NCBI GenBank assembly: GCA_944369075.1
Contig: CALVXK010000005.1
Coordinates: 1 to 64,000, forward strand
Direction of reading: 5' to 3'
DNA: 64,000 nt
Origin: an uncultured Bacilli bacterium
Lineage (GTDB): Bacteria; Bacillota_I; Bacilli_A; RFN20; CAG-826
The position numbers and the translations under genes were made by a program. This document shows, piece after piece, positions 1-64,000 of this stretch. Within the stretch, counting starts at the first letter, position 1, and each line of letters starts with the position of its first letter. The notes below the pieces were generated by a model. The model was given only the letters and a program-made list of their open reading frames with translations. It did not search any database and had not been told where the DNA came from.

Positions 1-174
1 GTTGAATTTATTAGAAATTTTAATGTTACTGAAAACTACGATGGTACTTTTATAAACACTGCAACTTATAGTGCAACATATAAAAAGATCAAAGAACTGC
101 TCGGATTATCTAAACTTGGAAATGTATATTTGAAAAACAAAGATATACAAAATTTTCTCAATATTGAATTTTAG
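1..174 (+). CDS. C-terminal fragment of an unidentified protein (cut by window edge)
   Basis: Frame 1 is open from the first base to a TAG at 172-174, giving 57 residues ending in FLNIEF. The 5' part lies outside the window, so neither start nor function can be judged. The fragment is hydrophilic, with a lysine-rich helix-like stretch (ATYKKIKELLGL). It converges with the next gene on the minus strand. A real coding end is likely because the frame stays open while the other frames contain stops, but this is weak evidence in 57 codons. Confidence 0.5.
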   Translation, partial: VEFIRNFNVTENYDGTFINTATYSATYKKIKELLGLSKLGNVYLKNKDIQNFLNIEF

Positions 175-220
175 AGCACCTTATTTTAGGAGTAAAACTC
201 CAAAGTCAGGTATAAAAATA

Positions 221-772
221 TTAAAATACCCCTTCAATTGATATATTATATTTCCTAGTATCAAAAGTTTCAAAAACATCATTAAACATTTCTATTTCTT
301 CTTTATCTAATTCTTCAAAAGGAAATATAATTTTAAAATTAAATTTAAAAATGTTCTCCATTTTTAAATTTAAAGCTTTAAACATTAATATTTCCTCTTC
401 TTTTGCAATTAACATTCTTTCATTTAAGATATTCCCTACATAAACTAAAAACTTTAATAAAACATCCTTAAATTTATTAATATTTGTTAAATAAAACATT
501 AAATCATTTCTATTTATACTCGTTAAAATAGTTAAATGAATATTATCGTTTTCATCTTTACTTTTTAATAAAGCTTTTACTTTAAAAGAATCATTTGTTT
601 CTTTATTAATTAATTTGTTATAAGTTTTTAATATAGAATCTTCCTCTTTATTAAAAACTTTAACAAATATATAGGTATAAACAAGTTTACTAGTGAATGG
701 AAGGTCAATAAAAAGAAAAGGTAATGTATTATTTTTAATTAGTTGATATAAAATCTCTTTTAATTCATTCAT
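221..772 (-). CDS. Hypothetical protein, 183 aa
   Basis: I do not recognise this protein. It is 183 residues, rich in Asn, Lys, Phe and Ile, with alternating hydrophobic and charged stretches and no clear signal peptide or membrane span. No Shine-Dalgarno precedes the ATG at 772; instead a TAAAAT hexamer (779-784) sits six bases upstream, as in several genes here that look leaderless. It runs divergently from the membrane protein at 883 and ends close to the partial gene at 1-174. Function unknown. Confidence 0.6.
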   Translation of the reverse strand: MNELKEILYQLIKNNTLPFLFIDLPFTSKLVYTYIFVKVFNKEEDSILKTYNKLINKETNDSFKVKALLKSKDENDNIHLTILTSINRNDLMFYLTNINKFKDVLLKFLVYVGNILNERMLIAKEEEILMFKALNLKMENIFKFNFKIIFPFEELDKEEIEMFNDVFETFDTRKYNISIEGVF

Positions 773-882
773 ATATTCATTTTAATGTTAAATAAAATAA
801 ATTTTATTTAACTAATTATATAATAGAAATTTATAATATAAATATATAAATTATTATTTAATTAATAGAAGGATATATAAAT

Positions 883-1854
883 ATGTTTGCTAATAATATT
901 AAAACTATTTCTACTTTATTAATATCGCTATTAGAAATATCTAATACTTCATTTTTATATTATTTTCTTTCATATATTTATCTATTTATGATAGGAAGCA
1001 TGATTGGTTATATTTTAGAAGTATTATTTAGAAGATTTGTTTCAATGAAAAGATGGATTAATCCAGGATTTTTAAAAGGACCTTATTTACCTTTATATGG
1101 TTTTGGGACATGTATATTATATTTTTTAAGTGATTTAGGAATTAGATATATCTCTTCTTTATCTTCCTTACCTTCTTATTATTCATTTTTTATTAATTTA
1201 AGTAATATAGAAATTAATGGGAACCTTAATTTCTATATTACTAGTTTAATAATTATATTAATTATAGGAATATCAATGACTTTAATAGAATTAATTGCTG
1301 GAATTATATTTATTAAAGGATTACATATTAAACTATGGGATTATTCATCACTTAAAGGTAATTATAAAGGTATAATCGCTCCATTATTTTCATTTATTTG
1401 GATGATGATAGGAGCTTTATATTTTTTCTTTATTCATCCTCTTATTTATGAAATGATTAATATTTTTAATAATCATTTATTAGGTTTAACCTTTATTTTA
1501 GGCTTATTTAGCGCAACATTTTTAATCGACTTTTATAATTCAATGAAATTATCTTTATCTTTAAATAAAGAAGCAAAAGCAAAAAATATTCTTATTGATT
1601 TTGAAAAATTAAAGTTAAATGCTAAAAAATATAAACTTAAAGCAAAACGAATTGAAGAAATTAAAAAGATTTTAGATGAAGCTAGTCAACCTTTAAAAGA
1701 AAAAATAACTAAGTTTCATAATGAAGCAAGAAGACATTTATATATAAATAATGAAATTCCTACTAAAAGCGCTAAAGAAATTGATGAAACTCCAAGAATG
1801 AAAAAAGAAAGATTAGAAAAAGAAAATAAGAATGAAAATATAAATTCTAAATAA
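883..1854 (+). CDS. CmpB-like putative ABC-transporter permease-family membrane protein (PF06541)
   Basis: This 323-residue protein has several membrane spans in its first 230 residues. Its conserved core, roughly residues 40-80, reads GYILEVLFRRF, then NPGFLKGPYLPLYGFG, which is the typical signature of the ABC_trans_CmpB family (PF06541, former DUF1113). Biochemical function is not established for this family. The last 90 residues are highly charged and helical (KLKLNAKKYKLKAKRIEEIKK), probably a cytoplasmic coiled coil. The start at 883 is supported by AGAAGGA about eight bases upstream. It appears monocistronic; the following 500 bases hold only a degraded gene on the other strand. Confidence 0.75.
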   Translation: MFANNIKTISTLLISLLEISNTSFLYYFLSYIYLFMIGSMIGYILEVLFRRFVSMKRWINPGFLKGPYLPLYGFGTCILYFLSDLGIRYISSLSSLPSYYSFFINLSNIEINGNLNFYITSLIIILIIGISMTLIELIAGIIFIKGLHIKLWDYSSLKGNYKGIIAPLFSFIWMMIGALYFFFIHPLIYEMINIFNNHLLGLTFILGLFSATFLIDFYNSMKLSLSLNKEAKAKNILIDFEKLKLNAKKYKLKAKRIEEIKKILDEASQPLKEKITKFHNEARRHLYINNEIPTKSAKEIDETPRMKKERLEKENKNENINSK

Positions 1855-1901
1855 AATGATTTTTATAAATTTTATTTCAATCACATTTTATGAAGGAATT
1901 G

Positions 1902-2287
1902 TTAAAAATTTGGTAAATAATCTAATAAAAAATCAACTATATTTATAAATAAGATATTATTTTCATCATACCTTTTAATAAAATATGGATCATTAACGAC
2001 TATCACTTTAGCAATATTATCTTTTAATAAAATAAATGGCTTGATTTCTCTATTCAATACATCATTATTATTTATTGAATTACATACCTGAATATAAATT
2101 CTTTTATCATTTTTTCTAGCAAAGAAATCAACTTCATAAGTTTCCTAACACTTTCTTTATTTATATAAGAATTTATTTCTTTTAAATAAGATTCCTTAGG
2201 AATATTTCATTTACTCGAAAAATAAATTGAAGCATTTAAATTTAAATCACTTCTATTTCTTAAACTAACAATTTTAAATTCATTCAT
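1902..2287 (-). pseudogene. Decayed AAA-family ATPase remnant (DUF4143-type C-terminus)
   Basis: Reading the minus strand from an ATG at 2287 gives MNEFKIVSLRNRSDLN..ASIYFSSK, then an in-frame TGA, then NIPKESYLKEINSYINKES. After a frameshift the reading continues as YEVDFFARKNDKRIYIQVC, followed by LNREIKPF and an end at a TAA (1902-1904). The VDFF..IYIQVC..REIKP pattern is the usual end of ATP-binding proteins carrying DUF4143. The P-loop region is missing and at least one stop and one frameshift are present, so this is a relic. The TGA stands where a Trp codon would fit (TGG to TGA mutation). It fills most of the gap between neighbouring genes. Confidence 0.7.
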
Positions 2288-2358
2288 ATAAAATTAATAT
2301 TACCTAAGTTAAATCAAAATATTAACTAATTTTAATTAATTTATAGTATATTAATGTT

Positions 2359-3444
2359 ATGAAAGATAGATATGATTTAATTGGTAAATCTTCGATCAAT
2401 AAACATAACATCTCTTTAGATTTATATTTACTTAACTCTAAAGAGTATTATTTGGTAATAAATAATAACTTAGAAAAAGATTTTTCTAAGTTAAGTAAAT
2501 ATAAAATTAAAGATAATGAAGACTTAATTAAGCAAATAACATCTAATTTTAATTTTGAAGTAAGACCTTGTTCGATATTACTTATATTTAATAAAGCATT
2601 ACTACAAATGTATGAAGTAAAAAGAAAGATGTATTTTAAAAAGATAACATTAAGATCTTTAAAATATATGAAATCTAAGAGAAACAAAGATTTAAATAAT
2701 ATTAATCCTTATGACGAATCTTGTTTTATTAATTTACAGCAACTTTTAGAGGTAATGAAATTACTCATTAATCACTTAATTAAAAATAGATTAATTACTA
2801 CTTTTAAACTAATTGAACTTGCTTCTTTATATAATGAAGCTAACTTTAAATATGAAAATGCTAAATCTCCAAGTTCGACTAATATTAATGTTGAAACAAA
2901 TGATATATTAATTTATGGACATATATTTAACATTAAAAACTTCATTAATTTAAAGTTAGTTATTGCAAGTATTAATCTAATAACATTTAAAGGTGAAATA
3001 ATTAAAGAAAAAGTTACTTTATATAAAGATTTAAATACTAACTACTACTTTATTTTAGATAAAGATTATGATGATATTTTAATTAAAGGTAGAGCGTTAT
3101 GTTATCAAATTAATTTAGTAACATATCTTTCAAGTTTAAATAAAATTGATGATAAAAATATTAAAGTAAGAAGTATTAAAGATCTATTACCTTTTGAATT
3201 TTTATCTTTACTAGGTTATGATACTTCTTCTTTAAGATTTTTATCTAGTAAACAAAGAGAAACAATATTATTAACGGCAATTAAAAATAATATATTTAAT
3301 AAGCATTCTTTAACAATCTATTTAAATCAATGTTTAAATGAAAAACGTGATATTTATTCTAAAGGTAAGATTGTAAATCGTTTAACTAGTGATTTAAATT
3401 TTATTAAAAATATAGATGAAAGTAATCTAGAACCTATTCTATAA
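2359..3444 (+). CDS. Hypothetical protein, 361 aa, upstream of cysteine desulfidase
   Basis: I do not recognise the family. The protein is soluble-looking, 361 residues, Lys/Asn/Leu-rich, with a C-terminal stretch (around residues 275-355) that looks like a conserved domain: FEFLSLLGYD, SSKQRETILLTAI, then KGKIVNRLTSDLNFI. No Shine-Dalgarno is present; TATATT lies six bases before the ATG, so translation may start on a leaderless mRNA. The stop overlaps a possible TATAAT for the next gene, which begins eight bases later, so the two genes may be co-transcribed. No function can be proposed from the sequence. Confidence 0.7.
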   Translation: MKDRYDLIGKSSINKHNISLDLYLLNSKEYYLVINNNLEKDFSKLSKYKIKDNEDLIKQITSNFNFEVRPCSILLIFNKALLQMYEVKRKMYFKKITLRSLKYMKSKRNKDLNNINPYDESCFINLQQLLEVMKLLINHLIKNRLITTFKLIELASLYNEANFKYENAKSPSSTNINVETNDILIYGHIFNIKNFINLKLVIASINLITFKGEIIKEKVTLYKDLNTNYYFILDKDYDDILIKGRALCYQINLVTYLSSLNKIDDKNIKVRSIKDLLPFEFLSLLGYDTSSLRFLSSKQRETILLTAIKNNIFNKHSLTIYLNQCLNEKRDIYSKGKIVNRLTSDLNFIKNIDESNLEPIL

Positions 3445-3452
3445 TTAAATCT

Positions 3453-4724
3453 ATGATAGATGAAAAATTAAATAAAACATATGAAGATATTTTAATTAAT
3501 GAATTAATTGTAGCAAGAGGCTGCACTGAACCTATATCTTTAGCTCTTTCTAGTGCTAAACTAATAGAAATTAAAAAAGAAATTCCTCTTCATATTGAAG
3601 CCTATATTTCAGGTAATATTATAAAAAATGTACAAGGAGTAATAATTCCTAGAACTAATAATCATAAAGGTGTTATTCCTTCTTTACTTGTAGGACTTCT
3701 TATTGGTGATACTTCTTATAATTTAGATATTTTATCTAAGTTTAACGAAGATAAAATATCTAAATTAGATGAATTAGTATCGAAAAATATTATTAATGTT
3801 AATTTGGCTAAATCATGTAAGAATCTTTATATTAAGTTAGAAGCAACATATTTAGATAATGATAAAGTAACGATAATTATCGAGGATTTTCATAATAACT
3901 TTACATTAATTAAACATAATGAAGATATAATTTATTCTAAACATGATTTAATTAAGAAAAAGAAAGAAGAATATAATTTACTTAACGTAAATGATATCTT
4001 TGAATTTGCAAATAGTAATGATTTAACAAGAATTAAACCTTATTTAGAAAGACAAGTTGAATATAATTTTGAGATTGCTAAAGAAGGTATTAAAAATAAA
4101 TATGGTTCAATGATTGGCAAAATAATTCTCGATCATTCAAATGAAAACGTAAAAGAAATTGCTAAAGCCTATACTAGTGCTGCAAGTGATGCAAGAATGG
4201 CTGGATGTAACCTTCCTGTTGTAATAATTTCAGGTAGTGGAAACCAAGGGCTAACTACTTCTGTACCTTTAATTGTTTATGCAAAACACTTTAATATTTC
4301 TCATGAAAAGTTACTTAGAAGTTTAGTTTTAAGTGATTTAATCGCTTTAGAAGAAAAGAAAGATATTGGTAGATTAAGTGCTTTTTGTGGAGCAATAAGT
4401 GCAGGAATTGCTTCTTCTAGTGCTATTGCTTATATGCTTGAAAATAATTTAGAAGCTATAAAACATACAATTATTAATGGCTTAGCTTTAGCTAGTGGAA
4501 TAATTTGTGACGGGGCAAAAGCTTCTTGTGCTGGAAAAATTGCTTTAGCTTTAGAATCCGGTTTACTTGGTTATTACATGTATAAAAATAATTCTAATAT
4601 TCATGCAGGAGATGGAATTATTAAAGAAACCTGTGATGAAACAATTAAATCAGTTGGAAGACTTGCCAAAAAAGGAATGAAACAAACAGATAAAGAAATC
4701 TTAAATATAATGATTGATAAATAA
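3453..4724 (+). CDS. cyuA: L-cysteine desulfidase (UPF0597 / CyuA family)
   Basis: This 423-residue protein matches the UPF0597 family, [4Fe-4S] enzymes that break L-cysteine down to pyruvate, ammonia and sulfide. Recognisable blocks are VARGCTEPISLALSSAKL near the N-terminus, NLPVVIISGSGNQGLT near residue 270, FCGAISAGIASSSAIAYML near 315, and the Cys-containing ICDGAKASCAGKIALALESG near 365. Conserved cysteines in these blocks are the expected cluster ligands. Length is normal for the family. There is no Shine-Dalgarno; TATAAT, overlapping the stop of the upstream gene, lies eight bases before the ATG. The role would be sulfide release from cysteine or cysteine detoxification. Confidence 0.88.
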   Translation: MIDEKLNKTYEDILINELIVARGCTEPISLALSSAKLIEIKKEIPLHIEAYISGNIIKNVQGVIIPRTNNHKGVIPSLLVGLLIGDTSYNLDILSKFNEDKISKLDELVSKNIINVNLAKSCKNLYIKLEATYLDNDKVTIIIEDFHNNFTLIKHNEDIIYSKHDLIKKKKEEYNLLNVNDIFEFANSNDLTRIKPYLERQVEYNFEIAKEGIKNKYGSMIGKIILDHSNENVKEIAKAYTSAASDARMAGCNLPVVIISGSGNQGLTTSVPLIVYAKHFNISHEKLLRSLVLSDLIALEEKKDIGRLSAFCGAISAGIASSSAIAYMLENNLEAIKHTIINGLALASGIICDGAKASCAGKIALALESGLLGYYMYKNNSNIHAGDGIIKETCDETIKSVGRLAKKGMKQTDKEILNIMIDK

Positions 4725-4773
4725 ATCGATAATTTTTTTCTATTTTTTGTATAATATTAATAAGGAAAAAATT

Positions 4774-6117
4774 ATGACAAAGAAAAAGAAATTAACTCTT
4801 GATGAAAAATTATATAAAAGAAAAATTCATTTACCAAACAAGTTTTTATATGGACTAATTTATCATTTAGGTAAAGTCGTCTTTAAAAAATATAACATGC
4901 ATTTTAATATCATTGATGATCCTAATAAGCTAGAAAATGGTCCTATTGTTGTAGTAGCAAACCATGCTTCTAGAAATGATTTCTTATACGCTGCTATTCC
5001 TCTTTATCCTAGAAGATTAAGCTTTGTTGCTGCTTATAATGAATTTATGAGAAGCAATCTTGCATGGCTTTTTAGAACAATGCAAATTATTCCAAAAAGA
5101 CAATTTTATAATGATACTTATACTGTTTTTGAAATTATTTCGATTGTTAAAAAGTTAAAAGGTAATGTAGTTTTTTATCCTGAAGGACTACCTTTATTTG
5201 GAGCAAGTTCTCCTATTACTCCTGGAACTTCTAAACTTCTAAAGTTTTTAAAACTTCCTGTTTATAGTGTTGTAACTAACGGTGCTTTTCTTATTCAACC
5301 AAAACATAAATTTGGTAAAAAAGAAAGATATGGTAAAACCGAAACTACAATTAAAAGACTTTTTAGTGTTGAAGATTTAAAAAATCTCTCACTTGAAGAA
5401 ATGGATGATAAATTAAACGAAACTCTTTATATAGATGATTTTAAATGGGCAAAAGATAATCATGTTATATATAAAGATAACAAAGATCCTATTGCTGAAG
5501 GATTTGAAACATATTTATATAAATGTCCTAAATGCGAAAAAGAATTTACTTTAGAAGCAAAAGGGAACCACTTATATTGTACTTCTTGTGGAAATGGCGC
5601 AACTATTAATAACGATTATTCTTTAACGCCTAATAATGATGAATGTAAGATTCCTTCAAGTTTAACCAAATGGTATGACTATATGCGAATAAAAGTTCAT
5701 GAAGAACTTCTTTCTAACCCTGATTATAAACTTGAAGTAAAAGCTAACATCGCTGGAATTCCTCCTTATCGTTATGTTAAACCTTTTGAATATGCTGTTA
5801 AATATGGCGAAGGTTTATTAACTTTATCATTAAAAGATGGTTTCTCTTTTGTTGGTAAAAACATTAATACTAATGAAGATATTGTTATAAAAATGAATAA
5901 TAAGGAACTATATAACTTCATTATGTCTTATGGAACTGATAGAATTCACTTCTTCTATAATGGCAAATTAACTGAATTTACTTTCCCAGATTCTCCTAAA
6001 GCAATGGCTGCTAAAGTTATGTTAGTTCAACAAGAAATCTCTAGAATTTGTGATGGAGAATATCCTAATTATAAATTCTTTAAATACGATGAGGATGAGT
6101 GTTTCAAACCTTATTAA
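4774..6117 (+). CDS. plsC: 1-acyl-sn-glycerol-3-phosphate acyltransferase (PlsC) with C-terminal zinc ribbon
   Basis: The N-terminal half is a PlsC-type lysophosphatidic acid acyltransferase for phospholipid synthesis: the catalytic HxxxxD motif appears as NHASRNDF near residue 76 and the acceptor-binding block as VVFYPEGLPLFG near 131. Around residues 240-275 there is a four-cysteine zinc-ribbon-like segment (CPKCEKEF..CTSCGN), followed by about 170 residues of unassigned sequence. Single-domain PlsC proteins are about 240 residues; this is 447. An ATG at 4714 is in frame, but the ATG at 4774 is preferred because AAGGAAAAAA precedes it and a TATAAT promoter lies at about 4750. A terminator follows. 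Confidence 0.8.
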   Translation: MTKKKKLTLDEKLYKRKIHLPNKFLYGLIYHLGKVVFKKYNMHFNIIDDPNKLENGPIVVVANHASRNDFLYAAIPLYPRRLSFVAAYNEFMRSNLAWLFRTMQIIPKRQFYNDTYTVFEIISIVKKLKGNVVFYPEGLPLFGASSPITPGTSKLLKFLKLPVYSVVTNGAFLIQPKHKFGKKERYGKTETTIKRLFSVEDLKNLSLEEMDDKLNETLYIDDFKWAKDNHVIYKDNKDPIAEGFETYLYKCPKCEKEFTLEAKGNHLYCTSCGNGATINNDYSLTPNNDECKIPSSLTKWYDYMRIKVHEELLSNPDYKLEVKANIAGIPPYRYVKPFEYAVKYGEGLLTLSLKDGFSFVGKNINTNEDIVIKMNNKELYNFIMSYGTDRIHFFYNGKLTEFTFPDSPKAMAAKVMLVQQEISRICDGEYPNYKFFKYDEDECFKPY

Positions 6118-6138
6118 TTATTAAATAAATTATTAAAA

Positions 6139-6172
6139 ATATGAGAACCAGTAACTAGTTCTCATATTTTTT
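6139..6172. terminator. Rho-independent terminator between plsC and htpG
   Basis: The inverted repeat ATGAGAAC..GTTCTCAT with a short loop is followed by a T-run on the plus strand and preceded by an A-rich tract, so it can terminate plsC and possibly the convergent htpG transcript. Confidence 0.8.
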
Positions 6173-6193
6173 TATTGATATCAAATCTTAAAT

Positions 6194-8101
6194 TTATTTA
6201 AGTAATAATTTATTTAATAATGATGCAAATTCCTCCTTGTTTTCAATATCTAAACCATTAAGTAAACAAGCTTCACTGTATAAAAGTTTAGAATATTCTT
6301 TTACCTCATCATCACTTAAAGTTGATAATTTCTTAAATATCTCATGATCTGGATTAATTTCTAATACTTTCTCTGATTTAAATCCATTATTTTCTCTATT
6401 TAAGTTATTTAAGATTTTCTCCATATTTAAGGTAATACCATCTTTTGATGATAATGAGACTGGAGAATTAACGAGTTTAGTAGAGAATTTAACGTCACTG
6501 ACTTTATCTTTTAAAGCTTCTTTAATATCGTCTAATTGTCTTTTATAGTTGATATTTAAGTCTTCTAACTTCTTCTTTTCATCTTCGTTTAAATCTTCTT
6601 CGCTAGATGTAGAAATAGATTTAAACATATGAGTGTCATATTCTCTTAAAGCATTAATTGCAAATTCATCGACATCTTTATCAAAGAATAAAACATCTAT
6701 TCCATCTTTTTTAAATCTTTCAAGTTCTGGAGAAAGTTTAATTTCTTCAATTGATGAACCACTAGCAAAATAAATGACTTTTTGGTTTTCTTTCATTTCG
6801 CTAACATATGTTTTTAAATCGATATATTCACTATCATGATTTAATGATTTATAAACTAAAAGATCTTTAAGTAAATCGTTCTTCATTCCATAGTTTTCAT
6901 AAATACCATATTTTATTGAAGAACCGAATAAATCGAAGAATTTAGCATATTTTTCTTTATCTTTTTCTTTTAATTCTTTTAAATTTGCAACAACTTTATT
7001 TTCAATATTATCTCTAATACGAGTAATATTTCTATCTTGTTGTAGCATCTCTCTAGAAATATTTAAACTTAAATCATTAGAATCGACAATTCCTTCTAGG
7101 AAGAATAAATAGTGAGGTAAAAGTTCCTTACATTTATCCATTATGAAGACGTTTTTAGCATATAAAGATAATCCAGCCTCATCACGGTTATAAACTTCGT
7201 TTCTAAGATGAGAAGGAATGAAAATTAAAGCTTGATAAGAAAGTAATCCTTCTACGTTAATTTGAATTGAATGTAAAGGATCTAAATAATCGTGGAAATT
7301 ATTTTTATAGAAGTTATTTAAATCTTCGTCTTTAATATCTTTTTTAGGTTTTTTCCATAAAGGAACCATAGAATTTAAAGTTTTAACTTCATCTCTTTCG
7401 TCATATTCGTTATCAATATACTTACCATCCTTATCCTTTTTAGGTTCTTTTATGTGTTCACTCATTTTAATAGGATATTTGATGTAATTTGAATATTTTT
7501 CTACTAAATATTCAATTGTAGGATAATCTAAGTAAGTAGAATATTTTTCTTCATCTTTATCATCTTTAAGATATAAAGTAATCGATGTTCCGACTTCAGC
7601 TTTAGAAATTTCTTCAATAGTATAAGTATCGCTACCATCAGATTCAAATCTATAGCCTGAGGTTTCGTTAAGTCCTTTAGTTTCAATAACTACTTTTTTA
7701 GCGACCATAAAGGCACTATAAAATCCGACACCAAATTGACCAATAATATCAAGTTCATTGTTTTCTTTAGCTTCTTTAAGCTTAGAAATAAATTCTTTTG
7801 AGCCAGATTTTGCAATAGTACCAATGTTTTTAATCAATTCATCATGGGACATACCAATACCGTTATCTTTAATAGTTAAAGTATGTTCATTTTTATTAGG
7901 AATAATATCAATTTCAGGATTTTCTAATAATGGAATTTTTCCGTTTGAATTAAGTGATTCAAATCTTCTTTTATCGATTGCATCTGATGCATTTGAAATC
8001 AATTCTCTTAAGAAAATTTCTTTATTTGAATATATAGAATTTATCATTAAATTTAAAAGTTCTTTTGATTCAGCTTGGAATTTATTTGTTTCAATAGCCA
8101 T
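6194..8101 (-). CDS. htpG: Chaperone protein HtpG (Hsp90)
   Basis: At 635 residues this is a full-length bacterial Hsp90, an ATP-dependent cytoplasmic chaperone. The N-terminal GHKL ATPase domain shows ELISNASDAIDKRRF near residue 36, DNGIGMS near 80, and GQFGVGFYSAFMV near 120. The middle domain has the expected SREMLQQ block near 350. No C-terminal MEEVD is present, as usual in bacteria. The ATG at 8101 is preceded by a GAAGGGGG Shine-Dalgarno (minus strand). A CIRCE operator lies upstream at 8151-8177, implying control by HrcA. A gene-length open frame on the opposite strand is only a shadow. Confidence 0.97.
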   Translation of the reverse strand: MAIETNKFQAESKELLNLMINSIYSNKEIFLRELISNASDAIDKRRFESLNSNGKIPLLENPEIDIIPNKNEHTLTIKDNGIGMSHDELIKNIGTIAKSGSKEFISKLKEAKENNELDIIGQFGVGFYSAFMVAKKVVIETKGLNETSGYRFESDGSDTYTIEEISKAEVGTSITLYLKDDKDEEKYSTYLDYPTIEYLVEKYSNYIKYPIKMSEHIKEPKKDKDGKYIDNEYDERDEVKTLNSMVPLWKKPKKDIKDEDLNNFYKNNFHDYLDPLHSIQINVEGLLSYQALIFIPSHLRNEVYNRDEAGLSLYAKNVFIMDKCKELLPHYLFFLEGIVDSNDLSLNISREMLQQDRNITRIRDNIENKVVANLKELKEKDKEKYAKFFDLFGSSIKYGIYENYGMKNDLLKDLLVYKSLNHDSEYIDLKTYVSEMKENQKVIYFASGSSIEEIKLSPELERFKKDGIDVLFFDKDVDEFAINALREYDTHMFKSISTSSEEDLNEDEKKKLEDLNINYKRQLDDIKEALKDKVSDVKFSTKLVNSPVSLSSKDGITLNMEKILNNLNRENNGFKSEKVLEINPDHEIFKKLSTLSDDEVKEYSKLLYSEACLLNGLDIENKEEFASLLNKLLLK

Positions 8102-8150
8102 GTTTATATACCCCCTTCAAAAGATTACTAGATATATTTTAATACAAATT

Positions 8151-8177
8151 TTAGCACTTTCAAGTATTAAGTGCTAA
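8151..8177. promoter_or_regulatory. CIRCE operator (HrcA binding site) upstream of htpG
   Basis: TTAGCACTT, nine bases, AAGTGCTAA: both arms match the CIRCE consensus TTAGCACTC-N9-GAGTGCTAA except for one symmetric change. It lies 50 bases upstream of the htpG start. HrcA repressor is inferred; its gene is not in the window. Confidence 0.93.
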
Positions 8178-8314
8178 AAATTTTATTACTAAAATAAATC
8201 CTTAATAACAACTAAATAACTACTAATGCTAATATTTACTTCTAAATAATATATTTTTTATATAAATTGAACGTTTTTTGATATAATAATAAGGAAATAT
8301 GGAGAAATAATTTT

Positions 8315-8539
8315 ATGGCAAATATTACAGATGTTGAAAATTTAATTAAAGAACAATTACATGTTAGTGAAATTGATCCAAACGCTACTCTTTCAACTTA
8401 TGGCTTAGATTCTCTTGATGTAGTAGAATTTTTACTCTCTTTAGAGGAAAAATTTTCTATTTCTTTTGAGAGCGAAGAAACCAAAGATGTTAAGACAGTT
8501 GGTGACTTATTAAAACTTGTTAAAAAAAAGTTAAAATAG
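8315..8539 (+). CDS. acpP: Acyl carrier protein
   Basis: At 74 residues this is a typical small acidic acyl carrier protein, carrying acyl chains on a phosphopantetheine arm during fatty-acid or phospholipid synthesis. The attachment serine lies in YGLDSLDVVEFLLSLEEKF, residues about 31-49, with the canonical DSLD motif. A TATAAT and a GGAG precede the ATG. It stands alone between divergent htpG and a tRNA pair, and its presence fits the plsC-type acyltransferases nearby. Confidence 0.92.
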   Translation: MANITDVENLIKEQLHVSEIDPNATLSTYGLDSLDVVEFLLSLEEKFSISFESEETKDVKTVGDLLKLVKKKLK

Positions 8540-8591
8540 TTGTTGTTTTTTAAATTCTTCTTTGGTATATTATTAAAGCGCGTTTAAGAGT

Positions 8592-8666
8592 GCTGACTTA
8601 GCTCAATGGTAGAGCAATCGGCTGTTAACCGATCGGTTGTAGGTTCGAGTCCTATAGTCAGCGCCA
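8592..8666 (+). tRNA. tRNA-Asn (GTT)
   Basis: Acceptor GCTGACT pairs with AGTCAGC; the anticodon arm ATCGG-CTGTTAA-CCGAT carries GTT; the T loop is GGTTCGAGTCC. CCA is encoded (8664-8666). Confidence 0.97.
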
Positions 8667-8673
8667 GATGTAT

Positions 8674-8750
8674 GGCCTATTGGAGAAGTGGCTTAACTCA
8701 CATGCCTTTCACGCATGCATTCATGGGTTCGAATCCCGTATAGGTCACCA
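8674..8750 (+). tRNA. tRNA-Glu (TTC)
   Basis: Acceptor GGCCTAT pairs with ATAGGTC (one G-U); the anticodon arm CATGC-CTTTCAC-GCATG carries TTC; CCA is encoded. It lies seven bases after tRNA-Asn, probably one transcript. The original terminator appears displaced to 10246 by the IS inserted immediately downstream. Confidence 0.95.
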
Positions 8751-8806
8751 GATTAAGATGTACCCCCTTTACTGGACAAAATTGTCTAATGTAAGGGGGT
8801 TTTTAA

Positions 8807-9331
8807 ATGGCAAAATATTCATTAGAATTTAAACTTGAGGTTGTTAAAAAATTTATAGCAGGGGAATCTTTGCCCAAACTAAAAGGTGTTCAAGATAAAA
8901 CAATACTTAGATATGCTCAATCACGGGCCAAAATATACAAGGAATTTGATAAAAATATACTCAACCCTAAAATAATTTATCGTACATATACATTGGCAGA
9001 AAAAATAAAAGCTTGTAAAGAGATAATTAAAGGGAAATCAATGAGACAAGTGGCAAGAGAATTAGGAATGGAATCTCACGGAACTGTTAGAAGATGGTAT
9101 AATGATTATATAAAGCACGGAATTGCTGGCCTTCAATATAGGAAAGGTATTAAACCAATTACTAGTGTAAAGGAAACAAAACCTATGAAAAAACCATTAA
9201 CCAAAGATGAAAGGGAAGAATTAATTTCGTTAAGAAAGAGAAACGAAATATTAGAAGCGGAGAATGATTTCCTAAAAAAATTAAACGCCTTGGTATCGAG
9301 CAAAGAGGGAAAAGATACCAAGGCGAAATAG
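8807..9331 (+). CDS. IS3-family transposase OrfA
   Basis: At 174 residues this matches IS150-type OrfA. It has two helix-turn-helix segments (about residues 3-35, and 65-105 with MRQVARELGMESHGTVRRWY) followed by a leucine-zipper-like coiled coil near 145-160 (LRKRNEILEAENDFLKKL). It binds the element's ends. OrfB lies in the -1 frame relative to OrfA, and slippery sequences A7 (9273-9280 region) and AAAAG (9310-9314) lie in the overlap where OrfB's frame is already open, so a fused OrfAB could arise by -1 frameshifting as known for this family. Confidence 0.92.
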   Translation: MAKYSLEFKLEVVKKFIAGESLPKLKGVQDKTILRYAQSRAKIYKEFDKNILNPKIIYRTYTLAEKIKACKEIIKGKSMRQVARELGMESHGTVRRWYNDYIKHGIAGLQYRKGIKPITSVKETKPMKKPLTKDEREELISLRKRNEILEAENDFLKKLNALVSSKEGKDTKAK

Positions 9332-9348
9332 CAAGTGTAATAAAGAAA

Positions 9349-10191
9349 ATGCATGAAGAAAAAAAGTTTTCTCTTAGCTTAATTTTATATGTATCAAGGA
9401 TGTCAAAATCTACATATTATTATTTGTTAAATAAGAAGGATTTAGATAGTAAAAATGCAGATATAATTGCTAAAATTATCGATGTTTTTTACGATAATAA
9501 TCAAAACTATGGTGTTAGAAGAGTTTATCATCATTTAAAAAATGAAGGATATAAAATCAATCATAAAAAGGTTCAAAGATTAATGAAAAAACTCGGTCTA
9601 AGCGCTAAAAAACATAAACAAAAATATCACTCTTATCAAGGAACTGTTGGACCTGTTGCAAAGAATTTAGTAAATCGTAACTTTAAAGCAAATAAACCAA
9701 ATGAAAAATGGACAACAGATGTTTCTCAATTTAATTTTTCTCGGGGCAAATGCTATTTAAGCCCTACCATGGAATTGTATAATAACGAAATTATAGGATA
9801 TGATTTATCGTTAAATCCTAATTTTAGTCAAATAGAAAGAATGCTTGGCTCAATCGTATTTACTGGTAGAGATATTTCAAATTTAGTCTTTCATTCTGAT
9901 CAAGGTCGGCAATATCAAAACCCTAGATTTGTTGCTTTTTTAAAAAATAAAAATATTATGCAATCAATGTCACGTAAAGGTAATTGTTTTGATAATTCTA
10001 TAATGGAATCTTTCTTTGGCATTATGAAAAATGAAATATATTACGGCAAAGAAAACACTATAACTAATTTTAACCATTTTAAATTTCTAGTTGACGAGTA
10101 TATGCGGTACTATAATAATATAAGAATAAAGAAAAAAACAGGCTGGCTATCACCTGTCCAATACAGGCTTAAAAATGGTTATAATTGGTAA
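9349..10191 (+). CDS. IS3-family transposase OrfB (DDE integrase core)
   Basis: The 280-residue product carries the rve DDE domain: first Asp in KWTTDVSQF (about residue 125), second in LVFHSDQGRQY (about 188), and the Glu in FDNSIMESFFGIMKNE (about 224), with the usual spacing. The N-terminal part (STYYY, GVRRVYHHLKNEG) is the HTH_21 region. OrfB is probably made as an OrfAB fusion by -1 frameshifting; its frame is open upstream back to a TGA at 9265. The ATG at 9349 is the first internal Met and has no clear Shine-Dalgarno. Confidence 0.93.
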   Translation: MHEEKKFSLSLILYVSRMSKSTYYYLLNKKDLDSKNADIIAKIIDVFYDNNQNYGVRRVYHHLKNEGYKINHKKVQRLMKKLGLSAKKHKQKYHSYQGTVGPVAKNLVNRNFKANKPNEKWTTDVSQFNFSRGKCYLSPTMELYNNEIIGYDLSLNPNFSQIERMLGSIVFTGRDISNLVFHSDQGRQYQNPRFVAFLKNKNIMQSMSRKGNCFDNSIMESFFGIMKNEIYYGKENTITNFNHFKFLVDEYMRYYNNIRIKKKTGWLSPVQYRLKNGYNW

Positions 10192-10245
10192 AAAACGATA
10201 GCAAAAAACAGTCCAGTAAATAGGGTACCCACCAGATTGTAAAAT

Positions 10246-10269
10246 ACGCGATGTTAATCGCGTTTTTTT
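10246..10269 (+). terminator. Terminator probably belonging to the tRNA-Asn/tRNA-Glu unit
   Basis: CGCGAT-gtta-ATCGCG followed by seven T. It lies just beyond the IS right end; joining it directly to the tRNA-Glu 3' end restores a normal tRNA-terminator arrangement, so the IS seems to have split them. Confidence 0.75.
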
Positions 10270-10458
10270 GTTGCTTGGAAACAATGAATTACGTCGAAAT
10301 AATATTTATTCATGTGAAATTAAAGCCATTTTTAAACTTCTTCTCTTGCAGCAAAAGAATAGACAATGAAAATTTTCTTAGTACTAAATAAACATACATT
10401 CCCTGAGCTAAGGTAAGCTAAATAATTCTAGTTCAATGAATAACTTTTACTTGCTATT

Positions 10459-10821
10459 TTAATAATTTTCAAAACGATTATCATTAAATTTTTTCAAAGG
10501 AATTAGCTTATTAAATTCAATTAGTTTCGGTTTATTAAAGATACCGGACCAATGTCTAGTATTTAATGTTTTTATCGGATAAGGTGTAATTATTCCTCTT
10601 TTAGCTTGCTTTAAGGCTTTATAATCATATAGCATCTTTTTCTTACCATATTTATTTTTACTAAGATGTTCTAAGGATGTAATGATTTTAACTACTGCTA
10701 CTTTTGTTTCGTGATCTATCCAAATTACAATAACATTATGATAGCCATCATGCTTAATACCTAAAAATTTATTATTTACACGATAAACCCTATTAATTTT
10801 AATATATTCTTTTCTATACAT
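10459..10821 (-). CDS. Hypothetical protein, 120 aa
   Basis: A small basic protein of unknown family. It begins MYRKEYIKINRVYRVNNKFLG, has a hydrophobic strand NVIVIWID, and a C-terminal motif PIKTLNTRHWSGI. The ATG is preceded by AAGGAGGAAT, a strong Shine-Dalgarno. It lies directly after the terminator of the pilus operon on the same strand, so it is probably a separate transcript or readthrough product. The lysine-rich strand-forming layout resembles small toxin or nucleic-acid-binding proteins, but I cannot assign it. Confidence 0.65.
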   Translation of the reverse strand: MYRKEYIKINRVYRVNNKFLGIKHDGYHNVIVIWIDHETKVAVVKIITSLEHLSKNKYGKKKMLYDYKALKQAKRGIITPYPIKTLNTRHWSGIFNKPKLIEFNKLIPLKKFNDNRFENY

Positions 10822-10844
10822 TATTCCTCCTTAATCTTTTTAAA

Positions 10845-10890
10845 ATAAAAGGCTATTAGAAACTATTTATAATAACCTCTAACAGCCTTC
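10845..10890 (-). terminator. Terminator of the pilus operon
   Basis: On the minus strand AAGGCTGTTAGAG..TTTCTAATAGCCTT forms a long stem followed by TTATTTT. It separates the pilin gene from the 120-aa gene. Confidence 0.75.
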
Positions 10891-10912
10891 AAGAAATTTT
10901 TTAGTCGAAAAA

Positions 10913-11113
10913 TTAGAATTTTAATAATTCACTAGCGACTAATGCTTCGCCTTCAGTTGTAACATCTTCTGCTTTATCATCTGCAGCATTTTCGATTCTT
11001 TCAGCAACTGTTTGTGAAGCATTTGTAAATGCTGGAACAAGTGCTGCTGCAACTGCACCAAAAACGATTAAAACTAAAACAACTCCTAAAATTTGACCTT
11101 TTACTTCTGACAT
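10913..11113 (-). CDS. Small pilin-like protein, 66 aa
   Basis: The protein has a short charged leader (MSEVKG), then a 22-residue hydrophobic helix (QILGVVLVLIVFGAVAAALV), then an amphipathic acidic tail. This is the layout of Flp/Tad-type pilins, which are stripped of a short leader and polymerise through the hydrophobic helix. The usual Flp Glu-Tyr pair after cleavage is absent; the leader KGQ rather recalls archaeal class III pilin signals. It is the last gene of the operon, and the Ala-rich high-copy look fits a major subunit. AAGGAG precedes the ATG. Assignment rests on context plus architecture. Confidence 0.65.
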   Translation of the reverse strand: MSEVKGQILGVVLVLIVFGAVAAALVPAFTNASQTVAERIENAADDKAEDVTTEGEALVASELLKF

Positions 11114-11143
11114 ATTTTTAATTCTCCTTTTTTTTAATATAAA

Positions 11144-11491
11144 TTAATTGTATATAGCGACGATTACAGTTCTTGTAACCGTAATTTCGAATGCCTTATT
11201 TCCCATAACTAAAGGGGAATAAGATCTTTTTAATGAATAAGTACATGATTCGCCTTCAGCATATTGACCACTTTCAGGCGGATTATCTTCAATGATATAA
11301 ATGTTTTTCTCTTCTAAAGTGTCTTTTAAATACTCACTAACTTCTCTTTCTTTAGAAATTTTATATGAAACATATGTAGACATAGCATCTAAATCAGTGT
11401 AATTAATTTGGATCATAAATAAATCTGCCCCAAATAACAAAGCGATAAAAATAATTCCTAAAGATAGAATCAAACCTAACTTAGAACCCAT
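11144..11491 (-). CDS. TadE-like pseudopilin, 115 aa
   Basis: A single N-terminal hydrophobic segment (residues 5-25, LGLILSLGIIFIALLFGADLF) is followed by about 90 extracytoplasmic residues rich in strands, ending in FEITVTRTVIVAIYN. This resembles TadE/TadF minor pseudopilins. The gene overlaps the TadC-like gene upstream by 11 bases, showing translational coupling in the pilus operon. A pair of extracytoplasmic residues (ESCTYSL) includes a lone Cys. Precise role is inferred from position between the platform genes and the small pilin. Confidence 0.6.
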   Translation of the reverse strand: MGSKLGLILSLGIIFIALLFGADLFMIQINYTDLDAMSTYVSYKISKEREVSEYLKDTLEEKNIYIIEDNPPESGQYAEGESCTYSLKRSYSPLVMGNKAFEITVTRTVIVAIYN

Positions 11492-12149
11492 TTGTAGCTT
11501 CTCCTAAAAGTTGAATGACACAGAAAGATAAAATAATCATGATATACCCACTTCCAACTAAGGACATCATATTAATAGTATCGAATAATCTGAATCTTTT
11601 ATCTTTGTCTTCATTCTCTCTTCTATTTTTGAAATCTTCAAAAATCTTAATAAATTGATTTAAATATGCTTCATTATTGCCGTTATTAATAAGTTCAAAT
11701 AAGGCAATCATAACTTCTTCAATAACTTTATTTTTAAATTTACGGGCAAAATTGATAAATGGTTGAATGGTTTTATCATTATCAATTTCATTAGTTAAAT
11801 CATCAAGTCTTTCAAGCATTCTAGGGCTTGCAAACTCTTTAATATTTGTTAAAGCTTTATAAACGCTTTCTTTATTAGCAATATAGATTTTTAAATATGA
11901 AAAGATTTCTATAAATTCATCATCTAAAGCTAATTCTTTTTTAAGTAACATTGAATCGTATCTATTTAAGTAATAAAAACTAAACACGATAATGCCAAGA
12001 AAAACTAGAATAATTACTAAATAAGAAATGTTAAAGAAATATAGTGCAACTCCAAGAGCAAGAAGAATAAAATCAATTATTCCAAGAGTTAGCATTTCTT
12101 TTTGAAAGTTTAGATTAAGCTTTGCTATCTTCTCTTTTAACTTGTTCAT
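11481..12149 (-). CDS. TadC-like pilus platform membrane protein
   Basis: This 222-residue protein has two adjacent N-terminal membrane spans (about 20-60), a cytoplasmic helical domain (ALNIKEF.. replaced here by ALTNIKEFASPRMLERLDD), and a C-terminal span (MSLVGSGYIMIILSFCVIQLL). That matches half-size GspF/TadC platform proteins, which sit in the membrane under the assembly ATPase. It overlaps the TadB-like gene upstream by 35 bases and the 115-aa gene downstream by 11. It is short relative to full TadC (about 300). Confidence 0.65.
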   Translation of the reverse strand: MNKLKEKIAKLNLNFQKEMLTLGIIDFILLALGVALYFFNISYLVIILVFLGIIVFSFYYLNRYDSMLLKKELALDDEFIEIFSYLKIYIANKESVYKALTNIKEFASPRMLERLDDLTNEIDNDKTIQPFINFARKFKNKVIEEVMIALFELINNGNNEAYLNQFIKIFEDFKNRRENEDKDKRFRLFDTINMMSLVGSGYIMIILSFCVIQLLGEATNGF

Positions 12150-12921
12150 TAGACTTTGCCTCCATATTTTTATTGATAAAAGATAAATTAAATCTTTGCA
12201 AAAGAATTAAATATAAGAACACTAAGAAAACAACAAAGAAACCAAATATTGCTCCAGAATAGAAACTCATTTCTAAAATTGTTTCATAAAACATTGATAA
12301 CGAGAGTTGAACAACAACTAAAATAATAATTGTAATTCCCCATAAAGTTGCAAATTCAATAAGTTTTCTTTTAGCAACTGCATTAAAATCATCTAAAGTT
12401 GCTTCAAGTCTTCTTGAATCAAATATTAACATTTGAGATATATTTAAGATATCACCACCATTAAAGATATATTGATGCATCATTTTTACAAAGAAATCAT
12501 ATAAATTTAAGTTAAAATAACTTCTTAAAGATTCAAGTTGTGCTTCTATTTCTAATCCACTTAAGTTATCAAGTTCTTCTTTAAATCTACCCGAATAAGA
12601 ATCTTTAAGTTGTTCAAAAGTTGAAGTAGGTGATTGCGTTATTGATAAATTTAAAATGTAGTTATTAACAAACGAAATACATTCATGAGTTCTTCGATTC
12701 TTTTCAAAATATTGAAGATATTTCTTTTCAACAAGAAGGAAGAAAAATAATAGATTAATTACTAGTAAAACTAAGCTAAATATTATGTGGCGAGTTGTAT
12801 AAAAATATATAGCAGTTAAAACTAGTGATAAAAGAATATAATAAATAAATCTATTTCTTGTTCCTTCTTTACTAGAAGTTTTACTCCCTTCTTTCTTTTT
12901 AAATATATTGAGTTTTTTCAT
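12115..12921 (-). CDS. TadB-like pilus platform membrane protein
   Basis: From the ATG at 12921 the product is 268 residues: two spans near the N-terminus (about 23-70), a cytoplasmic helical region with GGDILNISQMLIFDSRRLEATL typical in position of TadB/GspF domains, and two C-terminal spans. An upstream in-frame ATG (12996) would put 75 more bases inside the ATPase gene; the start at 12921 is preferred because AAGGAAAA precedes it. It overlaps the end of the ATPase gene by 23 bases. Together with the TadC-like neighbour it forms the inner-membrane base of the pilus machine. Confidence 0.7.
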   Translation of the reverse strand: MKKLNIFKKKEGSKTSSKEGTRNRFIYYILLSLVLTAIYFYTTRHIIFSLVLLVINLLFFFLLVEKKYLQYFEKNRRTHECISFVNNYILNLSITQSPTSTFEQLKDSYSGRFKEELDNLSGLEIEAQLESLRSYFNLNLYDFFVKMMHQYIFNGGDILNISQMLIFDSRRLEATLDDFNAVAKRKLIEFATLWGITIIILVVVQLSLSMFYETILEMSFYSGAIFGFFVVFLVFLYLILLQRFNLSFINKNMEAKSNEQVKREDSKA

Positions 12922-13990
12922 AAGTATTTTCCTTATACGAAATAAAATTAGACTGACTCGTCCAAGCATTATTAATGAAATTAAATTCATCATCACTTAA
13001 GTTGAGCTCTTTTTTAAAATCTTCAGGGAAAGGATGATAAGTATTTGGAAAGGAATATAATTCATAATACTTATTATGATAATTGGTACCAATTTTATCT
13101 AAGTATCTAAATATTTTGCCTTCATTATCATATGATTTATTAACATAGAAGATAATTTTAAAATGATCATAAAGATCTTCTAATACTTCTTTGTATCTTA
13201 AATTTTCACCATTTTGTAAACACATTCTAGCCATTCTTCTATATACAAAATCAGCGCCTTTTGCATGAATAGTTGAAATTGTAGGATGTCCTGTCATAGC
13301 AGCATTTAAGATTGAAAGCATTTCTTTTCCTCTAGCTTCACTTAGAACTAACCAATCTGGGTTATTTCTTAAAGCATTTTTAATTAAATCGTTATATGTT
13401 AAATCTAAATTCTTTCTTAGTAGCCATGTTTGGGAATCAATATCATTTAAAAAATCATCTGTCTCTAATTCTTCAACATTATCTAAAATAATTAATCTAG
13501 AATTCGCATCTAACTTTGAAATTAAATACTTTTGAAGCTCTGTTTTACCACTTGAAGTTGTTCCACCAATAATAATAGATAATCTTTTCTTTAAAAATAT
13601 TTGAGCTAAAGATAAACATTTTTTGGTTATAAACTTTTCATCATCTTTAATTCTTAATTTTGTATAACCAATTCTGATTGAAAAGTTTATCGCTTGCTCT
13701 CTATTTTTCCTTGCTAAAGCAAAATGAGTCGCATTGATTCTATATCGATCAACTGAAACATCTAGAATTGGTGATTGAAAAGAAAATTGTGAATCGCTTA
13801 AATTGGCTATTTGACGTATAAAGTCATAAGCTTTTTGATTAGTTAAAGGAAGAGTATATTTTTGTCTTCCTAAAATATTATCTTGATAATAAATATCTTC
13901 ACCGTTATAAGAAATATCTGTAACTGTATCAATTTTAAGCAAATCTTTTAGGAATGAATTTTCAATAAATTCTACTAATTTATTACTCAT
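12899..13990 (-). CDS. CpaF/TadA-like pilus assembly ATPase
   Basis: The 363-residue product belongs to the type II/IV secretion (VirB11/CpaF) ATPase family that powers pilus assembly. Walker A is IGGTTSSGKT at residues 141-150, the Asp box region is RLIILDNVEEL near 165-175, Walker B is NNPDWLVLSEARG at 209-221, and the His box is GHPTISTIHAKGA at 234-246. The length matches CpaF without long N-terminal extension. It overlaps the 159-aa pseudopilin gene upstream by eight bases. The arrangement ATPase-TadB-TadC-pilins is the core of a Tad locus. Confidence 0.85.
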   Translation of the reverse strand: MSNKLVEFIENSFLKDLLKIDTVTDISYNGEDIYYQDNILGRQKYTLPLTNQKAYDFIRQIANLSDSQFSFQSPILDVSVDRYRINATHFALARKNREQAINFSIRIGYTKLRIKDDEKFITKKCLSLAQIFLKKRLSIIIGGTTSSGKTELQKYLISKLDANSRLIILDNVEELETDDFLNDIDSQTWLLRKNLDLTYNDLIKNALRNNPDWLVLSEARGKEMLSILNAAMTGHPTISTIHAKGADFVYRRMARMCLQNGENLRYKEVLEDLYDHFKIIFYVNKSYDNEGKIFRYLDKIGTNYHNKYYELYSFPNTYHPFPEDFKKELNLSDDEFNFINNAWTSQSNFISYKENTYEKTQYI

Positions 13991-14462
13991 AACTTCCCAT
14001 CTCCTTTTCTTCGATATAAAAAGACATTTGCGAATCTATTTGAAAAGATTCATAGTATGTGCATTTAAATCTAATTAAAACTCCGATTGGTTCTAAAGTT
14101 GAACTTTCAACAAAACTTCCATCTTCTTCTTCATAAAATTTAAATGCAATTTGATAAGAACTTATCTTATCTTCTAAATTTAGTTTTAAATACTCATTTA
14201 CGTTTTGCTTCACTATCTCTTTATCAAAATAGAAGTTTCGTTCTTTTTCTAATATTTCTTCATCAAAAGTTAAAAGATCATCATATCTTAAGACTTCTAA
14301 TGTTGCTTCTACTTTATTCTTATCGATAACCGAATTTTCTAGAACAGTTAATGGCATATTTAAGAACGTTCTGTTTATAAACATGCCCTGTGTTCCAAGC
14401 ATTAAACAGGTTATTCCTGAAACAATAATCGCAAATGAGGCAAATATTGGTATTAAACTCAT
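13983..14462 (-). CDS. TadE-like pseudopilin, 159 aa
   Basis: A hydrophobic N-terminal segment (IPIFASFAIIVSGITCLMLG, residues 4-23) is followed by about 130 extracytoplasmic residues. This is the shape of a minor pilin or TadE-like protein. Its ATG overlaps the TGA of the upstream secreted-protein gene (ATGA), and its end overlaps the start of the ATPase gene, so it is translationally coupled on both sides. The sequence outside the hydrophobic segment is not recognisable. No second membrane span is seen. Confidence 0.6.
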   Translation of the reverse strand: MSLIPIFASFAIIVSGITCLMLGTQGMFINRTFLNMPLTVLENSVIDKNKVEATLEVLRYDDLLTFDEEILEKERNFYFDKEIVKQNVNEYLKLNLEDKISSYQIAFKFYEEEDGSFVESSTLEPIGVLIRFKCTYYESFQIDSQMSFYIEEKEMGSYE

Positions 14463-15574
14463 GGTAAATCTACCCCTTCTAATTCATAATCTTCTATTTC
14501 ATCATCTATTTCACTTTCACCCATTTCCCCAACTACATCAAATATTGTATTGTTAACTTTTCCAGTAAATTTAACATTAATTTCAATCCTATAAGTTAAA
14601 TCATATTTACCAAATTTAGTTAACTCTACATACCAAGTAGATTCTTTTAAATCCTCATAAAATTCCTTAGGAAGATAATAATCTGTAGTAGGTTCATACC
14701 CTTCAGTGTAACTAGAAACTATATGGTTGTTCGACTTATCAACGTAATATTCTATATTATTTTGAAGTGTAAAACCGACACCATTATTTTCGGCCCAGGA
14801 AATACGTGTATAAGACGAATTATCATAAACTTTATATAGATCTTTTTGTTCTTGAGGTAATGATGCAAAATTTGATGGTTTTGGAACAATCATATTTGCT
14901 TTTCCTTCTAAATTAGAGTAATTAACCATTTCTGTATATACTCTTAATTTCAAGTCATTAAATGTAAATCTTAAATAAGTTGGGATTTCATATACTTCTT
15001 TAAGGTTTTTAATTTGAATGACATCCCCAAAAACTTCTGAATACCCACTATTTGGATAACAAGTTACCTCACTTCTACTTATTGCTATTGGGTTATCCCA
15101 AGTTAAAGTAGCACCTTTTGGCATAAGAGCAAATGTGGCAACAGTCCAAGTTTCAAGTAAACCAGATATCTTAAATTTGAACGTAACTTCGCCTTCATGG
15201 TTATATGTTTTTGATGTAAATTTAAAGTCTTTAGTGAAGTTATATGCATCAGTATTATGACGATTGCTAATCGTCTCAATCAACTTATTATTTTCGTCAT
15301 AAGTCGAAAAATAAAATCCATAATCATAATGGTCTACACGCCAAAATTTAACTCTTAATGGAGTCCCTTTCTTTAAAGATGCTACTGAATAAGAAAAAGG
15401 ATCTATTGTAAATTCTTTAAAGGCTGTAGTTTTATACTTTTGATAGGCTTTATTTTTATATTTACTTACTTCTACTTCGTCAGGGTAAGGATTAGAAGCT
15501 TCAGCCGATATAGCTTTATTTCCTATACCTAATAAAAAGACTGAAATTGGAATCATGAATAGACTTTTTATCAT
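14459..15574 (-). CDS. Secreted surface protein A of pilus locus, 371 aa
   Basis: I do not know this family. From the ATG at 15574 (AGGAGG seven bases upstream) the protein has a signal peptide (MIKSLFMIPISVFLLGIGNKAISAEA) and a strand-rich exported body, ending in an acidic tail DVVGEMGESEIDDEIED. It is a paralogue of the gene at 15654: shared blocks include KNKAYQKYKT, SYSVASLKKG-like, NSGYSEVFGD, EVYEIPTYLRFTFNDLK and TDYYLPKEFY. No LPXTG, lipobox or C-terminal membrane anchor is visible. Its TGA overlaps the ATG of the pseudopilin gene, tying it to pilus synthesis; an adhesin or pilus-associated role is only an inference. Confidence 0.75.
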   Translation of the reverse strand: MIKSLFMIPISVFLLGIGNKAISAEASNPYPDEVEVSKYKNKAYQKYKTTAFKEFTIDPFSYSVASLKKGTPLRVKFWRVDHYDYGFYFSTYDENNKLIETISNRHNTDAYNFTKDFKFTSKTYNHEGEVTFKFKISGLLETWTVATFALMPKGATLTWDNPIAISRSEVTCYPNSGYSEVFGDVIQIKNLKEVYEIPTYLRFTFNDLKLRVYTEMVNYSNLEGKANMIVPKPSNFASLPQEQKDLYKVYDNSSYTRISWAENNGVGFTLQNNIEYYVDKSNNHIVSSYTEGYEPTTDYYLPKEFYEDLKESTWYVELTKFGKYDLTYRIEINVKFTGKVNNTIFDVVGEMGESEIDDEIEDYELEGVDLP

Positions 15575-15593
15575 TAGTTTTCCTCCTTCCATT

Positions 15594-15636
15594 ATTCAAG
15601 AATGTTTTGATCAAGAAAATTTATCCCCCTAAATTT
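15594..15636 (-). promoter_or_regulatory. Bipartite upstream motif, copy 1 (pilus locus)
   Basis: Plus-strand ATTCAAGAATGTTTT, 11 bases, TTTATCCCCCTAAATT. The same two blocks with the same 11-base gap occur upstream of the paralogous gene (16782-16824). It lies 20-60 bases before the start, where a promoter or activator site is expected. Which sigma factor or regulator uses it is unknown. Confidence 0.6.
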
Positions 15637-15653
15637 AAAATTTTTTTATTTTT

Positions 15654-16766
15654 TTATAATTCAACATTTACTAACTCAGAATCATCGATATTTCCATCAA
15701 TTTCACCTTCACCAATTTCACCAACAACGTTATACATTGGATTAGGTACATATTCAGTAAAACGAACTTTAAAATTAATAAGTGCATTTACTCCACTCCA
15801 ACCAAAATCACGTAATTTTATCCCAAAATAGCATTCTTTTAGTTCAGGATAGAATTCTCTAGGTATACAAAAATCTTTCGTTGGTTCATAGCCTTCTTGA
15901 TACTTTGAAGAATGGTGATTTGTTCCTTGTTCTACATAAAAATCATTGTTATTACAAAATGTTATACTTTCACCATTATCATCTTTCCGAGCTAGGCCTT
16001 TATTAATTTCATCACCTATAACATCATATAAACTTTGAATTTCTTCACTCATTTCATAAAATCCTTCTGGGATAGGAAAAAGAATAAATGCTTGTCCTCT
16101 AGGCTTTTGATTTTGAGCAAATTCATATTTAAGTCTTATTTTTAAATCATTGAGGGTAAATCTTAAAAAAGTAGGTATTTCATATATTTCTTTTATATTT
16201 TCTAATTCGATATAATCTCCCCAGGCTTCGCTATAGCCTAAATTTGGTTCACATATAATTTGTGTTCTTGCAGCAAAAGAAGGATGTTCATAGTCTAGAA
16301 TAGCTGTTGAAGAAAGCATTTCAAATTTTCCAACTACATATGTGTTATAAACATCACTTATTTCAAAAACATATGTAACTAATCCATAAGCCATCTTTGT
16401 TTTATCACTAAATTCAAATTCAAGATCATAGTAAGATTTTTCTCCATGAGTCATGCAATTAGAATTTTCTAAGTAGTTTCCATTAGAATCATATGTCGAT
16501 ATTTTAAATTTATATTTATATTGTCCTACATTAGTAATATGAACAAGTATTCCTAAATTGTTCCATAAATCTTTCATACTATAAGTAATTGTTCTTATAT
16601 TAAACTGAGTAAAAGGCTCTGTTTCATATTTCTTATAAGCTTTATTTTTGTTTAATCCAAAACGAAGATTCTCATTTTCGTTAACAACTTTATATTCATT
16701 GGAAACAAAATTTATAGAAGAAAAAAGATAAATTGATAAAGGAAAAATATACAAAAACTTCAACAT
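15654..16766 (-). CDS. Secreted surface protein B of pilus locus, 370 aa
   Basis: This is a tandem paralogue of the gene at 14459, almost identical in length. From the ATG at 16766 (AAGGGG upstream) it has a signal peptide (MLKFLYIFPLSIYLFSSINF) and an exported strand-rich body. Shared blocks: KNKAYKKYET, EPNLGYSEAWGD, IYEIPTFLRFTLNDLK, KDFCIPREFYPELKE and the acidic end VVGEIGEGEIDGNIDD. An upstream in-frame ATG (16787) is less likely, as it would leave no spacing to the conserved motif. No anchor motif is visible. Function unknown; duplication beside the pilus genes suggests related but diverged surface binding. Confidence 0.75.
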   Translation of the reverse strand: MLKFLYIFPLSIYLFSSINFVSNEYKVVNENENLRFGLNKNKAYKKYETEPFTQFNIRTITYSMKDLWNNLGILVHITNVGQYKYKFKISTYDSNGNYLENSNCMTHGEKSYYDLEFEFSDKTKMAYGLVTYVFEISDVYNTYVVGKFEMLSSTAILDYEHPSFAARTQIICEPNLGYSEAWGDYIELENIKEIYEIPTFLRFTLNDLKIRLKYEFAQNQKPRGQAFILFPIPEGFYEMSEEIQSLYDVIGDEINKGLARKDDNGESITFCNNNDFYVEQGTNHHSSKYQEGYEPTKDFCIPREFYPELKECYFGIKLRDFGWSGVNALINFKVRFTEYVPNPMYNVVGEIGEGEIDGNIDDSELVNVEL

Positions 16767-16781
16767 AAAATACCCCTTTAT

Positions 16782-16824
16782 ATTCAAGAATGTTTTTACT
16801 TCTAATCTTTATCCCTCTAAATTA
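16782..16824 (-). promoter_or_regulatory. Bipartite upstream motif, copy 2 (pilus locus)
   Basis: Plus-strand ATTCAAGAATGTTTT, 11 bases, TTTATCCCTCTAAATT: nearly identical to the motif at 15594-15636 with the same spacing, and at a similar distance (16 bases) from its gene's start codon. Confidence 0.6.
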
Positions 16825-16833
16825 ATTTTTATT

Positions 16834-16861
16834 TTGTATATTTTTATTCTCGTCATATAAT
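16834..16861 (+). promoter_or_regulatory. Promoter of the guanylate-kinase-like gene (leaderless)
   Basis: TTGTAT (16834-16839), 16 bases, TATAAT (16856-16861), then only six bases to the ATG at 16868 and no Shine-Dalgarno. Transcription would start at or next to the start codon. Confidence 0.7.
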
Positions 16862-16867
16862 AAGTTT

Positions 16868-17407
16868 ATGATTATTATCGTTGGACCAAGCGCTTCTGGA
16901 AAAACAAGCGTTGCAAAAGAATTAACTATTAAATATGGCTTTAAAAAGTTTGTAACTTCTACTACTAGATCTCCTAGAAATAAAGAGATTAATGGGGTAG
17001 ATTATAATTTCATAACTTTTGATACATTTAAAAAGAAAATAAGCCAAAATGATTTTATTGAATATACTTTTTATAATGGAAATTATTATGGTAGCGAACG
17101 TAAACAAATTGATCAAAATACTGTAATAATTGTTGAATCAAATGGTTTAAAAGCCTTTAAAAATTTACATATCGATCATATTGTTAGTTATTTTTTAGAT
17201 ATTAATGAAGAAACTAGAATTAAAAGAATGGAAGAACGAGGTGATTCAAAAGAAACGATTCGTGAAAGAATCATCCATGATAGATATAAATTCGATAGTT
17301 CTTTACTTTCATATATCGATAAAGTAATTAAATGTGAAAATAAATCTATTGAAGATATTTCTAAAGAAATATATGATGACTATTCTTCTAGAATAAATAA
17401 AAGATAA
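16868..17407 (+). CDS. Guanylate kinase family protein
   Basis: The P-loop GPSASGKTS is at residues 6-14, and the GMP-binding block TSTTRSPRNKEINGVDYNFI at about 36-55 matches guanylate kinase (TTRxPRxxExxGxDYxF). Later blocks FIEYTFYNGNYYGS and ERIIHDRYKF also fit, as does the Glu-Arg lid (EERGDSKETIRER). At 179 residues it is about 20 shorter than typical Gmk. It would convert GMP to GDP, but whether it is the cell's main Gmk or a divergent second copy cannot be judged. It seems to be expressed from a leaderless promoter and ends at a terminator. Confidence 0.8.
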   Translation: MIIIVGPSASGKTSVAKELTIKYGFKKFVTSTTRSPRNKEINGVDYNFITFDTFKKKISQNDFIEYTFYNGNYYGSERKQIDQNTVIIVESNGLKAFKNLHIDHIVSYFLDINEETRIKRMEERGDSKETIRERIIHDRYKFDSSLLSYIDKVIKCENKSIEDISKEIYDDYSSRINKR

Positions 17408-17409
17408 AA

Positions 17410-17446
17410 AAATATGATACTAAGCACTTCTTAGTATCATATTTTA
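17410..17446. terminator. Bidirectional terminator between the gmk-like gene and tdk
   Basis: ATATGATACTAAG-cactt-CTTAGTATCATAT, a perfect 13-bp stem, with T-run on the plus side and A-run on the other; it can serve both convergent genes. Confidence 0.85.
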
Positions 17447-17465
17447 ATTATTAATATTAATTATA

Positions 17466-18047
17466 TTATTTACGAATTACTTGATGACAATGTCTACATC
17501 TAGGTTCATAGCTTTCAGTAGCACCAATTAATACAAGTGGTCCATCAGCAGGGGCTGGTTCTCCATTCATTAATCTTTGAGTTCTAGTCGCTTCTTTCCC
17601 ACAAACTGCACAAATAGCAGTAAGTTTAGTAACATCTTCCGCTCTAGCAAGTAAATTAGCGGTAATTGGGAATGGATCTCCTTTAAAATCAGTATCGAGT
17701 CCTGCACAAATAACCCTAACTCCACGATTAGCTAAAATTTCACATACATCAATAATTTCTTGATCGAAGAATTGAATTTCATCAATACAGACTACATCAA
17801 TATCATGAGTAATATATTTTAAAATTTCACTAGCTTTTGAAATATTATGTGCCTTATAACTTCTTTTTTGATGGGAAACAACTTCATCATCTTTATAACG
17901 ATCATCAATTGTAGGTTTAAATACTAAAAAGTGTTTTTTAGCATACTTTAAACGATTAATTCTTCTAAGTAATTCTTCGCTTTTTCCAGCAAACATTGGA
18001 CCAGTAATAACTTCAATCCAACCGACGTTACGATCTTCTCTAACCAT
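17466..18047 (-). CDS. tdk: Thymidine kinase
   Basis: A type II thymidine kinase of 193 residues, phosphorylating thymidine for salvage. P-loop GPMFAGKSEE is at 16-25, the catalytic Glu in CIDEIQFFD near 95, the lasso/substrate loop follows, and four zinc Cys/His ligands occur as CAVCG near 146 and CRHCH near the C-terminus. The ATG is preceded by AAAGGGGA. It is typical of Firmicutes and mollicutes that salvage nucleosides, in keeping with upp elsewhere in the window. Confidence 0.96.
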   Translation of the reverse strand: MVREDRNVGWIEVITGPMFAGKSEELLRRINRLKYAKKHFLVFKPTIDDRYKDDEVVSHQKRSYKAHNISKASEILKYITHDIDVVCIDEIQFFDQEIIDVCEILANRGVRVICAGLDTDFKGDPFPITANLLARAEDVTKLTAICAVCGKEATRTQRLMNGEPAPADGPLVLIGATESYEPRCRHCHQVIRK

Positions 18048-18089
18048 AATTTTCCCCTTTTTGTGTATTAATTTATATAAAATAAATAG

Positions 18090-19022
18090 CTATTGATAGG
18101 ATCTAGAATCTAAATCAAGAGCTTCAGCAATAAGTCTAATTAAATAAAATTCATCAAAATAAGACTTAAAAGCACTCTTATCAAATGTTTTATATATATT
18201 TAGATTTTGATATCCATCATATTCACCTAAATAAACGTAGATATAATTATCAATAATTACAATTGCTAAATCGATTTTAAATCCATGAATAAGATTAAGT
18301 AAATCTAATTGAACTTTAGGATTAAGTAATTCTCTTGCTTTATTTCTAGAAGATGATTTAACAACGAAATAATCATTAAAATCACGATATTCAAAATCAA
18401 TTTTTTCTCCAATTCGAGGATCTACTAAAATCTCTTTTGGAAAATCTTTTGTAATTAAAGAAATAAATGCAACATTATCTTTTTTTACTTCATAACGAAT
18501 AAATTTTCCTTTATAAGATACTTTTACTCGATCAATTTTATCTTCTCTTTTTTTAGATACTCTATCATGAATATAATTTAAGTTATAATCACTTGAAATA
18601 GCATTAACATTATCATAAGAAACATATAATCCCTTACTAGAAGAAAATTCATCTGGAGTAGCAATTATTCTTGATTTTGCAAATAAATCAAATGAAACTC
18701 CGGTTTTTCTGTCATATTTAAACTTATCTTCATATAAATATTTAAGAGATTCTAAATCTAAATTCCCAATAAAAGATTTTAAATATTTATTATTAAAATA
18801 ATAATAAGTTGAACCATAGATTATTGCTGCTAAACCAATAGAGATTAAAGAAGCAAGTAATAAATAACCAACCTGATGAGTTGTATCAGTCACAAAACAA
18901 AAAAACAATATTAATAAGATTAAAGCTATGCCTAAAAGACACAATGAAATATAGAAAAAAATGTCTAATTTTTTCTTTAAGTTTAATCTTACTTGTTCAA
19001 CGCTTTCGACAAAACTATTCAT
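18090..19022 (-). CDS. Two-span membrane protein, 310 aa (possibly DUF3137-like)
   Basis: After a short charged N-terminus there are two adjacent hydrophobic segments (about residues 20-45 and 50-73), followed by about 235 soluble residues. Layout and the pattern FDLFAKSRIIATPDEFSSSKGLY then YEVKKDNVAFI recall DUF3137 proteins, but the match is loose. The promoter is unusually good: TTGAAC (19055-19060), 17 bases, TATAAT (19032-19037), then nine bases to the ATG and no Shine-Dalgarno, so the mRNA is probably leaderless. Confidence 0.65.
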   Translation of the reverse strand: MNSFVESVEQVRLNLKKKLDIFFYISLCLLGIALILLILFFCFVTDTTHQVGYLLLASLISIGLAAIIYGSTYYYFNNKYLKSFIGNLDLESLKYLYEDKFKYDRKTGVSFDLFAKSRIIATPDEFSSSKGLYVSYDNVNAISSDYNLNYIHDRVSKKREDKIDRVKVSYKGKFIRYEVKKDNVAFISLITKDFPKEILVDPRIGEKIDFEYRDFNDYFVVKSSSRNKARELLNPKVQLDLLNLIHGFKIDLAIVIIDNYIYVYLGEYDGYQNLNIYKTFDKSAFKSYFDEFYLIRLIAEALDLDSRSYQ

Positions 19023-19031
19023 CGGTTATTT

Positions 19032-19060
19032 ATTATACTTGTTTCTAGTTATTCGTTCAA
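19032..19060 (-). promoter_or_regulatory. Sigma-A promoter of the 310-aa membrane protein
   Basis: Minus strand TTGAAC-N17-TATAAT, near consensus, with the ATG nine bases downstream of the -10. Confidence 0.75.
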
Positions 19061-20321
19061 TTGTTTAAAGGCATGATTAATAAGTAAAAAACAAATTATA
19101 AAAACAATGTTTTTAAATGAATAATTTTTATCCAAATTTCCATAAATTTATAACAAAAAATAGATCTATTTTTAAATAAAATCATTACATTTTATAGGAC
19201 TAAAAATTATCATTTTTTCTATCTAATTTTTAAGAAATTAGGCTTAATTTTTATAGCAAGTAATTAGCCTATTTAAGCATCGGCTTTCAATAATCTTTCT
19301 TTTATATTAACACCTTTAGAAGATAGAAATATTTACATAAAAATTTTTTAATTGACACTTTTTATATACCTAAATTTTAGCAATTTTTAATTCAATTTTT
19401 AGGATATTTTAATAAGAAAAATTCTCAAATATTTTTACTAAGTTTTATAGAACGATCATTGTTTTTAAGGGAAACTGTTTCTGTTTCAAAATTCAAACAT
19501 ACGTTAACCAAATAAATATATAAAAGGAAACTAACATATGTTCGTGGATAGGGCTTTAAGATGATCTCTTCTTCTTACAATAGAAGTAGAACCGCCTAGC
19601 TTGCAAAATTGTAATTAGGCTTATTAAGAAAATAAGAAGCTCTAAAAAAAACCAAAAAATTCATGTCTTAAATTTTCACAAAAAAACACTTAAATTTAGA
19701 AAAATGAATTTATGAGACAAAAAATTAAAGGAGTGAAATTTTGTCAAAAAAATTTTGCTAGTTCAATATAACAATAATTTTGATTATTTATGTCAATTAA
19801 AAAAGTAAATTTCTAACTTTTAAAAATTTAAGGATGTCAAAATAAAACACTAATCAAAAAGGATTTTTTTGAAAACAATGAGCTTTACTAGGTAGTAGTT
19901 TTTAAAATCTACTAATTTAAGGACATAACTTACTAAAAATATACTAATCGTATATATACGTAAAAATTACATATACTATTTAATTCCTAAAATTATGTAT
20001 TTAATTTAAAAAATTGTCAAAATTAGCATTCATGGGGGTTAAACACGAAATTGTGAGAACTAAAATAAGTTTAAAAAATTGTTGATTTTAGCCCTTCTTC
20101 TATCAATAAAAACTAGTGTTAATCGTAGATTCAAAATAGTAAATTTTACAATCTCCATTTTTGCCAAAAATTGATCAAAAAAATTGTCAAAAAATTCTTG
20201 AAATTGGATCTTAAAAAATATATTTGGGTCAAAAAAATAATAAACAAGCGTTTTATGTAGTTTTAACATTTTATAAAAAATACTTGTAATTTTTACTAAT
20301 AACTACTACTATTATCGATGT
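19061..20321. other. 1.26-kb AT-rich region without a convincing gene
   Basis: No frame shows recognisable protein on either strand; the longest frame (20060-20269, minus) is Phe-rich and looks random. The region holds a possible folded RNA at 19549-19644, a hairpin with TAGGCT/AGCCTA arms at about 19244-19276, an eight-codon open frame starting at 19538 behind AAAGGAAAC, and scattered TGTCAAAA copies (for example 19742, 19834, 20014, 20183). Such a long gap is unusual in this compact window. It may hold small RNA genes or a gene decayed beyond recognition. Confidence 0.55.
19549..19644 (+). ncRNA. Candidate structured RNA (four-way junction), unassigned
   Basis: TAGGGCTT (19549-19556) can pair with AAGCTCTA (19637-19644, one G-U), enclosing three hairpins: CTTCT/AGAAG (19571-19586), GCCTAG/TTAGGC (19594-19620) and TTATT/AATAA (19621-19635). 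The stretch is less AT-rich than its surroundings. It does not match tRNA, 6S, SRP, tmRNA or RNase P RNA as far as I can see. Hairpins arise easily in AT-rich DNA, so this is only a candidate. Confidence 0.3.
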
Positions 20322-20678
20322 ATGGAATTAAAGAATATGTTAAAAATTTTGAGAGCTTCAAAAGGGCTAACTCAAAAAGATGTCAGTAAACTTTTAAACG
20401 TTAAGCAATACAATATTTGTGATTGGGAAAGAGGAAGATCCACTCCAAATACAGATATGTTAATCAAGCTTGCGAATATTTATGAAGTCAGTTTAGATGA
20501 CCTTTTAGGTAACAAAAAAACACCAGAATCTACTTCTTCTACTTCAGCAATTAATGAGTATGTTAAAGACCTTCATACTTTAAAAATTATTCGTCGTATT
20601 GAAAATTTAGATACAAAGGAAAAGGAACAATTATACAATACGATTGACACTATTATTAAAACTATGTTTGGCAAATAA
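20322..20678 (+). CDS. XRE-family transcriptional regulator
   Basis: Residues 5-62 form a Cro/C1-type helix-turn-helix (LKILRASKGLTQKDVSKLLN, then YNICDWERGRSTPNTDMLIK), followed by DDLLG and a short charged C-terminal helix (KIIRRIENLDTKEKEQLYN) that may dimerise. The protein is 118 residues. TATTAT lies six bases upstream of the ATG with no Shine-Dalgarno. It begins immediately after the long non-coding region and is followed 19 bases later by the DUF5662 gene, so the two may form an operon. Targets unknown. Confidence 0.85.
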   Translation: MELKNMLKILRASKGLTQKDVSKLLNVKQYNICDWERGRSTPNTDMLIKLANIYEVSLDDLLGNKKTPESTSSTSAINEYVKDLHTLKIIRRIENLDTKEKEQLYNTIDTIIKTMFGK

Positions 20679-20697
20679 GAAAGGATATTTTGACACT

Positions 20698-21300
20698 ATG
20701 ATTAATTTTTTTAAACACCTAAAAGTAGTCTCTTCGCATAGATGGAAAGTACTTCTTTTTTCATTTAAAGTAGGTATTCCATTAAATGGTTTTAAACACG
20801 ATTTATCTAAGTTTTCTTACACAGAATTTTCTAGATCATTAAAATACTTTCAAGGTGTATCTTCTCCTATCTTAGCTGAACGTATGGATAATGATTTATA
20901 TAGTGAAGTTGCAGTTCATCATACTAATAGAAATAAACATCATTTTGAATATTGGATCGATGTTTATAAAGGACAATTAGTAATTAAAAAAATGCCATTT
21001 AAATATAACTTAGAATATTGTATTGATATGATTAGTGCTTCTATGACTTATATGAAAAAAGGTTTCACAAGAGATAAAGTATTAAACTTCTTTTTAGAAA
21101 GAAAATCAAATTACTTTATGCACCCAGGAAGTAAAGAATTCGTTATTAAAGTATTAGAAGAATATTCTAAAAATGGTTTTAAAAACTTAAAGAAAAAGAA
21201 ACTACTTCCTTTATATAAAGATATTATGTCTAAATATGATAAAAATACTATTTTAGTAAGTACTAATATTAAAGATTTTGATTATAACTATACAAAATAA
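20698..21300 (+). CDS. DUF5662 family protein
   Basis: From the ATG at 20698 the product is 200 residues. Blocks match DUF5662: SSHRWKVLLFSFKVGIPLNG, HDLSKFSYTEF, KYFQG, AVHHTNRNKHHFEYWID, and MPFKYNLEYCIDMISA. The conserved His and Asp residues (HDLSKF, HHTNRNKHH) suggest a metal site of HD-like kind, but no activity is known to me. An upstream in-frame ATG (20644) lies inside the regulator gene and is less likely; AAAGGA precedes the chosen one. A long inverted repeat (21301-21315 with 21366-21380) lies just after the stop. Confidence 0.75.
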   Translation: MINFFKHLKVVSSHRWKVLLFSFKVGIPLNGFKHDLSKFSYTEFSRSLKYFQGVSSPILAERMDNDLYSEVAVHHTNRNKHHFEYWIDVYKGQLVIKKMPFKYNLEYCIDMISASMTYMKKGFTRDKVLNFFLERKSNYFMHPGSKEFVIKVLEEYSKNGFKNLKKKKLLPLYKDIMSKYDKNTILVSTNIKDFDYNYTK

Positions 21301-21380
21301 AAGAAAGATATTTAGCCATATAACAACTTTTAGTACCGTAGCATTTTATGAAAAAAAGAGACTTACTAAATACCTTTCTT
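21301..21380. repeat. Long inverted repeat downstream of the DUF5662 gene
   Basis: AAGAAAGATATTTAG (21301-21315) pairs with CTAAATACCTTTCTT (21366-21380) with one mismatch, around a 50-base loop. No T-run follows, so it is not a standard terminator. Role unknown. Confidence 0.45.
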
Positions 21381-21502
21381 TATTAATCATATTTATACAT
21401 CTATTTTTACTTTTTTAGCGATTTATTATCTTAACTTAATATTAACTTAATATTATTGAAATTTATCCTAATAATGTATATACTAATTATCGCTAAAAAC
21501 TT

Positions 21503-21579
21503 GCGCCAGTAGCTCAACTGGATAGATCGCTTGGCTACGAACCAAGAAGTTGCGGGTTCGAGTCCTGCCTGGCGCGCCA
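21503..21579 (+). tRNA. tRNA-Arg (ACG)
   Basis: Acceptor GCGCCAG pairs with CTGGCGC; the anticodon arm CTTGG-CTACGAA-CCAAG carries ACG; CCA is encoded. The next 20 bases resemble the left end of the IS3 element at 8.7 kb. Confidence 0.96.
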
Positions 21580-21581
21580 CA

Positions 21582-21634
21582 TTAAGATGCACCCCCTTTA
21601 GAAGAAATTACTACTTCCCTTAAAGGGGGTTTTG
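21582..21634 (+). terminator. tRNA-Arg terminator resembling the IS3 left end
   Basis: TTAAGATGCACCCCCTTTA, a 20-base loop, then TAAAGGGGGTTTT forms a terminator. The first 20 bases (with the preceding A) match the IS left flank/end at 8752-8771 except one base, and the loop length is the same. It may be a relic IS end that became a terminator. Confidence 0.7.
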
Positions 21635-21668
21635 TATTTATTAGAACTTTAAAATATAATTTTTGATA

Positions 21669-21704
21669 TTTTCCAATAAATTTATAAGCAAAATCGTTTT
21701 TATT
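21669..21704 (+). promoter_or_regulatory. ECF-type promoter, copy 1 (sigma factor gene)
   Basis: TTTTCCAATAAA, 13 bases, TCGTTTTTAT. The identical two blocks with identical spacing precede the lipoprotein gene at 23387. The CGT in the downstream block is typical of ECF -10 elements. Located about 30 bases before the sigma gene start, it suggests autoregulation. Confidence 0.7.
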
Positions 21705-21732
21705 ATATGGAAGGTAATTGTAAAATTTAAGC

Positions 21733-22272
21733 ATGGAACAAGAAGACTTAAGATCTTTTATAAAAGAATTTAAAAAAGGTGATTATTCTAACTTTAATAC
21801 TTTTTATGAACTTACTAAAAAGTCTGTTTTTTACAATATTTTATCTTTTGTTAAATCTTATGAAATAAGTGAAGAAATTTTACAAAATACCTTTGTAAAA
21901 TTCTTATCTACAATTAAAGATTTAAAATATCATTCTTCAATACTTGGTTTACTAATAACAATATCTAAAAATCTCTCGCTTGATTATTTAAAGAAAATTA
22001 AAGATGAAGAGATTGAAGATAATACATTAATTAAAGATGAGAGTAATGAAAAAGAAATATCTAATGACAATCTAGATTCAATGTTACTTCTAGATAAACT
22101 AAAAAAGATACTAAAAGAAAAAGAATACGAGGTAATTTTATTCCATATATATGATGAACTTACCTTTGAAGAGATAGCAAAACTAACTTCTTCACCGTTA
22201 GGAACAATATTATATCGATATAACGTAGCAATTAAAAAAGCAAAGGAGGTGTTAACAAATGAAACGTATTAG
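21733..22272 (+). CDS. ECF-type RNA polymerase sigma factor
   Basis: The 179-residue protein has sigma-70 region 2 (about 10-80: FNTFYELTKKSVFYNILSFV, EEILQNTFVKFLSTI) and region 4 (about 120-175: KEYEVILFHIYDELTFEEIA, SPLGTILYRYNVAIKKA), the normal ECF layout without region 3. It directs RNA polymerase to a small regulon. Its last 14 bases overlap the start of a single-span membrane protein, the usual place of an anti-sigma factor. The same promoter pattern precedes this gene and the lipoprotein gene, so it probably drives both. Confidence 0.88.
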   Translation: MEQEDLRSFIKEFKKGDYSNFNTFYELTKKSVFYNILSFVKSYEISEEILQNTFVKFLSTIKDLKYHSSILGLLITISKNLSLDYLKKIKDEEIEDNTLIKDESNEKEISNDNLDSMLLLDKLKKILKEKEYEVILFHIYDELTFEEIAKLTSSPLGTILYRYNVAIKKAKEVLTNETY

Positions 22273-23374
22273 TGATAAAGAATTAATTTCTAAATTAACT
22301 AAAGATAATGAATCTTATGAAATTAAAACTACTGCTAATCAAATTTTAGCTTCCTTTGAAAAACAACAAGAATCTACAAAAGAAAATACAAAATCTAAAT
22401 TTAAATTCCCAATGTTTTTAAAAGTAGGTTTACCTACTCTTGCTTCTTTATGTGTCATTGTAATTTTATGTGTTACTTTAATTGATTTTACTCCTTCTAA
22501 AGTTGATCCTATTCCAGGACCAAGTGATAACCCATCTATATTAAATCTATCTTCCTCTCAGCAAGAAATGATTGGAAGACAACTTAATACTTTAGCTTCT
22601 TTTGGAGAATTAACTTCTTCTAATGAACCTATAACTTTATCAAGTATTAAAACCTCTTCTATATCTATTAAAGATGATGACGATGATTTTAATCCTAACT
22701 CAATTAATAGTGTTATAGATTTATATGATCCATATTCTTTAGTTGTTCTAAGTTTAATTAACAACCAAACATTCGATGTTAATAACAAAGTTTTAGATGA
22801 TACTACTTTTGCTAATCTTTTAACATTAAATAATGGCGAAGAAACTTTAGCGATTGAATATAACTTAACTTTCCAAAATGAAGATAAATCAAGATTCTAT
22901 TTAGAAGGAGAACTTATCACTACGACTGGAAACTATAAATTAACTATTTCGACTCAAAAAGAAAATGATGGCGAAGAAGAAATTGAAACTATTATTTATT
23001 ATTCACCAACTAATATAGTAAAAATTGAACAAGAAAATGAACCAGGAAAATTCGAAAGTGAATCTTCTTTATCTTATTCAACTTATTCTAGTGAAACTGA
23101 TTTATATTTTGATGAAAGATTCATAAATAAATTTACTTATGAATATGAAAGTGAAATGAATTCAGATATTGAAATGGAAGTTGAAATTGAAAATAATCGC
23201 AATGAAGAGTTAAATCTTGAAGTTTTACATCATACTAAAGATGAAATTTATTTTGAATTTGAATATGAAGGTAGAGGCGAAAGTGAAGGTTTTTTAACAA
23301 ATATTGTTAATTTAGACACTAAAGAAAGAACCTATTTCTTCAATAATTCTTCCACTCCAATTACTCGAAAATAA
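22259..23374 (+). CDS. Putative membrane anti-sigma factor, 371 aa
   Basis: About 53 cytoplasmic residues (MKRISDKELISKLTKDNESY) precede a single membrane span (about 55-77: VGLPTLASLCVIVILCVTLI), followed by about 290 external residues. Position, overlap with the sigma gene and topology are those of an anti-sigma factor, although no known anti-sigma motif is visible. The exported C-terminal half is acidic and repeats E-x-E patterns (EMEVEIENN, YFEFEYEGRGESEG); the same kind of domain makes up most of the lipoprotein encoded next. AAAGGAGG lies just upstream of the ATG. Confidence 0.7.
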   Translation: MKRISDKELISKLTKDNESYEIKTTANQILASFEKQQESTKENTKSKFKFPMFLKVGLPTLASLCVIVILCVTLIDFTPSKVDPIPGPSDNPSILNLSSSQQEMIGRQLNTLASFGELTSSNEPITLSSIKTSSISIKDDDDDFNPNSINSVIDLYDPYSLVVLSLINNQTFDVNNKVLDDTTFANLLTLNNGEETLAIEYNLTFQNEDKSRFYLEGELITTTGNYKLTISTQKENDGEEEIETIIYYSPTNIVKIEQENEPGKFESESSLSYSTYSSETDLYFDERFINKFTYEYESEMNSDIEMEVEIENNRNEELNLEVLHHTKDEIYFEFEYEGRGESEGFLTNIVNLDTKERTYFFNNSSTPITRK

Positions 23375-23386
23375 AATTTTTAAAAT

Positions 23387-23421
23387 TTTTCCAATAAAAG
23401 TTTTCATTCATTCGTTTTTAT
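23387..23421 (+). promoter_or_regulatory. ECF-type promoter, copy 2 (lipoprotein gene)
   Basis: TTTTCCAATAAA, 13 bases, TCGTTTTTAT, identical in both blocks and in spacing to the element before the sigma gene, 40 bases before the lipoprotein start. Confidence 0.7.
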
Positions 23422-23460
23422 AGGTAAGAAAACAAAAAACTTAATCGGAGGACTTAATAT

Positions 23461-24438
23461 ATGAAAAAGAAATTATTTGTTTTATTACCTTTACTTGGAA
23501 TCGTTGGAACCTTAGCTTCTTGCACTAGCAAAGAAAATGTTAATCAAAATAATCCTAATCACAATACACAAATTCCTGGAGGAGACGTTACGCCTGATAC
23601 ACCAGTTACTACTCCAAGTGAAAACGAAGTTGCTAATAGTGAACTTGGAAACATTCAAGCAATTAGTGCTTTAAACTTACTTAGATTTGCTCCAACTACT
23701 TCTAGCCCAGGAACATTAATATCTAACTTAGATTTTAATACTCCTATTACAAGTGAAGAAAAAGAAGAAATTAAAACTATTCTTCCAACATTAGATTTAT
23801 TAATGAACGAAAACGAAACTTATACTTCAACAATTAGTGAAGTTAATCAAGTTGTTAATGGCGTTACCTATCAATATAAAGAAGAGTTAACTTATCTTGA
23901 TAATTCATTAAATTCATCTACTTTCACCCTTTTCTATAATGTTACTAACCAGGGAAATTTTGGAAGAGAAAACTACTTCCAAACTTCTACTGGCGTTGCA
24001 ATGTTAGATGAAAATAGAATTTATACTTTCTCATCTTTAGCTAAAAAAGAAACTGAAGGATTTGGAGAAATCGAAATTGAATCTAATTTCAAAATCAATA
24101 CTGGTGAAAATTCATTCATCTTAGTTGAAACTTCTTCTGAAGAAGAATGGATGGAAAGTGAAAGTGAACTTGAATTCTTATTTGTTGAAAATGGAAGAAG
24201 ATCTTTAAACTATAGTTTATCTATTGAAAACGAAAACGGAAGAAAGAAATTTGAATACGAGAAAAATAACAAAGAATATGAATTATTCGTTAGAGAAAAA
24301 AACGGAGAAACATATTATTATGTTGAATACGAAAGTGAAAACGGATTTAGTGAAACAGAAGCTTTCTTAATCTTCAAAAAAGTTATATCTAATAATCAAG
24401 TTAGCTTTGAAGAAGTCTTAACAGTTAATGATAGATAG
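23461..24438 (+). CDS. Acidic lipoprotein of the ECF module, 325 aa
   Basis: A lipoprotein signal peptide with lipobox (LLGIVGTLASC, Cys at 21) is followed by a Thr/Pro-rich linker and an exported domain rich in Glu and aromatic strands (EEEWMESESELEFLF, KKFEYEKNNKEYELFV, YYYVEYESENG). The pattern resembles the external half of the membrane protein encoded upstream, suggesting a duplicated domain. CGGAGG precedes the ATG and an ECF-type promoter lies upstream. It is probably induced by the sigma factor; it could bind the same ligand as the sensor and act in feedback, but that is inference. Confidence 0.8.
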   Translation: MKKKLFVLLPLLGIVGTLASCTSKENVNQNNPNHNTQIPGGDVTPDTPVTTPSENEVANSELGNIQAISALNLLRFAPTTSSPGTLISNLDFNTPITSEEKEEIKTILPTLDLLMNENETYTSTISEVNQVVNGVTYQYKEELTYLDNSLNSSTFTLFYNVTNQGNFGRENYFQTSTGVAMLDENRIYTFSSLAKKETEGFGEIEIESNFKINTGENSFILVETSSEEEWMESESELEFLFVENGRRSLNYSLSIENENGRKKFEYEKNNKEYELFVREKNGETYYYVEYESENGFSETEAFLIFKKVISNNQVSFEEVLTVNDR

Positions 24439-24460
24439 TTAAAAATATATAAAAACTAAG

Positions 24461-24496
24461 GAACTACCATAATTAAAAAAGGTAGTTCTTTTTTTG
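24461..24496 (+). terminator. Terminator of the ECF module
   Basis: GAACTACC-ataattaaaaaa-GGTAGTTC followed by eight T. Confidence 0.88.
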
Positions 24497-24627
24497 TGCT
24501 TATACGCACAAAAAATACGTTAGAAAAAAATTTTAAAAACCTATTTAAACTTAAAATTTTTCGATTTAAAATAAATGTATCAATTTAAATTTTCTCAAAT
24601 ATATAATAGGAGGTTTTAAAAATCTAA

Positions 24628-25821
24628 ATGGGAAAAGAATATAAACTTGGAACAAGTGAACAACAAGAATACTTACGTTCATATAATTATGTTCCAAAAG
24701 GCTATTGTTTCTTAGAACCTGGCGCAGTAGCTAGTGATTCAAATGATTATGCAGCATATAACATTGCTAAATCATTTTATCAGGTCTATCCAGAAGTTTT
24801 TAATATTTCTTACATTTCAAAAGTCACTGGATTAAAAGAAGACGACATTAAAGCAAGAATTAAAAAAATGTATGAAAATAGAGAATTCATGCTAGTTTAT
24901 AACCCTTGCGTTAGTGTATCTGGTTTTGGACTTTATTATTGGGTAGTAAAGCTTAAGAAAGATACTACTAAAGAAGAAAGAGAAGAATTAACAAAATGGT
25001 TCCAAGATAATGATCAAATTTGTACCGGCTATATGATGAGCGAAGGTGGAGATTTTGACTATTATAATGGCAACCACATGAGAAATATCGATAATCTAGT
25101 TGGTGGTGTCTTAGATAAATTTAGATTTAGAAGATGCGTTGAATATGTACATATTTGTCCAATTAGAAGACTTGTAAGAGAATCTCACGTTAATCAATTT
25201 GATTCGCTTAAAGATTATCGTCGTTATTTCTTTAACGAAAACGCTATTGATAAACTTTGTAAACTTCAAAAGAAGATGGATAAGGATGACTTTAAGATCA
25301 TTGATGCTATCAATAACACAAAGACAATCAAAGATATGTTTGACTATGATTTTTTAGCTAAACTTTCTGGACTTGATGCTAATGATTTAAGAGAAAACTT
25401 ATCAAGAATTGTCGATAAAGAAAAACAAATGTTCCCAATGGTATATTTCAATTACCGTGCTTTAGGTTTAAAAATGCACTTCTATTTAGTTTCATTCTTT
25501 GAAAATACTCCAACATTTAGAAGTGAAGAAATCGTTGACGAACTTGCTAATGAAGATGTCTTTAATAATATCTTTGATTTTGGTGATTCTCATCATAATA
25601 TAATGCTTTCTTGTTATGAAGATATTAACGATTTAGATAAGGTTAAGTCCAAACTTTTAAGTTATGGTGAAGTTAGTGAAGTTCTTGAATCTACTTCTCC
25701 TCGTCAATTTAGGAGATGGACTTGTAGATTAGATGATGATAATGGATATTGGGAAGAATGTGTCTTCACTGATGACGTTTTAGTTGATAGAAGCGTTAAT
25801 GATACTAGGGAGGATAAATAA
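24628..25821 (+). CDS. Lrp/AsnC-like regulator with two repeats, 397 aa
   Basis: The protein looks like two Lrp-like units in tandem: each has a winged-helix-like part (about 45-90: FNISYISKVTGLKEDDIKARIKKM; and about 230-275: FDYDFLAKLSGLDANDLRENLS) followed by a strand/helix ligand-binding part with Lrp-type features (GLYYWVVKLKK; GLKMHFYLVSFF; YGEVSEVLE). Lrp proteins usually have one unit of 150 residues. It starts behind TAGGAGG and is followed by the CoA-ligase gene one base after its stop, so it may sense a product of that enzyme. Function assignment is moderate. Confidence 0.6.
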   Translation: MGKEYKLGTSEQQEYLRSYNYVPKGYCFLEPGAVASDSNDYAAYNIAKSFYQVYPEVFNISYISKVTGLKEDDIKARIKKMYENREFMLVYNPCVSVSGFGLYYWVVKLKKDTTKEEREELTKWFQDNDQICTGYMMSEGGDFDYYNGNHMRNIDNLVGGVLDKFRFRRCVEYVHICPIRRLVRESHVNQFDSLKDYRRYFFNENAIDKLCKLQKKMDKDDFKIIDAINNTKTIKDMFDYDFLAKLSGLDANDLRENLSRIVDKEKQMFPMVYFNYRALGLKMHFYLVSFFENTPTFRSEEIVDELANEDVFNNIFDFGDSHHNIMLSCYEDINDLDKVKSKLLSYGEVSEVLESTSPRQFRRWTCRLDDDNGYWEECVFTDDVLVDRSVNDTREDK

Positions 25822-25822
25822 A

Positions 25823-27229
25823 ATGAAAGTCGAAAAAGCACGTCAATATGTTGTTGACTCATTAAAATATGCTCTTAATCCTTCATCAATTGCTGTTGTT
25901 GGAGCTAGTAGATACGAAACTAAAGTCGGTAATAAAGTAGTTTACGAACTTCTTAAATGGGGTTATAAAGGCAAAATTTATCCTGTTAATCCTAGAGCTA
26001 ATAGTGTTTTAGGAATTAAAGCTTTCCATACATTAAAAGATATTAAAGAACCTGTCGATTTAGTATTTGTTGCTGTTCCTGCACACTTAGTTACTGAAAT
26101 AGTAAAAGAAGCTGTAGAAATTAAAGCTAAAGTTATTACAATCGCTACTTCTGCTTTCAAGGAAATTGGAAGAGGAGATTTACAAAATAATATTACTCAA
26201 TATTGTAGAGATCATAAATTGCCTTTAATTGGACCAAACCTTGTTGGTATGGGTTCTCCTTATGATAATTTTAACTGTGGATTTATTCCATATCTTCCAG
26301 TTAAAGGACCTATTGCAATGATTTCTCAATCTGGCGCAAATCTTCTTGCTGCTTTAGGTACTAGCCAAGAATCTCATTTTGGTATGTCTTTCTTTGTAGG
26401 ATTAGGAAATAAAGCTGATGTCGATTTCTCAGAATTCATTGAATATGCTGGAAAAGATCCACATACTAAATGTTTAGCAATTTATATTGAAGGTCTAGAT
26501 TCTCCCGAAGCATTTGTTGATAGCGCTAAAAAAGTTGATAAACCAATAGTCGTAATTAAAGTTGGAGGATCAAAAATTGGAGTTAAAGCAGCTTTTGCTC
26601 ATACTGCTAGTGAAAATCCAAATGCTGATGATTATTACGATAAGATTATTAAAGAAAGTGGTGCTATTAGAGCTACAACATGGCAAGAATTCTTAGATGT
26701 TTCCTTAGCTTTAGGCTATCAACCACCTCTAAAAGGTGACCATATTGTTATGATTACTAATGGTGGTGGTGCTGGACTTCTTTCGTGTGATCACTTTGAA
26801 AGATCTAATTTACCTCTTCATGAACTTGAAGAAATCTCACCTTTATTAAAACAAAGAATTAGAGCATATATGCCAATGTTTGGTTCACCTTTAAATCCAG
26901 TAGATATTTCAGGAACAGCTGGAGTTATTCAATATAAAGGTGCCTTTAAACAAGCCTTTAGAGATCCTAATGTCGATGGTGTTTTAGGAGCTATTTGTCC
27001 TACTGCTGTTACTGATGTTCCAGGAGTTGCAGATGCCGCAATTGAAGTCTATAACGAATATAAAGATTTAGGTAAACCATTTATTATGATTTGCCAAGGT
27101 GGACAAGAATGTAGCGAAGCTATTCAAAAACTTAGAGATAATGGAATTCCTGCATATAAGACAGCTGAACAAGCAGTTAATGCAATGGTTGCTTTATATA
27201 AATACGGAAAGAAACACTTTAAAAAATAG
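25823..27229 (+). CDS. ADP-forming acyl-CoA synthetase alpha-subunit-like protein
   Basis: From the ATG at 25823 (GGGAGGAT upstream) the product is 468 residues with a CoA-binding domain (NPSSIAVVGASRYETKVGN at about 18-36, IYPVNPRA) and two succinyl-CoA-ligase-like domains (PIAMISQSGANLLAAL near 165; DHIVMITNGGGAGLLSCD near 310). The phosphorylated His is likely in AAFAHTASEN near 257. This is the alpha part of acetate-CoA ligase (ADP-forming), which makes ATP from acyl-CoA. The ATP-grasp beta part is neither fused nor adjacent, so the partner must be elsewhere or the function differs. Confidence 0.75.
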   Translation: MKVEKARQYVVDSLKYALNPSSIAVVGASRYETKVGNKVVYELLKWGYKGKIYPVNPRANSVLGIKAFHTLKDIKEPVDLVFVAVPAHLVTEIVKEAVEIKAKVITIATSAFKEIGRGDLQNNITQYCRDHKLPLIGPNLVGMGSPYDNFNCGFIPYLPVKGPIAMISQSGANLLAALGTSQESHFGMSFFVGLGNKADVDFSEFIEYAGKDPHTKCLAIYIEGLDSPEAFVDSAKKVDKPIVVIKVGGSKIGVKAAFAHTASENPNADDYYDKIIKESGAIRATTWQEFLDVSLALGYQPPLKGDHIVMITNGGGAGLLSCDHFERSNLPLHELEEISPLLKQRIRAYMPMFGSPLNPVDISGTAGVIQYKGAFKQAFRDPNVDGVLGAICPTAVTDVPGVADAAIEVYNEYKDLGKPFIMICQGGQECSEAIQKLRDNGIPAYKTAEQAVNAMVALYKYGKKHFKK

Positions 27230-27248
27230 TTAATAAATAAACAAAAAA

Positions 27249-27284
27249 TACTCTAGAAGCAAAGCCTCTAGAGTATTTTATTTA
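27249..27284 (+). terminator. Terminator after the CoA-ligase gene
   Basis: ACTCTAGA-agcaaagcc-TCTAGAGT followed by ATTTTATTT. Confidence 0.8.
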
Positions 27285-27356
27285 TATAACTAATTTAAAT
27301 CTTGGTAAGTTCTTTAACTATAATTCTATTATTTTATAAATAACTAATAACTATAA

Positions 27357-27755
27357 TTATTGAACGCTAATAGATTTAACATCGTTATCGTGATTAACTT
27401 TATGTAAGACGACAATCAATACGCCATCTTTATAGTTAGCGGCGATATTTTCTTTATCAACATCTGAGAAGTAATATGACCTAGAATAATCGCCATAGAA
27501 TCTTTCTCTCTTTAAGAACTTACCATGTTTCTTCTCACCTTCGTTTTCTTTTTTCTCTTCATGGTAAGAAATCTTTAAAGTTTTATTAGAGAAATCAACT
27601 TTAATATTTTCCTTTTTTGCACCTGGCATATCGACATAAAGAATATATGAATCAGGATTTTCTTCAATATCAGTTCTTAAAATACTTAATTTATTAGAAT
27701 TAGAAGTACTTGGTTCATAAACTCCATCAAAGAAATCATCAATTAAATCAAACAT
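27357..27755 (-). CDS. hsp20: Small heat-shock protein Hsp20
   Basis: A 132-residue alpha-crystallin-type chaperone that holds unfolded proteins. Alpha-crystallin blocks are seen: DSYILYVDMPGAKKENIKVD near 34-53, KTLKISYHEEK, then FKRER-like KFLKRERFYGDYSRSYYF and the A-x-x-x-n-G-V-L motif as AANYKDGVLIVVLHK near 110. The C-terminus ends SISVQ, an I-x-V tail. CGGAGG precedes the ATG. Two CIRCE operators lie upstream, so HrcA should repress it tightly. Confidence 0.93.
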   Translation of the reverse strand: MFDLIDDFFDGVYEPSTSNSNKLSILRTDIEENPDSYILYVDMPGAKKENIKVDFSNKTLKISYHEEKKENEGEKKHGKFLKRERFYGDYSRSYYFSDVDKENIAANYKDGVLIVVLHKVNHDNDVKSISVQ

Positions 27756-27790
27756 AATTTTTACCTCCGTGGTAAGTTTTTCTTACCTCT

Positions 27791-27817
27791 TTAGCACTCC
27801 TTTTCCTTAAGTGCTAA
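27791..27817. promoter_or_regulatory. CIRCE operator 1 of hsp20
   Basis: TTAGCACTC, nine bases, AAGTGCTAA, 36 bases upstream of the hsp20 start; left arm matches consensus exactly. Confidence 0.93.
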
Positions 27818-27836
27818 CTATATTATAGTCTGCTTC

Positions 27837-27863
27837 TTAGCACTGTCAATAGGTAAGTGCTAA
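27837..27863. promoter_or_regulatory. CIRCE operator 2 of hsp20
   Basis: TTAGCACTG, nine bases, AAGTGCTAA. The two CIRCE copies are separated by 19 bases and flank the likely promoter (TATTATAG reading region at about 27820-27830). Confidence 0.9.
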
Positions 27864-28090
27864 AATATTTAAATTTTTATATTTAATATTTTTATCCTGA
27901 TTTTCTTCACATATTTAAAGGTTCATTTTCTTATAAATATAGAAAAAAAGAAATATTAAATAAGTTTTAATATCTTAATTGCCACTTAGAGTATTAATAT
28001 TAAAAGCTAAAATTCAAAATATAGATTTTTAATAAATTACTATTATCTTGATTAATATAACGGCCTCAATTTTGAAGTAAAAAAAATAAT

Positions 28091-28111
28091 ATTACTTATA
28101 ATATAAGTAAT
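28091..28111. promoter_or_regulatory. Palindromic operator over the ABC exporter promoter
   Basis: ATTACTTATA-A-TATAAGTAAT is a perfect 10-bp inverted repeat. A TATAAT (28097-28102) lies inside it, so a bound dimeric repressor would block transcription of the exporter genes 64 bases downstream. The rest of the 310-base gap (27864-28174) shows nothing else. Confidence 0.6.
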
Positions 28112-28174
28112 TGATATTAATGACGCATAGTTTTATACTAAAAATTATCATTTTTTGAAAGGTCTAATTTGCCT

Positions 28175-29926
28175 ATGTGGAAACTACTTTTTAAATACTC
28201 CAAACCCTATAAGAAAGAATTTTTTATTGCTTTAATTACTGTTACTTTTGAAGCTGCTCTTGAACTATCTTGTCCATTTTTAATGAACTTAATTCTTCAA
28301 GATGGAATAATTCTAAATCCAGATGGTTTAACATATACAATCGATGTTCCTTTTTTGATTACTATTTCAATAATAATGGTCGTATGTGGTATTTTAGCAT
28401 TCGTTTTCGGGGTTATTTTTGCTAAATATGTAGCAATTTATTCTAAGGCAGTCGGTTATGAAATAAGAAAAGAAGAATATAAAAAGATCTCTTCTTATTC
28501 ATTCCGCAATTTAGATAATATTTCCACTTCTTCTCTTTTAACAAGATTAACTAATGATATTCAAATTATTTCTGATACTATATCTAACTCTTTTAGGCCT
28601 CTTTTTAGAAGCCCAGTAATGATGATTGGTACTTTAATTGTTGCTGCAATTACCTCTCCAGAATTATCTTTAGTTTTTTTTATTGCTATTCCACTTTTAG
28701 CTTTAATCATGTTTTTTATTGTTAAAAACGCAAAACCTAAGTTTTTACAAATTCAAAAAATTGTCGATAAAATGAATTCAACTACTAAAGAAGATATTGT
28801 ATCGATTAGAACTATTAAATCTTATGTTAAAGAAAATTATGAAGTTGAAAGATTTAAAAAGATCAACGAACAATCTAGACAAATCTCAAATAAAGCAAGT
28901 GGTATTAACGCTTTAATGATGCCTGCCCAAGAATTAGTTTTATATGCAACAATTGTAGGTATTTTATTCTTAGGTGGTTACCTTAACCAAAAACCTGAAT
29001 TTGCTTACATTGTTTTATCAATCTCAATGTTTTTAACCTACGTTAATCAACTTCTTGCAACTGTCCAAATGTTTACTAACGTTGCTTTACAATTTAATAG
29101 AGCAGAAGCTAGTGTTATTAGAGTTAATCAAGTTTTTGACGTTAATTCAGAACTTATCGATAATAAAGATTCTACTTTAAAGATTGGTAATGGTAATGTT
29201 ACTTTTAAAAATGTTTCATTCTCTTATTCAAATGATAAAAATTATGTTTTATCAGATATAAACTTTACTATTAATAACGGGGATTTTATTGGTATTGTTG
29301 GCCAAACAGGATCTTCTAAAACTACTTTGATTAATCTTCTTCTTAGATTTTATGATGTTAGTGAAGGTGAAATATTAATTGATGGCAATAACATCAAAAA
29401 CTATTCCTTACATGAACTTAGAGAAAATATTGCTGTTTCTTTCCAAAACCCTTTCTTATTTAATGATACAGTTAAAAATAACATCAAATGGGGTAAAAAA
29501 GACGCAACTGATGAAGAAGTTTATAAAGCTGCAAAAATAGCTTGTTGTTATGATTTTATTACAAACGATTTAAAGGATGGTTTCGATACAATGATTTCTG
29601 AAGGTGGAACAAACCTTTCGGGAGGTCAAAGACAAAGAGTATGTCTAGCTAGAGCGATCTTATTACATCCAAAAATCTTAATTTTAGATGATTCATTCTC
29701 TGCCTTAGATAGACTTACAGAAACTAAAGTAAAAGAAAACCTTAAAAGAGAATGTAGCGATATAACAAAGATTGTAATTTCTCAAAAAATTTCGACTATA
29801 AAAGATTGTGATAATATTATTGTTCTTGAAAAAGGCCATATTACACATATTGGAACACATTCTTATTTAAACGAAGTTGATGAAATTTATAAAGACATCA
29901 ACGCTATTCAAAACGAGGGACTTTAA
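28175..29926 (+). CDS. ABC exporter subunit 1 (degenerate-site half-transporter)
   Basis: The 583-residue protein has six membrane spans (type I exporter fold) and a C-terminal ATPase domain. Walker A reads VGQTGSSKTT, with Ser where Gly is normal; the signature is LSGGQRQRV; Walker B is ILILDDSFSALD with Asp in place of the catalytic Glu; the switch is SQKIST instead of a His. These changes mark the degenerate-site partner of a heterodimeric exporter (like LmrC or TM287). ATG 28175 is chosen over TTG 28169 by the GAAAGG upstream. The next gene, two bases on, encodes the partner. Confidence 0.88.
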   Translation: MWKLLFKYSKPYKKEFFIALITVTFEAALELSCPFLMNLILQDGIILNPDGLTYTIDVPFLITISIIMVVCGILAFVFGVIFAKYVAIYSKAVGYEIRKEEYKKISSYSFRNLDNISTSSLLTRLTNDIQIISDTISNSFRPLFRSPVMMIGTLIVAAITSPELSLVFFIAIPLLALIMFFIVKNAKPKFLQIQKIVDKMNSTTKEDIVSIRTIKSYVKENYEVERFKKINEQSRQISNKASGINALMMPAQELVLYATIVGILFLGGYLNQKPEFAYIVLSISMFLTYVNQLLATVQMFTNVALQFNRAEASVIRVNQVFDVNSELIDNKDSTLKIGNGNVTFKNVSFSYSNDKNYVLSDINFTINNGDFIGIVGQTGSSKTTLINLLLRFYDVSEGEILIDGNNIKNYSLHELRENIAVSFQNPFLFNDTVKNNIKWGKKDATDEEVYKAAKIACCYDFITNDLKDGFDTMISEGGTNLSGGQRQRVCLARAILLHPKILILDDSFSALDRLTETKVKENLKRECSDITKIVISQKISTIKDCDNIIVLEKGHITHIGTHSYLNEVDEIYKDINAIQNEGL

Positions 29927-29928
29927 TT

Positions 29929-31731
29929 ATGGAAAAAAAGTATAAAAACGCCTTTGCAACACTCTTAAAATTGTTTTCCTTTTTCAAAGGCTATGAATTA
30001 TTACTAGTTATTGTTGGAATTTTAATTGTATACACTTCTTTTGCTAATATTTTTGGCACATACATGTTAAAAGATGTTATTGCAAATGGAATTACAGCTG
30101 GAAATTATAATTATTTGCTACGTTCAGCATCTATTTTAGGTTTAATTTACTTTTTAGGTGCTACGAGTGATTTAGCTTATACTCAAATAATGATTAAACT
30201 TTCTCAAAGAGTTATTTATCGTTTAAGAGAAAAATTAAATAAAAAAGTTTTATCTTTACCACTTTCTTACTTCGATCAACATCAAGTTGGTGAAATTATG
30301 AACTTCTTTACTAGTGATATTGATTCAACTATTAATGCTTTAAATCAATCTTTTGCTAACATTTTGTTCTCGTGTTGTAATGCAGTTGGTACGATGCTTG
30401 GAATGTATCTAATCGATTGGCGTTTAGCATTAATTGCGACATTTATTATCATAATTACTGTTATTTTTATTGCTATTAACTCTGTTGAATGCCGTAAATA
30501 CTTTAGAAGACAACAAGAAACCTTATCAATAATTAATGGTTGCGTTGAAGAAGATCTTAGAGGTATTAAGGTAAACAAGGCTTTTGAACACGAAGATCAA
30601 TCCTATAAAGTATTTGAAAAGAAAAACGCTGATTGGAGAGATGCAACAACTAAAGCTTTCTTCCATACCCAATTAAATACTCCTTTTATTGTTTCTTTGT
30701 CGTATTTAAACTTTGCAATTTGTGCTATTGTTGGAATTATTTTTATTGCTAATGGTATGCTTCCAGGTGGAATTGCTGCTTTAACGCCATTCGTAATGTA
30801 TGTTAGAACTTCTGCTCAACCTTTTAACTTTTTTACAATTCACTTTAATACAATTTTAAACTGCCTAGCAGGTGCTGAAAGAATCTTTGCTTTCTATGAA
30901 ACCGAAGAAGAAAATGTAAATGATAAAGGGCATGTTAAACTTGTTAAAATCAATGATACATATTATCGGGAAAAAGGCCCTAATGATCATATATTACTTG
31001 AAGGAGATATTATTTTTGACCATGTAGTATTTGGCTACAATAAAGAAAAAATCATATTAAATGATATATCTTTTTATGCTCATAAAGGTCAAAAGTTAGC
31101 CTTTGTTGGTTCTACTGGTGCTGGTAAAACAACAATTATTTCCTTAATTTCAAGATTTTATGAAATAAATTCAGGAACTATAACTTACGATGGAATTAAC
31201 ATCCAAGATATAAAAATTGAATCACTTAGAAGAGCAATGTCAATGGTTACCCAAGAAACACACCTTTTTAGTGATTCAATCTTAAATAATATTAAATATC
31301 CTAGAATGCACTCCACTTTTGAAGAAGTTCAAAAAGCTAGCGATATAGCTGGAGCTTCACATTTTATTTCAAAACTAAAAGATGGCTATAATACTTTACT
31401 CTACGATGATGGAGCAAACCTTAGTGAAGGCGAAAGACAACTTCTTTCATTAGCTAGAGCTGCTATTTCTCATCCACCTTTATTAATCTTAGATGAAGCT
31501 ACATCAAATATTGATACTAGAACTGAAAAAATAGTTGAAAAAACAATGGATACATTAATGCAAAATAAAACTGTTTTAGTTATTGCTCACCGTCTTTCTA
31601 CCGTAAGAAACTCTACTGCAATTCTCGTCTTAGAACATGGTAAGATTATTGAAAGAGGATCTCACGATGAATTACTTGCTTTAAAAGGCAAATATTACGC
31701 ATTATATAAAGGAATCGAAGAATTAAGTTAA
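29929..31731 (+). CDS. ABC exporter subunit 2 (catalytic half-transporter)
   Basis: A 600-residue half-transporter with six spans and an ATPase domain: Walker A GSTGAGKTT near 398, Walker B LLILDEATSNID with intact Glu near 530, and the His switch IAHRLST near 562. Its signature is altered to LSEGERQLL. Walker motifs here pair with the intact LSGGQ of subunit 1 to form the one active site, while this altered signature faces the degenerate site; the two genes thus fit each other. Probable role: multidrug or lipid export. Confidence 0.9.
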   Translation: MEKKYKNAFATLLKLFSFFKGYELLLVIVGILIVYTSFANIFGTYMLKDVIANGITAGNYNYLLRSASILGLIYFLGATSDLAYTQIMIKLSQRVIYRLREKLNKKVLSLPLSYFDQHQVGEIMNFFTSDIDSTINALNQSFANILFSCCNAVGTMLGMYLIDWRLALIATFIIIITVIFIAINSVECRKYFRRQQETLSIINGCVEEDLRGIKVNKAFEHEDQSYKVFEKKNADWRDATTKAFFHTQLNTPFIVSLSYLNFAICAIVGIIFIANGMLPGGIAALTPFVMYVRTSAQPFNFFTIHFNTILNCLAGAERIFAFYETEEENVNDKGHVKLVKINDTYYREKGPNDHILLEGDIIFDHVVFGYNKEKIILNDISFYAHKGQKLAFVGSTGAGKTTIISLISRFYEINSGTITYDGINIQDIKIESLRRAMSMVTQETHLFSDSILNNIKYPRMHSTFEEVQKASDIAGASHFISKLKDGYNTLLYDDGANLSEGERQLLSLARAAISHPPLLILDEATSNIDTRTEKIVEKTMDTLMQNKTVLVIAHRLSTVRNSTAILVLEHGKIIERGSHDELLALKGKYYALYKGIEELS

Positions 31732-32433
31732 TCATTCCTTCTTAGTTTTATCATCAACAATTTCACCTTCTACTATATTATCTTTATTCATATTATAACT
31801 AGAAGTATTTAGAGCATTATTTTCATTATTACTAACATCAATATCTTCTTTATGATGTTTATGAAAATAATGCTCTTTTAAATATTCATCTGATTTATTC
31901 ATTGCATTTAACATTCTTATTTTTAAGATAAAATCAATAACTAAAGATAAACCTAAAATTATAAAAATTACTCCAACTAAAATACCTAAAGCTTTTGATA
32001 ATAAATCATCAACAAAAAGTAAAGTAACTCCTAAAACTAATAAAATTAATCCATAAATTAAATTAATAAACCAAAATTTGTAGTTTATAGCTTTTAAAGT
32101 AAAAGAATTTACAATTTTACTAATTCCATTAATGAATAAATATATAAATAAGAATATTGTAATAGTCGAAATAACAAATCCATTATCAGCTAGAAACAAT
32201 ATACCAAAAATCACCATCAATACACCGGTAATAATATTCCAGATAGAAGAAAGTGCTCTTCTAGATAAAATAAATGCTGTAACTAACATTATTACCCCTA
32301 AAACAATTAATATAGAACCCGTAATAACTCCAATTGAAGTAATAAATGTCGAAGGTAAGCAAACAAAAACTATTCCAATTACAGAAAGTATTATTCCAAG
32401 AACTAAACTAACTATATGATTTCTTAATTTCAT
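31732..32433 (-). CDS. HdeD/DUF308-family membrane protein
   Basis: Six hydrophobic spans arranged as three similar pairs (SLVLGIILSVIGIVFVCLP, ITGVLMVIFGILFLADNGF, LIYGLILLVLGVTLLFVDD), which is the DUF308 (HdeD-like) pattern. About 45 charged residues form a C-terminal tail (HFHKHHKEDIDVSNNEN). The stop is TGA and overlaps the end region of the convergent exporter gene. AAAAGGAG precedes the ATG. HdeD is linked to acid resistance in enteric bacteria; no such role can be claimed here. Confidence 0.75.
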   Translation of the reverse strand: MKLRNHIVSLVLGIILSVIGIVFVCLPSTFITSIGVITGSILIVLGVIMLVTAFILSRRALSSIWNIITGVLMVIFGILFLADNGFVISTITIFLFIYLFINGISKIVNSFTLKAINYKFWFINLIYGLILLVLGVTLLFVDDLLSKALGILVGVIFIILGLSLVIDFILKIRMLNAMNKSDEYLKEHYFHKHHKEDIDVSNNENNALNTSSYNMNKDNIVEGEIVDDKTKKE

Positions 32434-32521
32434 AAAAACTCCTTTTAATTAACTACGTAGTCAATATTAAAACACAATTTAAAAATAATGCAATAACTTT
32501 GATTTCTTAAAATAAAAAATG

Positions 32522-32603
32522 TGCATAGGATGAGACTCGAACTCACACGAATTTCTTCATAAACTTCTGAGATTTATGCGTCTACCAATTCCGCCACCTA
32601 TGC
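32522..32603 (-). tRNA. tRNA-Leu (CAG)
   Basis: Class II tRNA with acceptor GCATAGG/CCTATGC, D loop GGAATTGGTAGACGC, anticodon arm TAAAT-CTCAGAA-GTTTA carrying CAG, and a variable arm. CCA is not encoded. A CAG-reading leucine tRNA is notable in such an AT-rich genome. Confidence 0.92.
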
Positions 32604-32637
32604 ATCTAATTTATATTAAATAATATTTTAATAAATA

Positions 32638-33579
32638 CTATTTATATACTTCGCTATCATCATCATGAATAAGAGGATTCACATGTACTAAACAGTTTTT
32701 AACATCTGCATTATTACTTAAAACAACATGTTTTACGTTATCTGCAATTTTATGTGCATCTTTAAGTAATAAATTTTCATCGACAGTAATTTCAACTTCA
32801 ATAAATACTCTATTTGCTGCAATTCTACTTCTAAATCCATCAATATGAATTACACCACTAACACTTAATATTTCTTGTTCAATCTTAGTACATAATTCTT
32901 TTGATGCTGATTTATCAACTAAACTTGAAGCATTTTCAATAAATATTTTTATTGCACCGGTAATAATAATGATTGAAATAACTATTGAAACAATTGGATC
33001 AAACATTTTAACAATATCATTATCTTTCATAAGATAAATTAGAAGTAAAATGATAAATGTTAAAAATGTTCCAATAGAATCAAGAAAATGATCTAATGCT
33101 TGAGCTTTTAACATTGGTGAATTGGTCTTTTTTCCACCTTTATAAACTATAACTCCCATCACTCCTTTTATTAAAATACAAAAGAAAGTAATAATTAAAC
33201 CAATTAATAATTTAATAGAAATATCAATATCTAAGTATTCTTTATTAATTAATGAAGTTACTGCTTCAATAATTAATAAAACACCAGAAAGAATTAAAAC
33301 AATTGAAAAAACAAAAGTAACTAAATTCTCAATCTTTTCGTGACCAAATTGATGAGAATCATCAGCTTTTTTTGAACTAGATTTATTTCCTATTGCTCCT
33401 ATTAATGATGTTGCAATATCTCCTAAAGAATCAACACCATCAGATATTAATGCACTTGATGTAGAAATAAATCCCCCAATAAATTTAATAATAGTAAGAA
33501 TAAAATTTACAATAATTTGGAATAAAGCGTAACGTCCAACTTTCTTATAATATTTTTCATTAAAATCATTTTTTTCCAT
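32638..33579 (-). CDS. Cation diffusion facilitator (Zn/Fe/Mn efflux)
   Basis: The 313-residue CDF protein has six spans and a cytoplasmic C-terminal ferredoxin-like domain. The metal site shows SDGVDSLGD near 45 and HQFGHEKIE near 75 in span II/loop, and AQALDHFLDSIGT near 155 in span V (HxxxD-type ligands). It exports divalent metal ions in exchange for protons. The start at 33579 rather than 33588 is chosen because 33588 lies inside the -10 element: TATAAT is seven bases before the ATG and no Shine-Dalgarno exists, so the message is likely leaderless. Confidence 0.88.
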   Translation of the reverse strand: MEKNDFNEKYYKKVGRYALFQIIVNFILTIIKFIGGFISTSSALISDGVDSLGDIATSLIGAIGNKSSSKKADDSHQFGHEKIENLVTFVFSIVLILSGVLLIIEAVTSLINKEYLDIDISIKLLIGLIITFFCILIKGVMGVIVYKGGKKTNSPMLKAQALDHFLDSIGTFLTFIILLLIYLMKDNDIVKMFDPIVSIVISIIIITGAIKIFIENASSLVDKSASKELCTKIEQEILSVSGVIHIDGFRSRIAANRVFIEVEITVDENLLLKDAHKIADNVKHVVLSNNADVKNCLVHVNPLIHDDDSEVYK

Positions 33580-33586
33580 GACCAAC

Positions 33587-33596
33587 ATTATATAAT
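33587..33596. promoter_or_regulatory. Palindromic shared -10 of divergent CDF and sirtuin genes
   Basis: ATTATATAAT is its own reverse complement. It gives TATAAT on the plus strand nine bases before the sirtuin ATG (33606) and TATAAT on the minus strand seven bases before the CDF ATG (33579). Neither gene has a Shine-Dalgarno. Confidence 0.7.
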
Positions 33597-33605
33597 AAAG
33601 TTAGT

Positions 33606-34340
33606 ATGAATAAAATTATTTTAAATTTATCTGAGGCAATTAAAGATGCAAAGAAGATTGTATTTTTTGGAGGAGCAGGTGTATCTACTGAAAGTGGGAT
33701 ACCAGATTTTAGAAGTAAAGAAGGTTTATATAATTTAAAATCAAAATATGGTAAACCATATGAAGAAATGCTCTCTCACTCTTATTTTGTAAGTAACACT
33801 TCTACTTTTTATAAATTTTATAAAGAATTCATGTGCAAAAAAGATGCCAAACCCAATTTTGCTCATGAATATTTAGCCAAGCTAGAAAAACAAGGTAAAA
33901 ACATCACAATAATTACTCAAAATATTGATGGATTACATACAAAAGCCGGAAGTAAAAACGTTATTGAACTTCATGGATCAATCTATCGTAATTATTGTTT
34001 AAAATGTGGCAGATCATATTCTTTAGATTACATTTTAAATAGCAAAGATATCCCTTGTTGTGAAAAATGCGGCGGTTTAATTAAGCCTGATGTTACGTTA
34101 TATGAAGAACCATTAAATGAAATGACTATGACTAAAGCTCTAATTGCCTTAAGCGAAGCAGATTTATTAATAATTGCCGGTACTTCTTTAAGTGTTTACC
34201 CAGCAAATGGACTAATTAATTATTTTTACGGAGATAACATCTTTGTAATTAATAAAGATAAAATAAATACATATAAACAAATTAAAGGTGAAATTAACGA
34301 TAATATTGCTAAAGTCTTTGAAGAAATAGACTCTTTATAA
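33606..34340 (+). CDS. cobB: NAD-dependent protein deacylase, sirtuin family
   Basis: A 244-residue sirtuin. NAD binding is shown by GGAGVSTESGIPDFRS at 21-36 and TQNIDGLHTKAG near 103, the catalytic His by ELHGS near 121, and the zinc site by two CxxC pairs (CLKCG, CEKCGG) near 130-157. It removes acyl groups from lysines in the cytoplasm. It is probably transcribed leaderlessly from the palindromic -10 shared with the divergent CDF gene. Confidence 0.94.
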   Translation: MNKIILNLSEAIKDAKKIVFFGGAGVSTESGIPDFRSKEGLYNLKSKYGKPYEEMLSHSYFVSNTSTFYKFYKEFMCKKDAKPNFAHEYLAKLEKQGKNITIITQNIDGLHTKAGSKNVIELHGSIYRNYCLKCGRSYSLDYILNSKDIPCCEKCGGLIKPDVTLYEEPLNEMTMTKALIALSEADLLIIAGTSLSVYPANGLINYFYGDNIFVINKDKINTYKQIKGEINDNIAKVFEEIDSL

Positions 34341-34647
34341 AACAAAATTAATATAATACATTACCCATACAATAAACAGGATATATAATGAGTTAGAAAT
34401 AACCGAATTAAATCCCCTATAAACAGCAATACTAGAAAAAAGTTTTATTTGACGAATTTGTTGTTTCTTTTAAAATCCTCCCCTATTTTAATTTGAAAAT
34501 GGATACAAGAAACAAATTTTTCTACTAATAAAATTAATGTTACTTTTCTCTTATTTTAAGGATTAAGATTAGATTAATAATCAAATTATTTTACCATTTA
34601 TAAAATCTATAAATGTAAAATAATGAAAAAGAGAGGTGATAATATTT
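34341..34647. other. Non-coding gap with a long hairpin before the secreted-protein gene
   Basis: No gene is seen. At 34585-34624 ATTATTTTACCATTTATA pairs with TATAAATGTAAAATAAT (one bulged base, five-base loop), a 17-bp stem that ends about eight bases before the GAGAGGTG ribosome-binding site. It lacks a T-run, so it is more likely a 5' leader structure or operator than a terminator. Confidence 0.5.
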
Positions 34648-35403
34648 ATGCTAAAAGAAATAATTGGTGTTTTTCTCGCTATATCAACATTGAGTTCCAA
34701 TGTAACTTCAAAAAAACTTTCTTTCGCGAATTCTGAAATAAATTCAGCGATTCAGGAAACAGCAAAGGAAGAATTCACAGAGCACACTGAAGAGGATTAT
34801 TACAACATCCTAGGAAACAATCTCGCCCAATACTATTACGACAATTACCCAAATAGTAAATATAGAGAAGAATTACATACTTTTGCTTTTGGATCGAATA
34901 AAATATCAGGAAGTTGGAATGAATTTCAATTTGCAGACTCAGGTTCTGGTTCTGGAGGCGGAAGTTCATACAAGTTTGAAAAAATTTCTGGCTCATATGC
35001 AGACAATGGCGCCTACGAAGAGAATAACGAAAATAATGATGATGTAATTTTTGAAATTGTAGTCGAAAAAGAAACGATTAGAGCCATATATAATAGTTTA
35101 TATGATTTTTTAAACACTTTAGATCAAGTTACATCAATCGAGACAGCTTTTAATGCGGCAATAAATTTATCTTTTGATTATTTTCTTTCTGCAATGTTTT
35201 TAAAATTTGGCGAAATTGGAGCACAAATTGTTACTGCTGTAGCTTCAATTTCTAGAACACTAGCTCTTATTCTTGTAATTGTTGAAGCAGCAGTAATTAT
35301 ATTTGTCTGTGCTATAAGTTATTTGGCTCATAGAGGAAATGATTTAGTTATTGGTTTAAGAAGAGACGGATTTATGCACCGGGAATTATATATTGATTTT
35401 TAG
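34648..35403 (+). CDS. Exported protein with C-terminal membrane span, 251 aa, unknown
   Basis: Start chosen at 34648, behind GAGAGGTGAT. An N-terminal hydrophobic segment (LKEIIGVFLAISTLSSNVTS) looks like a signal peptide; a soluble region follows with a Ser/Gly-rich spacer (DSGSGSGGGSS near 104-114), then a helical region and two C-terminal hydrophobic stretches (about 165-190 and 195-228), ending in a basic tail. I do not recognise it. Ten bases downstream a multi-span membrane protein begins, so the two are probably partners; this could be an export/immunity pair, but nothing in the sequence proves it. Confidence 0.65.
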   Translation: MLKEIIGVFLAISTLSSNVTSKKLSFANSEINSAIQETAKEEFTEHTEEDYYNILGNNLAQYYYDNYPNSKYREELHTFAFGSNKISGSWNEFQFADSGSGSGGGSSYKFEKISGSYADNGAYEENNENNDDVIFEIVVEKETIRAIYNSLYDFLNTLDQVTSIETAFNAAINLSFDYFLSAMFLKFGEIGAQIVTAVASISRTLALILVIVEAAVIIFVCAISYLAHRGNDLVIGLRRDGFMHRELYIDF

Positions 35404-35412
35404 GAGAATACT

Positions 35413-36369
35413 ATGAATAAAGTAACTTCATTAAAAAAATCTAGTTTATATATATTCTTATTATCGATAATCGAAATATATATTATTACAACATTTAAAT
35501 TAATAGGAGATAATATAAATAAAATTTCTTATTTATTTTTAGGTATATCTTTAATTTTATTATTATTAATCTTTTTTATATCGTTATCGAATTATCTAAA
35601 AATAAATAAGAATAAAGATAAAGCTAAAAATAAGAACAATATAGTTAACTTTATTTATAACTTTATAGATTTTATAGTAATTATAATTTTGTTAATATTG
35701 ATACTTGTATTCGAATTAAATGCTAATAGTAATAATAATGAAGAAAGTAGATTAATCTTATTTGATTCTTATACTTTGATTTTAATCCTACCTTTATTAA
35801 TAATATTCCTGTTTAAATATTTCTTATCAAATAAATTTTTAAAATCATATCTAGATGATACTAATATTAAAGATGCTAATTTTAGTTTTATATTTAGTTC
35901 TAATAAGTTAGATTTAGATAATAATAGTAATAATAAAGAATATAAATTATCAAAAATATCTTTAACAGTAACTACATCCTTTTTCTTTCTTTATTTAATT
36001 ATTATTTATGTATTATTCAAATTAATGATGACTAATCTAAATATATTTGATTCTAGTAATTATATTGATATTTATGTTTTACTAGGAGTATATCTTTTAT
36101 GTTTAATCTTTTATTTTTTAAGAATAAAAGATTATAAGATATATAATAAGGTATATTTAATTTATAATTTTTTACATTTCATTATTCTTTTTATTGTAAT
36201 TTTAGTTACTTCAATTAATTTTAATATTAATAATGTTAGCTCTGATATAGTAAGTAATAACAATAATCTAGAACTGACTAGTAATATATTTATGTTAATT
36301 TATCTAATAATTGATGCTATATTTACTTATATTTTCGATAATTCTAATTTAAAAAAGAAATTTTTATAA
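35413..36369 (+). CDS. Multi-span membrane protein, 318 aa, unknown
   Basis: About eight hydrophobic spans rich in Ile, Leu and Phe are separated by short Asn/Lys loops (NLINKNKDKAKNKNN-like). No transporter motif is visible. The G+C content is even lower than its neighbours, with many ATA and TTA codons. AGGAG precedes the ATG, and the gene follows the exported protein by nine bases. Function unknown; likely acts with its neighbour. Confidence 0.65.
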   Translation: MNKVTSLKKSSLYIFLLSIIEIYIITTFKLIGDNINKISYLFLGISLILLLLIFFISLSNYLKINKNKDKAKNKNNIVNFIYNFIDFIVIIILLILILVFELNANSNNNEESRLILFDSYTLILILPLLIIFLFKYFLSNKFLKSYLDDTNIKDANFSFIFSSNKLDLDNNSNNKEYKLSKISLTVTTSFFFLYLIIIYVLFKLMMTNLNIFDSSNYIDIYVLLGVYLLCLIFYFLRIKDYKIYNKVYLIYNFLHFIILFIVILVTSINFNINNVSSDIVSNNNNLELTSNIFMLIYLIIDAIFTYIFDNSNLKKKFL

Positions 36370-36456
36370 AATATACATTGTTAATGGTTAAATAGCTAAA
36401 TTCTTTTAGTAACTTTAAGTTTTAAATAAAAGTCGAATTACCTTATTGAAAAGAAA

Positions 36457-36480
36457 AAAGTGCGATAATTACCGCACTTA
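36457..36480 (-). terminator. Terminator of tRNA-Val
   Basis: Minus strand AAGTGCG-gtaattat-CGCACTT followed by a T-run. Confidence 0.85.
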
Positions 36481-36491
36481 TATAATCAATC

Positions 36492-36567
36492 TGGTGGGTG
36501 CTATAGGGATCGAACCTATGACCTTCTGTACGTCAAACAGATGCTCTCCCAGCTGAGCTAAACACCC
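36492..36567 (-). tRNA. tRNA-Val (GAC)
   Basis: Acceptor GGGTGTT pairs with AGCACCC; anticodon arm TCTGT-TTGACGT-ACAGA carries GAC; CCA is encoded. Confidence 0.95.
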
Positions 36568-36646
36568 AACGCTCAATAATATTACCATAGACTCGCATCG
36601 ATAACAAGTTTATTTTTATTTTTTTTCATGATATTATTTTAGTCGT

Positions 36647-36722
36647 GCCGACTTAGCTCAGTTGGTAGAGCAACGCACTCGTAACGCGTCGGTCGTAAGT
36701 TCGATTCTTATAGTCGGCACCA
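36647..36722 (+). tRNA. tRNA-Thr (CGT)
   Basis: Acceptor GCCGACT pairs with AGTCGGC; anticodon loop CTCGTAA carries CGT, with one A-C mismatch at the top of its stem; CCA is encoded and a T-run follows. Confidence 0.92.
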
Positions 36723-36729
36723 CTTTTTT

Positions 36730-36900
36730 TTATATATTTAATTTTTTTAGTTCTTCTAAAAATAATTCACTAACTTTAGTAAATCTTTGGTATTTTCTTC
36801 AAACGATTGCTAAAGTTGTTTTTATTTCCGGCTCTAATAGTTTAAAACATAAATCACTGTCACTAGATGCATCAATGATATTAGTTATCTCAATTAGATA
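36730..36900 (-). pseudogene. Possible LysR-type regulator C-terminal relic
   Basis: On the minus strand the sequence reads LCFKLLEPEIKTTLAIV, an in-frame TGA, then RKYQRFTKVSELFLEELKKL and a TAA at 36730-36732. The pattern resembles the end of LysR-type substrate-binding domains, with TGA where Trp is common. No N-terminal part exists because tRNA-Val and tRNA-Thr lie near. Adjacent to another relic, so this looks like an eroded regulator/reductase pair. Confidence 0.4.
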
Positions 36901-37115
36901 ACCAAGTCATTTGTTCAAATCGCAAATAATCATAATATAACTACTGCTCAAGTTATTTTAAGATGGCATTTACAAAGAGGTGTTGTAGCAATTCCTGGAT
37001 CAAGTAATCCATTTCATATTAAAGAAAATATTTCTGTATTTGATATTCTTTAACTGATGAAGAAATGGCTCTTATTTCTACTTTTGATAGAGGAGAAAAA
37101 CACGACTGGTATTAA
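36901..37115 (+). pseudogene. Aldo/keto reductase C-terminal relic
   Basis: The plus strand reads KSFVQIANNHNITTAQVILRW, then HLQRGVVAIPGSSNPFHIKEN up to a TAA, and after a frameshift LTDEEMALISTFDRGEKHDWY with a TAA at 37113-37115. This is unmistakably the end of an aldo/keto reductase; the first two thirds are gone. It overlaps the end of ogt by four bases. Confidence 0.85.
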
Positions 37116-37591
37116 TTTGAAGAAGATTCTAAATCTAATAAATATTTCTTTCTATCAATACCATAAGCATAGCCTTTTAAAGACTTATCACTACCTATTA
37201 CTCTATGACAAGGTATTAATATAACTAAAGGATTCTTATTTAAAGCTTGTCCTACTGCTTGAAAAGATAACTTTTTGTTATCTTTTCTTTTAGAAGAAAC
37301 AAGTAAAGCTAATTCTTTATAAGTAATTACTTCACGATATTTCACATTTTCTTTTAAAGTATTAAGTACTATTTTTTGAAAAGGTGTTACATCAATTAAG
37401 TCATATTTAAAATTAATTAAAGGATTTTTCTTAGCAAAATAATCATCAAGATATTGTTTTACTTTGTTTGTTAAACTTGTTTCTTTTAATTCTAGATTGT
37501 AAGAATTAAAAGAAATACCAATTAAAACATCATCTTTTGCTTTTAAATATATATCTCCAATATTTGATTTATAAATAGACATGAAATACAT
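37112..37591 (-). CDS. ogt: Methylated-DNA-protein cysteine methyltransferase
   Basis: At 159 residues this is an Ogt/AdaB-type O6-alkylguanine repair protein: the acceptor cysteine lies in VILIPCHRVIGSDKSLKGYA near 127-146, preceded by the helix-turn-helix block YKELALLVSS..AVGQALNKNP. It transfers the alkyl group from DNA to itself and is used once. TATAAT lies seven bases before the ATG at 37591 without a Shine-Dalgarno, indicating a leaderless message. Confidence 0.94.
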   Translation of the reverse strand: MYFMSIYKSNIGDIYLKAKDDVLIGISFNSYNLELKETSLTNKVKQYLDDYFAKKNPLINFKYDLIDVTPFQKIVLNTLKENVKYREVITYKELALLVSSKRKDNKKLSFQAVGQALNKNPLVILIPCHRVIGSDKSLKGYAYGIDRKKYLLDLESSSN

Positions 37592-37629
37592 AGATAAAAT
37601 TATACATAAATTAATATAATTTAAGTAGA

Positions 37630-37788
37630 AATAAATAGTTATTAGTTGTATGATATGTCCAATGAAAAAAGAAAGAGAAACTTTAATACATATTTATATT
37701 TATAAAATAGATTATAGTTCTACTTCTTTTACTATTTATTAAATGTTTATTAAATATCAAAGTGATACTTCACTTTGATATTTTTTTA
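37630..37788 (+). promoter_or_regulatory. upp leader with terminator (possible attenuator)
   Basis: ATATCAAAGTGA-tac-TTCACTTTGATAT plus seven T (37754-37787) is a strong plus-strand terminator, ending 10 bases before the upp Shine-Dalgarno. No plus-strand gene lies upstream that needs it. AATAAATAGT (37630-37639) is perfectly complementary to ACTATTTATT (37731-37740), so the leader can fold. Attenuation of upp is therefore plausible. Confidence 0.5.
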
Positions 37789-37808
37789 AATAGATTGGAG
37801 GAATAAAA

Positions 37809-38435
37809 ATGTTACATGTAGTAAATCACCCATTAATAACAATGAAGTTAAACAAAATGAGAGATGAAACAACAAATACTAAGGATTTTAGAACACTTTT
37901 AGATGAAATTGCTTCTTTAATGACTTATGAAGTATATAAAGATTTAAAAATTGTTCCTACTGGTAAAAAGATTAGAACTCCTACTGGTGTAGTTATTGAT
38001 AAACTAGGTTTAGAATATGATTTAATTGTTGTTCCTATTTTAAGAGCAGGTATAGGTATGTCTAACGGAGTTATCAATATGCTTCCAACTGCTAAAATTG
38101 GTCATATTGGTTTATATAGAGATGAAAAAACTTTAAAACCTGTCGAATATTTCTGCAAACTACCTAAAGTAGAACATCCTTTAGTCTTAGTTTGTGATCC
38201 AATGCTTGCTACTGGAGGTAGCGCCAGTGATGCAATTAAAATGCTAAAAAATAGAGGCTATAAAAATATTAGACTTCTTTGCTTAGTTGGAGCACCAGAA
38301 GGTGTTAAAAAACTTCAAGAAGATCATCCAGATGTCGATATTTATCTTTGTGCACTCGATGAAAAGCTTAACGAAAAAGGTTATATCATTCCAGGACTTG
38401 GTGATGCTGGAGATAGAATCTTTGGTACTTATTAA
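37809..38435 (+). CDS. upp: Uracil phosphoribosyltransferase
   Basis: A full-length (208 aa) enzyme making UMP from uracil and PRPP. The PRPP-binding loop is [19 protein letters not shown] near 126-144, the uracil-binding block [11 protein letters not shown] is at the C-terminus, and [14 protein letters not shown] lies near 76. GGAGGAA precedes the ATG. It complements thymidine kinase as a pyrimidine salvage enzyme. A terminator in its leader suggests regulated expression. Confidence 0.96.
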
Positions 38436-39241
38436 TCTTCTTTCTTAATATATTTAATATATTCAACTTGATTATAACTTGAAGCGATGGTATCCATCGC
38501 TTTTTGTGTTTCATCTCTTAAATAAACTTTATTTTCACTAACACTTAAATCTTTCTTAGGAACAATAGGTTTTCCAATAACAAGAGCTTTTCTAGGTTTT
38601 GAATTCTTTCTTTTTCTTGGTAAATAAATTGTAACTACTGGCAAAATTGGCACATTAAATTTTGCAGGATAATGAAAAGCTGCTGCTCTAAGAGGTCTAA
38701 TCTTTGTATAATATGGCCAAATATGAGCCTCAGGATAAATTAAAATATCTTGTTTTTTGTTATATAAATAATATTTAAAGCAATCTAACATCTCTTTTTG
38801 GCTCTTTAAAGATGTACCTAAAGGAATATAACCTCCTGCTTTACATATAAAAGATAAAAATTTTTGAGAAAGAATATTCGAATTAGCTAAAGCATTTACT
38901 CTTCTTTTTCCAATAATTCGAATTTGTCGGTCAAAAGCATCTTCATTAGAAGTATGATTTGAATAGATAAATCCGGCGCTATTATTTTCCTTACAAACCT
39001 TATAATATTCCTTAACATTTTCTCTTCCGATTATTTTATATCCTCTAAAAATAGTGTATAAACCTAGGAAAACTTTTAAAATAAGCCAATAAAACCAAGA
39101 AGAAAATAATATATCAAAAGTCTTACTTCTAATATATTTATAATCACTTGGAACATCTTTTTGTTCTAATTCAATGTTTCCAAAGTCATCATTTAACTCA
39201 TTTTTATAATATAAAACTCTATTCTTCTTATTTATTTTCAT
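38432..39241 (-). CDS. PlsC-like acyltransferase, 269 aa
   Basis: A membrane-associated acyltransferase. The HxxxxD motif is in [14 protein letters not shown] near 95-108 and the second motif is [13 protein letters not shown] near 165. One hydrophobic stretch ([20 protein letters not shown]) precedes. The ATG lies inside the end of the glycosyltransferase gene (14-base overlap), so the two are coupled; they may together build a glycolipid, which is inferred from pairing. The gene end overlaps convergent upp by four bases. Confidence 0.82.
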
Positions 39242-40586
39242 TGTTTAAATTCCTTAAAGCATCTTTATTAGATATTTTTCCTTCATGAGCAATTTTATCC
39301 CAAGTAGTTCTTTTATATTTATGAAATAAACCATCCACAAAAGCAAAAACAAAATCAGCAAAGAAATAGATATAAGTAAAACAAACTCTAATTCTTGTTC
39401 CAATAGAAAACTTTAAGTATTTATTCGAAATTATAAAAGTAATTAAAGCAGCAAAAGAAAATGGCAAATTTAGACAAACAAAGTAAATTATAGCCCATAA
39501 AAACATTGATAAAGGTACTAGTTGGTTCATGAATTCTTGATAGAAAAAACAATATACAAGAGAGGCTATAAATAAAGCAAAAGAAAATAAAAATGCTAAA
39601 AGGAGCATAATTGTCATAGCAACAAAGGGATAAATCGAGACATTAAACTCAAATAAAGAGGCATTCATCAATCCTTTAGGAAGTGCACCGTAATCTATGT
39701 TTTTAATCTTAAATCTCTTATCATTTTTAAAATATCCCCATACCCAGCGAATATGTTGTTTATGAATTACACTTAATTTAGTAGCTTGTTCATCATAATA
39801 TTGAGCAATTGGATAATATTTCATCGGAATATTGTGATAATAACAATATTTAGTAAGTTCAACATCTTCAGTCATTCCGTTAAAAATCCATCCGCCTTCA
39901 AAGTCTATAATGTCTTTATCAACAAAATAACCTGTACCAGTTAAAGTCATTTTCTTAAAAAGTCTAGATCTACCTTTTGAAGTATATTGATTCATATAGG
40001 CAAAAAGAGTTGCACTTGTTGCACTAATCCAGTTAGATGAACCATTAGTAAAATTACGATAGCCCATTCCAACTTTATAACCAGCATTTTTAACATCGTT
40101 CATTAAATCAATATAATCATTTGAGGCGACATTATCAGCATCAAAGATAATAAAAGCGTCATATTCCTTCTTTTCGCTTTTTATATATTGATAAACTTCG
40201 TCTAAAGCATAACCTTTTGTACGTTTATTAATTAAATCTTTTCTAATAAAAACATTGTATTTATATTTTTTTACTATTTTAACAGTTGGATCATCTTTTG
40301 ATTCAACAATTACATATACATCAAAAAGTTCTTGAGGATAAGTTTGATTTTTTAAACTTTCTAAAATATTAGCAATAACTTTATCTTCATTTCTTGCAGG
40401 GATTAATACACAGTATTTATATTTAACTTTTCCTTTAGGAAGAACTTTATCTTTTCTTAAAGCATAAGCAAAATAAGCAAAGTAATACCATAAAAGGGCA
40501 CAGAAAATAATAATAGCTATTGCTACAAAGATAATTAAGCCTCCAGCGGTATTATTAAACCGTGTAATTAATTCTTCAGCACTCAT
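39228..40586 (-). CDS. Family 2 glycosyltransferase, membrane-bound
   Basis: The 452-residue enzyme has an N-terminal span (about 15-35), a GT-A catalytic domain (CVLIPARNEDKVIANILESL at 58-77, DxD as FIIFDADNVAS near 147, TEDVELTKY near 238, and the QxxRW motif as KQHIRWVWGY near 274), and three or four C-terminal spans, the layout of processive GT2 enzymes. It uses a nucleotide sugar on the cytoplasmic side. TAAAAT lies seven bases upstream of the ATG. It is coupled to a PlsC-like acyltransferase, pointing to surface glycolipid synthesis. Confidence 0.85.
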   Translation of the reverse strand: MSAEELITRFNNTAGGLIIFVAIAIIIFCALLWYYFAYFAYALRKDKVLPKGKVKYKYCVLIPARNEDKVIANILESLKNQTYPQELFDVYVIVESKDDPTVKIVKKYKYNVFIRKDLINKRTKGYALDEVYQYIKSEKKEYDAFIIFDADNVASNDYIDLMNDVKNAGYKVGMGYRNFTNGSSNWISATSATLFAYMNQYTSKGRSRLFKKMTLTGTGYFVDKDIIDFEGGWIFNGMTEDVELTKYCYYHNIPMKYYPIAQYYDEQATKLSVIHKQHIRWVWGYFKNDKRFKIKNIDYGALPKGLMNASLFEFNVSIYPFVAMTIMLLLAFLFSFALFIASLVYCFFYQEFMNQLVPLSMFLWAIIYFVCLNLPFSFAALITFIISNKYLKFSIGTRIRVCFTYIYFFADFVFAFVDGLFHKYKRTTWDKIAHEGKISNKDALRNLNNENK

Positions 40587-40690
40587 ATTTTATATTTTAA
40601 ATGTATAAACATTTAAAAGCAATTCATTTTTATTTATTAAACATTACATATACTAGTACATCTAGTATTAAATACTTGGATTATAATGCA

Positions 40691-40719
40691 ATAAAAAAAG
40701 AGCCGATTTACGACTCTAT
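40691..40719 (-). terminator. Terminator of the five-tRNA cluster
   Basis: Minus strand AGAGTCG-taaat-CGGCTCT followed by seven T. Confidence 0.85.
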
Positions 40720-40729
40720 AATTAACAAA

Positions 40730-40806
40730 TGGTTGCGAGGGTAGGATTTGAACCTACGACCTCAGGGTTATGAGCCCTACAAGCTACCAGACTGCTCTAC
40801 CTCGCG
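40730..40806 (-). tRNA. Initiator tRNA-fMet (CAT)
   Basis: C1-A72 mismatch and three G-C pairs in the anticodon stem (TAGGG-CTCATAA-CCCTG) are the initiator hallmarks; CCA is encoded. Last gene of the cluster. Confidence 0.95.
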
Positions 40807-40841
40807 ATATATCATAACATCTAAGATGCTATTAACATTAG

Positions 40842-40932
40842 TGGCGGAGAAAGAGGGATTCGAACCCTCGCTAGACTTGCATCTACTATCGGTTTTCAAG
40901 ACCGACCCCTTCAGCCGCTTGGGTATTTCTCC
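40842..40932 (-). tRNA. tRNA-Ser (TGA)
   Basis: Class II tRNA of 91 nt; acceptor GGAGAAA/TTTCTCC; anticodon arm TCGGT-CTTGAAA-ACCGA carries TGA; long variable arm; CCA encoded. Confidence 0.95.
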
Positions 40933-40938
40933 ATTGGA

Positions 40939-41015
40939 TGGTGGACCATCTAGGACTTGAACCCAGAACCTAACCGTTATGAGCGGTCCGCTCTAACCAA
41001 TTGCGCTAATGGTCC
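40939..41015 (-). tRNA. tRNA-Ile (CAT, probably lysidine-modified)
   Basis: Acceptor GGACCAT/ATGGTCC and CAT anticodon. The acceptor and overall sequence resemble Bacillus tRNA-Ile(CAT) rather than elongator Met, so C34 is probably converted to lysidine by TilS. CCA encoded. Confidence 0.85.
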
Positions 41016-41024
41016 AGCTTTTTT

Positions 41025-41101
41025 TGGTGGCATCGGGGGGACTCGAACCCTCGACACACCGGGTATGAGCCGATTGCTCTAACCAACTGAGCTACGATGC
41101 C
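41025..41101 (-). tRNA. Elongator tRNA-Met (CAT)
   Basis: Acceptor GGCATCG/CGATGCC; anticodon loop CTCATAC; CCA encoded. Confidence 0.92.
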
Positions 41102-41159
41102 AAGTAAAATTAATTTTTCTATCTAAATTAACTTTAACAGTTAACGCTTTATCCTAAAT

Positions 41160-41233
41160 TGGTGGACCCTAGGAGAATCGAACTCCTAATCCAAGCTTGC
41201 AAAGCTAGTGTTATCCCATTTAACTAAGGGCCC
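41160..41233 (-). tRNA. tRNA-Ala (TGC)
   Basis: Acceptor GGGCCCT/AGGGTCC with G-U; anticodon loop TTTGCAA carries TGC; CCA encoded. First gene of the five-tRNA cluster. Confidence 0.93.
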
Positions 41234-41297
41234 ATTTGTAAGCGCTCAAATAATATACCAAGAATAGAAGATAAATTCAAGAAGGATTTTAACTTTT

Positions 41298-41510
41298 TTA
41301 ATTATTTTTCTTTACACTATTCTTATTTACACCATTACTCTTCTTATATTTTTTATGATAATCATCTAAAAGATTATTTTTTGAATAAGTCTTACAACTA
41401 CAATCATTTAATGGGTTTTTGCCTTTTCTTTTTTGTAAAACAAAATATAAGATTAATAAACTTACAATAATTAATACAATTATTAAAACAAAAATATCTA
41501 TTAAACTCAT
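41298..41510 (-). CDS. FeoB-associated Cys-rich membrane protein
   Basis: The 70-residue protein has one N-terminal span (IDIFVLIIVLIIVSLLILYFV) followed by a short tail with CSCKTY, matching small FeoB-associated cysteine-rich proteins (PF12669). It is encoded just after feoB; the cysteines may handle ferrous iron passing through FeoB. AAGGAT precedes the ATG. A strong hairpin lies between feoB and this gene. Confidence 0.8.
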   Translation of the reverse strand: MSLIDIFVLIIVLIIVSLLILYFVLQKRKGKNPLNDCSCKTYSKNNLLDDYHKKYKKSNGVNKNSVKKNN

Positions 41511-41540
41511 ATATTTTAATCCTTTCTTTTATGTTCTTAT

Positions 41541-41572
41541 TGTTAATGGAGCGAAATATTCGCTCCATTAAC
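41541..41572. repeat. Perfect 13-bp hairpin between feoB and the Cys-rich gene
   Basis: TGTTAATGGAGCG-aatattt-CGCTCCATTAACA. Without a T-run in the operon direction it looks more like an mRNA-stabilising or partial-termination hairpin than a full terminator. Confidence 0.7.
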
Positions 41573-41585
41573 ATATTTTAGATAT

Positions 41586-43934
41586 CTAGTTATTTAAAGT
41601 TAGATTTGCTTTCTTATCTCTTGCTTTATTAATAAAGTGGATAGAAACAATTGCTAAAGCAATAACAACTAAAACAATAAACACTGTCCACCACCATGTT
41701 CCAACTAGATAAATGATAGTTCCAGCAATGTAAGATGTAATTAACCAGAAAACGATTGTATTTTTAAGTTTTCCTTTATTTAATTCAGCTTTTGCAGTAG
41801 CCACTGCAGCAAAGCAAGGAATTGTCGTCATATTAAATACTACGAAGGCTAATATACCAGGAATGTTAATATTTGTTGCTTGAATCATCATTGCAACATC
41901 GCTTGCTCCTTCAATATCACTAACTATTCCACCAACTCCAGGAACGCTAGCTACTACTGCTCCTAACATTGCAAAAGTTGCGATAACATTTTCTTTAGCA
42001 ATAAGACCAGTAATAGCACCGACTGCAAATACCCAGCCAAATGTACCAAGTTGCGATCCAAATCCAAGAGGAGTGAATAAAGGTTGAATAATTTTACCAA
42101 TATTAGCAAGAATTGAATCGTTTGTTGTTAAACCTGTTACAAATCCGTCGTCTCCATATTCAATATATTGCCATGATGGAGTAAATGATTGAAGGACCCA
42201 AATAACAAGGTTAGAAACTAAAATGATAGTAAATGCTTTTTTAACGAAATGTTTGCATTTGTCCCAAACATGTAACATTAAAGAAGAAAATTTAGGCCAG
42301 TGATAAGCAGGAAGTTCCATAATAAATGGTGGAGTTTCCCCTCTTAAAGTTGTGCTTCTTAAGACTAATAAAGCAATAATTGCAATAATTATACCTGCTC
42401 CATACATTCCTAAAGTAATTAAATCAGCATTGCCAACTCCAAATAAAGTAACTGTAGCCCCAGCACAAGCTGTTAAAATAGGAAGTTTTGCACTACAAGA
42501 GAAAAATGGAATAACTCTAATTGTAGCTGTTCTTTCTCTATCTGTAGCTAAAGTTCTTGTGTTAGTCATTGCAGGAATAGAACATCCAAATCCCATAATC
42601 ATAGGCATGAATGCTCTACCACTAACACCAAATCTTCTAAATATTCTATCAAGAATAAAGGCAACTCTTGCCATATATCCACTATCTTCTAAAATTGAGA
42701 AGAATAAAAATAGTAATAAAATTTGAGGTAAGAAAGATAAAACCGAGAATATACCAGCTAAAATACCATCACAAATAAGTGCATTAGCCCAAGAAGAAGC
42801 TCCAGCTAGATCTAAACCAATTCCTACTTGTTCAGTAATAAAATCGGTAAATCCTACTAAAATTGTTTGCAATAATACACCAGGGGATTGAATTCCAGTT
42901 CCACTAGAGAATAAAATTCCTTCCCAAGTTGTTCCAGCACCTAAAGTAACGTCAGTATTATTAAATGCTCCCATCGCTTTAAGATAGAATAAATCTTCAC
43001 CAAAAGTTAAATGGAAAACAAAGAACAAAATAACAACAAATATGATTAAACCAAATATTCTATTTGTTAAAACCTTATCGATTCGGTCAGAAATTGTTCC
43101 TTCTTTTACTTTTTTCTTACGTCCTTTTTTATCAACTATATATTCAGGTTCCTGATGTTTTTTAAAAGATATTGAGCACTCTTCTTGAATAAATTTATAT
43201 CTTTCATCAGCAATAATAGCTTCTAAATCATTTCCAAAAGTTTCATCATTAAAGTTAGATTTAAATTCTTCTACTTTTTGATAAATTTTTTCATGATTTT
43301 TTCTTTCTATTGAATCACCTTCAATAAGTTTAATACTATGGAAAAGAGAATTATTTTCTCCTTTTTCTTCATATAAACCTTTAATCTCATTAACTAAATC
43401 GTTTAAATTAGTTTTCTCAAGTAATGTTGTTCCTTTTCTTTTCTTGCTAGCTTCTTCATTTACTACTTGCATTAAACTAGAAAAATCTTTTTCTTTTAAT
43501 GCAGAAACTGGCAGAACTGGTACGCCTAAAGCTTTTGAAAGCTTATTATAATTAATTTCATCTTTATTTTTCTTAACAACATCAATCATATTTAATGCGA
43601 TTACAATAGGTACATCCATTTCTAAAAGTTGTGTTGTTAAATAAAGATTTCTTTCTAAGTTTGTCGCATCAACTACGTTAATTACACAATCTGGTTTCTC
43701 ATCAATAATATAATTTCTTGAGATAACTTCCTCTGGTGTATAAGGAGATAAAGAATAAATTCCAGGTAAATCTATAATTGAAATAGGCTCATATCCTTTT
43801 CTTTTATATTCACCTTCTCTTTTATCAACAGTAACTCCAGGCCAGTTACCAACATGAGCAGAAGACCCAGTTAAAGCATTAAATAATGTAGTTTTTCCCG
43901 AATTAGGATTACCCGCTAAAGCAACTCTAATCAT
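41586..43934 (-). CDS. feoB: Ferrous iron transporter FeoB
   Basis: Full-length (782 aa). The cytoplasmic G domain shows GNPNSGKTT at 8-16, GNWPGVTVDK (switch I region), DLPGIYSL and NMIDV; then a helical GDI-like region and the membrane part with the two Gate regions (FMPMIMGFGCSIPAM near 440; PILTACAGATV-like) and Nramp-like core (ENVIATFAML near 650). It takes up Fe(II) in a nucleotide-dependent way. It follows feoA by two bases. A TTAG/CTAA-type operator pair upstream of the operon implies iron control. Confidence 0.96.
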   Translation of the reverse strand: MIRVALAGNPNSGKTTLFNALTGSSAHVGNWPGVTVDKREGEYKRKGYEPISIIDLPGIYSLSPYTPEEVISRNYIIDEKPDCVINVVDATNLERNLYLTTQLLEMDVPIVIALNMIDVVKKNKDEINYNKLSKALGVPVLPVSALKEKDFSSLMQVVNEEASKKRKGTTLLEKTNLNDLVNEIKGLYEEKGENNSLFHSIKLIEGDSIERKNHEKIYQKVEEFKSNFNDETFGNDLEAIIADERYKFIQEECSISFKKHQEPEYIVDKKGRKKKVKEGTISDRIDKVLTNRIFGLIIFVVILFFVFHLTFGEDLFYLKAMGAFNNTDVTLGAGTTWEGILFSSGTGIQSPGVLLQTILVGFTDFITEQVGIGLDLAGASSWANALICDGILAGIFSVLSFLPQILLLFLFFSILEDSGYMARVAFILDRIFRRFGVSGRAFMPMIMGFGCSIPAMTNTRTLATDRERTATIRVIPFFSCSAKLPILTACAGATVTLFGVGNADLITLGMYGAGIIIAIIALLVLRSTTLRGETPPFIMELPAYHWPKFSSLMLHVWDKCKHFVKKAFTIILVSNLVIWVLQSFTPSWQYIEYGDDGFVTGLTTNDSILANIGKIIQPLFTPLGFGSQLGTFGWVFAVGAITGLIAKENVIATFAMLGAVVASVPGVGGIVSDIEGASDVAMMIQATNINIPGILAFVVFNMTTIPCFAAVATAKAELNKGKLKNTIVFWLITSYIAGTIIYLVGTWWWTVFIVLVVIALAIVSIHFINKARDKKANLTLNN

Positions 43935-43936
43935 AA

Positions 43937-44170
43937 TTAGTCCTCAACTTTCAATGTAACTTGCTTTGCTTCGTTTTTTCTTAAAGTAAGTTCATAATTT
44001 CGAATTGTAATTTCGATAGGATCTCCAAGAGGTGCTTTCTTTACTAGTTTGGCGTTTGCTCCAGGTGTAACACCCATATCAAAAAGTCTTCTTCTAGTAA
44101 CACCTTCACCATTAACCTTGATGATCACTCCTTTTTCGCCAATTTTAAAAGTATCAAGTGTCTTTTCCAT
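43937..44170 (-). CDS. feoA: FeoA (SH3-like ferrous transport accessory protein)
   Basis: A 77-residue SH3-like protein with the typical block GVTRRRLFDMGVTPGANAKLVKKAPLGDPIEI (given in parts: RRLFDMGVTPG, APLGDPIEI). It binds FeoB's cytoplasmic side and is needed for uptake. It starts 18 bases after the other FeoA-like gene and ends two bases before feoB. Confidence 0.93.
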   Translation of the reverse strand: MEKTLDTFKIGEKGVIIKVNGEGVTRRRLFDMGVTPGANAKLVKKAPLGDPIEITIRNYELTLRKNEAKQVTLKVED

Positions 44171-44188
44171 GACTTTAACCCTTTCTTT

Positions 44189-44404
44189 TTAACCTACGAA
44201 AATTTTTCGTGTGACATTTGAATCTAAAGCAAGTCGAAAATCTTTGACCAAAATTATGACATTACCATTACTAGAAGATAGAATTTTTATTCTTGCATTT
44301 ATCGTTAATCCTAAAGATTCAAGATGTTTTTTCACCTCTTCTTCAAGATTAGCAATACGAATAATTTTAAGTTCAACATTTAATGGTGCTATAGCTAAAG
44401 GCAT
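44189..44404 (-). CDS. Second FeoA-like protein
   Basis: A 71-residue FeoA-domain protein: ELKIIRIANLEEEVKKHLES, LGLTINARIKILSSSNGN, and LALDSNVTRKIFV fit the fold, but it is more divergent than the neighbouring FeoA and lacks the GDP block. Two FeoA genes before feoB are common in Firmicutes. GGAGAG precedes the ATG. It is the first gene of the feo operon, downstream of the DtxR-type operator. Confidence 0.85.
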   Translation of the reverse strand: MPLAIAPLNVELKIIRIANLEEEVKKHLESLGLTINARIKILSSSNGNVIILVKDFRLALDSNVTRKIFVG

Positions 44405-44454
44405 AAGTTCTCTCCAAAAGAAAAATCTTCTTTACTTTATCTCAAATAATAAGA

Positions 44455-44472
44455 TGTTAGTTATCACTAACA
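44455..44472. promoter_or_regulatory. DtxR/MntR-type operator of the feo operon
   Basis: TGTTAGT-TATC-ACTAACA, a perfect 7-bp inverted repeat, 51 bases upstream of the first feo gene. It resembles iron-regulator boxes (TTAGG..CCTAA type), and the DtxR-like gene is the next one upstream. Confidence 0.7.
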
Positions 44473-44514
44473 ACTAATATTTAACACCTTCGATTTGAGT
44501 TTGTAAAGAAGAAA

Positions 44515-44531
44515 GTTAGTTTAGCCTAACA
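44515..44531. promoter_or_regulatory. Second DtxR-type box
   Basis: GTTAGTTTAGCCTAAC resembles the DtxR consensus TTAGGTTAGCCTAACC. It lies between the regulator's stop and the feo operator. Confidence 0.6.
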
Positions 44532-44540
44532 AAAATATTT

Positions 44541-44906
44541 CTACTTAATATATTCTTTAATTTTTTCTAATGTTTCATCACTTATAACGTGCTCGATCTT
44601 ACAAGCATCTTCTTCAGCGACTTTTTCATTAACACCAATGGATACTAAAAATTTAGTTAAAGTTAAATGACGGTCAAATATTGCTTTAGCATAAGTTTCA
44701 CCTTCTTTAGTAAGAGCTAAAGATTCGTCGTCATTTACAATAATATATCCTTTATTTTTTAAGTTTTGGATAGCTCTAGAAACACTGGCTCTTGAAAAAT
44801 TCATAGCGTTAGAAATATCAATAGCATGTACATTTTCTTTATGTTCTTTAAGTCTAAGAATAGTTTCAAGATACATCTCTTCACTTTCATTATAAAATTT
44901 TGCCAT
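44541..44906 (-). CDS. DtxR/MntR-family metal-dependent regulator
   Basis: The 121-residue protein has the winged helix (SEEMYLETILRLKEHKENVH, SNAMNFSRASVSRAIQNLKN, GYIIVNDDESLALTKEG) and the short metal-binding/dimer domain (RHLTLTKFLVSIGVNEKVAE, ACKIEHVISDETLEKI). It lacks the SH3 domain, as MntR does. Metal ligands are likely the Cys/Glu/His in ACKIEHVIS. Adjacent to feo and its operators, it most likely represses iron uptake when Fe(II) is abundant. AAGGAG precedes the ATG. Confidence 0.9.
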   Translation of the reverse strand: MAKFYNESEEMYLETILRLKEHKENVHAIDISNAMNFSRASVSRAIQNLKNKGYIIVNDDESLALTKEGETYAKAIFDRHLTLTKFLVSIGVNEKVAEEDACKIEHVISDETLEKIKEYIK

Positions 44907-44995
44907 ACAATACTCCTTATTTAGCGTATTTGTTAGATATAAATAACTAGATTATTATATCGATATAAATTTATTTTTAAAAGGATAATACTTCT

Positions 44996-45796
44996 TTATT
45001 TTAGACGATATTGATTTAAGTTTTCTTTATCATCTTTACTTACTCTAAAAGAATCTTTTATTTTAGAGATAGTTTTATTAGTTATAAATTTATTAAATCT
45101 TCTTTCTTTTAATAAATTTATAACTAATTCTTTATCATAGATATAAAAATAAGAAAGTAACCAAGCTACCATCATTCCTAAATAGTAAGATGAAGGAAAA
45201 GAAGTCGAAATAGTTTGAAATACATCGTCAATTATATATGAGATAATATAGTTTTTATTATTTAAAAATAATTCTTTAAGTTTAGGAAAAAGCAAATTTA
45301 ACCCAGTTCTAACATAGATATCGAAGTTACTTATTTCATTTGATTTGCCTAAATATGAAATGAAATAAGGTATTAGATCATAAAGATATTTATTAGTATC
45401 TATTTTATTTATCTTTTTAAGTTTAACACTATCACTAATTGCCCAAGAATCAGCATTTTTAAGCATTTTAGTTAAATAAAACTTAATTTTTTCTATATCA
45501 CTAAAATAAGAACAAACAACTTTAGAGTAAATTTGTTTTTCTTCAAATATAGTTAAAGGAGAATTATCTAAGAAATAATACATATTTTCTTCATTATTTT
45601 TTGAATCAAGTAAAATTTCTTTACTAATATCATTAATTTTAGAAAAATAATAACCTAAAACTTCTAACTTGGTATTTAAAATATTTCTTTGATAAATAAT
45701 ACGATTTTCATCGCCTTTAAAACTTAGTAAATATGATTCATAATTTCTTTTATAGTCTTTATCTTTTTTAATATCTAAATATGATTTAATTTCCAT
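44996..45796 (-). CDS. AlkD-like DNA alkylation repair protein in the Wadjet operon
   Basis: The 266-residue product matches the AlkD/AlkC HEAT-repeat family: YQRNILNTKLEVLGYY near 36, SWAISDSV near 120, NFDIYVRTGLNLLFPKL near 160, and YYLGMMVAWLLSYFYIYDKE near 205, FITNKTISKIKDSFRVSKDD near 235. The W-x-x-x-D in SWAISD and Trp in VAWLLS correspond by position to the Trp109/Asp113/Trp187 set of Bacillus cereus AlkD, so base excision of alkylated bases is possible. The ATG at 45796 lies two bases after jetD's TGA (a GTG at 45805 would overlap), so it belongs to the Wadjet operon. This linkage is not part of the standard JetABCD set. Confidence 0.78.
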   Translation of the reverse strand: MEIKSYLDIKKDKDYKRNYESYLLSFKGDENRIIYQRNILNTKLEVLGYYFSKINDISKEILLDSKNNEENMYYFLDNSPLTIFEEKQIYSKVVCSYFSDIEKIKFYLTKMLKNADSWAISDSVKLKKINKIDTNKYLYDLIPYFISYLGKSNEISNFDIYVRTGLNLLFPKLKELFLNNKNYIISYIIDDVFQTISTSFPSSYYLGMMVAWLLSYFYIYDKELVINLLKERRFNKFITNKTISKIKDSFRVSKDDKENLNQYRLK

Positions 45797-45798
45797 AA

Positions 45799-47067
45799 TC
45801 ACCACTCATCCATAATAACTTCTTGTTCTAATTTTTTATTTGTTTCAAGCATAGCTAATATTAATTTTGAAAACACTTGATATTCTTTTTCACTTTTTAT
45901 TTTTGATAAAAGCTTTAAATCTTTTTCATTTAATTCTTTCGAATATTTTAGATACTTTCTAAATATTTCTTCATTCATTAAATAATGAATAAACTTAATA
46001 CCAGTTTTAGTTTCTAAATTTACAAAAATTTCTAGACCAAAAGGATCTAAGTCTCCAAAATGATAAAATTCTTTAACCTTATTTGATTTTTTAATTTTTC
46101 TTAATAACACATTAATTTGATTAGAATGAAATCCGCCTAAAAATATTAATATAAAGTCATTAAATTCTTTTAAAGATGATAAATAGTTAAAAGTTGTTAA
46201 ATTTTCAATCGTTAGAAGCTTATATTTACTTACTTTTGTTATTTTTAATGTTTCAATTTGGTTTTTTAATAAAGAAATAGGGGAAGATAGTTTATCTAAA
46301 TTAATTTTGATTTTATCAATTTTTAAAGTTAATCCGTTTTTAATTAAAACATACTTTGAATTTTTATAAATGTTGAAATATTCATAAAATTCTTCTTCAT
46401 TAACTTCTTTAATTCCTTCATCATTAAAATTAATAAAAATACGGATAAAGAAAGAAATATTATTTTCTAAAAATTTAGAATCATTAAATATTTTTTGAGA
46501 TAAAGTTCTTAAAGGTAAAAAATTATCTTTATTTTTTAAATCATATAAAAATTCGAATAAATTAGAAGTTAATTTTATGTTTTTAACATTCATTTCTTTA
46601 TTTAATAAAAGCATTGTTAATGATTCATTGTTCTTAAGCTTTGAAGCAATAACATCTAAATATTTCTTAACAAAGCTAGTTTTATAGTTAGAATCTTTAA
46701 GAAAGTTAGCAAAATCTTCTTTAAAAGAAAATATTTCTTTATATTTAAAATTATAAGGATGTTCTAAAAGAATGTCGTTAAGTTTAGAAACATTCAAAAT
46801 GATCTTATCAAAAAACGATAAGTTAACGTTTCTTAGTTTAAACTTTAAACTAATAAAATTTTTATCGAGAAGTTCTTTTAATATAATTTCTAAATAATCA
46901 CGATAATTATCAACAAAATTACCATGTTTATTTATTTTATTAGCTGTTAAAGAAATTTCTTTTGTTAAATCCAAAGAATTTAACTTAATAATTTCATTAT
47001 CATAAAGAGAAAGTAAAGAATCTAAAATATAATTTTTAACGTATTTTAAAGTTTCTTTTTCATTCAT
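45799..47067 (-). CDS. jetD: Wadjet component JetD (Toprim nuclease)
   Basis: The 422-residue protein carries a C-terminal Toprim domain with the metal-binding DxD in YHFGDLDPFGLEIF at about 335-348, typical of JetD, the nuclease subunit that cuts plasmid DNA after loop extrusion. The long N-terminal part is helical and unremarkable. It begins four bases after jetC's stop and ends in TGA two bases before the AlkD-like ATG. Length and gene order agree with type I Wadjet. Confidence 0.88.
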   Translation of the reverse strand: MNEKETLKYVKNYILDSLLSLYDNEIIKLNSLDLTKEISLTANKINKHGNFVDNYRDYLEIILKELLDKNFISLKFKLRNVNLSFFDKIILNVSKLNDILLEHPYNFKYKEIFSFKEDFANFLKDSNYKTSFVKKYLDVIASKLKNNESLTMLLLNKEMNVKNIKLTSNLFEFLYDLKNKDNFLPLRTLSQKIFNDSKFLENNISFFIRIFINFNDEGIKEVNEEEFYEYFNIYKNSKYVLIKNGLTLKIDKIKINLDKLSSPISLLKNQIETLKITKVSKYKLLTIENLTTFNYLSSLKEFNDFILIFLGGFHSNQINVLLRKIKKSNKVKEFYHFGDLDPFGLEIFVNLETKTGIKFIHYLMNEEIFRKYLKYSKELNEKDLKLLSKIKSEKEYQVFSKLILAMLETNKKLEQEVIMDEW

Positions 47068-47070
47068 AGC

Positions 47071-50000
47071 TTAAAAATTAAATTCGTTTAAATATTGAAC
47101 AGCAATATATTTATCTTTTACTAAATTTAAGGCAATAACATCATCAACTTCGTCTAAAAGAGAAGTAACATTTGATGGTGGAACGACTATAAAAATATTT
47201 AAATCTAGCTCTTTATAAAATTTAAGTAATGTTTCAATTCTACCTGGATCCATGTTATTAAATGCTTCATCAAAAAGTATTGGACATAAAGAATCGTCCT
47301 TTCTAATAATTGAATTTAAGAAACATGCAGCAATAATAATATAGAATGGGTTTTGTATTTCACCACCACTTCTTTCTCTACTTACCTTAGAAAAATAAGT
47401 AATTGAAGGAGAAATAGCACTCGAAATCTTAATATCATAAGACATAAAATTACGATAATCGCAATATTCATTAATTTTTTTCAAAGCATCATTATTAGGC
47501 GATTCTTGAGAAATTAAATCAAAAACTTTTTCTAATGTATCTCTATTTTTTGTAGATAAAGAATTATAGAAAACTGAGAAGTTTCCTTCATAATTTTGAT
47601 TACTTTCAACAATTTCATAAATGTTTTGGAAAGTTTCATCTTTAGAATTAGCTTTTGAAACTTCAATACGATAAATTTCTTTCTTTAAACCAAAGATTAA
47701 TGAAGAAAGTTTACGGTTAATTTCACTTATATCTCTTTTTTTATTATCAATTTTCGTTGCAAGTGAATTAATATATTTCTCTTTATAAAGTTCGTAGGCT
47801 TCTTCTCTAGCCTCTTCACATTTAACTTTGAATTCATTTAAATCATTATTTTCATAATTTCTAAGTAATTCAAGGTATGGAGAAAAATTACTAACATCAG
47901 GATTTTCTTCGTAATTAAATTCCTTGTTGTACTCTTTCATTCCGCTTTCAATTTCATATCGAGAATTTCTAATGTTTTGATCTAATTTGCTTCTATCTAA
48001 ATCTTCTTTTAGCATCGAATCAATTTTTGCTTTATATAAGGAATCTTCAAAATATTCTTTAAGTTTTGACTTATCTTGAGATATTAAATTATTTAACTCT
48101 TCTATTATCGTTCCTGATTTTCCTAAATCAGAATTAATTTTTGCTAAATTAGTTTCAATATTATCAATTTCTTTCTCAGCTTCAGATTTAATTCTTCTTT
48201 TTTCGTCAATATCAGTTGATAGAGTCGATAAATCACTCTCTTTTAATTTATTAATTTCTTTTTTAGTTGATTCAATATCGTTTACTAAATTATTTTCTAA
48301 AGTAAAATAATCTTCATCGAAACTAAAGACAAACTTCGAATTCAATGTTCTTAAAATATTCCTTGAAAAATCGAAATTATTTCTTTCAACTTTTAACTCA
48401 CTTAAATCTTTACTTAAATCAGAAATTTCTTCTTTAACTTCCTTTAGCCTATCTAATATTGCTTTTTTACCAATATAATAACGAGTATAAAGTCGAGGAT
48501 TAACTTTATTTAAACGACCTTTTTTATATATAAAAGCATCACTTGTTGTTTCGTTTTTTGAAAAATCAAATTCTTTGTCGTTTAAAAATACATCTCCTAA
48601 AAGATAATCAACATATTTTCTCGCATAAGAATTACTTGTAGAAATTACTGAAGCTAAAGAAGCAGGGTCTTTTTGCTTATCTTTTATAGCTGAAATATTA
48701 ACTAAACTAACGCTAGGATAATTTTCTCGATTATCTCTTAAAATTTCATAGCATTCTTTAAAATAAAGTGGTGGAACAATCAAATCGAAACGACGATTAT
48801 TTAAGTTTCCTTCAATAGCATCACGATAACTTTCATCGTTAATCTCGATTAATTCGCATAAAGGCAAACATGTAAATCCGCTTTTTGATGATAATTTTTC
48901 ATTTAATAAATCTCTAAAGGAAGAAATTTCATAAGAATAAGTCATTTTTTCATTATTTAATCTATTAGCTTCCTTTTTTAGCAAATCGAGTTCATTTTCT
49001 TTGCCTTTAATTTCTTCATCTAAATCATTATATTCCTTATCTAAATAAGAGTAATTTTCTACTAATTTCGATTTGATTTCGCTTAAAGCACTACTAACAC
49101 CTTTAAAAGAAAAACTCATATAAGAAGATTTTAAAAGTGAATAATCGATTAAAGTTTTATCGAGTAAAGTATCAACTTTATCAAAAGATGAAGTTAAATC
49201 TAAATAGAAAGAATTAAAATTACTTAAAATGTTTCTAATTTTATTAAGTTCTACTTCTTTATTTTCATTCTTCTTCTCAAGATCTTTAATTTCTTTATAT
49301 GTTTCACTATTTTCAAGTTTTAAAATAGTTTCAGCAAGTTCTTTAACTTTATTACTTATATCAAGTTTTTTAAAATTTTCAGATTTTTTTGAAGCATTTA
49401 GTTCATTAAACTTCTCATTTTCTTTATTTAATTTATCTAAATTTAAATTATATTCTTTTAATGTATCAACAATATCTAAATCTTTTATTTTTTCCTCATT
49501 CTCTTTATATAATTGATAGTTATTTTCAATATCTTTTAAAGCTAAAATCTTTTTGTTACAAGCTTCAACTTTTAACTTAAGTTCTTGATAAGTTCTAGCT
49601 TTATTTTTCAAGGAATCAAGATCTATTTTTTCTTCTTCCATTAAAAAAGAATAAATAAAATCATCAATATTATCGATTGGTTCAAATCCCATTGATTTAT
49701 TAATTAAATTTGAATAATTCTTTTTTAAATAAAAATCATTAGTCACTATTTTATCGTAAATTTCTTGCTTATTTCCTTTAATTTCGTCTACTCTAAAATC
49801 ATGTTCTTCATAGACCTCTTTAAGTTCATCAAAGTTTAGTATTTTTCCACTATCTAAAGAATAAGCTCCTTCAATTAATGGCGCATTTTTTACGCGATAG
49901 AATGTTTCTTTTAAGTTATTTAAAGAAGTTAGTTCAAAAACTACACCTAAAACACTTGTTTTTAATGTTTTATCGTTGACTATTTCGATTGCAATATGAC

Positions 50001-50271
50001 TTAAAATATCTCCTTCTCTTAAATTAGAGTTTTCTTCACTTCCGATTTTTCCTCTAATATAAGATTTAACACTTCTTGAAGATTTTTTATTTGCTGCACT
50101 ATTAAATGAATAATCATTTCCTCCTAAAAGAAGATATTCAAGTGCATCTAAAAGAGAAGTCTTACCAACACCATTTTGTCCAGTAATAACGACGATATTA
50201 TTTTTAAAAACAATCTCTTGATCAACAAATGATTGCCAGTTAATGAGTCTTAATTTACTAATTCGTTTCAT
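47071..50271 (-). CDS. jetC: Wadjet component JetC (SMC-like ATPase)
   Basis: A 1066-residue SMC/MukB-like ATPase. Walker A is ITGQNGVGKTSLLDALEYL near 29-47, the signature is ERSGGEIQNPFY near 965, and Walker B is CPILFDEAFNNMD near 1000. Between them lie two long coiled coils around a hinge-like region (about 480-590). JetC dimers extrude DNA loops. Its start overlaps jetB by 14 bases and jetD follows by three bases. All catalytic motifs are intact, so the system is likely functional. Confidence 0.93.
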   Translation of the reverse strand: MKRISKLRLINWQSFVDQEIVFKNNIVVITGQNGVGKTSLLDALEYLLLGGNDYSFNSAANKKSSRSVKSYIRGKIGSEENSNLREGDILSHIAIEIVNDKTLKTSVLGVVFELTSLNNLKETFYRVKNAPLIEGAYSLDSGKILNFDELKEVYEEHDFRVDEIKGNKQEIYDKIVTNDFYLKKNYSNLINKSMGFEPIDNIDDFIYSFLMEEEKIDLDSLKNKARTYQELKLKVEACNKKILALKDIENNYQLYKENEEKIKDLDIVDTLKEYNLNLDKLNKENEKFNELNASKKSENFKKLDISNKVKELAETILKLENSETYKEIKDLEKKNENKEVELNKIRNILSNFNSFYLDLTSSFDKVDTLLDKTLIDYSLLKSSYMSFSFKGVSSALSEIKSKLVENYSYLDKEYNDLDEEIKGKENELDLLKKEANRLNNEKMTYSYEISSFRDLLNEKLSSKSGFTCLPLCELIEINDESYRDAIEGNLNNRRFDLIVPPLYFKECYEILRDNRENYPSVSLVNISAIKDKQKDPASLASVISTSNSYARKYVDYLLGDVFLNDKEFDFSKNETTSDAFIYKKGRLNKVNPRLYTRYYIGKKAILDRLKEVKEEISDLSKDLSELKVERNNFDFSRNILRTLNSKFVFSFDEDYFTLENNLVNDIESTKKEINKLKESDLSTLSTDIDEKRRIKSEAEKEIDNIETNLAKINSDLGKSGTIIEELNNLISQDKSKLKEYFEDSLYKAKIDSMLKEDLDRSKLDQNIRNSRYEIESGMKEYNKEFNYEENPDVSNFSPYLELLRNYENNDLNEFKVKCEEAREEAYELYKEKYINSLATKIDNKKRDISEINRKLSSLIFGLKKEIYRIEVSKANSKDETFQNIYEIVESNQNYEGNFSVFYNSLSTKNRDTLEKVFDLISQESPNNDALKKINEYCDYRNFMSYDIKISSAISPSITYFSKVSRERSGGEIQNPFYIIIAACFLNSIIRKDDSLCPILFDEAFNNMDPGRIETLLKFYKELDLNIFIVVPPSNVTSLLDEVDDVIALNLVKDKYIAVQYLNEFNF

Positions 50272-50872
50272 CGTTAAACTCCTTAAATTCCTTAAAAGTT
50301 GCTATTAATTCGTTGATATCTTTAATATCAACTAAGTAATTAATAGTTTGATATAATTCAATTTTTATTTCGCCATTTTCATCTATTTTATAATTTAAAC
50401 ATTTATATTCTTCTAAAGAATCAAGGCTATCTCTAATTTGAGATAACTTTAATTCATTACGATATATTTGATAATTTCTAATAAAATCGTTAATTTCATT
50501 AATAGAAACAACAATATTATTTGAAGTTATATCTTTAGCATTTTTAATTTTATCTAAATATAAATATTTTAAAATTAACAAAATAACAGTATCTCTTTTA
50601 TTTAATTTAACATTCGATGTTTCGTTAATATTATTTACAGCAATAATTCCATTATCTTTATCAATTACTAATTTTTTATTAATAATTGATAAATATGCAT
50701 CAATCATTGAAGAATTTTCTCTAGAAATAGCAAAGTAATAGTCATCATAATCTTCTTTTACATCGCGAATTAAATAAGATTCACTTAATAATCTAAGAGT
50801 AATTCTTGAAAAATTCTTTTTATCTGTTGGATTAAGTTCGTTATATTTATTAATAAAATCAGTTAGTTCCAT
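50258..50872 (-). CDS. jetB: Wadjet component JetB (kleisin-side subunit)
   Basis: The 204-residue protein is a winged-helix (MukE-like, DUF4194) subunit: FSRITLRLLSESYLIRDVKE near 20, a middle LNKRDTVILLILKYLYLDKI near 97, and IRDSLDSLEEYKCLNYKID near 145 fit JetB. It bridges JetA and JetC. Both ends overlap its neighbours by 14 bases. Its identity depends partly on position between JetA and JetC. Confidence 0.83.
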   Translation of the reverse strand: MELTDFINKYNELNPTDKKNFSRITLRLLSESYLIRDVKEDYDDYYFAISRENSSMIDAYLSIINKKLVIDKDNGIIAVNNINETSNVKLNKRDTVILLILKYLYLDKIKNAKDITSNNIVVSINEINDFIRNYQIYRNELKLSQIRDSLDSLEEYKCLNYKIDENGEIKIELYQTINYLVDIKDINELIATFKEFKEFNDETN

Positions 50873-52364
50873 AAAGATTACTTCTTACCTCCTCTTTTCT
50901 AGAAATATAATAATTCGATAAATCGTTTAAATACTTATATGAATAAACATCCTTTAAAAATGAAAGATTATATCTACTTCCTTCGTCTTTTTCATATAAG
51001 AATAAATAGAAAGTTTTAACGATTAGTTCATTCTTTTTACTTACTTCTTCTATTTCTTTTAGTTCACTATTTATTAAGTTAAGTAAAGATATTCCTTCTG
51101 GGTATTTAGAAAGTATATAGTCAGCAAAAATATAAATATTTTTCTTAGAATATTTGGCTTGTTCTTTATATAAAGCATTATCTTGTTCACTAGTTAAACT
51201 TGCAAGTTTACTAATTTCTTTCTTAGAAATAACAAGTTTTTTAAATTCACGGTTATAAACTCTCTTTTTTGGTACATAAAGAGAGGAAGAATTTATAATA
51301 TTTACTTTAAAGTAATTAGATTTAAATGAATATATTTTATCTTCATCTTCTTTTTCTAATCCTTTAAGTGCTAAAAGAAGTAAATCTTTATAAGCTTTAC
51401 CATTATTTTCTAAGAAATTAATTCTGGCAATAGCTCTACTTAAACATTCTTCATCTTTTCGGTATATTCTTGCAATTTGAGGCAAAAAAGAATCAAGATA
51501 TTCATCATTAAATCGATCAATATAAGCTTTAATTTTATCGATTGTTTTATTATTTAAATCAATAGAAAAACCTTCATTTTTAGATGTAATAATATTAAAC
51601 GAAACTTGTTTTATTGCTTCTTCATCATTTATAAAATCATCAAGTTTTCTTCTTATTGAGGCAATTAAATTCTTTGCTCTATTTCCTTCTTCTAAAGGTT
51701 TGATTTTCTTAGTAAAAATACTTTGATATGTATCAAAAATTAAGGAATACATTTCCTTAATTGATAAATTTTCACTTGCTAATGTTTCATTTAAAAATCT
51801 AATTAAATCTTTACTTGTCTCATTTAATTGGTTCTTAAAATTGATAAAATTATCTTCAATTTGCTTAAAATCGCTAAAAGATTCGAATGAATTTAAATTT
51901 TGTAATGATTCATTAACTGATTTTAATGGTGTAATTAAATCAATGTCTTCATTATCGTTAGTTTCAATTATTCTTTTAAAAGCATCGTATAAATAGGATG
52001 TATATATTCCTTCTTCAACTAATTCGATAAAGTTTTTATAGTAAGAAACTAACCAATTGGTTCTTAAAAATAAATGATATTTTTTTAAAGCGATATCGTG
52101 AAAGGAAAGATTATTTTGCTCACTTATTTCAACTTCATTTCCATCTTCTAAATCGTATAATTCTTCTTTATTTATTTTATGATAATCTTTAAGTTCATCT
52201 TCAATAAAAATTATTAAAGATTGCCTTTCAACTTCATCATTTTTACTTAAATATTCGTGTATTCTTGATAAAAGAAAAAAGTTAGTTTTGTAATCTTTCA
52301 TTACAAATACTTTGAATAAATTGTTATTAACCTTTGAAAATAAATTGACGTTATTTTTATCCAT
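50859..52364 (-). CDS. jetA: Wadjet component JetA (kleisin)
   Basis: The 501-residue helical protein fits JetA in length and place, the first gene of the type I Wadjet operon. Motifs such as LFLRTNWLVSYYKN, YDAFKRIIETND, and the central helical DLIRFLNETLASENLSIKEM agree with the MukF-like kleisin. Its stop TGA lies inside jetB's start region (14-base overlap). A TATAGA lies seven bases before the ATG and no Shine-Dalgarno is seen. Confidence 0.83.
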   Translation of the reverse strand: MDKNNVNLFSKVNNNLFKVFVMKDYKTNFFLLSRIHEYLSKNDEVERQSLIIFIEDELKDYHKINKEELYDLEDGNEVEISEQNNLSFHDIALKKYHLFLRTNWLVSYYKNFIELVEEGIYTSYLYDAFKRIIETNDNEDIDLITPLKSVNESLQNLNSFESFSDFKQIEDNFINFKNQLNETSKDLIRFLNETLASENLSIKEMYSLIFDTYQSIFTKKIKPLEEGNRAKNLIASIRRKLDDFINDEEAIKQVSFNIITSKNEGFSIDLNNKTIDKIKAYIDRFNDEYLDSFLPQIARIYRKDEECLSRAIARINFLENNGKAYKDLLLLALKGLEKEDEDKIYSFKSNYFKVNIINSSSLYVPKKRVYNREFKKLVISKKEISKLASLTSEQDNALYKEQAKYSKKNIYIFADYILSKYPEGISLLNLINSELKEIEEVSKKNELIVKTFYLFLYEKDEGSRYNLSFLKDVYSYKYLNDLSNYYISRKEEVRSNLYGTN

Positions 52365-52465
52365 AACTAATTCTATATTTTATCATAATTATTCTTATAA
52401 GAATATAAATGATATAGGGGAAATGTAATATTTTATGGATATCCATTAAGGTAATAATTTTTAAA

Positions 52466-52670
52466 TTACTTAATATTATCTTTCATAATGATTTTACTTT
52501 TAAAATACTTTTCTTGAAACTTAACTGCTTTCTTAATTTCTTCTTTGAAATAGAAATTGTTTTGATATGAGTTTCCCAAAAGCATCAAGAATATAAGTTT
52601 TTCTATCAGCAACTAATTAACAATCTCTAGATGTTCTTAAGTTCAAACCTCTAACAGTAAATCTTCTAAT
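52466..52670 (-). pseudogene. Unidentified gene relic
   Basis: The minus strand reads RFTVRGLNLRTSRDC, stop, LVADRKTYILDAFGKLISK and, in another frame, NNFYFKEEIKKAVKFQEKYF then a TAA at 52466. Consistent coding-like runs broken by stops and frameshifts suggest a decayed gene; the family is not recognised. Confidence 0.35.
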
Positions 52671-52673
52671 AAT

Positions 52674-52702
52674 AAAAAAAGCCCGAGAACTTCGGACTAC
52701 TA
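52674..52702 (-). terminator. Terminator of the tRNA-Cys/tRNA-Pro unit
   Basis: Minus strand AGTCCGA-agttc-TCGGGCT followed by seven T. Confidence 0.82.
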
Positions 52703-52750
52703 TATATATTTACTCGATACAATTACTTATATCGAAGTTGTAATTAAATC

Positions 52751-52827
52751 TGGTCGGGACGACAGGATTTGAACCTGCGGCCTTCTGCTCCCAAAGCAGA
52801 CGCGATACCAAGCTACGCTACGTCCCG
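52751..52827 (-). tRNA. tRNA-Pro (TGG)
   Basis: Acceptor CGGGACG/CGTCCCG; anticodon arm TCTGC-TTTGGGA-GCAGA carries TGG; CCA encoded. Confidence 0.96.
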
Positions 52828-52892
52828 ATATTTTTAAAGCGCTCAAATATTATATATAAGAGCGATATAAAAAGCAAACACATTTTTATAAA

Positions 52893-52967
52893 TGGAGCTT
52901 CCTAGCGGATTCGAACCACTGGTCACTGAGTTGCAGTCAGTTGCCTTACCAACTTGGCTAAGGAAGC
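52893..52967 (-). tRNA. tRNA-Cys (GCA)
   Basis: Acceptor GCTTCCT/AGGAAGC with T at the discriminator, as expected for Cys; anticodon arm ACTGA-CTGCAAC-TCAGT carries GCA; CCA encoded. Confidence 0.95.
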
Positions 52968-53043
52968 ATACCTTCATTTGTTTGCCTATGAATAATATCA
53001 TAAAGAAGAAGGTAATTTCAACTTAAATGTTATCTTAAATGAA

Positions 53044-53074
53044 TCTACTCTACCTTTAACTAAGGTAGAGTAGA
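53044..53074. terminator. Strong hairpin after potD
   Basis: TCTACTCTACCTT-taact-AAGGTAGAGTAGA, a 13-bp stem just downstream of potD. The T-run is weak in the potD direction, so it may act as a 3' end stabiliser or terminator. Confidence 0.6.
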
Positions 53075-53083
53075 TATTAAGTA

Positions 53084-54802
53084 TTATTTAGAAGAATTTT
53101 CTCTCATCTTCTTTCTATTTTTAAGTTTAATTACACGAATTAATTTGTAAGATCCTAAATAGCCAATAAATAAGACTAAGAATACGATTAAGGTTATAGT
53201 AATCCAAAGAGGTAATGGATTAACTTTAACATCTTCCCACATTTGAACAATCTTATCATTTTGTGGACCATAATCATTCATAACATAAAGGCTATCGATA
53301 GTTGATGCTTCAGGATATTGAGCTTTTAAAAGCCTTCCTTCAAAAGAATCAAAATCAGTACGAATAAGTATTTTAACTTCACCGTTTTCATCTTTTTTAA
53401 AGGTAAAGGTTCTGTCATCTACTTCTTCATCACCTAAAATTTCACCACTTACATAAGAAAGATCTACACTAAATTCTTCAGTAAAATTAAAGAATGGAGT
53501 TACATCATATAAATCATATGATTCGTAATCACTATCTTCATCCCCATCACTTAAATCATAAGAATAGAGCATATAAGCAAGCATAGCTTTAGCTTCTTGT
53601 TCATCATAGTTTAAATTTGTTCCACTAGTAATAAATGAAGTATAACCATTATAGTAGACATTACGAATAGAATTTTCAGGCATATTTAAATAATCTAAAA
53701 ATTCTAAAGTATATTTATAAGTATCGCTTTCATAATATCCTGGAATGTTTGATTTAGGTGTAGCCCATATATCCGTCCATACGTTTGCCCCAAGTTTAGG
53801 CGCACTATAATATAAGTCTACTGGATCTTCACGAGGAATTGTCCAATCATCATCAGCATAATAACCTCTATTAATTGAGTTAACGGCATCTCCAGACCAA
53901 GCTACGTTAACACCAATTTTTTGAGTAACGATATCATTTTTACCACTATCAACTTCAAATCCAAAGATATTACCTTTTAATTCAATGAGTTTATTTTTAA
54001 TTAATTCAATAGTTTCATCCGTTGAATCATTAAATTTTCCATTTCTTTTATCGTAACTTGGTTCATTTAAATATAGATCTTTAAAAACTTCAAAGTTACC
54101 AATAGCATAAGTATCTCTCATTGAATCTTTAATAGAAATTGTTCCATTTAAAAGTGGATTCCATAAAAATGAATAACCATCATTTCCTTCAAATGTTTCG
54201 ACAATTTTACTAATTCTTTCATCACGAGATAAATCTTTCCATTCTGGATCATTATCAAATGCTTCACTATTAAAATTTAAAATATATTCAGGATTATATA
54301 AAATACCTAAAGTTCCCCACATGTATCCGGCACTATAATCATCAAGTTCGAAAGTGCCTTCATCATTATTTACTTTAAGTAAATTTAATTTTCCAGGATT
54401 ACTTGTATCATCATTTGATAAAAATTTTGAAACGAAATTATCATAAAATGGAATATCATTATGATCAATTCTATGAAGATAACCTTCATTTGCAAGTCTT
54501 TGAACCATGTAATCTGAAGCACAGATTAAATCATAAGAGGTTTTTCCAGTTTGAATGGTATTATACATCGTTTCATTTGTATCATAAGTATCATAAATAA
54601 TTGAAACTCTTTTACCATCTCTTTCATAAATATAATCTTCAAACTCACCAAGTAAATCTTCATCAATATAGTCTTCAGCATTTAAAACGCGAACATAAGT
54701 TACACCACTATCATTAGGAGGTACACTTTCTCCCCCACAAGAAGCTAAAATGGTAGCTAGAAGAGGAAATAAAGCGATCAAAGAAAATTTTGTATTTTTC
54801 AT
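53084..54802 (-). CDS. potD: Spermidine/putrescine-binding lipoprotein PotD with C-terminal membrane span
   Basis: A lipobox (LLATILASC, Cys at 22) is followed by a periplasmic-binding-protein fold with PotD features (YVRVLNAEDYIDEDLLGEFE, SYDLICASDYMVQRLANEGYL, AGYMWGTLGILYNPE, INVAWSGDAV-like). PotD is normally about 350 residues; this has 572, with an extra region of about 130 residues and a membrane span near the C-terminus (WITITLIVFLVLFIGYLGSY) ending in basic residues. It would thus be anchored at both ends. GAGGAGGAA precedes the ATG. Confidence 0.88.
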   Translation of the reverse strand: MKNTKFSLIALFPLLATILASCGGESVPPNDSGVTYVRVLNAEDYIDEDLLGEFEDYIYERDGKRVSIIYDTYDTNETMYNTIQTGKTSYDLICASDYMVQRLANEGYLHRIDHNDIPFYDNFVSKFLSNDDTSNPGKLNLLKVNNDEGTFELDDYSAGYMWGTLGILYNPEYILNFNSEAFDNDPEWKDLSRDERISKIVETFEGNDGYSFLWNPLLNGTISIKDSMRDTYAIGNFEVFKDLYLNEPSYDKRNGKFNDSTDETIELIKNKLIELKGNIFGFEVDSGKNDIVTQKIGVNVAWSGDAVNSINRGYYADDDWTIPREDPVDLYYSAPKLGANVWTDIWATPKSNIPGYYESDTYKYTLEFLDYLNMPENSIRNVYYNGYTSFITSGTNLNYDEQEAKAMLAYMLYSYDLSDGDEDSDYESYDLYDVTPFFNFTEEFSVDLSYVSGEILGDEEVDDRTFTFKKDENGEVKILIRTDFDSFEGRLLKAQYPEASTIDSLYVMNDYGPQNDKIVQMWEDVKVNPLPLWITITLIVFLVLFIGYLGSYKLIRVIKLKNRKKMRENSSK

Positions 54803-54804
54803 AA

Positions 54805-55644
54805 TTAATAATTCCTCCTCTTTTTAACTTTTGTTGAACGTTTATTGTTATAAATTGTATAACCAATAACAACGATTAAAACAATTAAGAAAATAATTGC
54901 TGTTAAAGCTCTTAATTCTGGTGGAATAGGACCTTTTTTAATCTTAGCTTGAACTAAAGTTGAAAGTGTCTCAATAGCATTTTCTCCACTTAATAAACCT
55001 GGGCCTCTAACAAAAGCGGTAACAATAAAATCATCTAAAGATAAGGTTATAGCAAGCATAAAACCTGATAAAATTCCTGGAACTAATTGAGGAACCATAA
55101 CTTTATTTAAAGCTTTTCTAGGAGAACAACCTAAATCTAAAGCAGCTTCATATAAACTTGGATCAAGTTGTTGTAATTTTGGCTTAACATTTAAATAAAC
55201 AAATGGTGCAGCTAAAATTACATGACCTACTAAAAGTGTCCAGAAAGAGAATATTTGTTTATGGAAAATAACATTTCCAACAGAAACAAACATAACAACT
55301 AATGATAAAGCAATAACAATTTCAGGATTAACAACAGGGAGTTGATTTAAATTTTCAACTAATGCTCTATTTCTTTTCTTAGAATAGAAAGCACCAATTG
55401 CACCTGTAACACCTAAGAATGTTGAAACAACAGCTGAAATTACTGCAAGAATAATAGTATTACCAAGAGCTATCATTGTTTCTTGATCAGTAAATAAATC
55501 AACGTAAAGTTTTAAAGAAAAACCATTCCAATCACCAATATATGTTGTATTTGTAAAAGAGAAAACAATTAATACAAAAATAGGAACATACATCAAAATC
55601 AAAATTAAAAAGAGAAAGGAAAAACTTAAAATCTTTTTTACCAT
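54805..55644 (-). CDS. potC: Spermidine/putrescine ABC permease PotC
   Basis: A 279-residue permease with six spans and the EAA loop YEAALDLGCSPRKALNKVMVP near 163-183. It starts inside the end of potB (seven-base overlap) and ends three bases before potD. Sequence features such as SLDDFIVTAFVRGPG near 207 are typical of PotC/YdcV permeases. Confidence 0.93.
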   Translation of the reverse strand: MVKKILSFSFLFLILILMYVPIFVLIVFSFTNTTYIGDWNGFSLKLYVDLFTDQETMIALGNTIILAVISAVVSTFLGVTGAIGAFYSKKRNRALVENLNQLPVVNPEIVIALSLVVMFVSVGNVIFHKQIFSFWTLLVGHVILAAPFVYLNVKPKLQQLDPSLYEAALDLGCSPRKALNKVMVPQLVPGILSGFMLAITLSLDDFIVTAFVRGPGLLSGENAIETLSTLVQAKIKKGPIPPELRALTAIIFLIVLIVVIGYTIYNNKRSTKVKKRRNY

Positions 55645-56435
55645 CTTGAGCTTCCTCCTTTAGCGTCTTTTTCAGTATAGTTACGAGTGACTAACATTGT
55701 AATACCAACAATTAAAAGCATAATAATTGCCATAAATGAAGCACTATTCCATTGATTATTAGAAAAACCGATATAAATTGAGTTACCAAATAAAACGATT
55801 TTACCTTCTGATAATGTTTCTGGAATAACATAAGATGACATTGTTGGCATAAAAACCATTTGAGCAGCAGAAATTACTCCAGGAATTGATTGAGGAAAAA
55901 TAGATTTAGTAAAAACTTGTAATCTATTACACCCTAAATCAGTTGCAGCTTCAATTTGAGTTTTATCAAGTTTTAACATTGTGGAATATAAAGGTAAAAT
56001 AACAAAAGGAATATAGTTATAAGCTAAACCAATAAAGGTGGCAATATAAGGATGATTTCCTCCAGCAATACCAATCCAAGTTAAAACATCTCTAGTAGCG
56101 GCAGTTCTTAAAACGAAGTTAATCCACATTGGCATAACAAAAAGCATTACTATAACATAGCTTGCCTTCCATTTACTTGAAGCAAGTAAATAAGCAATAG
56201 GATACCCAATAACCAAACAAACAATTGTGTTAATTACCGAAAAAAGCAACGATTGAATTAAAACATTTAACTTATTAGTAGATGTAAAAAATGAAATTAA
56301 TGAATCAAATGTAAAATAACCATTAGAATCGGTAAAAGCATAATAAACGATAAATAAAATAGGAATAATAACAAATAAAATTAAGAAAAGTACGTAAGGA
56401 ATACAAAGTTGCTTCCTTTGAAGTCTAAATCTCAT
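55638..56435 (-). CDS. potB: Spermidine/putrescine ABC permease PotB
   Basis: A 265-residue permease with six spans; the EAA loop is IEAATDLGCNRLQVFTKSIFP near 163-183. MPTMSSYVIPETLSEGK near 197 is typical of PotB. It overlaps the end of potA by 11 bases, so potA and potB are translated in coupled fashion. Confidence 0.93.
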   Translation of the reverse strand: MRFRLQRKQLCIPYVLFLILFVIIPILFIVYYAFTDSNGYFTFDSLISFFTSTNKLNVLIQSLLFSVINTIVCLVIGYPIAYLLASSKWKASYVIVMLFVMPMWINFVLRTAATRDVLTWIGIAGGNHPYIATFIGLAYNYIPFVILPLYSTMLKLDKTQIEAATDLGCNRLQVFTKSIFPQSIPGVISAAQMVFMPTMSSYVIPETLSEGKIVLFGNSIYIGFSNNQWNSASFMAIIMLLIVGITMLVTRNYTEKDAKGGSSRW

Positions 56436-58095
56436 AGTTGCTTACTTCCTTCTTAAGACGAATCTTAATATCTTCTTTATTAACGTGAATTCCTACTTTA
56501 TCGTTTAAGTTATAAGCATAGTTTGAATATGTAACGAAATCTTCTTCATTTTCAGTTCTAATAATATAAAGATATTGATCACCTTTATAAACACTATCAA
56601 CAATTTCACCAACAATTTGGCAAGCAGGAGATTCAATATCATCAATAATTTCAATTTTATCTAATGGAATTTCAGCTACAACATCAGCATCATTGAAATC
56701 ATATTTTTTATTTTTCTTATCAACTATTTCTCCATCAACAAGTTTACCACCTTCAACAAGTTGAAGAATGTCAACATCAAATGGTTGTTCATCAATCATT
56801 ACTTGATTTTCTTTATTAATCCAAGCATCGGTGTAAATATTTGTTGTGAAGTCTTTTTTCATAATATGAATTGAATCTGGTTCAATATCTAAAGAAACGA
56901 TAGCTCCATCTTCATATTCTTTTGTTGATTTAACCATGACTTCATTTTTACCAACCATGACAACATATTGATAATTTAAGCCTTTGAAGATTTTAGAAAT
57001 AATCTTTCCTTGAATCATTCCTTCCCCTTCTTTATTCATTACGATGTCTTCAGGACGAACGACAACATCAACTTTTTCATTAATAGGGAATTCATCAATA
57101 CAAGCAAAGTTATGATCTAAGAATCTAACAACTTTATCTTCCATCATAGTTGCGTTATAAATATTTGATTCACCAATAAAGTCAGCAACGAATGCATTTT
57201 TTGGTTCATCATAAATATCTTTTGGACGACCAATTTGTTGAATAACACCATCTTTCATAATAATAATAGTGTCAGACATTGTTAAAGCTTCTTCTTGGTC
57301 GTGAGTAACATAAATAAATGTAATTCCAAGTTTTGTATGCATCTCTTTAAGTTCGAGTTGCATATCTTTTCTCATCTTTAAGTCTAAAGCTCCTAAAGGT
57401 TCATCAAGAAGTAAAATTTCTGGTTCAACAACAATAGCTCTAGCAATGGCAACTCTTTGTTGTTGCCCACCACTTAAAGTATCAATACTTCTATTTTCAA
57501 GAGCTTCTAAATCGACAATTTTTAAGGCACGAGCAACTTTCTCATCGATCTCTTTAGCACTAAGTTTTGTATACTTATATGCTTGTTCTTTTGTAGTAAG
57601 AGCTTCATTAAGTTTTTTAGAAAGTTCTTCTAACTTTAACTCTTTCTCTTCGTTACTTAGATGTTTATTTCTTTTTGTTAAATGCATCTCTCTTTTGATG
57701 TCTTTAACTTTGCCCTTGTTAATTTTTAAAATAGGATTTCCATCCTTGTCTTTTAAAGCAACAGGAATTTTCTTAAGTTTAAGACCAAAAGCGATGTTAT
57801 CATAAACGTCTAAATGTGGAAAAAGAGCATATCTTTGGAAGACCATGTTAATTGGCCTTTTATTAGGTGGAAGATTTGAAATATTCTTCCCATTTAGCAA
57901 GATTTCACCTTTAGAAGGAAATTCAAATCCCGCTATCATTCTTAAAGTTGTAGATTTACCACAACCAGAAGGACCTAAAAGCGTAACAAACTCACCTTTA
58001 CGAACATAAAAAGATACATCATCAACTGCAACTGTATCATCATCGTAAATCTTGGAAACGTTTTTAAGATCAATAATATAGTTCTTATTCTCCAT
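56425..58095 (-). CDS. potA: Spermidine/putrescine ABC ATPase PotA, with insertion and extended C-terminus
   Basis: Walker A GPSGCGKSTTLRM near 38-50, Q-loop NMVFQRYALFPHLDVYDNIA, signature LSGGQQQRVAIARA near 208, Walker B EILLLDEPLGALD near 229 and the His switch are all intact. Between Q-loop and signature lies a charged helical insertion of about 70 residues (about 112-180: KGKVKDIKREMHLTKRNKH). After the ATPase part a TOBE-like regulatory region is longer than usual, giving 556 residues versus about 370. Mycoplasma PotA proteins have similar extra length. GGAGGT precedes the ATG. Confidence 0.92.
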   Translation of the reverse strand: MENKNYIIDLKNVSKIYDDDTVAVDDVSFYVRKGEFVTLLGPSGCGKSTTLRMIAGFEFPSKGEILLNGKNISNLPPNKRPINMVFQRYALFPHLDVYDNIAFGLKLKKIPVALKDKDGNPILKINKGKVKDIKREMHLTKRNKHLSNEEKELKLEELSKKLNEALTTKEQAYKYTKLSAKEIDEKVARALKIVDLEALENRSIDTLSGGQQQRVAIARAIVVEPEILLLDEPLGALDLKMRKDMQLELKEMHTKLGITFIYVTHDQEEALTMSDTIIIMKDGVIQQIGRPKDIYDEPKNAFVADFIGESNIYNATMMEDKVVRFLDHNFACIDEFPINEKVDVVVRPEDIVMNKEGEGMIQGKIISKIFKGLNYQYVVMVGKNEVMVKSTKEYEDGAIVSLDIEPDSIHIMKKDFTTNIYTDAWINKENQVMIDEQPFDVDILQLVEGGKLVDGEIVDKKNKKYDFNDADVVAEIPLDKIEIIDDIESPACQIVGEIVDSVYKGDQYLYIIRTENEEDFVTYSNYAYNLNDKVGIHVNKEDIKIRLKKEVSNYEI

Positions 58096-58212
58096 AAGTA
58101 AGACCTCCTATTACCTGCCTTAAAAATTAAAACATTGAGCAAAAATATAAATGTTTTTTTGTCAAAATACAACAATTTTTTTATTAATTTTTTTTAACAA
58201 ATTTTTAAATTT

Positions 58213-58250
58213 AAAAAAATCGCGATATTTACGGTCATTATCGCGATTTT
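58213..58250. terminator. Terminator after purA
   Basis: AAAATCGCGATA-atgaccgtaaa-TATCGCGATTTTTTT on the minus strand; nearly symmetric with A/T runs on both sides. It separates the pur operon from potABCD. Confidence 0.88.
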
Positions 58251-58298
58251 CTAATGTTAAAAATTATCAAAATTTTAATAAAAAATTAACACGATTTT

Positions 58299-59576
58299 TT
58301 AGAAAATTTCTTTTCTAATTATAGTTTCACTTTTATCTTTACCAACACTAACAATTACAATCTCAATTCCTAAAAATTCTTCAATAAAATTAATGTAATT
58401 TTTTGCCTCAATTGGAAGCTCTTCATATGACTTACATTTTGAAATATCTTCCTTAAAAGATGGGAAAGTTTTATAAATTGGTTTGCATCTTTCTAACTCT
58501 TTTAAAGATGTTGGAAGATAGTCGATTGTTTTACCATCAAGACTATAAGCAACACAAGCTTTAATTTCGTTAACGTCTTTTAAAATATCGAGTAACATTA
58601 AAGCTCCATATTTAAATCCATTAACTGATTGAGAATATTTTAATTGTACTAAATCTAGCCAGCCAATTCTTCTTGCTCTATGAGTATTTACACCATATTC
58701 ATGAGCATCTTCTCTAATTTTTGTAGCAGTATCATCAAAAAGTTCAGTAACAAAAGGTCCTTCCCCAACTCTAGTCGTATAAGATTTAATTATACCTAAA
58801 GCTCCTTCAATATAACCTAAACCAATTCCACTACCACTAATTGCTCCTCCTGCAATAACATTTGAAGAAGTTACATAAGGGAAAGTACCAAAATCAACAT
58901 CAAGCATTGTGCCTTGAGCACCTTCAAACAATATTTTCTTATTTTCTTTTCTAAGCTTAGCAACAAAAGGAACGCTTTCTATAATATGCGGAAGTAAAAT
59001 TTCTCTAGCTTTTCTATATTCTTCTTTATATTCTTCAAAATTAATTTTATTTCCGCCATAAAATTCAATTAAAGCATTCTTTTCATTAATTTTATTTTCT
59101 AAAATAGTTAAAAAATCTTCATCTTTTAAATCAGACATTCTTAAAGAAGATCTTTCAGCTTTATCTGTATAAGAAGGTCCAATTCCTTTTTTAGTAGTTC
59201 CGATTTTTTTAGAAGAAAGTTTAGCTTCTTTAAGCCCATCAAGTTCAATATCATAAATTAAATCTAATGTAGCTTGAGAAGAAATATAAAGATTAGATGA
59301 TGTATAACCTTCTTTTTTTAATTCATCCATTTCTTTAACTAAAGAAAGAGGGTTAATGACCATTCCGTTTCCTAAAAGATTAACCTTTTCTTCATAAAAA
59401 ATACCTGAAGGAATAGTTCTTAAATGGAACTCTTTTCCATTAAATTTAACGGTATGACCTGCATTATCTCCACCTTGATAACGAATAATTACATCAGCTT
59501 TTTCAGCTAAATAATTAACGATCTTGCCTTTTCCTTCGTCTCCCCATTGAGCGCCAACAACTACTAAACTATTCAT
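58299..59576 (-). CDS. purA: Adenylosuccinate synthetase
   Basis: Full-length (425 aa). The GTP-binding loop is WGDEGKGK at 11-18, followed by GGDNAGHTV near 35, GIGPSYTDKA near 130, and NTHRARRIGWLDLVQ near 298. It joins IMP and aspartate with GTP. Transcribed with purB (13 bases upstream), giving both steps from IMP to AMP. AAAGGAG precedes the ATG. Confidence 0.97.
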   Translation of the reverse strand: MNSLVVVGAQWGDEGKGKIVNYLAEKADVIIRYQGGDNAGHTVKFNGKEFHLRTIPSGIFYEEKVNLLGNGMVINPLSLVKEMDELKKEGYTSSNLYISSQATLDLIYDIELDGLKEAKLSSKKIGTTKKGIGPSYTDKAERSSLRMSDLKDEDFLTILENKINEKNALIEFYGGNKINFEEYKEEYRKAREILLPHIIESVPFVAKLRKENKKILFEGAQGTMLDVDFGTFPYVTSSNVIAGGAISGSGIGLGYIEGALGIIKSYTTRVGEGPFVTELFDDTATKIREDAHEYGVNTHRARRIGWLDLVQLKYSQSVNGFKYGALMLLDILKDVNEIKACVAYSLDGKTIDYLPTSLKELERCKPIYKTFPSFKEDISKCKSYEELPIEAKNYINFIEEFLGIEIVIVSVGKDKSETIIRKEIF

Positions 59577-59589
59577 TTTTTTAACTCCT

Positions 59590-60897
59590 TTAATCTAAAA
59601 TTCCAACAGCTTGATATATCTTATCAACGTTTTTAAAAACGTAAGAATACGAGAATAATTCATCTAATTCTTCTTTTGTTAGTAAAGAAGAAAACAACTT
59701 ATCTTCTAATAATAAATCTTTTAAAGGAATATGCTTGTTATATGCTTTAAAAGCTAAAACTTGAATTGCATCATAAATTTCTTCTCTAGAATAAGATTTA
59801 GTTTCATGAGAAAGAACAAAGTTCATTACTCTACCACTATAAATTACTCCATAATCAGAATTAATATCTTCAATCATCTTATCTTCATGTACTTCAAGTT
59901 TTGATAAAATATTGTTAGTTCTTCTTAATATATAAATAATTAAGGAAATATCATCAGGAATATATATTCTTTCATTCGAAGAATGAGAAATATCTCTTTC
60001 ATGCCATAAATCATTATTCATTATTGACATAGTTAAAGAAGAAATAATGTATCTAGCTAAACCAGTGACGTTTTCACTAGAAATAGGATTTTTCTTATGA
60101 GGCATTGCACTACTTCCTTTTTGGTTAGGAGCAAAATATTCGTTAACTTCTCTTACTTCACTTCTTGATAAATGTCTAATTTCAGTAGCAATTTTAATAA
60201 TTAAAGAAGCAATTGCAACTAAAGAATATGTATATGACATTAATCTATCTCTAGATAAAACTTGAGTTGAAATATTTGCTTTATTTAAATCTAATTCTTT
60301 AGCAACTAAACCCTCAATTTCATAAGGAATATTAGCAAAATTACCAACTGTTCCACTAATTTTAGCGCAGGTTAAATTACTTGATTCTTTAATAAATCTT
60401 TCTTTATCTCTTTTAAGTTCATCATAATATAAAGCAAATTTTAGTCCAAAAGATGTAACTTCAGCATGCATTCCATGACTTCTTCCGATTATTGGAGTCA
60501 TTTTATATTTCAAAGCTAATTCTTTTAAAGTTTCTAATAAAGAGTCGATGGCTTCTAATATAAATTTATTAGCATCTTTAATTTGTAAAGATAAAGCGGT
60601 ATCAACTACATCAGTGGAAGTTAAATTATAATGAACCCACTTCTTTTCATCCCCTAAAAAAGTTGATAAAGATCTAGTAAAAGCAATAACATCATGTTTA
60701 GTTTCTTTTTCTATTTCATTAATTAAATTTACATCTACTTTGGCTTTTTCTTTAATTTTTAAATAGTCTTCATTTGGAATAAGACCAATCGTAACATAAG
60801 CTTTAATTACGGCAAGTTCGACTTTTAAAAAGTAGTTGTATCTACTTTCAAGCGAAAAAATATCTTCAATCTCTTTTATTTGATATCTAGAAATCAT
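59590..60897 (-). CDS. purB: Adenylosuccinate lyase
   Basis: At 435 residues, with the fumarase-superfamily signature GSSAMPHKKNP near 260-270, the catalytic His block IGRSHGMHAEVTSFG near 137-151, and TSTDVVDTAL near 88. It splits adenylosuccinate to AMP and fumarate. It sits between argS and purA on the same strand, 15 bases from argS. Confidence 0.97.
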   Translation of the reverse strand: MISRYQIKEIEDIFSLESRYNYFLKVELAVIKAYVTIGLIPNEDYLKIKEKAKVDVNLINEIEKETKHDVIAFTRSLSTFLGDEKKWVHYNLTSTDVVDTALSLQIKDANKFILEAIDSLLETLKELALKYKMTPIIGRSHGMHAEVTSFGLKFALYYDELKRDKERFIKESSNLTCAKISGTVGNFANIPYEIEGLVAKELDLNKANISTQVLSRDRLMSYTYSLVAIASLIIKIATEIRHLSRSEVREVNEYFAPNQKGSSAMPHKKNPISSENVTGLARYIISSLTMSIMNNDLWHERDISHSSNERIYIPDDISLIIYILRRTNNILSKLEVHEDKMIEDINSDYGVIYSGRVMNFVLSHETKSYSREEIYDAIQVLAFKAYNKHIPLKDLLLEDKLFSSLLTKEELDELFSYSYVFKNVDKIYQAVGILD

Positions 60898-60912
60898 AAT
60901 TATACCTAATTA

Positions 60913-62559
60913 TTACATCTTTTCTTTAATTTCAACACCAATTAAGTTTAAAGCATTCTTAATTACAATTGAAATTGCTTTAACTAAAGCAAGTCTTTCT
61001 TTAGTTAAATCTTTATTTTCATCAATAATTCTAACTTCATTATAGTAAGAATGGAATAATTGAGCGAGTTTATAAACATAGTTACAAATCTTATTAACTT
61101 CTTTTGAAATGGCAACATCTTCAATTAATTTAGGGAAAGAATCAAGATGCTTTAAAATTTCAATTTCTTTTTCATTAGTTAATAAAGAATATTTATCTTT
61201 AATTTCAAATTCACTATCTTTTTCTAAAATAGAAGCAATTCTAGCATAAGCATATTGAATATAATAAACAGGATTATCAGCGCTTTGTTTTCTTGCTAAA
61301 GATAAATCAAAATCTAAATGTGAATCAATAGGTTTAGAAATAAAGAAATATCTAGCTACATCAACTCCTACATCTTCACAAAGTTCTCTAATGGTAACAG
61401 CATTGCCTGTTCTTTTAGACATTTTAACTTCTTCACCATTTTCCATAAGTCTAACTATTTGAATAATTAAGACTTCTAAATTATTAGGATTATAACCTAA
61501 AATTTCAAGAGAAGCTTTAAGTCTAGCAATATAGCCATGGTGATCAGCACCTAAAATATCGATTAATTTATCATATCCTCTATCAAACTTATCTTTATGG
61601 TATGAAATATCAGGGGTGAGGTAAGTTAAACTTCCATCACTCTTAATTAAAACTCTATCCTTATCGTCGCCAAACTCGGTTGTTTTAAGCCAGAAAGCTC
61701 CGTCTTTTTCATAAGTATAAGGTGATTTTCTTAAGAAATTTAATGTATTTTCAACTTTTAATGTAGAATAAAGTTCTCTTTCGCTTTGATAATGATCAAA
61801 ACTTACTCTATATAAATCTAAATCTCTTTTAATTTTATCTAATTCAAGTTTAATTCCAACATCTTTAAAATGCTCTAAAGACTCTTTTTCACTTACTTTT
61901 AACCATTTATCACCATCTTCATCTTTGATTTTTGCTGCTAAAACTTGAACATCTTTTCCTTGATAGCCAATAGAATCAAAATCAAAAGCTAAGCCTAGAG
62001 CTTCTTTATATCTTTCAAGAAGTGATTTTCCTAAAACTTCAATTTGATTTCCGGCATCATTAACATAATATTCTCTTAAAATATTATATCCAGCAAAACT
62101 CATTACTCTAGTTAAAGTATCGCCATATGCTGCACCTCTAGCATGACCTAAATGTAAATCTCCTGTAGGATTAGCACTTACATATTCAACCATTATTTTT
62201 TCAGGTTTTGCTTCTCCTTTTCCGTAATTTTTATCTAAAGTAATAACAGTTTTAATTACTCTTGATAAACTATCTTTTTTTAAAAATAAATTAATAAATC
62301 CAGGTTTAACTAGTTCAACGTTTTCAAATGTATCACTTTCCTTTAATTTTTCAACTATTGGAGTAGCAATCGAAATTGGATCTTTATGCAAAATTTTAGT
62401 TAATCTCATAGCGATATTTGTTGAATAATCACCATGAACTTTATCTTTTGGAATTTCAACCATCACTAAAGTTGATAAAGTATTTTCATCTATTTCATTA
62501 AATGTATTTTTAACAGAATTAATAATAATATCTTGAAGACTTTTTGTAATTTCACTCAT
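60913..62559 (-). CDS. argS: Arginyl-tRNA synthetase
   Basis: A class I synthetase of 548 residues. The HIGH motif is in NPTGDLHLGHARGAAYGD near 128-145 and KMSKRTGN is near 360. The N-terminal Add-1 domain (about 1-105) recognising the tRNA D loop and the C-terminal DALR anticodon domain (YAYARIASIL onwards) are present. It heads the argS-purB-purA transcript. TAAGGAAAG precedes the ATG. Confidence 0.97.
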   Translation of the reverse strand: MSEITKSLQDIIINSVKNTFNEIDENTLSTLVMVEIPKDKVHGDYSTNIAMRLTKILHKDPISIATPIVEKLKESDTFENVELVKPGFINLFLKKDSLSRVIKTVITLDKNYGKGEAKPEKIMVEYVSANPTGDLHLGHARGAAYGDTLTRVMSFAGYNILREYYVNDAGNQIEVLGKSLLERYKEALGLAFDFDSIGYQGKDVQVLAAKIKDEDGDKWLKVSEKESLEHFKDVGIKLELDKIKRDLDLYRVSFDHYQSERELYSTLKVENTLNFLRKSPYTYEKDGAFWLKTTEFGDDKDRVLIKSDGSLTYLTPDISYHKDKFDRGYDKLIDILGADHHGYIARLKASLEILGYNPNNLEVLIIQIVRLMENGEEVKMSKRTGNAVTIRELCEDVGVDVARYFFISKPIDSHLDFDLSLARKQSADNPVYYIQYAYARIASILEKDSEFEIKDKYSLLTNEKEIEILKHLDSFPKLIEDVAISKEVNKICNYVYKLAQLFHSYYNEVRIIDENKDLTKERLALVKAISIVIKNALNLIGVEIKEKM

Positions 62560-62670
62560 AGTTTTCTTTCCTTAAATTCACGATAAAAAATATATCATTT
62601 TTAACGTTAATTAACAAACCTAAATAGTCTTATTTTTTAAACTTTTATATTATTTTTTATTTCTAAACTT

Positions 62671-63255
62671 TTATACATCTTTTACTTCTAAACTACCATC
62701 TATTTTTATCATATTATTTCTTACCTTTGTTGAAGAAATATTTGATAATTCTAAATTAGGATCAAAGAAAATACATTGATTTTTATATTCTTTATATAAC
62801 TTGTTTTTATAAAATAAATCAAAATCTATACCAACACGTTTTATTATAACTATTTTGAAGTTTTCTAATATTTCTTTAGCTTTATACCATTTATAAAAAC
62901 TAGAAAGTTTTTCATCTCCCATTGCAAAATATATCACATCATTTTGAGAATATTTATTTTTAAAATACATTAAGGAATCAAATGTTTTAAAGTTAGGATT
63001 ATTAATTTCAAGTAAAGATAACTCAAAATTAAATCCTTTTTTAACATTATTTACTAATTCGTTAAGTAAGAAAATTCTTTTATTTTCCTCAATAATATCC
63101 TTTTGATTATATTTTTTTATATTTTTAATAAAGTTAGTTGTTGTTGGTAAAAAGATTAATTTATCTAAAGAAAGATTCTTATATAAAGATTTAGCTACAC
63201 TAATATGGGCGATAGTTAAAGGATTAAAACTTCCTCCAAAAATCAATACTTTCAT
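62671..63255 (-). CDS. nadD: Nicotinate-nucleotide adenylyltransferase
   Basis: The 194-residue enzyme has the nucleotidyltransferase motif GGSFNPLTIAHISVAKSL at 8-25 (the first His of H-x-G-H is Thr here, with AH kept), the ISSTKVRNN motif near 174, and FLPTTTNFIKN near 36, as in NadD. It makes deamido-NAD from nicotinate mononucleotide. It lacks the HD-type YqeK fusion found in some relatives. Five bases separate it from the upstream reductase gene, so the two are likely co-transcribed. Confidence 0.9.
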   Translation of the reverse strand: MKVLIFGGSFNPLTIAHISVAKSLYKNLSLDKLIFLPTTTNFIKNIKKYNQKDIIEENKRIFLLNELVNNVKKGFNFELSLLEINNPNFKTFDSLMYFKNKYSQNDVIYFAMGDEKLSSFYKWYKAKEILENFKIVIIKRVGIDFDLFYKNKLYKEYKNQCIFFDPNLELSNISSTKVRNNMIKIDGSLEVKDV

Positions 63256-63260
63256 ATATT

Positions 63261-64000
63261 TTATTTATCAAAAGTTTCACTAACTTTAACTAAAAGTTCA
63301 CGAATATGAAGATGTTGTGGACAAATATTTTCACATTTTCCACATTTAATACAATCTTTTGCTTTTCCATTTTCTTCACTAGTACTACTTTTATAAGTGT
63401 TAAAAGAATCGTTATCGTTAAATAAAAGATGGTTATTATAAGCATAAAATAAATTAGGAATTTTAATATGTTTTGGACATCCATCAACACAATATTTACA
63501 AGAAGTACAAGCAATAGTAGGAATTTCATTAAATACTTTAACTACTTCTTTTAATGTATCTTTTTCTTTATCATTTAATGGTACAAAATCTTTCATAAAT
63601 GATACGTTATCTTTTAATTGATCAAAAGTATTCATTCCACTTAAGACCATAAAAACATTATCAAAAGATGCTGCAAATCTAATAGCATAAGATGCATTAC
63701 TTCCATTATTTAAATCTTTTAATAATTTATCAGCTTTTGGAGGTAAATTAACTAATCTTCCTCCTTTAACTGGTTCCATTACAATTACTGGTTTATGATG
63801 TTTAAGGCATACTTCATAACATAATTTAGATTGAACATCTTCACTTTCATAGTCTAAATAATTAAATTGAAGTTGAACAACTTCAATTTCAGGATGTTCA
63901 TTTAATATTTTGTCTAAATATTCTGCACTATCATGAAATGATATACCAATATGTTTAATCTTACCTTCTTCTTTTAGTTTCTTAGCAACTTCATAAGCAT
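63261..64000 (-). CDS. Ferredoxin-type aldo/keto reductase, 5' end outside the window
   Basis: The minus-strand frame is open to the window edge, so the first Met seen (63779) is internal; the coding upstream part reads KHIGISFHDS, QLQFNYLDYE and VIVMEPVKGGRL, classic aldo/keto reductase blocks. The C-terminus carries two 4Fe-4S-type Cys clusters: CTSCKYCVDGCPKHIKIP and CIKCGKCENICPQHLHI. Such proteins belong to the predicted oxidoreductases of the aldo/keto family with ferredoxin domains. The substrate is unknown. Confidence 0.9.
   Translation of the reverse strand, partial: AYEVAKKLKEEGKIKHIGISFHDSAEYLDKILNEHPEIEVVQLQFNYLDYESEDVQSKLCYEVCLKHHKPVIVMEPVKGGRLVNLPPKADKLLKDLNNGSNASYAIRFAASFDNVFMVLSGMNTFDQLKDNVSFMKDFVPLNDKEKDTLKEVVKVFNEIPTIACTSCKYCVDGCPKHIKIPNLFYAYNNHLLFNDNDSFNTYKSSTSEENGKAKDCIKCGKCENICPQHLHIRELLVKVSETFDK

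Follow-up and report, generated by a model that had tools for sequence, protein, structure and literature searches.

Does a gene for an AlkD-type protein that stands directly behind the genes of a Wadjet operon belong to that system and, if it does, what would its product do there? Wadjet systems act against plasmids in bacteria, with small circular plasmids as their targets. In Wadjet, JetABC is the sensor and JetD the effector, and all four proteins are needed (PMC10586767). The window analyzed in this work comprises 64,000 nucleotides from an uncultured Bacilli bacterium (assembly GCA_944369075.1, contig CALVXK010000005.1, positions 1 to 64,000), and a previous sequence-only reading had proposed that it carries a complete Wadjet operon whose fifth gene encodes an AlkD-like protein. 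None of the papers searched joins Wadjet and AlkD. An antiviral DNA glycosylase has been described, the uracil-DNA-glycosylase-type enzyme Brig1, which excises glucosylated hmC from T4 DNA (PMC11078745), and AlkD2 lacks both the B-helix and glycosylase activity (PMC4433238). From the analyses presented here we conclude that the fifth Wadjet gene is real and is restricted to one lineage, and that AlkD is not a general part of Wadjet but probably a dedicated partner with a narrow distribution. In what follows, G000 is the genome of this window, the other G numbers are genomes of relatives, and the L numbers are the loci compared.

Results

Organization of the operon

An intact type I Wadjet operon with the order jetA-jetB-jetC-jetD-alkD runs on the minus strand of the window from 52364 to 44996 (Table 1). 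The proposal of a complete operon with an AlkD-type fifth gene was thus borne out by five open reading frames, by PADLOC and Pfam matches, and by the match of the last product to an AlkD profile. The close packing that had been described, with 14-base overlaps or gaps of a few bases, was also recovered: jetA overlaps jetB by 14 bases and jetB overlaps jetC by 14, a gap of 3 bases separates jetC from jetD, and the ATG of the alkD-like gene (position 45796; stop codon at 44996-44998) starts 2 bases past the TGA of jetD, as had been claimed. A GTG located 9 bases upstream is a possible alternative start for alkD (open reading frame 44996-45805), which would overlap jetD.

Table 1. Features of the Wadjet operon and of its edges, in window coordinates
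Feature	Position	Strand	Evidence or remark
jetA, kleisin subunit, 501 aa	50859..52364	-	Open reading frame; iterative profile to other JetAs; 35% identity to G198 JetA
jetB, KITE subunit, 204 aa	50258..50872	-	Pfam DUF4194 5.7e-18; PADLOC JetB1 5e-30
jetC, SMC ATPase, 1066 aa	47071..50271	-	PADLOC JetC1 2e-198; AAA_29 P-loop and SbcC_Walker_B domains
jetD, CAP-Toprim nuclease, 422 aa	45799..47067	-	PADLOC JetD1 9e-63; Pfam JetD_C 5e-21; Toprim residues
Fifth gene, alkD: HEAT-repeat protein of the AlkD family resembling a DNA glycosylase, 266 aa	44996..45796	-	Residues, profile, AlphaFold2 fold
Hairpin resembling a terminator, behind tRNA-Pro, at the upstream edge of the operon	52680..52698	-	Scan
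tRNA-Pro	52751-52827		
mntR-like regulator outside the system, forming the conserved downstream end of the slot	44541..44906	-	Also adjoins in G106 and G198

JetA has no direct match in Pfam, PADLOC or NCBIfam because it is too diverged; its identity follows from its position together with the evidence listed in Table 1, and the JetA of G198 matches PADLOC JetA1 at 3e-16. The motifs that the sequence-only reading took to be intact in JetC and JetD are conserved. The AAA_29 and SbcC_Walker_B matches of JetC are accompanied by a P-loop, an SGGE signature and a DEA motif that are invariant in the alignment with the JetCs of G106 and G198, and the Toprim residues E288, D339 and D341 of JetD are invariant among the ten JetDs compared. 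In gene order and in its intact ATPase and Toprim residues the operon resembles the type I Wadjet systems (JetABCD, MksBEFG) of Bacillus, E. coli, Pseudomonas PA14 and Corynebacterium, from which it differs by the fifth, AlkD-type gene, given that the described systems have four (PMC10586767).

The chromosomal slot that holds the operon (44541-53084) extends from a tRNA-Pro/tRNA-Cys pair, on the side of a PotD-like gene, to mntR-feoB. Its content is variable: Wadjet and alkD are found here, and an ABC transporter, a glycosyltransferase, an aldo/keto reductase or other genes in relatives (L121-L127). At the other end of the window, positions 1-4000 have a G+C content of about 0.20, markedly below that of the rest (0.22-0.32).

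Family, active site and predicted fold of the fifth protein

The AlkD-like protein of the window has no direct match in Pfam, NCBIfam or PADLOC. In the case of PF08713 (DNA_alkylation), neither this protein nor that of G106 reaches the gathering score, and the linked AlkD of G198 is below threshold at 17.2 bits; the family is matched by free-standing homologues from the same bacterial family, among them that of G137 at 27.3 bits, above threshold. A single-sequence phmmer search of the PDB with the window protein gave no match, and a profile built from the three linked AlkDs alone gave only chance matches. With a 20-sequence family profile, Bacillus cereus AlkD was found at E = 6e-16, well ahead of every unrelated match. 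In the profile alignment, W118, D122, R163 and W212 of the window protein pair with W109, D113, R148 and W187 of B. cereus AlkD, which are active-site residues. The W-x-x-x-D motif and the distal tryptophan noticed earlier (W118, D122 and W212) are therefore kept, along with R163.

An AlphaFold2 model of the fifth protein, built from the AlkD family alignment, has a HEAT-like repeat fold (pLDDT 94.3, pTM 0.90). When this model was compared with the PDB using Foldseek, the ten best folds were all AlkD or 2b6c, an alkylation-repair protein of E. faecalis, with modest E-values (about 0.01-0.13) and TM scores of 0.49-0.71. The N-terminal helices 15-24, 30-40 and 51-67 line up with the AlkD helices A, B and C without deletion. 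AlkD2 of Streptococcus mutans belongs to the same superfamily and lacks the B-helix (PMC4433238); since this helix is present in the model (residues 30-40), identity with AlkD2 was rejected.

With B. cereus AlkD, an alkylpurine DNA glycosylase (PDB 3bvs, 3jx7), the window protein shares the HEAT-like fold, the four active-site equivalents and the B-helix; it differs in sequence (about 10% identity in the structural alignment), in its extra insertions and in its location in a defence operon. It also carries Asn41 at the position of Lys29, with Arg37 and Lys43 nearby, for which reason substrate binding may differ in detail from that of the B. cereus enzyme; most free-standing relatives have Asn at this position as well. 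The insertions common to the three linked AlkDs are absent from the free-standing AlkDs.

Between G000 and G106 the dN/dS of alkD is 0.21, compared with 0.13-0.21 for the jet genes and 0.04-0.07 for flanking housekeeping genes, a value which indicates that alkD is under purifying selection and is a working gene. We rejected its fast evolution as a sign of a defence role, given that the free-standing AlkDs in the genus evolve equally fast (0.13-0.26). Judged from its residues and predicted fold, the fifth protein is probably an active alkylpurine-type DNA glycosylase.

With the same fold, the protein could also serve the SMC complex as a HEAT-repeat subunit that binds DNA, comparable to the HAWK proteins of condensin and cohesin, with the glycosylase activity secondary or lost. 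The HAWKs of SMC complexes are themselves HEAT proteins (PMC10586767), some relatives of AlkD have no glycosylase activity (AlkD2, AlkF and AlkG; PMC4433238), and the linked AlkDs might dock through the insertions found only in their clade. Nonetheless, W118, D122, R163 and W212 are all kept, which is unexpected for a purely structural role, and JetABC already has a KITE protein, JetB; we consider a HAWK-like function quite improbable.

Distribution of the linkage

About 90 distinct JetC/JetD loci were compared after duplicates had been removed, and for 83 of these the sequence downstream covers 900 bases or more. Only three of the roughly 90 loci, those of G000, G106 and G198, have alkD. Within the bacterial family, 17 of the 196 genomes have a JetD of this type, and alkD follows jetD only in G000 and G106. 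The JetD loci at class level gave no further alkD-linked case, and the JetD search at phylum level returned only loci already known from the class. A JetC scan of GTDB genome contigs yielded 80 loci; AlkD is encoded on two of these contigs, the ones from G106 and G198 themselves. Scans of viral contigs gave no relative, and no copy of the linked type was found in plasmids (three distant AlkDs, <28% identity) or in phages (two weak matches). Since nearly all related jetABCD operons are devoid of alkD, AlkD is excluded as a general component of Wadjet. Close linkage holds in three genomes, where alkD starts 2 (G000), 2 (G106) and 6 bases (G198) after the preceding jet gene, and it is absent from nearly all of the loci compared.

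The three linked cases come from one genus and one chromosomal site, upstream of mntR-feoB, and for this reason the adjacency may be plain vertical inheritance. That alkD is a functionally meaningless chance neighbour in the variable slot between tRNA-Pro/tRNA-Cys and mntR-feoB would agree with the unrelated genes in the slot of relatives and with the absence of alkD from most Wadjet loci; it is scarcely credible, however, in view of the purifying selection on alkD and because Wadjet and alkD recur, equally tightly spaced, in three genomes so diverged that their JetCs are 38-78% identical.

The genes behind jetD in relatives (L058-L071) include those for a GmrSD-like nuclease (L060), PDC-S49 (L061), PDC-S56 (L062), a PDC-S41/NERD-helicase fragment (L063), SbcD together with an SbcC/LmuB-like protein of 1030 aa (L065), and a Nudix protein (L070, L071). 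PDC-S41, PDC-S49 and PDC-S56 are candidate defence proteins; elsewhere, unrelated genes are found near jetD. One Wadjet locus, L073 in G026, is decayed, with jetA split in two frames, jetC missing and jetD truncated.

Phylogeny of linked and free-standing AlkDs

AlkD is found in 21 of the 26 genomes of the genus, with at most one intact copy in each and nearly always free-standing. G000, G106 and G198 have no AlkD besides the linked copy, and four near relatives in the genus (G085, G113, G119 and G190) have neither a detectable AlkD nor a JetD of this type. A single clade (SH-aLRT 100) unites the linked AlkDs, and it groups with AlkDs of other families and not with the free-standing AlkDs of the genus. 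To force the linked AlkDs together with the resident ones costs 22 log-likelihood units (AU p = 0.22), so that the tree speaks against a relocated resident AlkD, which the AU test does not reject. In the order and class samples, AlkDs of the linked clade score 371-491 bits and no other AlkD exceeds about 111; none of the linked clade was found away from jetABC. The strong "jetC" matches that appeared near free-standing alkD genes in several genomes proved spurious: at L077, the one that was tested, the iterated profile had pulled in a Clp-type AAA ATPase.

The JetCs of G000, G106 and G198 likewise form one clade (support 100), the internal branching of which matches that of the AlkD tree, with similar path lengths (0.27 and 1.84 for AlkD, 0.31 and 2.03 for JetC). 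G182 and G149, which make up its sister pair, have JetABCD and no AlkD. The matching branching of the two proteins and this alkD-less sister pair suggest that the operon acquired alkD a single time, with jetD lost in G198.

The sequence-only reading had held that the linkage would be accidental if related operons lacked the gene and AlkD sat elsewhere in most of them. To a large extent this is what was observed, given that nearly all related operons are without alkD and that most genomes of the genus have their one AlkD elsewhere; the linked AlkD, nonetheless, does not look like a moved resident gene. The other possibility raised at that time, that a neighbour gene had drifted into the operon, is weakened by the separate AlkD clade, by its co-divergence with JetC and by the retention of alkD where jetD is missing. 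The functions suggested in that reading, which were broader target recognition, repair of host DNA and detection of modified bases, are candidate roles.

It is a serious possibility, if short of even chances, that alkD is an ordinary base-excision repair gene that uses the jet promoter without any mechanistic link, in a genome that needs one AlkD. As the linked copy is the only AlkD of the three genomes, these may retain it for normal repair work, and the limit of one intact copy per genome in the genus, the intact catalytic residues, the many different genes that fill the place behind jetD in relatives and the AU result all agree with such a role. Less easily accommodated are the separate clade with its own insertions, the lack of linked-clade copies away from jetABC in the order and class samples, the persistence of alkD beside jetABC in G198 after the loss of jetD, and the near relatives that live without a detectable AlkD.

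An operon without jetD

In G198 (L120:836-6966, contig 77) the order is jetA-jetB-jetC, then alkD 6 bases later, followed by genes for an aldo/keto reductase, mntR and feoB. The operon has no jetD, alkD stands in its place, and the JetC motifs are intact. No JetD match was found in the G198 genome, a MAG that is about 70% complete and has this locus on one contig. The 300-aa gene after alkD was considered as a JetD substitute and was rejected, since it encodes the aldo/keto reductase. A jetABC set without jetD is reminiscent of the MksBEF condensins that lack MksG (JetD); however, the JetC of G198 groups with those of the JetD-bearing G000 and G106 and not with the JetD-less lineages, and its operon has alkD where jetD would be. 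This position of AlkD would also suit the HAWK-like subunit considered above. A further reading, which we regard as unlikely, is that AlkD is an alternative effector: the DNA captured by JetABC would pass to a subunit that excises bases or, as a HEAT-repeat protein, sculpts DNA. In G000 and G106 this subunit would act beside JetD, and in G198 alone, as part of a nuclease-less SMC-glycosylase system.

Discussion

The explanation that we prefer, and to which we give about even chances, is that alkD is a lineage-specific fifth Wadjet gene, and that its product, probably an active alkylpurine-type glycosylase, acts together with JetABC(D), its substrate being either the DNA that is captured or lesions that the extruder encounters. 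It is favoured because the linked AlkDs form one clade, diverge along with JetC, are encoded at tight gaps from the jet genes and are retained in the absence of jetD. According to this explanation, alkD would be translated from the same mRNA as the jet genes and AlkD would act with the JetABC loop extruder. JetABC would reel in and bend foreign circular DNA. AlkD, whose B. cereus counterpart bends the duplex on binding and flips no base, would excise alkylated or otherwise modified purines from the DNA so held; alternatively, it could clear lesions at which extrusion stalls. The abasic sites left behind would add damage to the double-strand cut made by JetD, and in G198 they would replace that cut. 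As a DNA glycosylase, AlkD would resemble Brig1, which defends against modified-base phages (PMC11078745), the difference being that Brig1 belongs to the uracil-DNA-glycosylase superfamily and is not tied to an SMC system.

If the coupling is true, the enzyme that works on captured DNA can be recruited or exchanged in Wadjet, and SMC defence gains a base-excising enzyme alongside the JetD nuclease. If alkD serves repair only, then repair genes too can settle behind jetD, at a place that in other relatives holds other defence genes. The jetD-less operon of G198 is the most interesting by-product of this work, and it makes the coupling of AlkD and JetABC directly testable.

JetABC without JetD is common in other lineages, namely in Acholeplasmatales and phytoplasmas. 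A JetC-type SMC protein is encoded in the Acholeplasmatales loci (L141-L178), usually with jetB and jetA, and in those of phytoplasmas (L180, L184-L186, L192, L193, L199 and L202), usually with jetB, and no JetD was found in either set. The JetCs of both groups make up a JetD-less clade in the JetC tree, apparently reflecting a condensin-like, MksBEF use.
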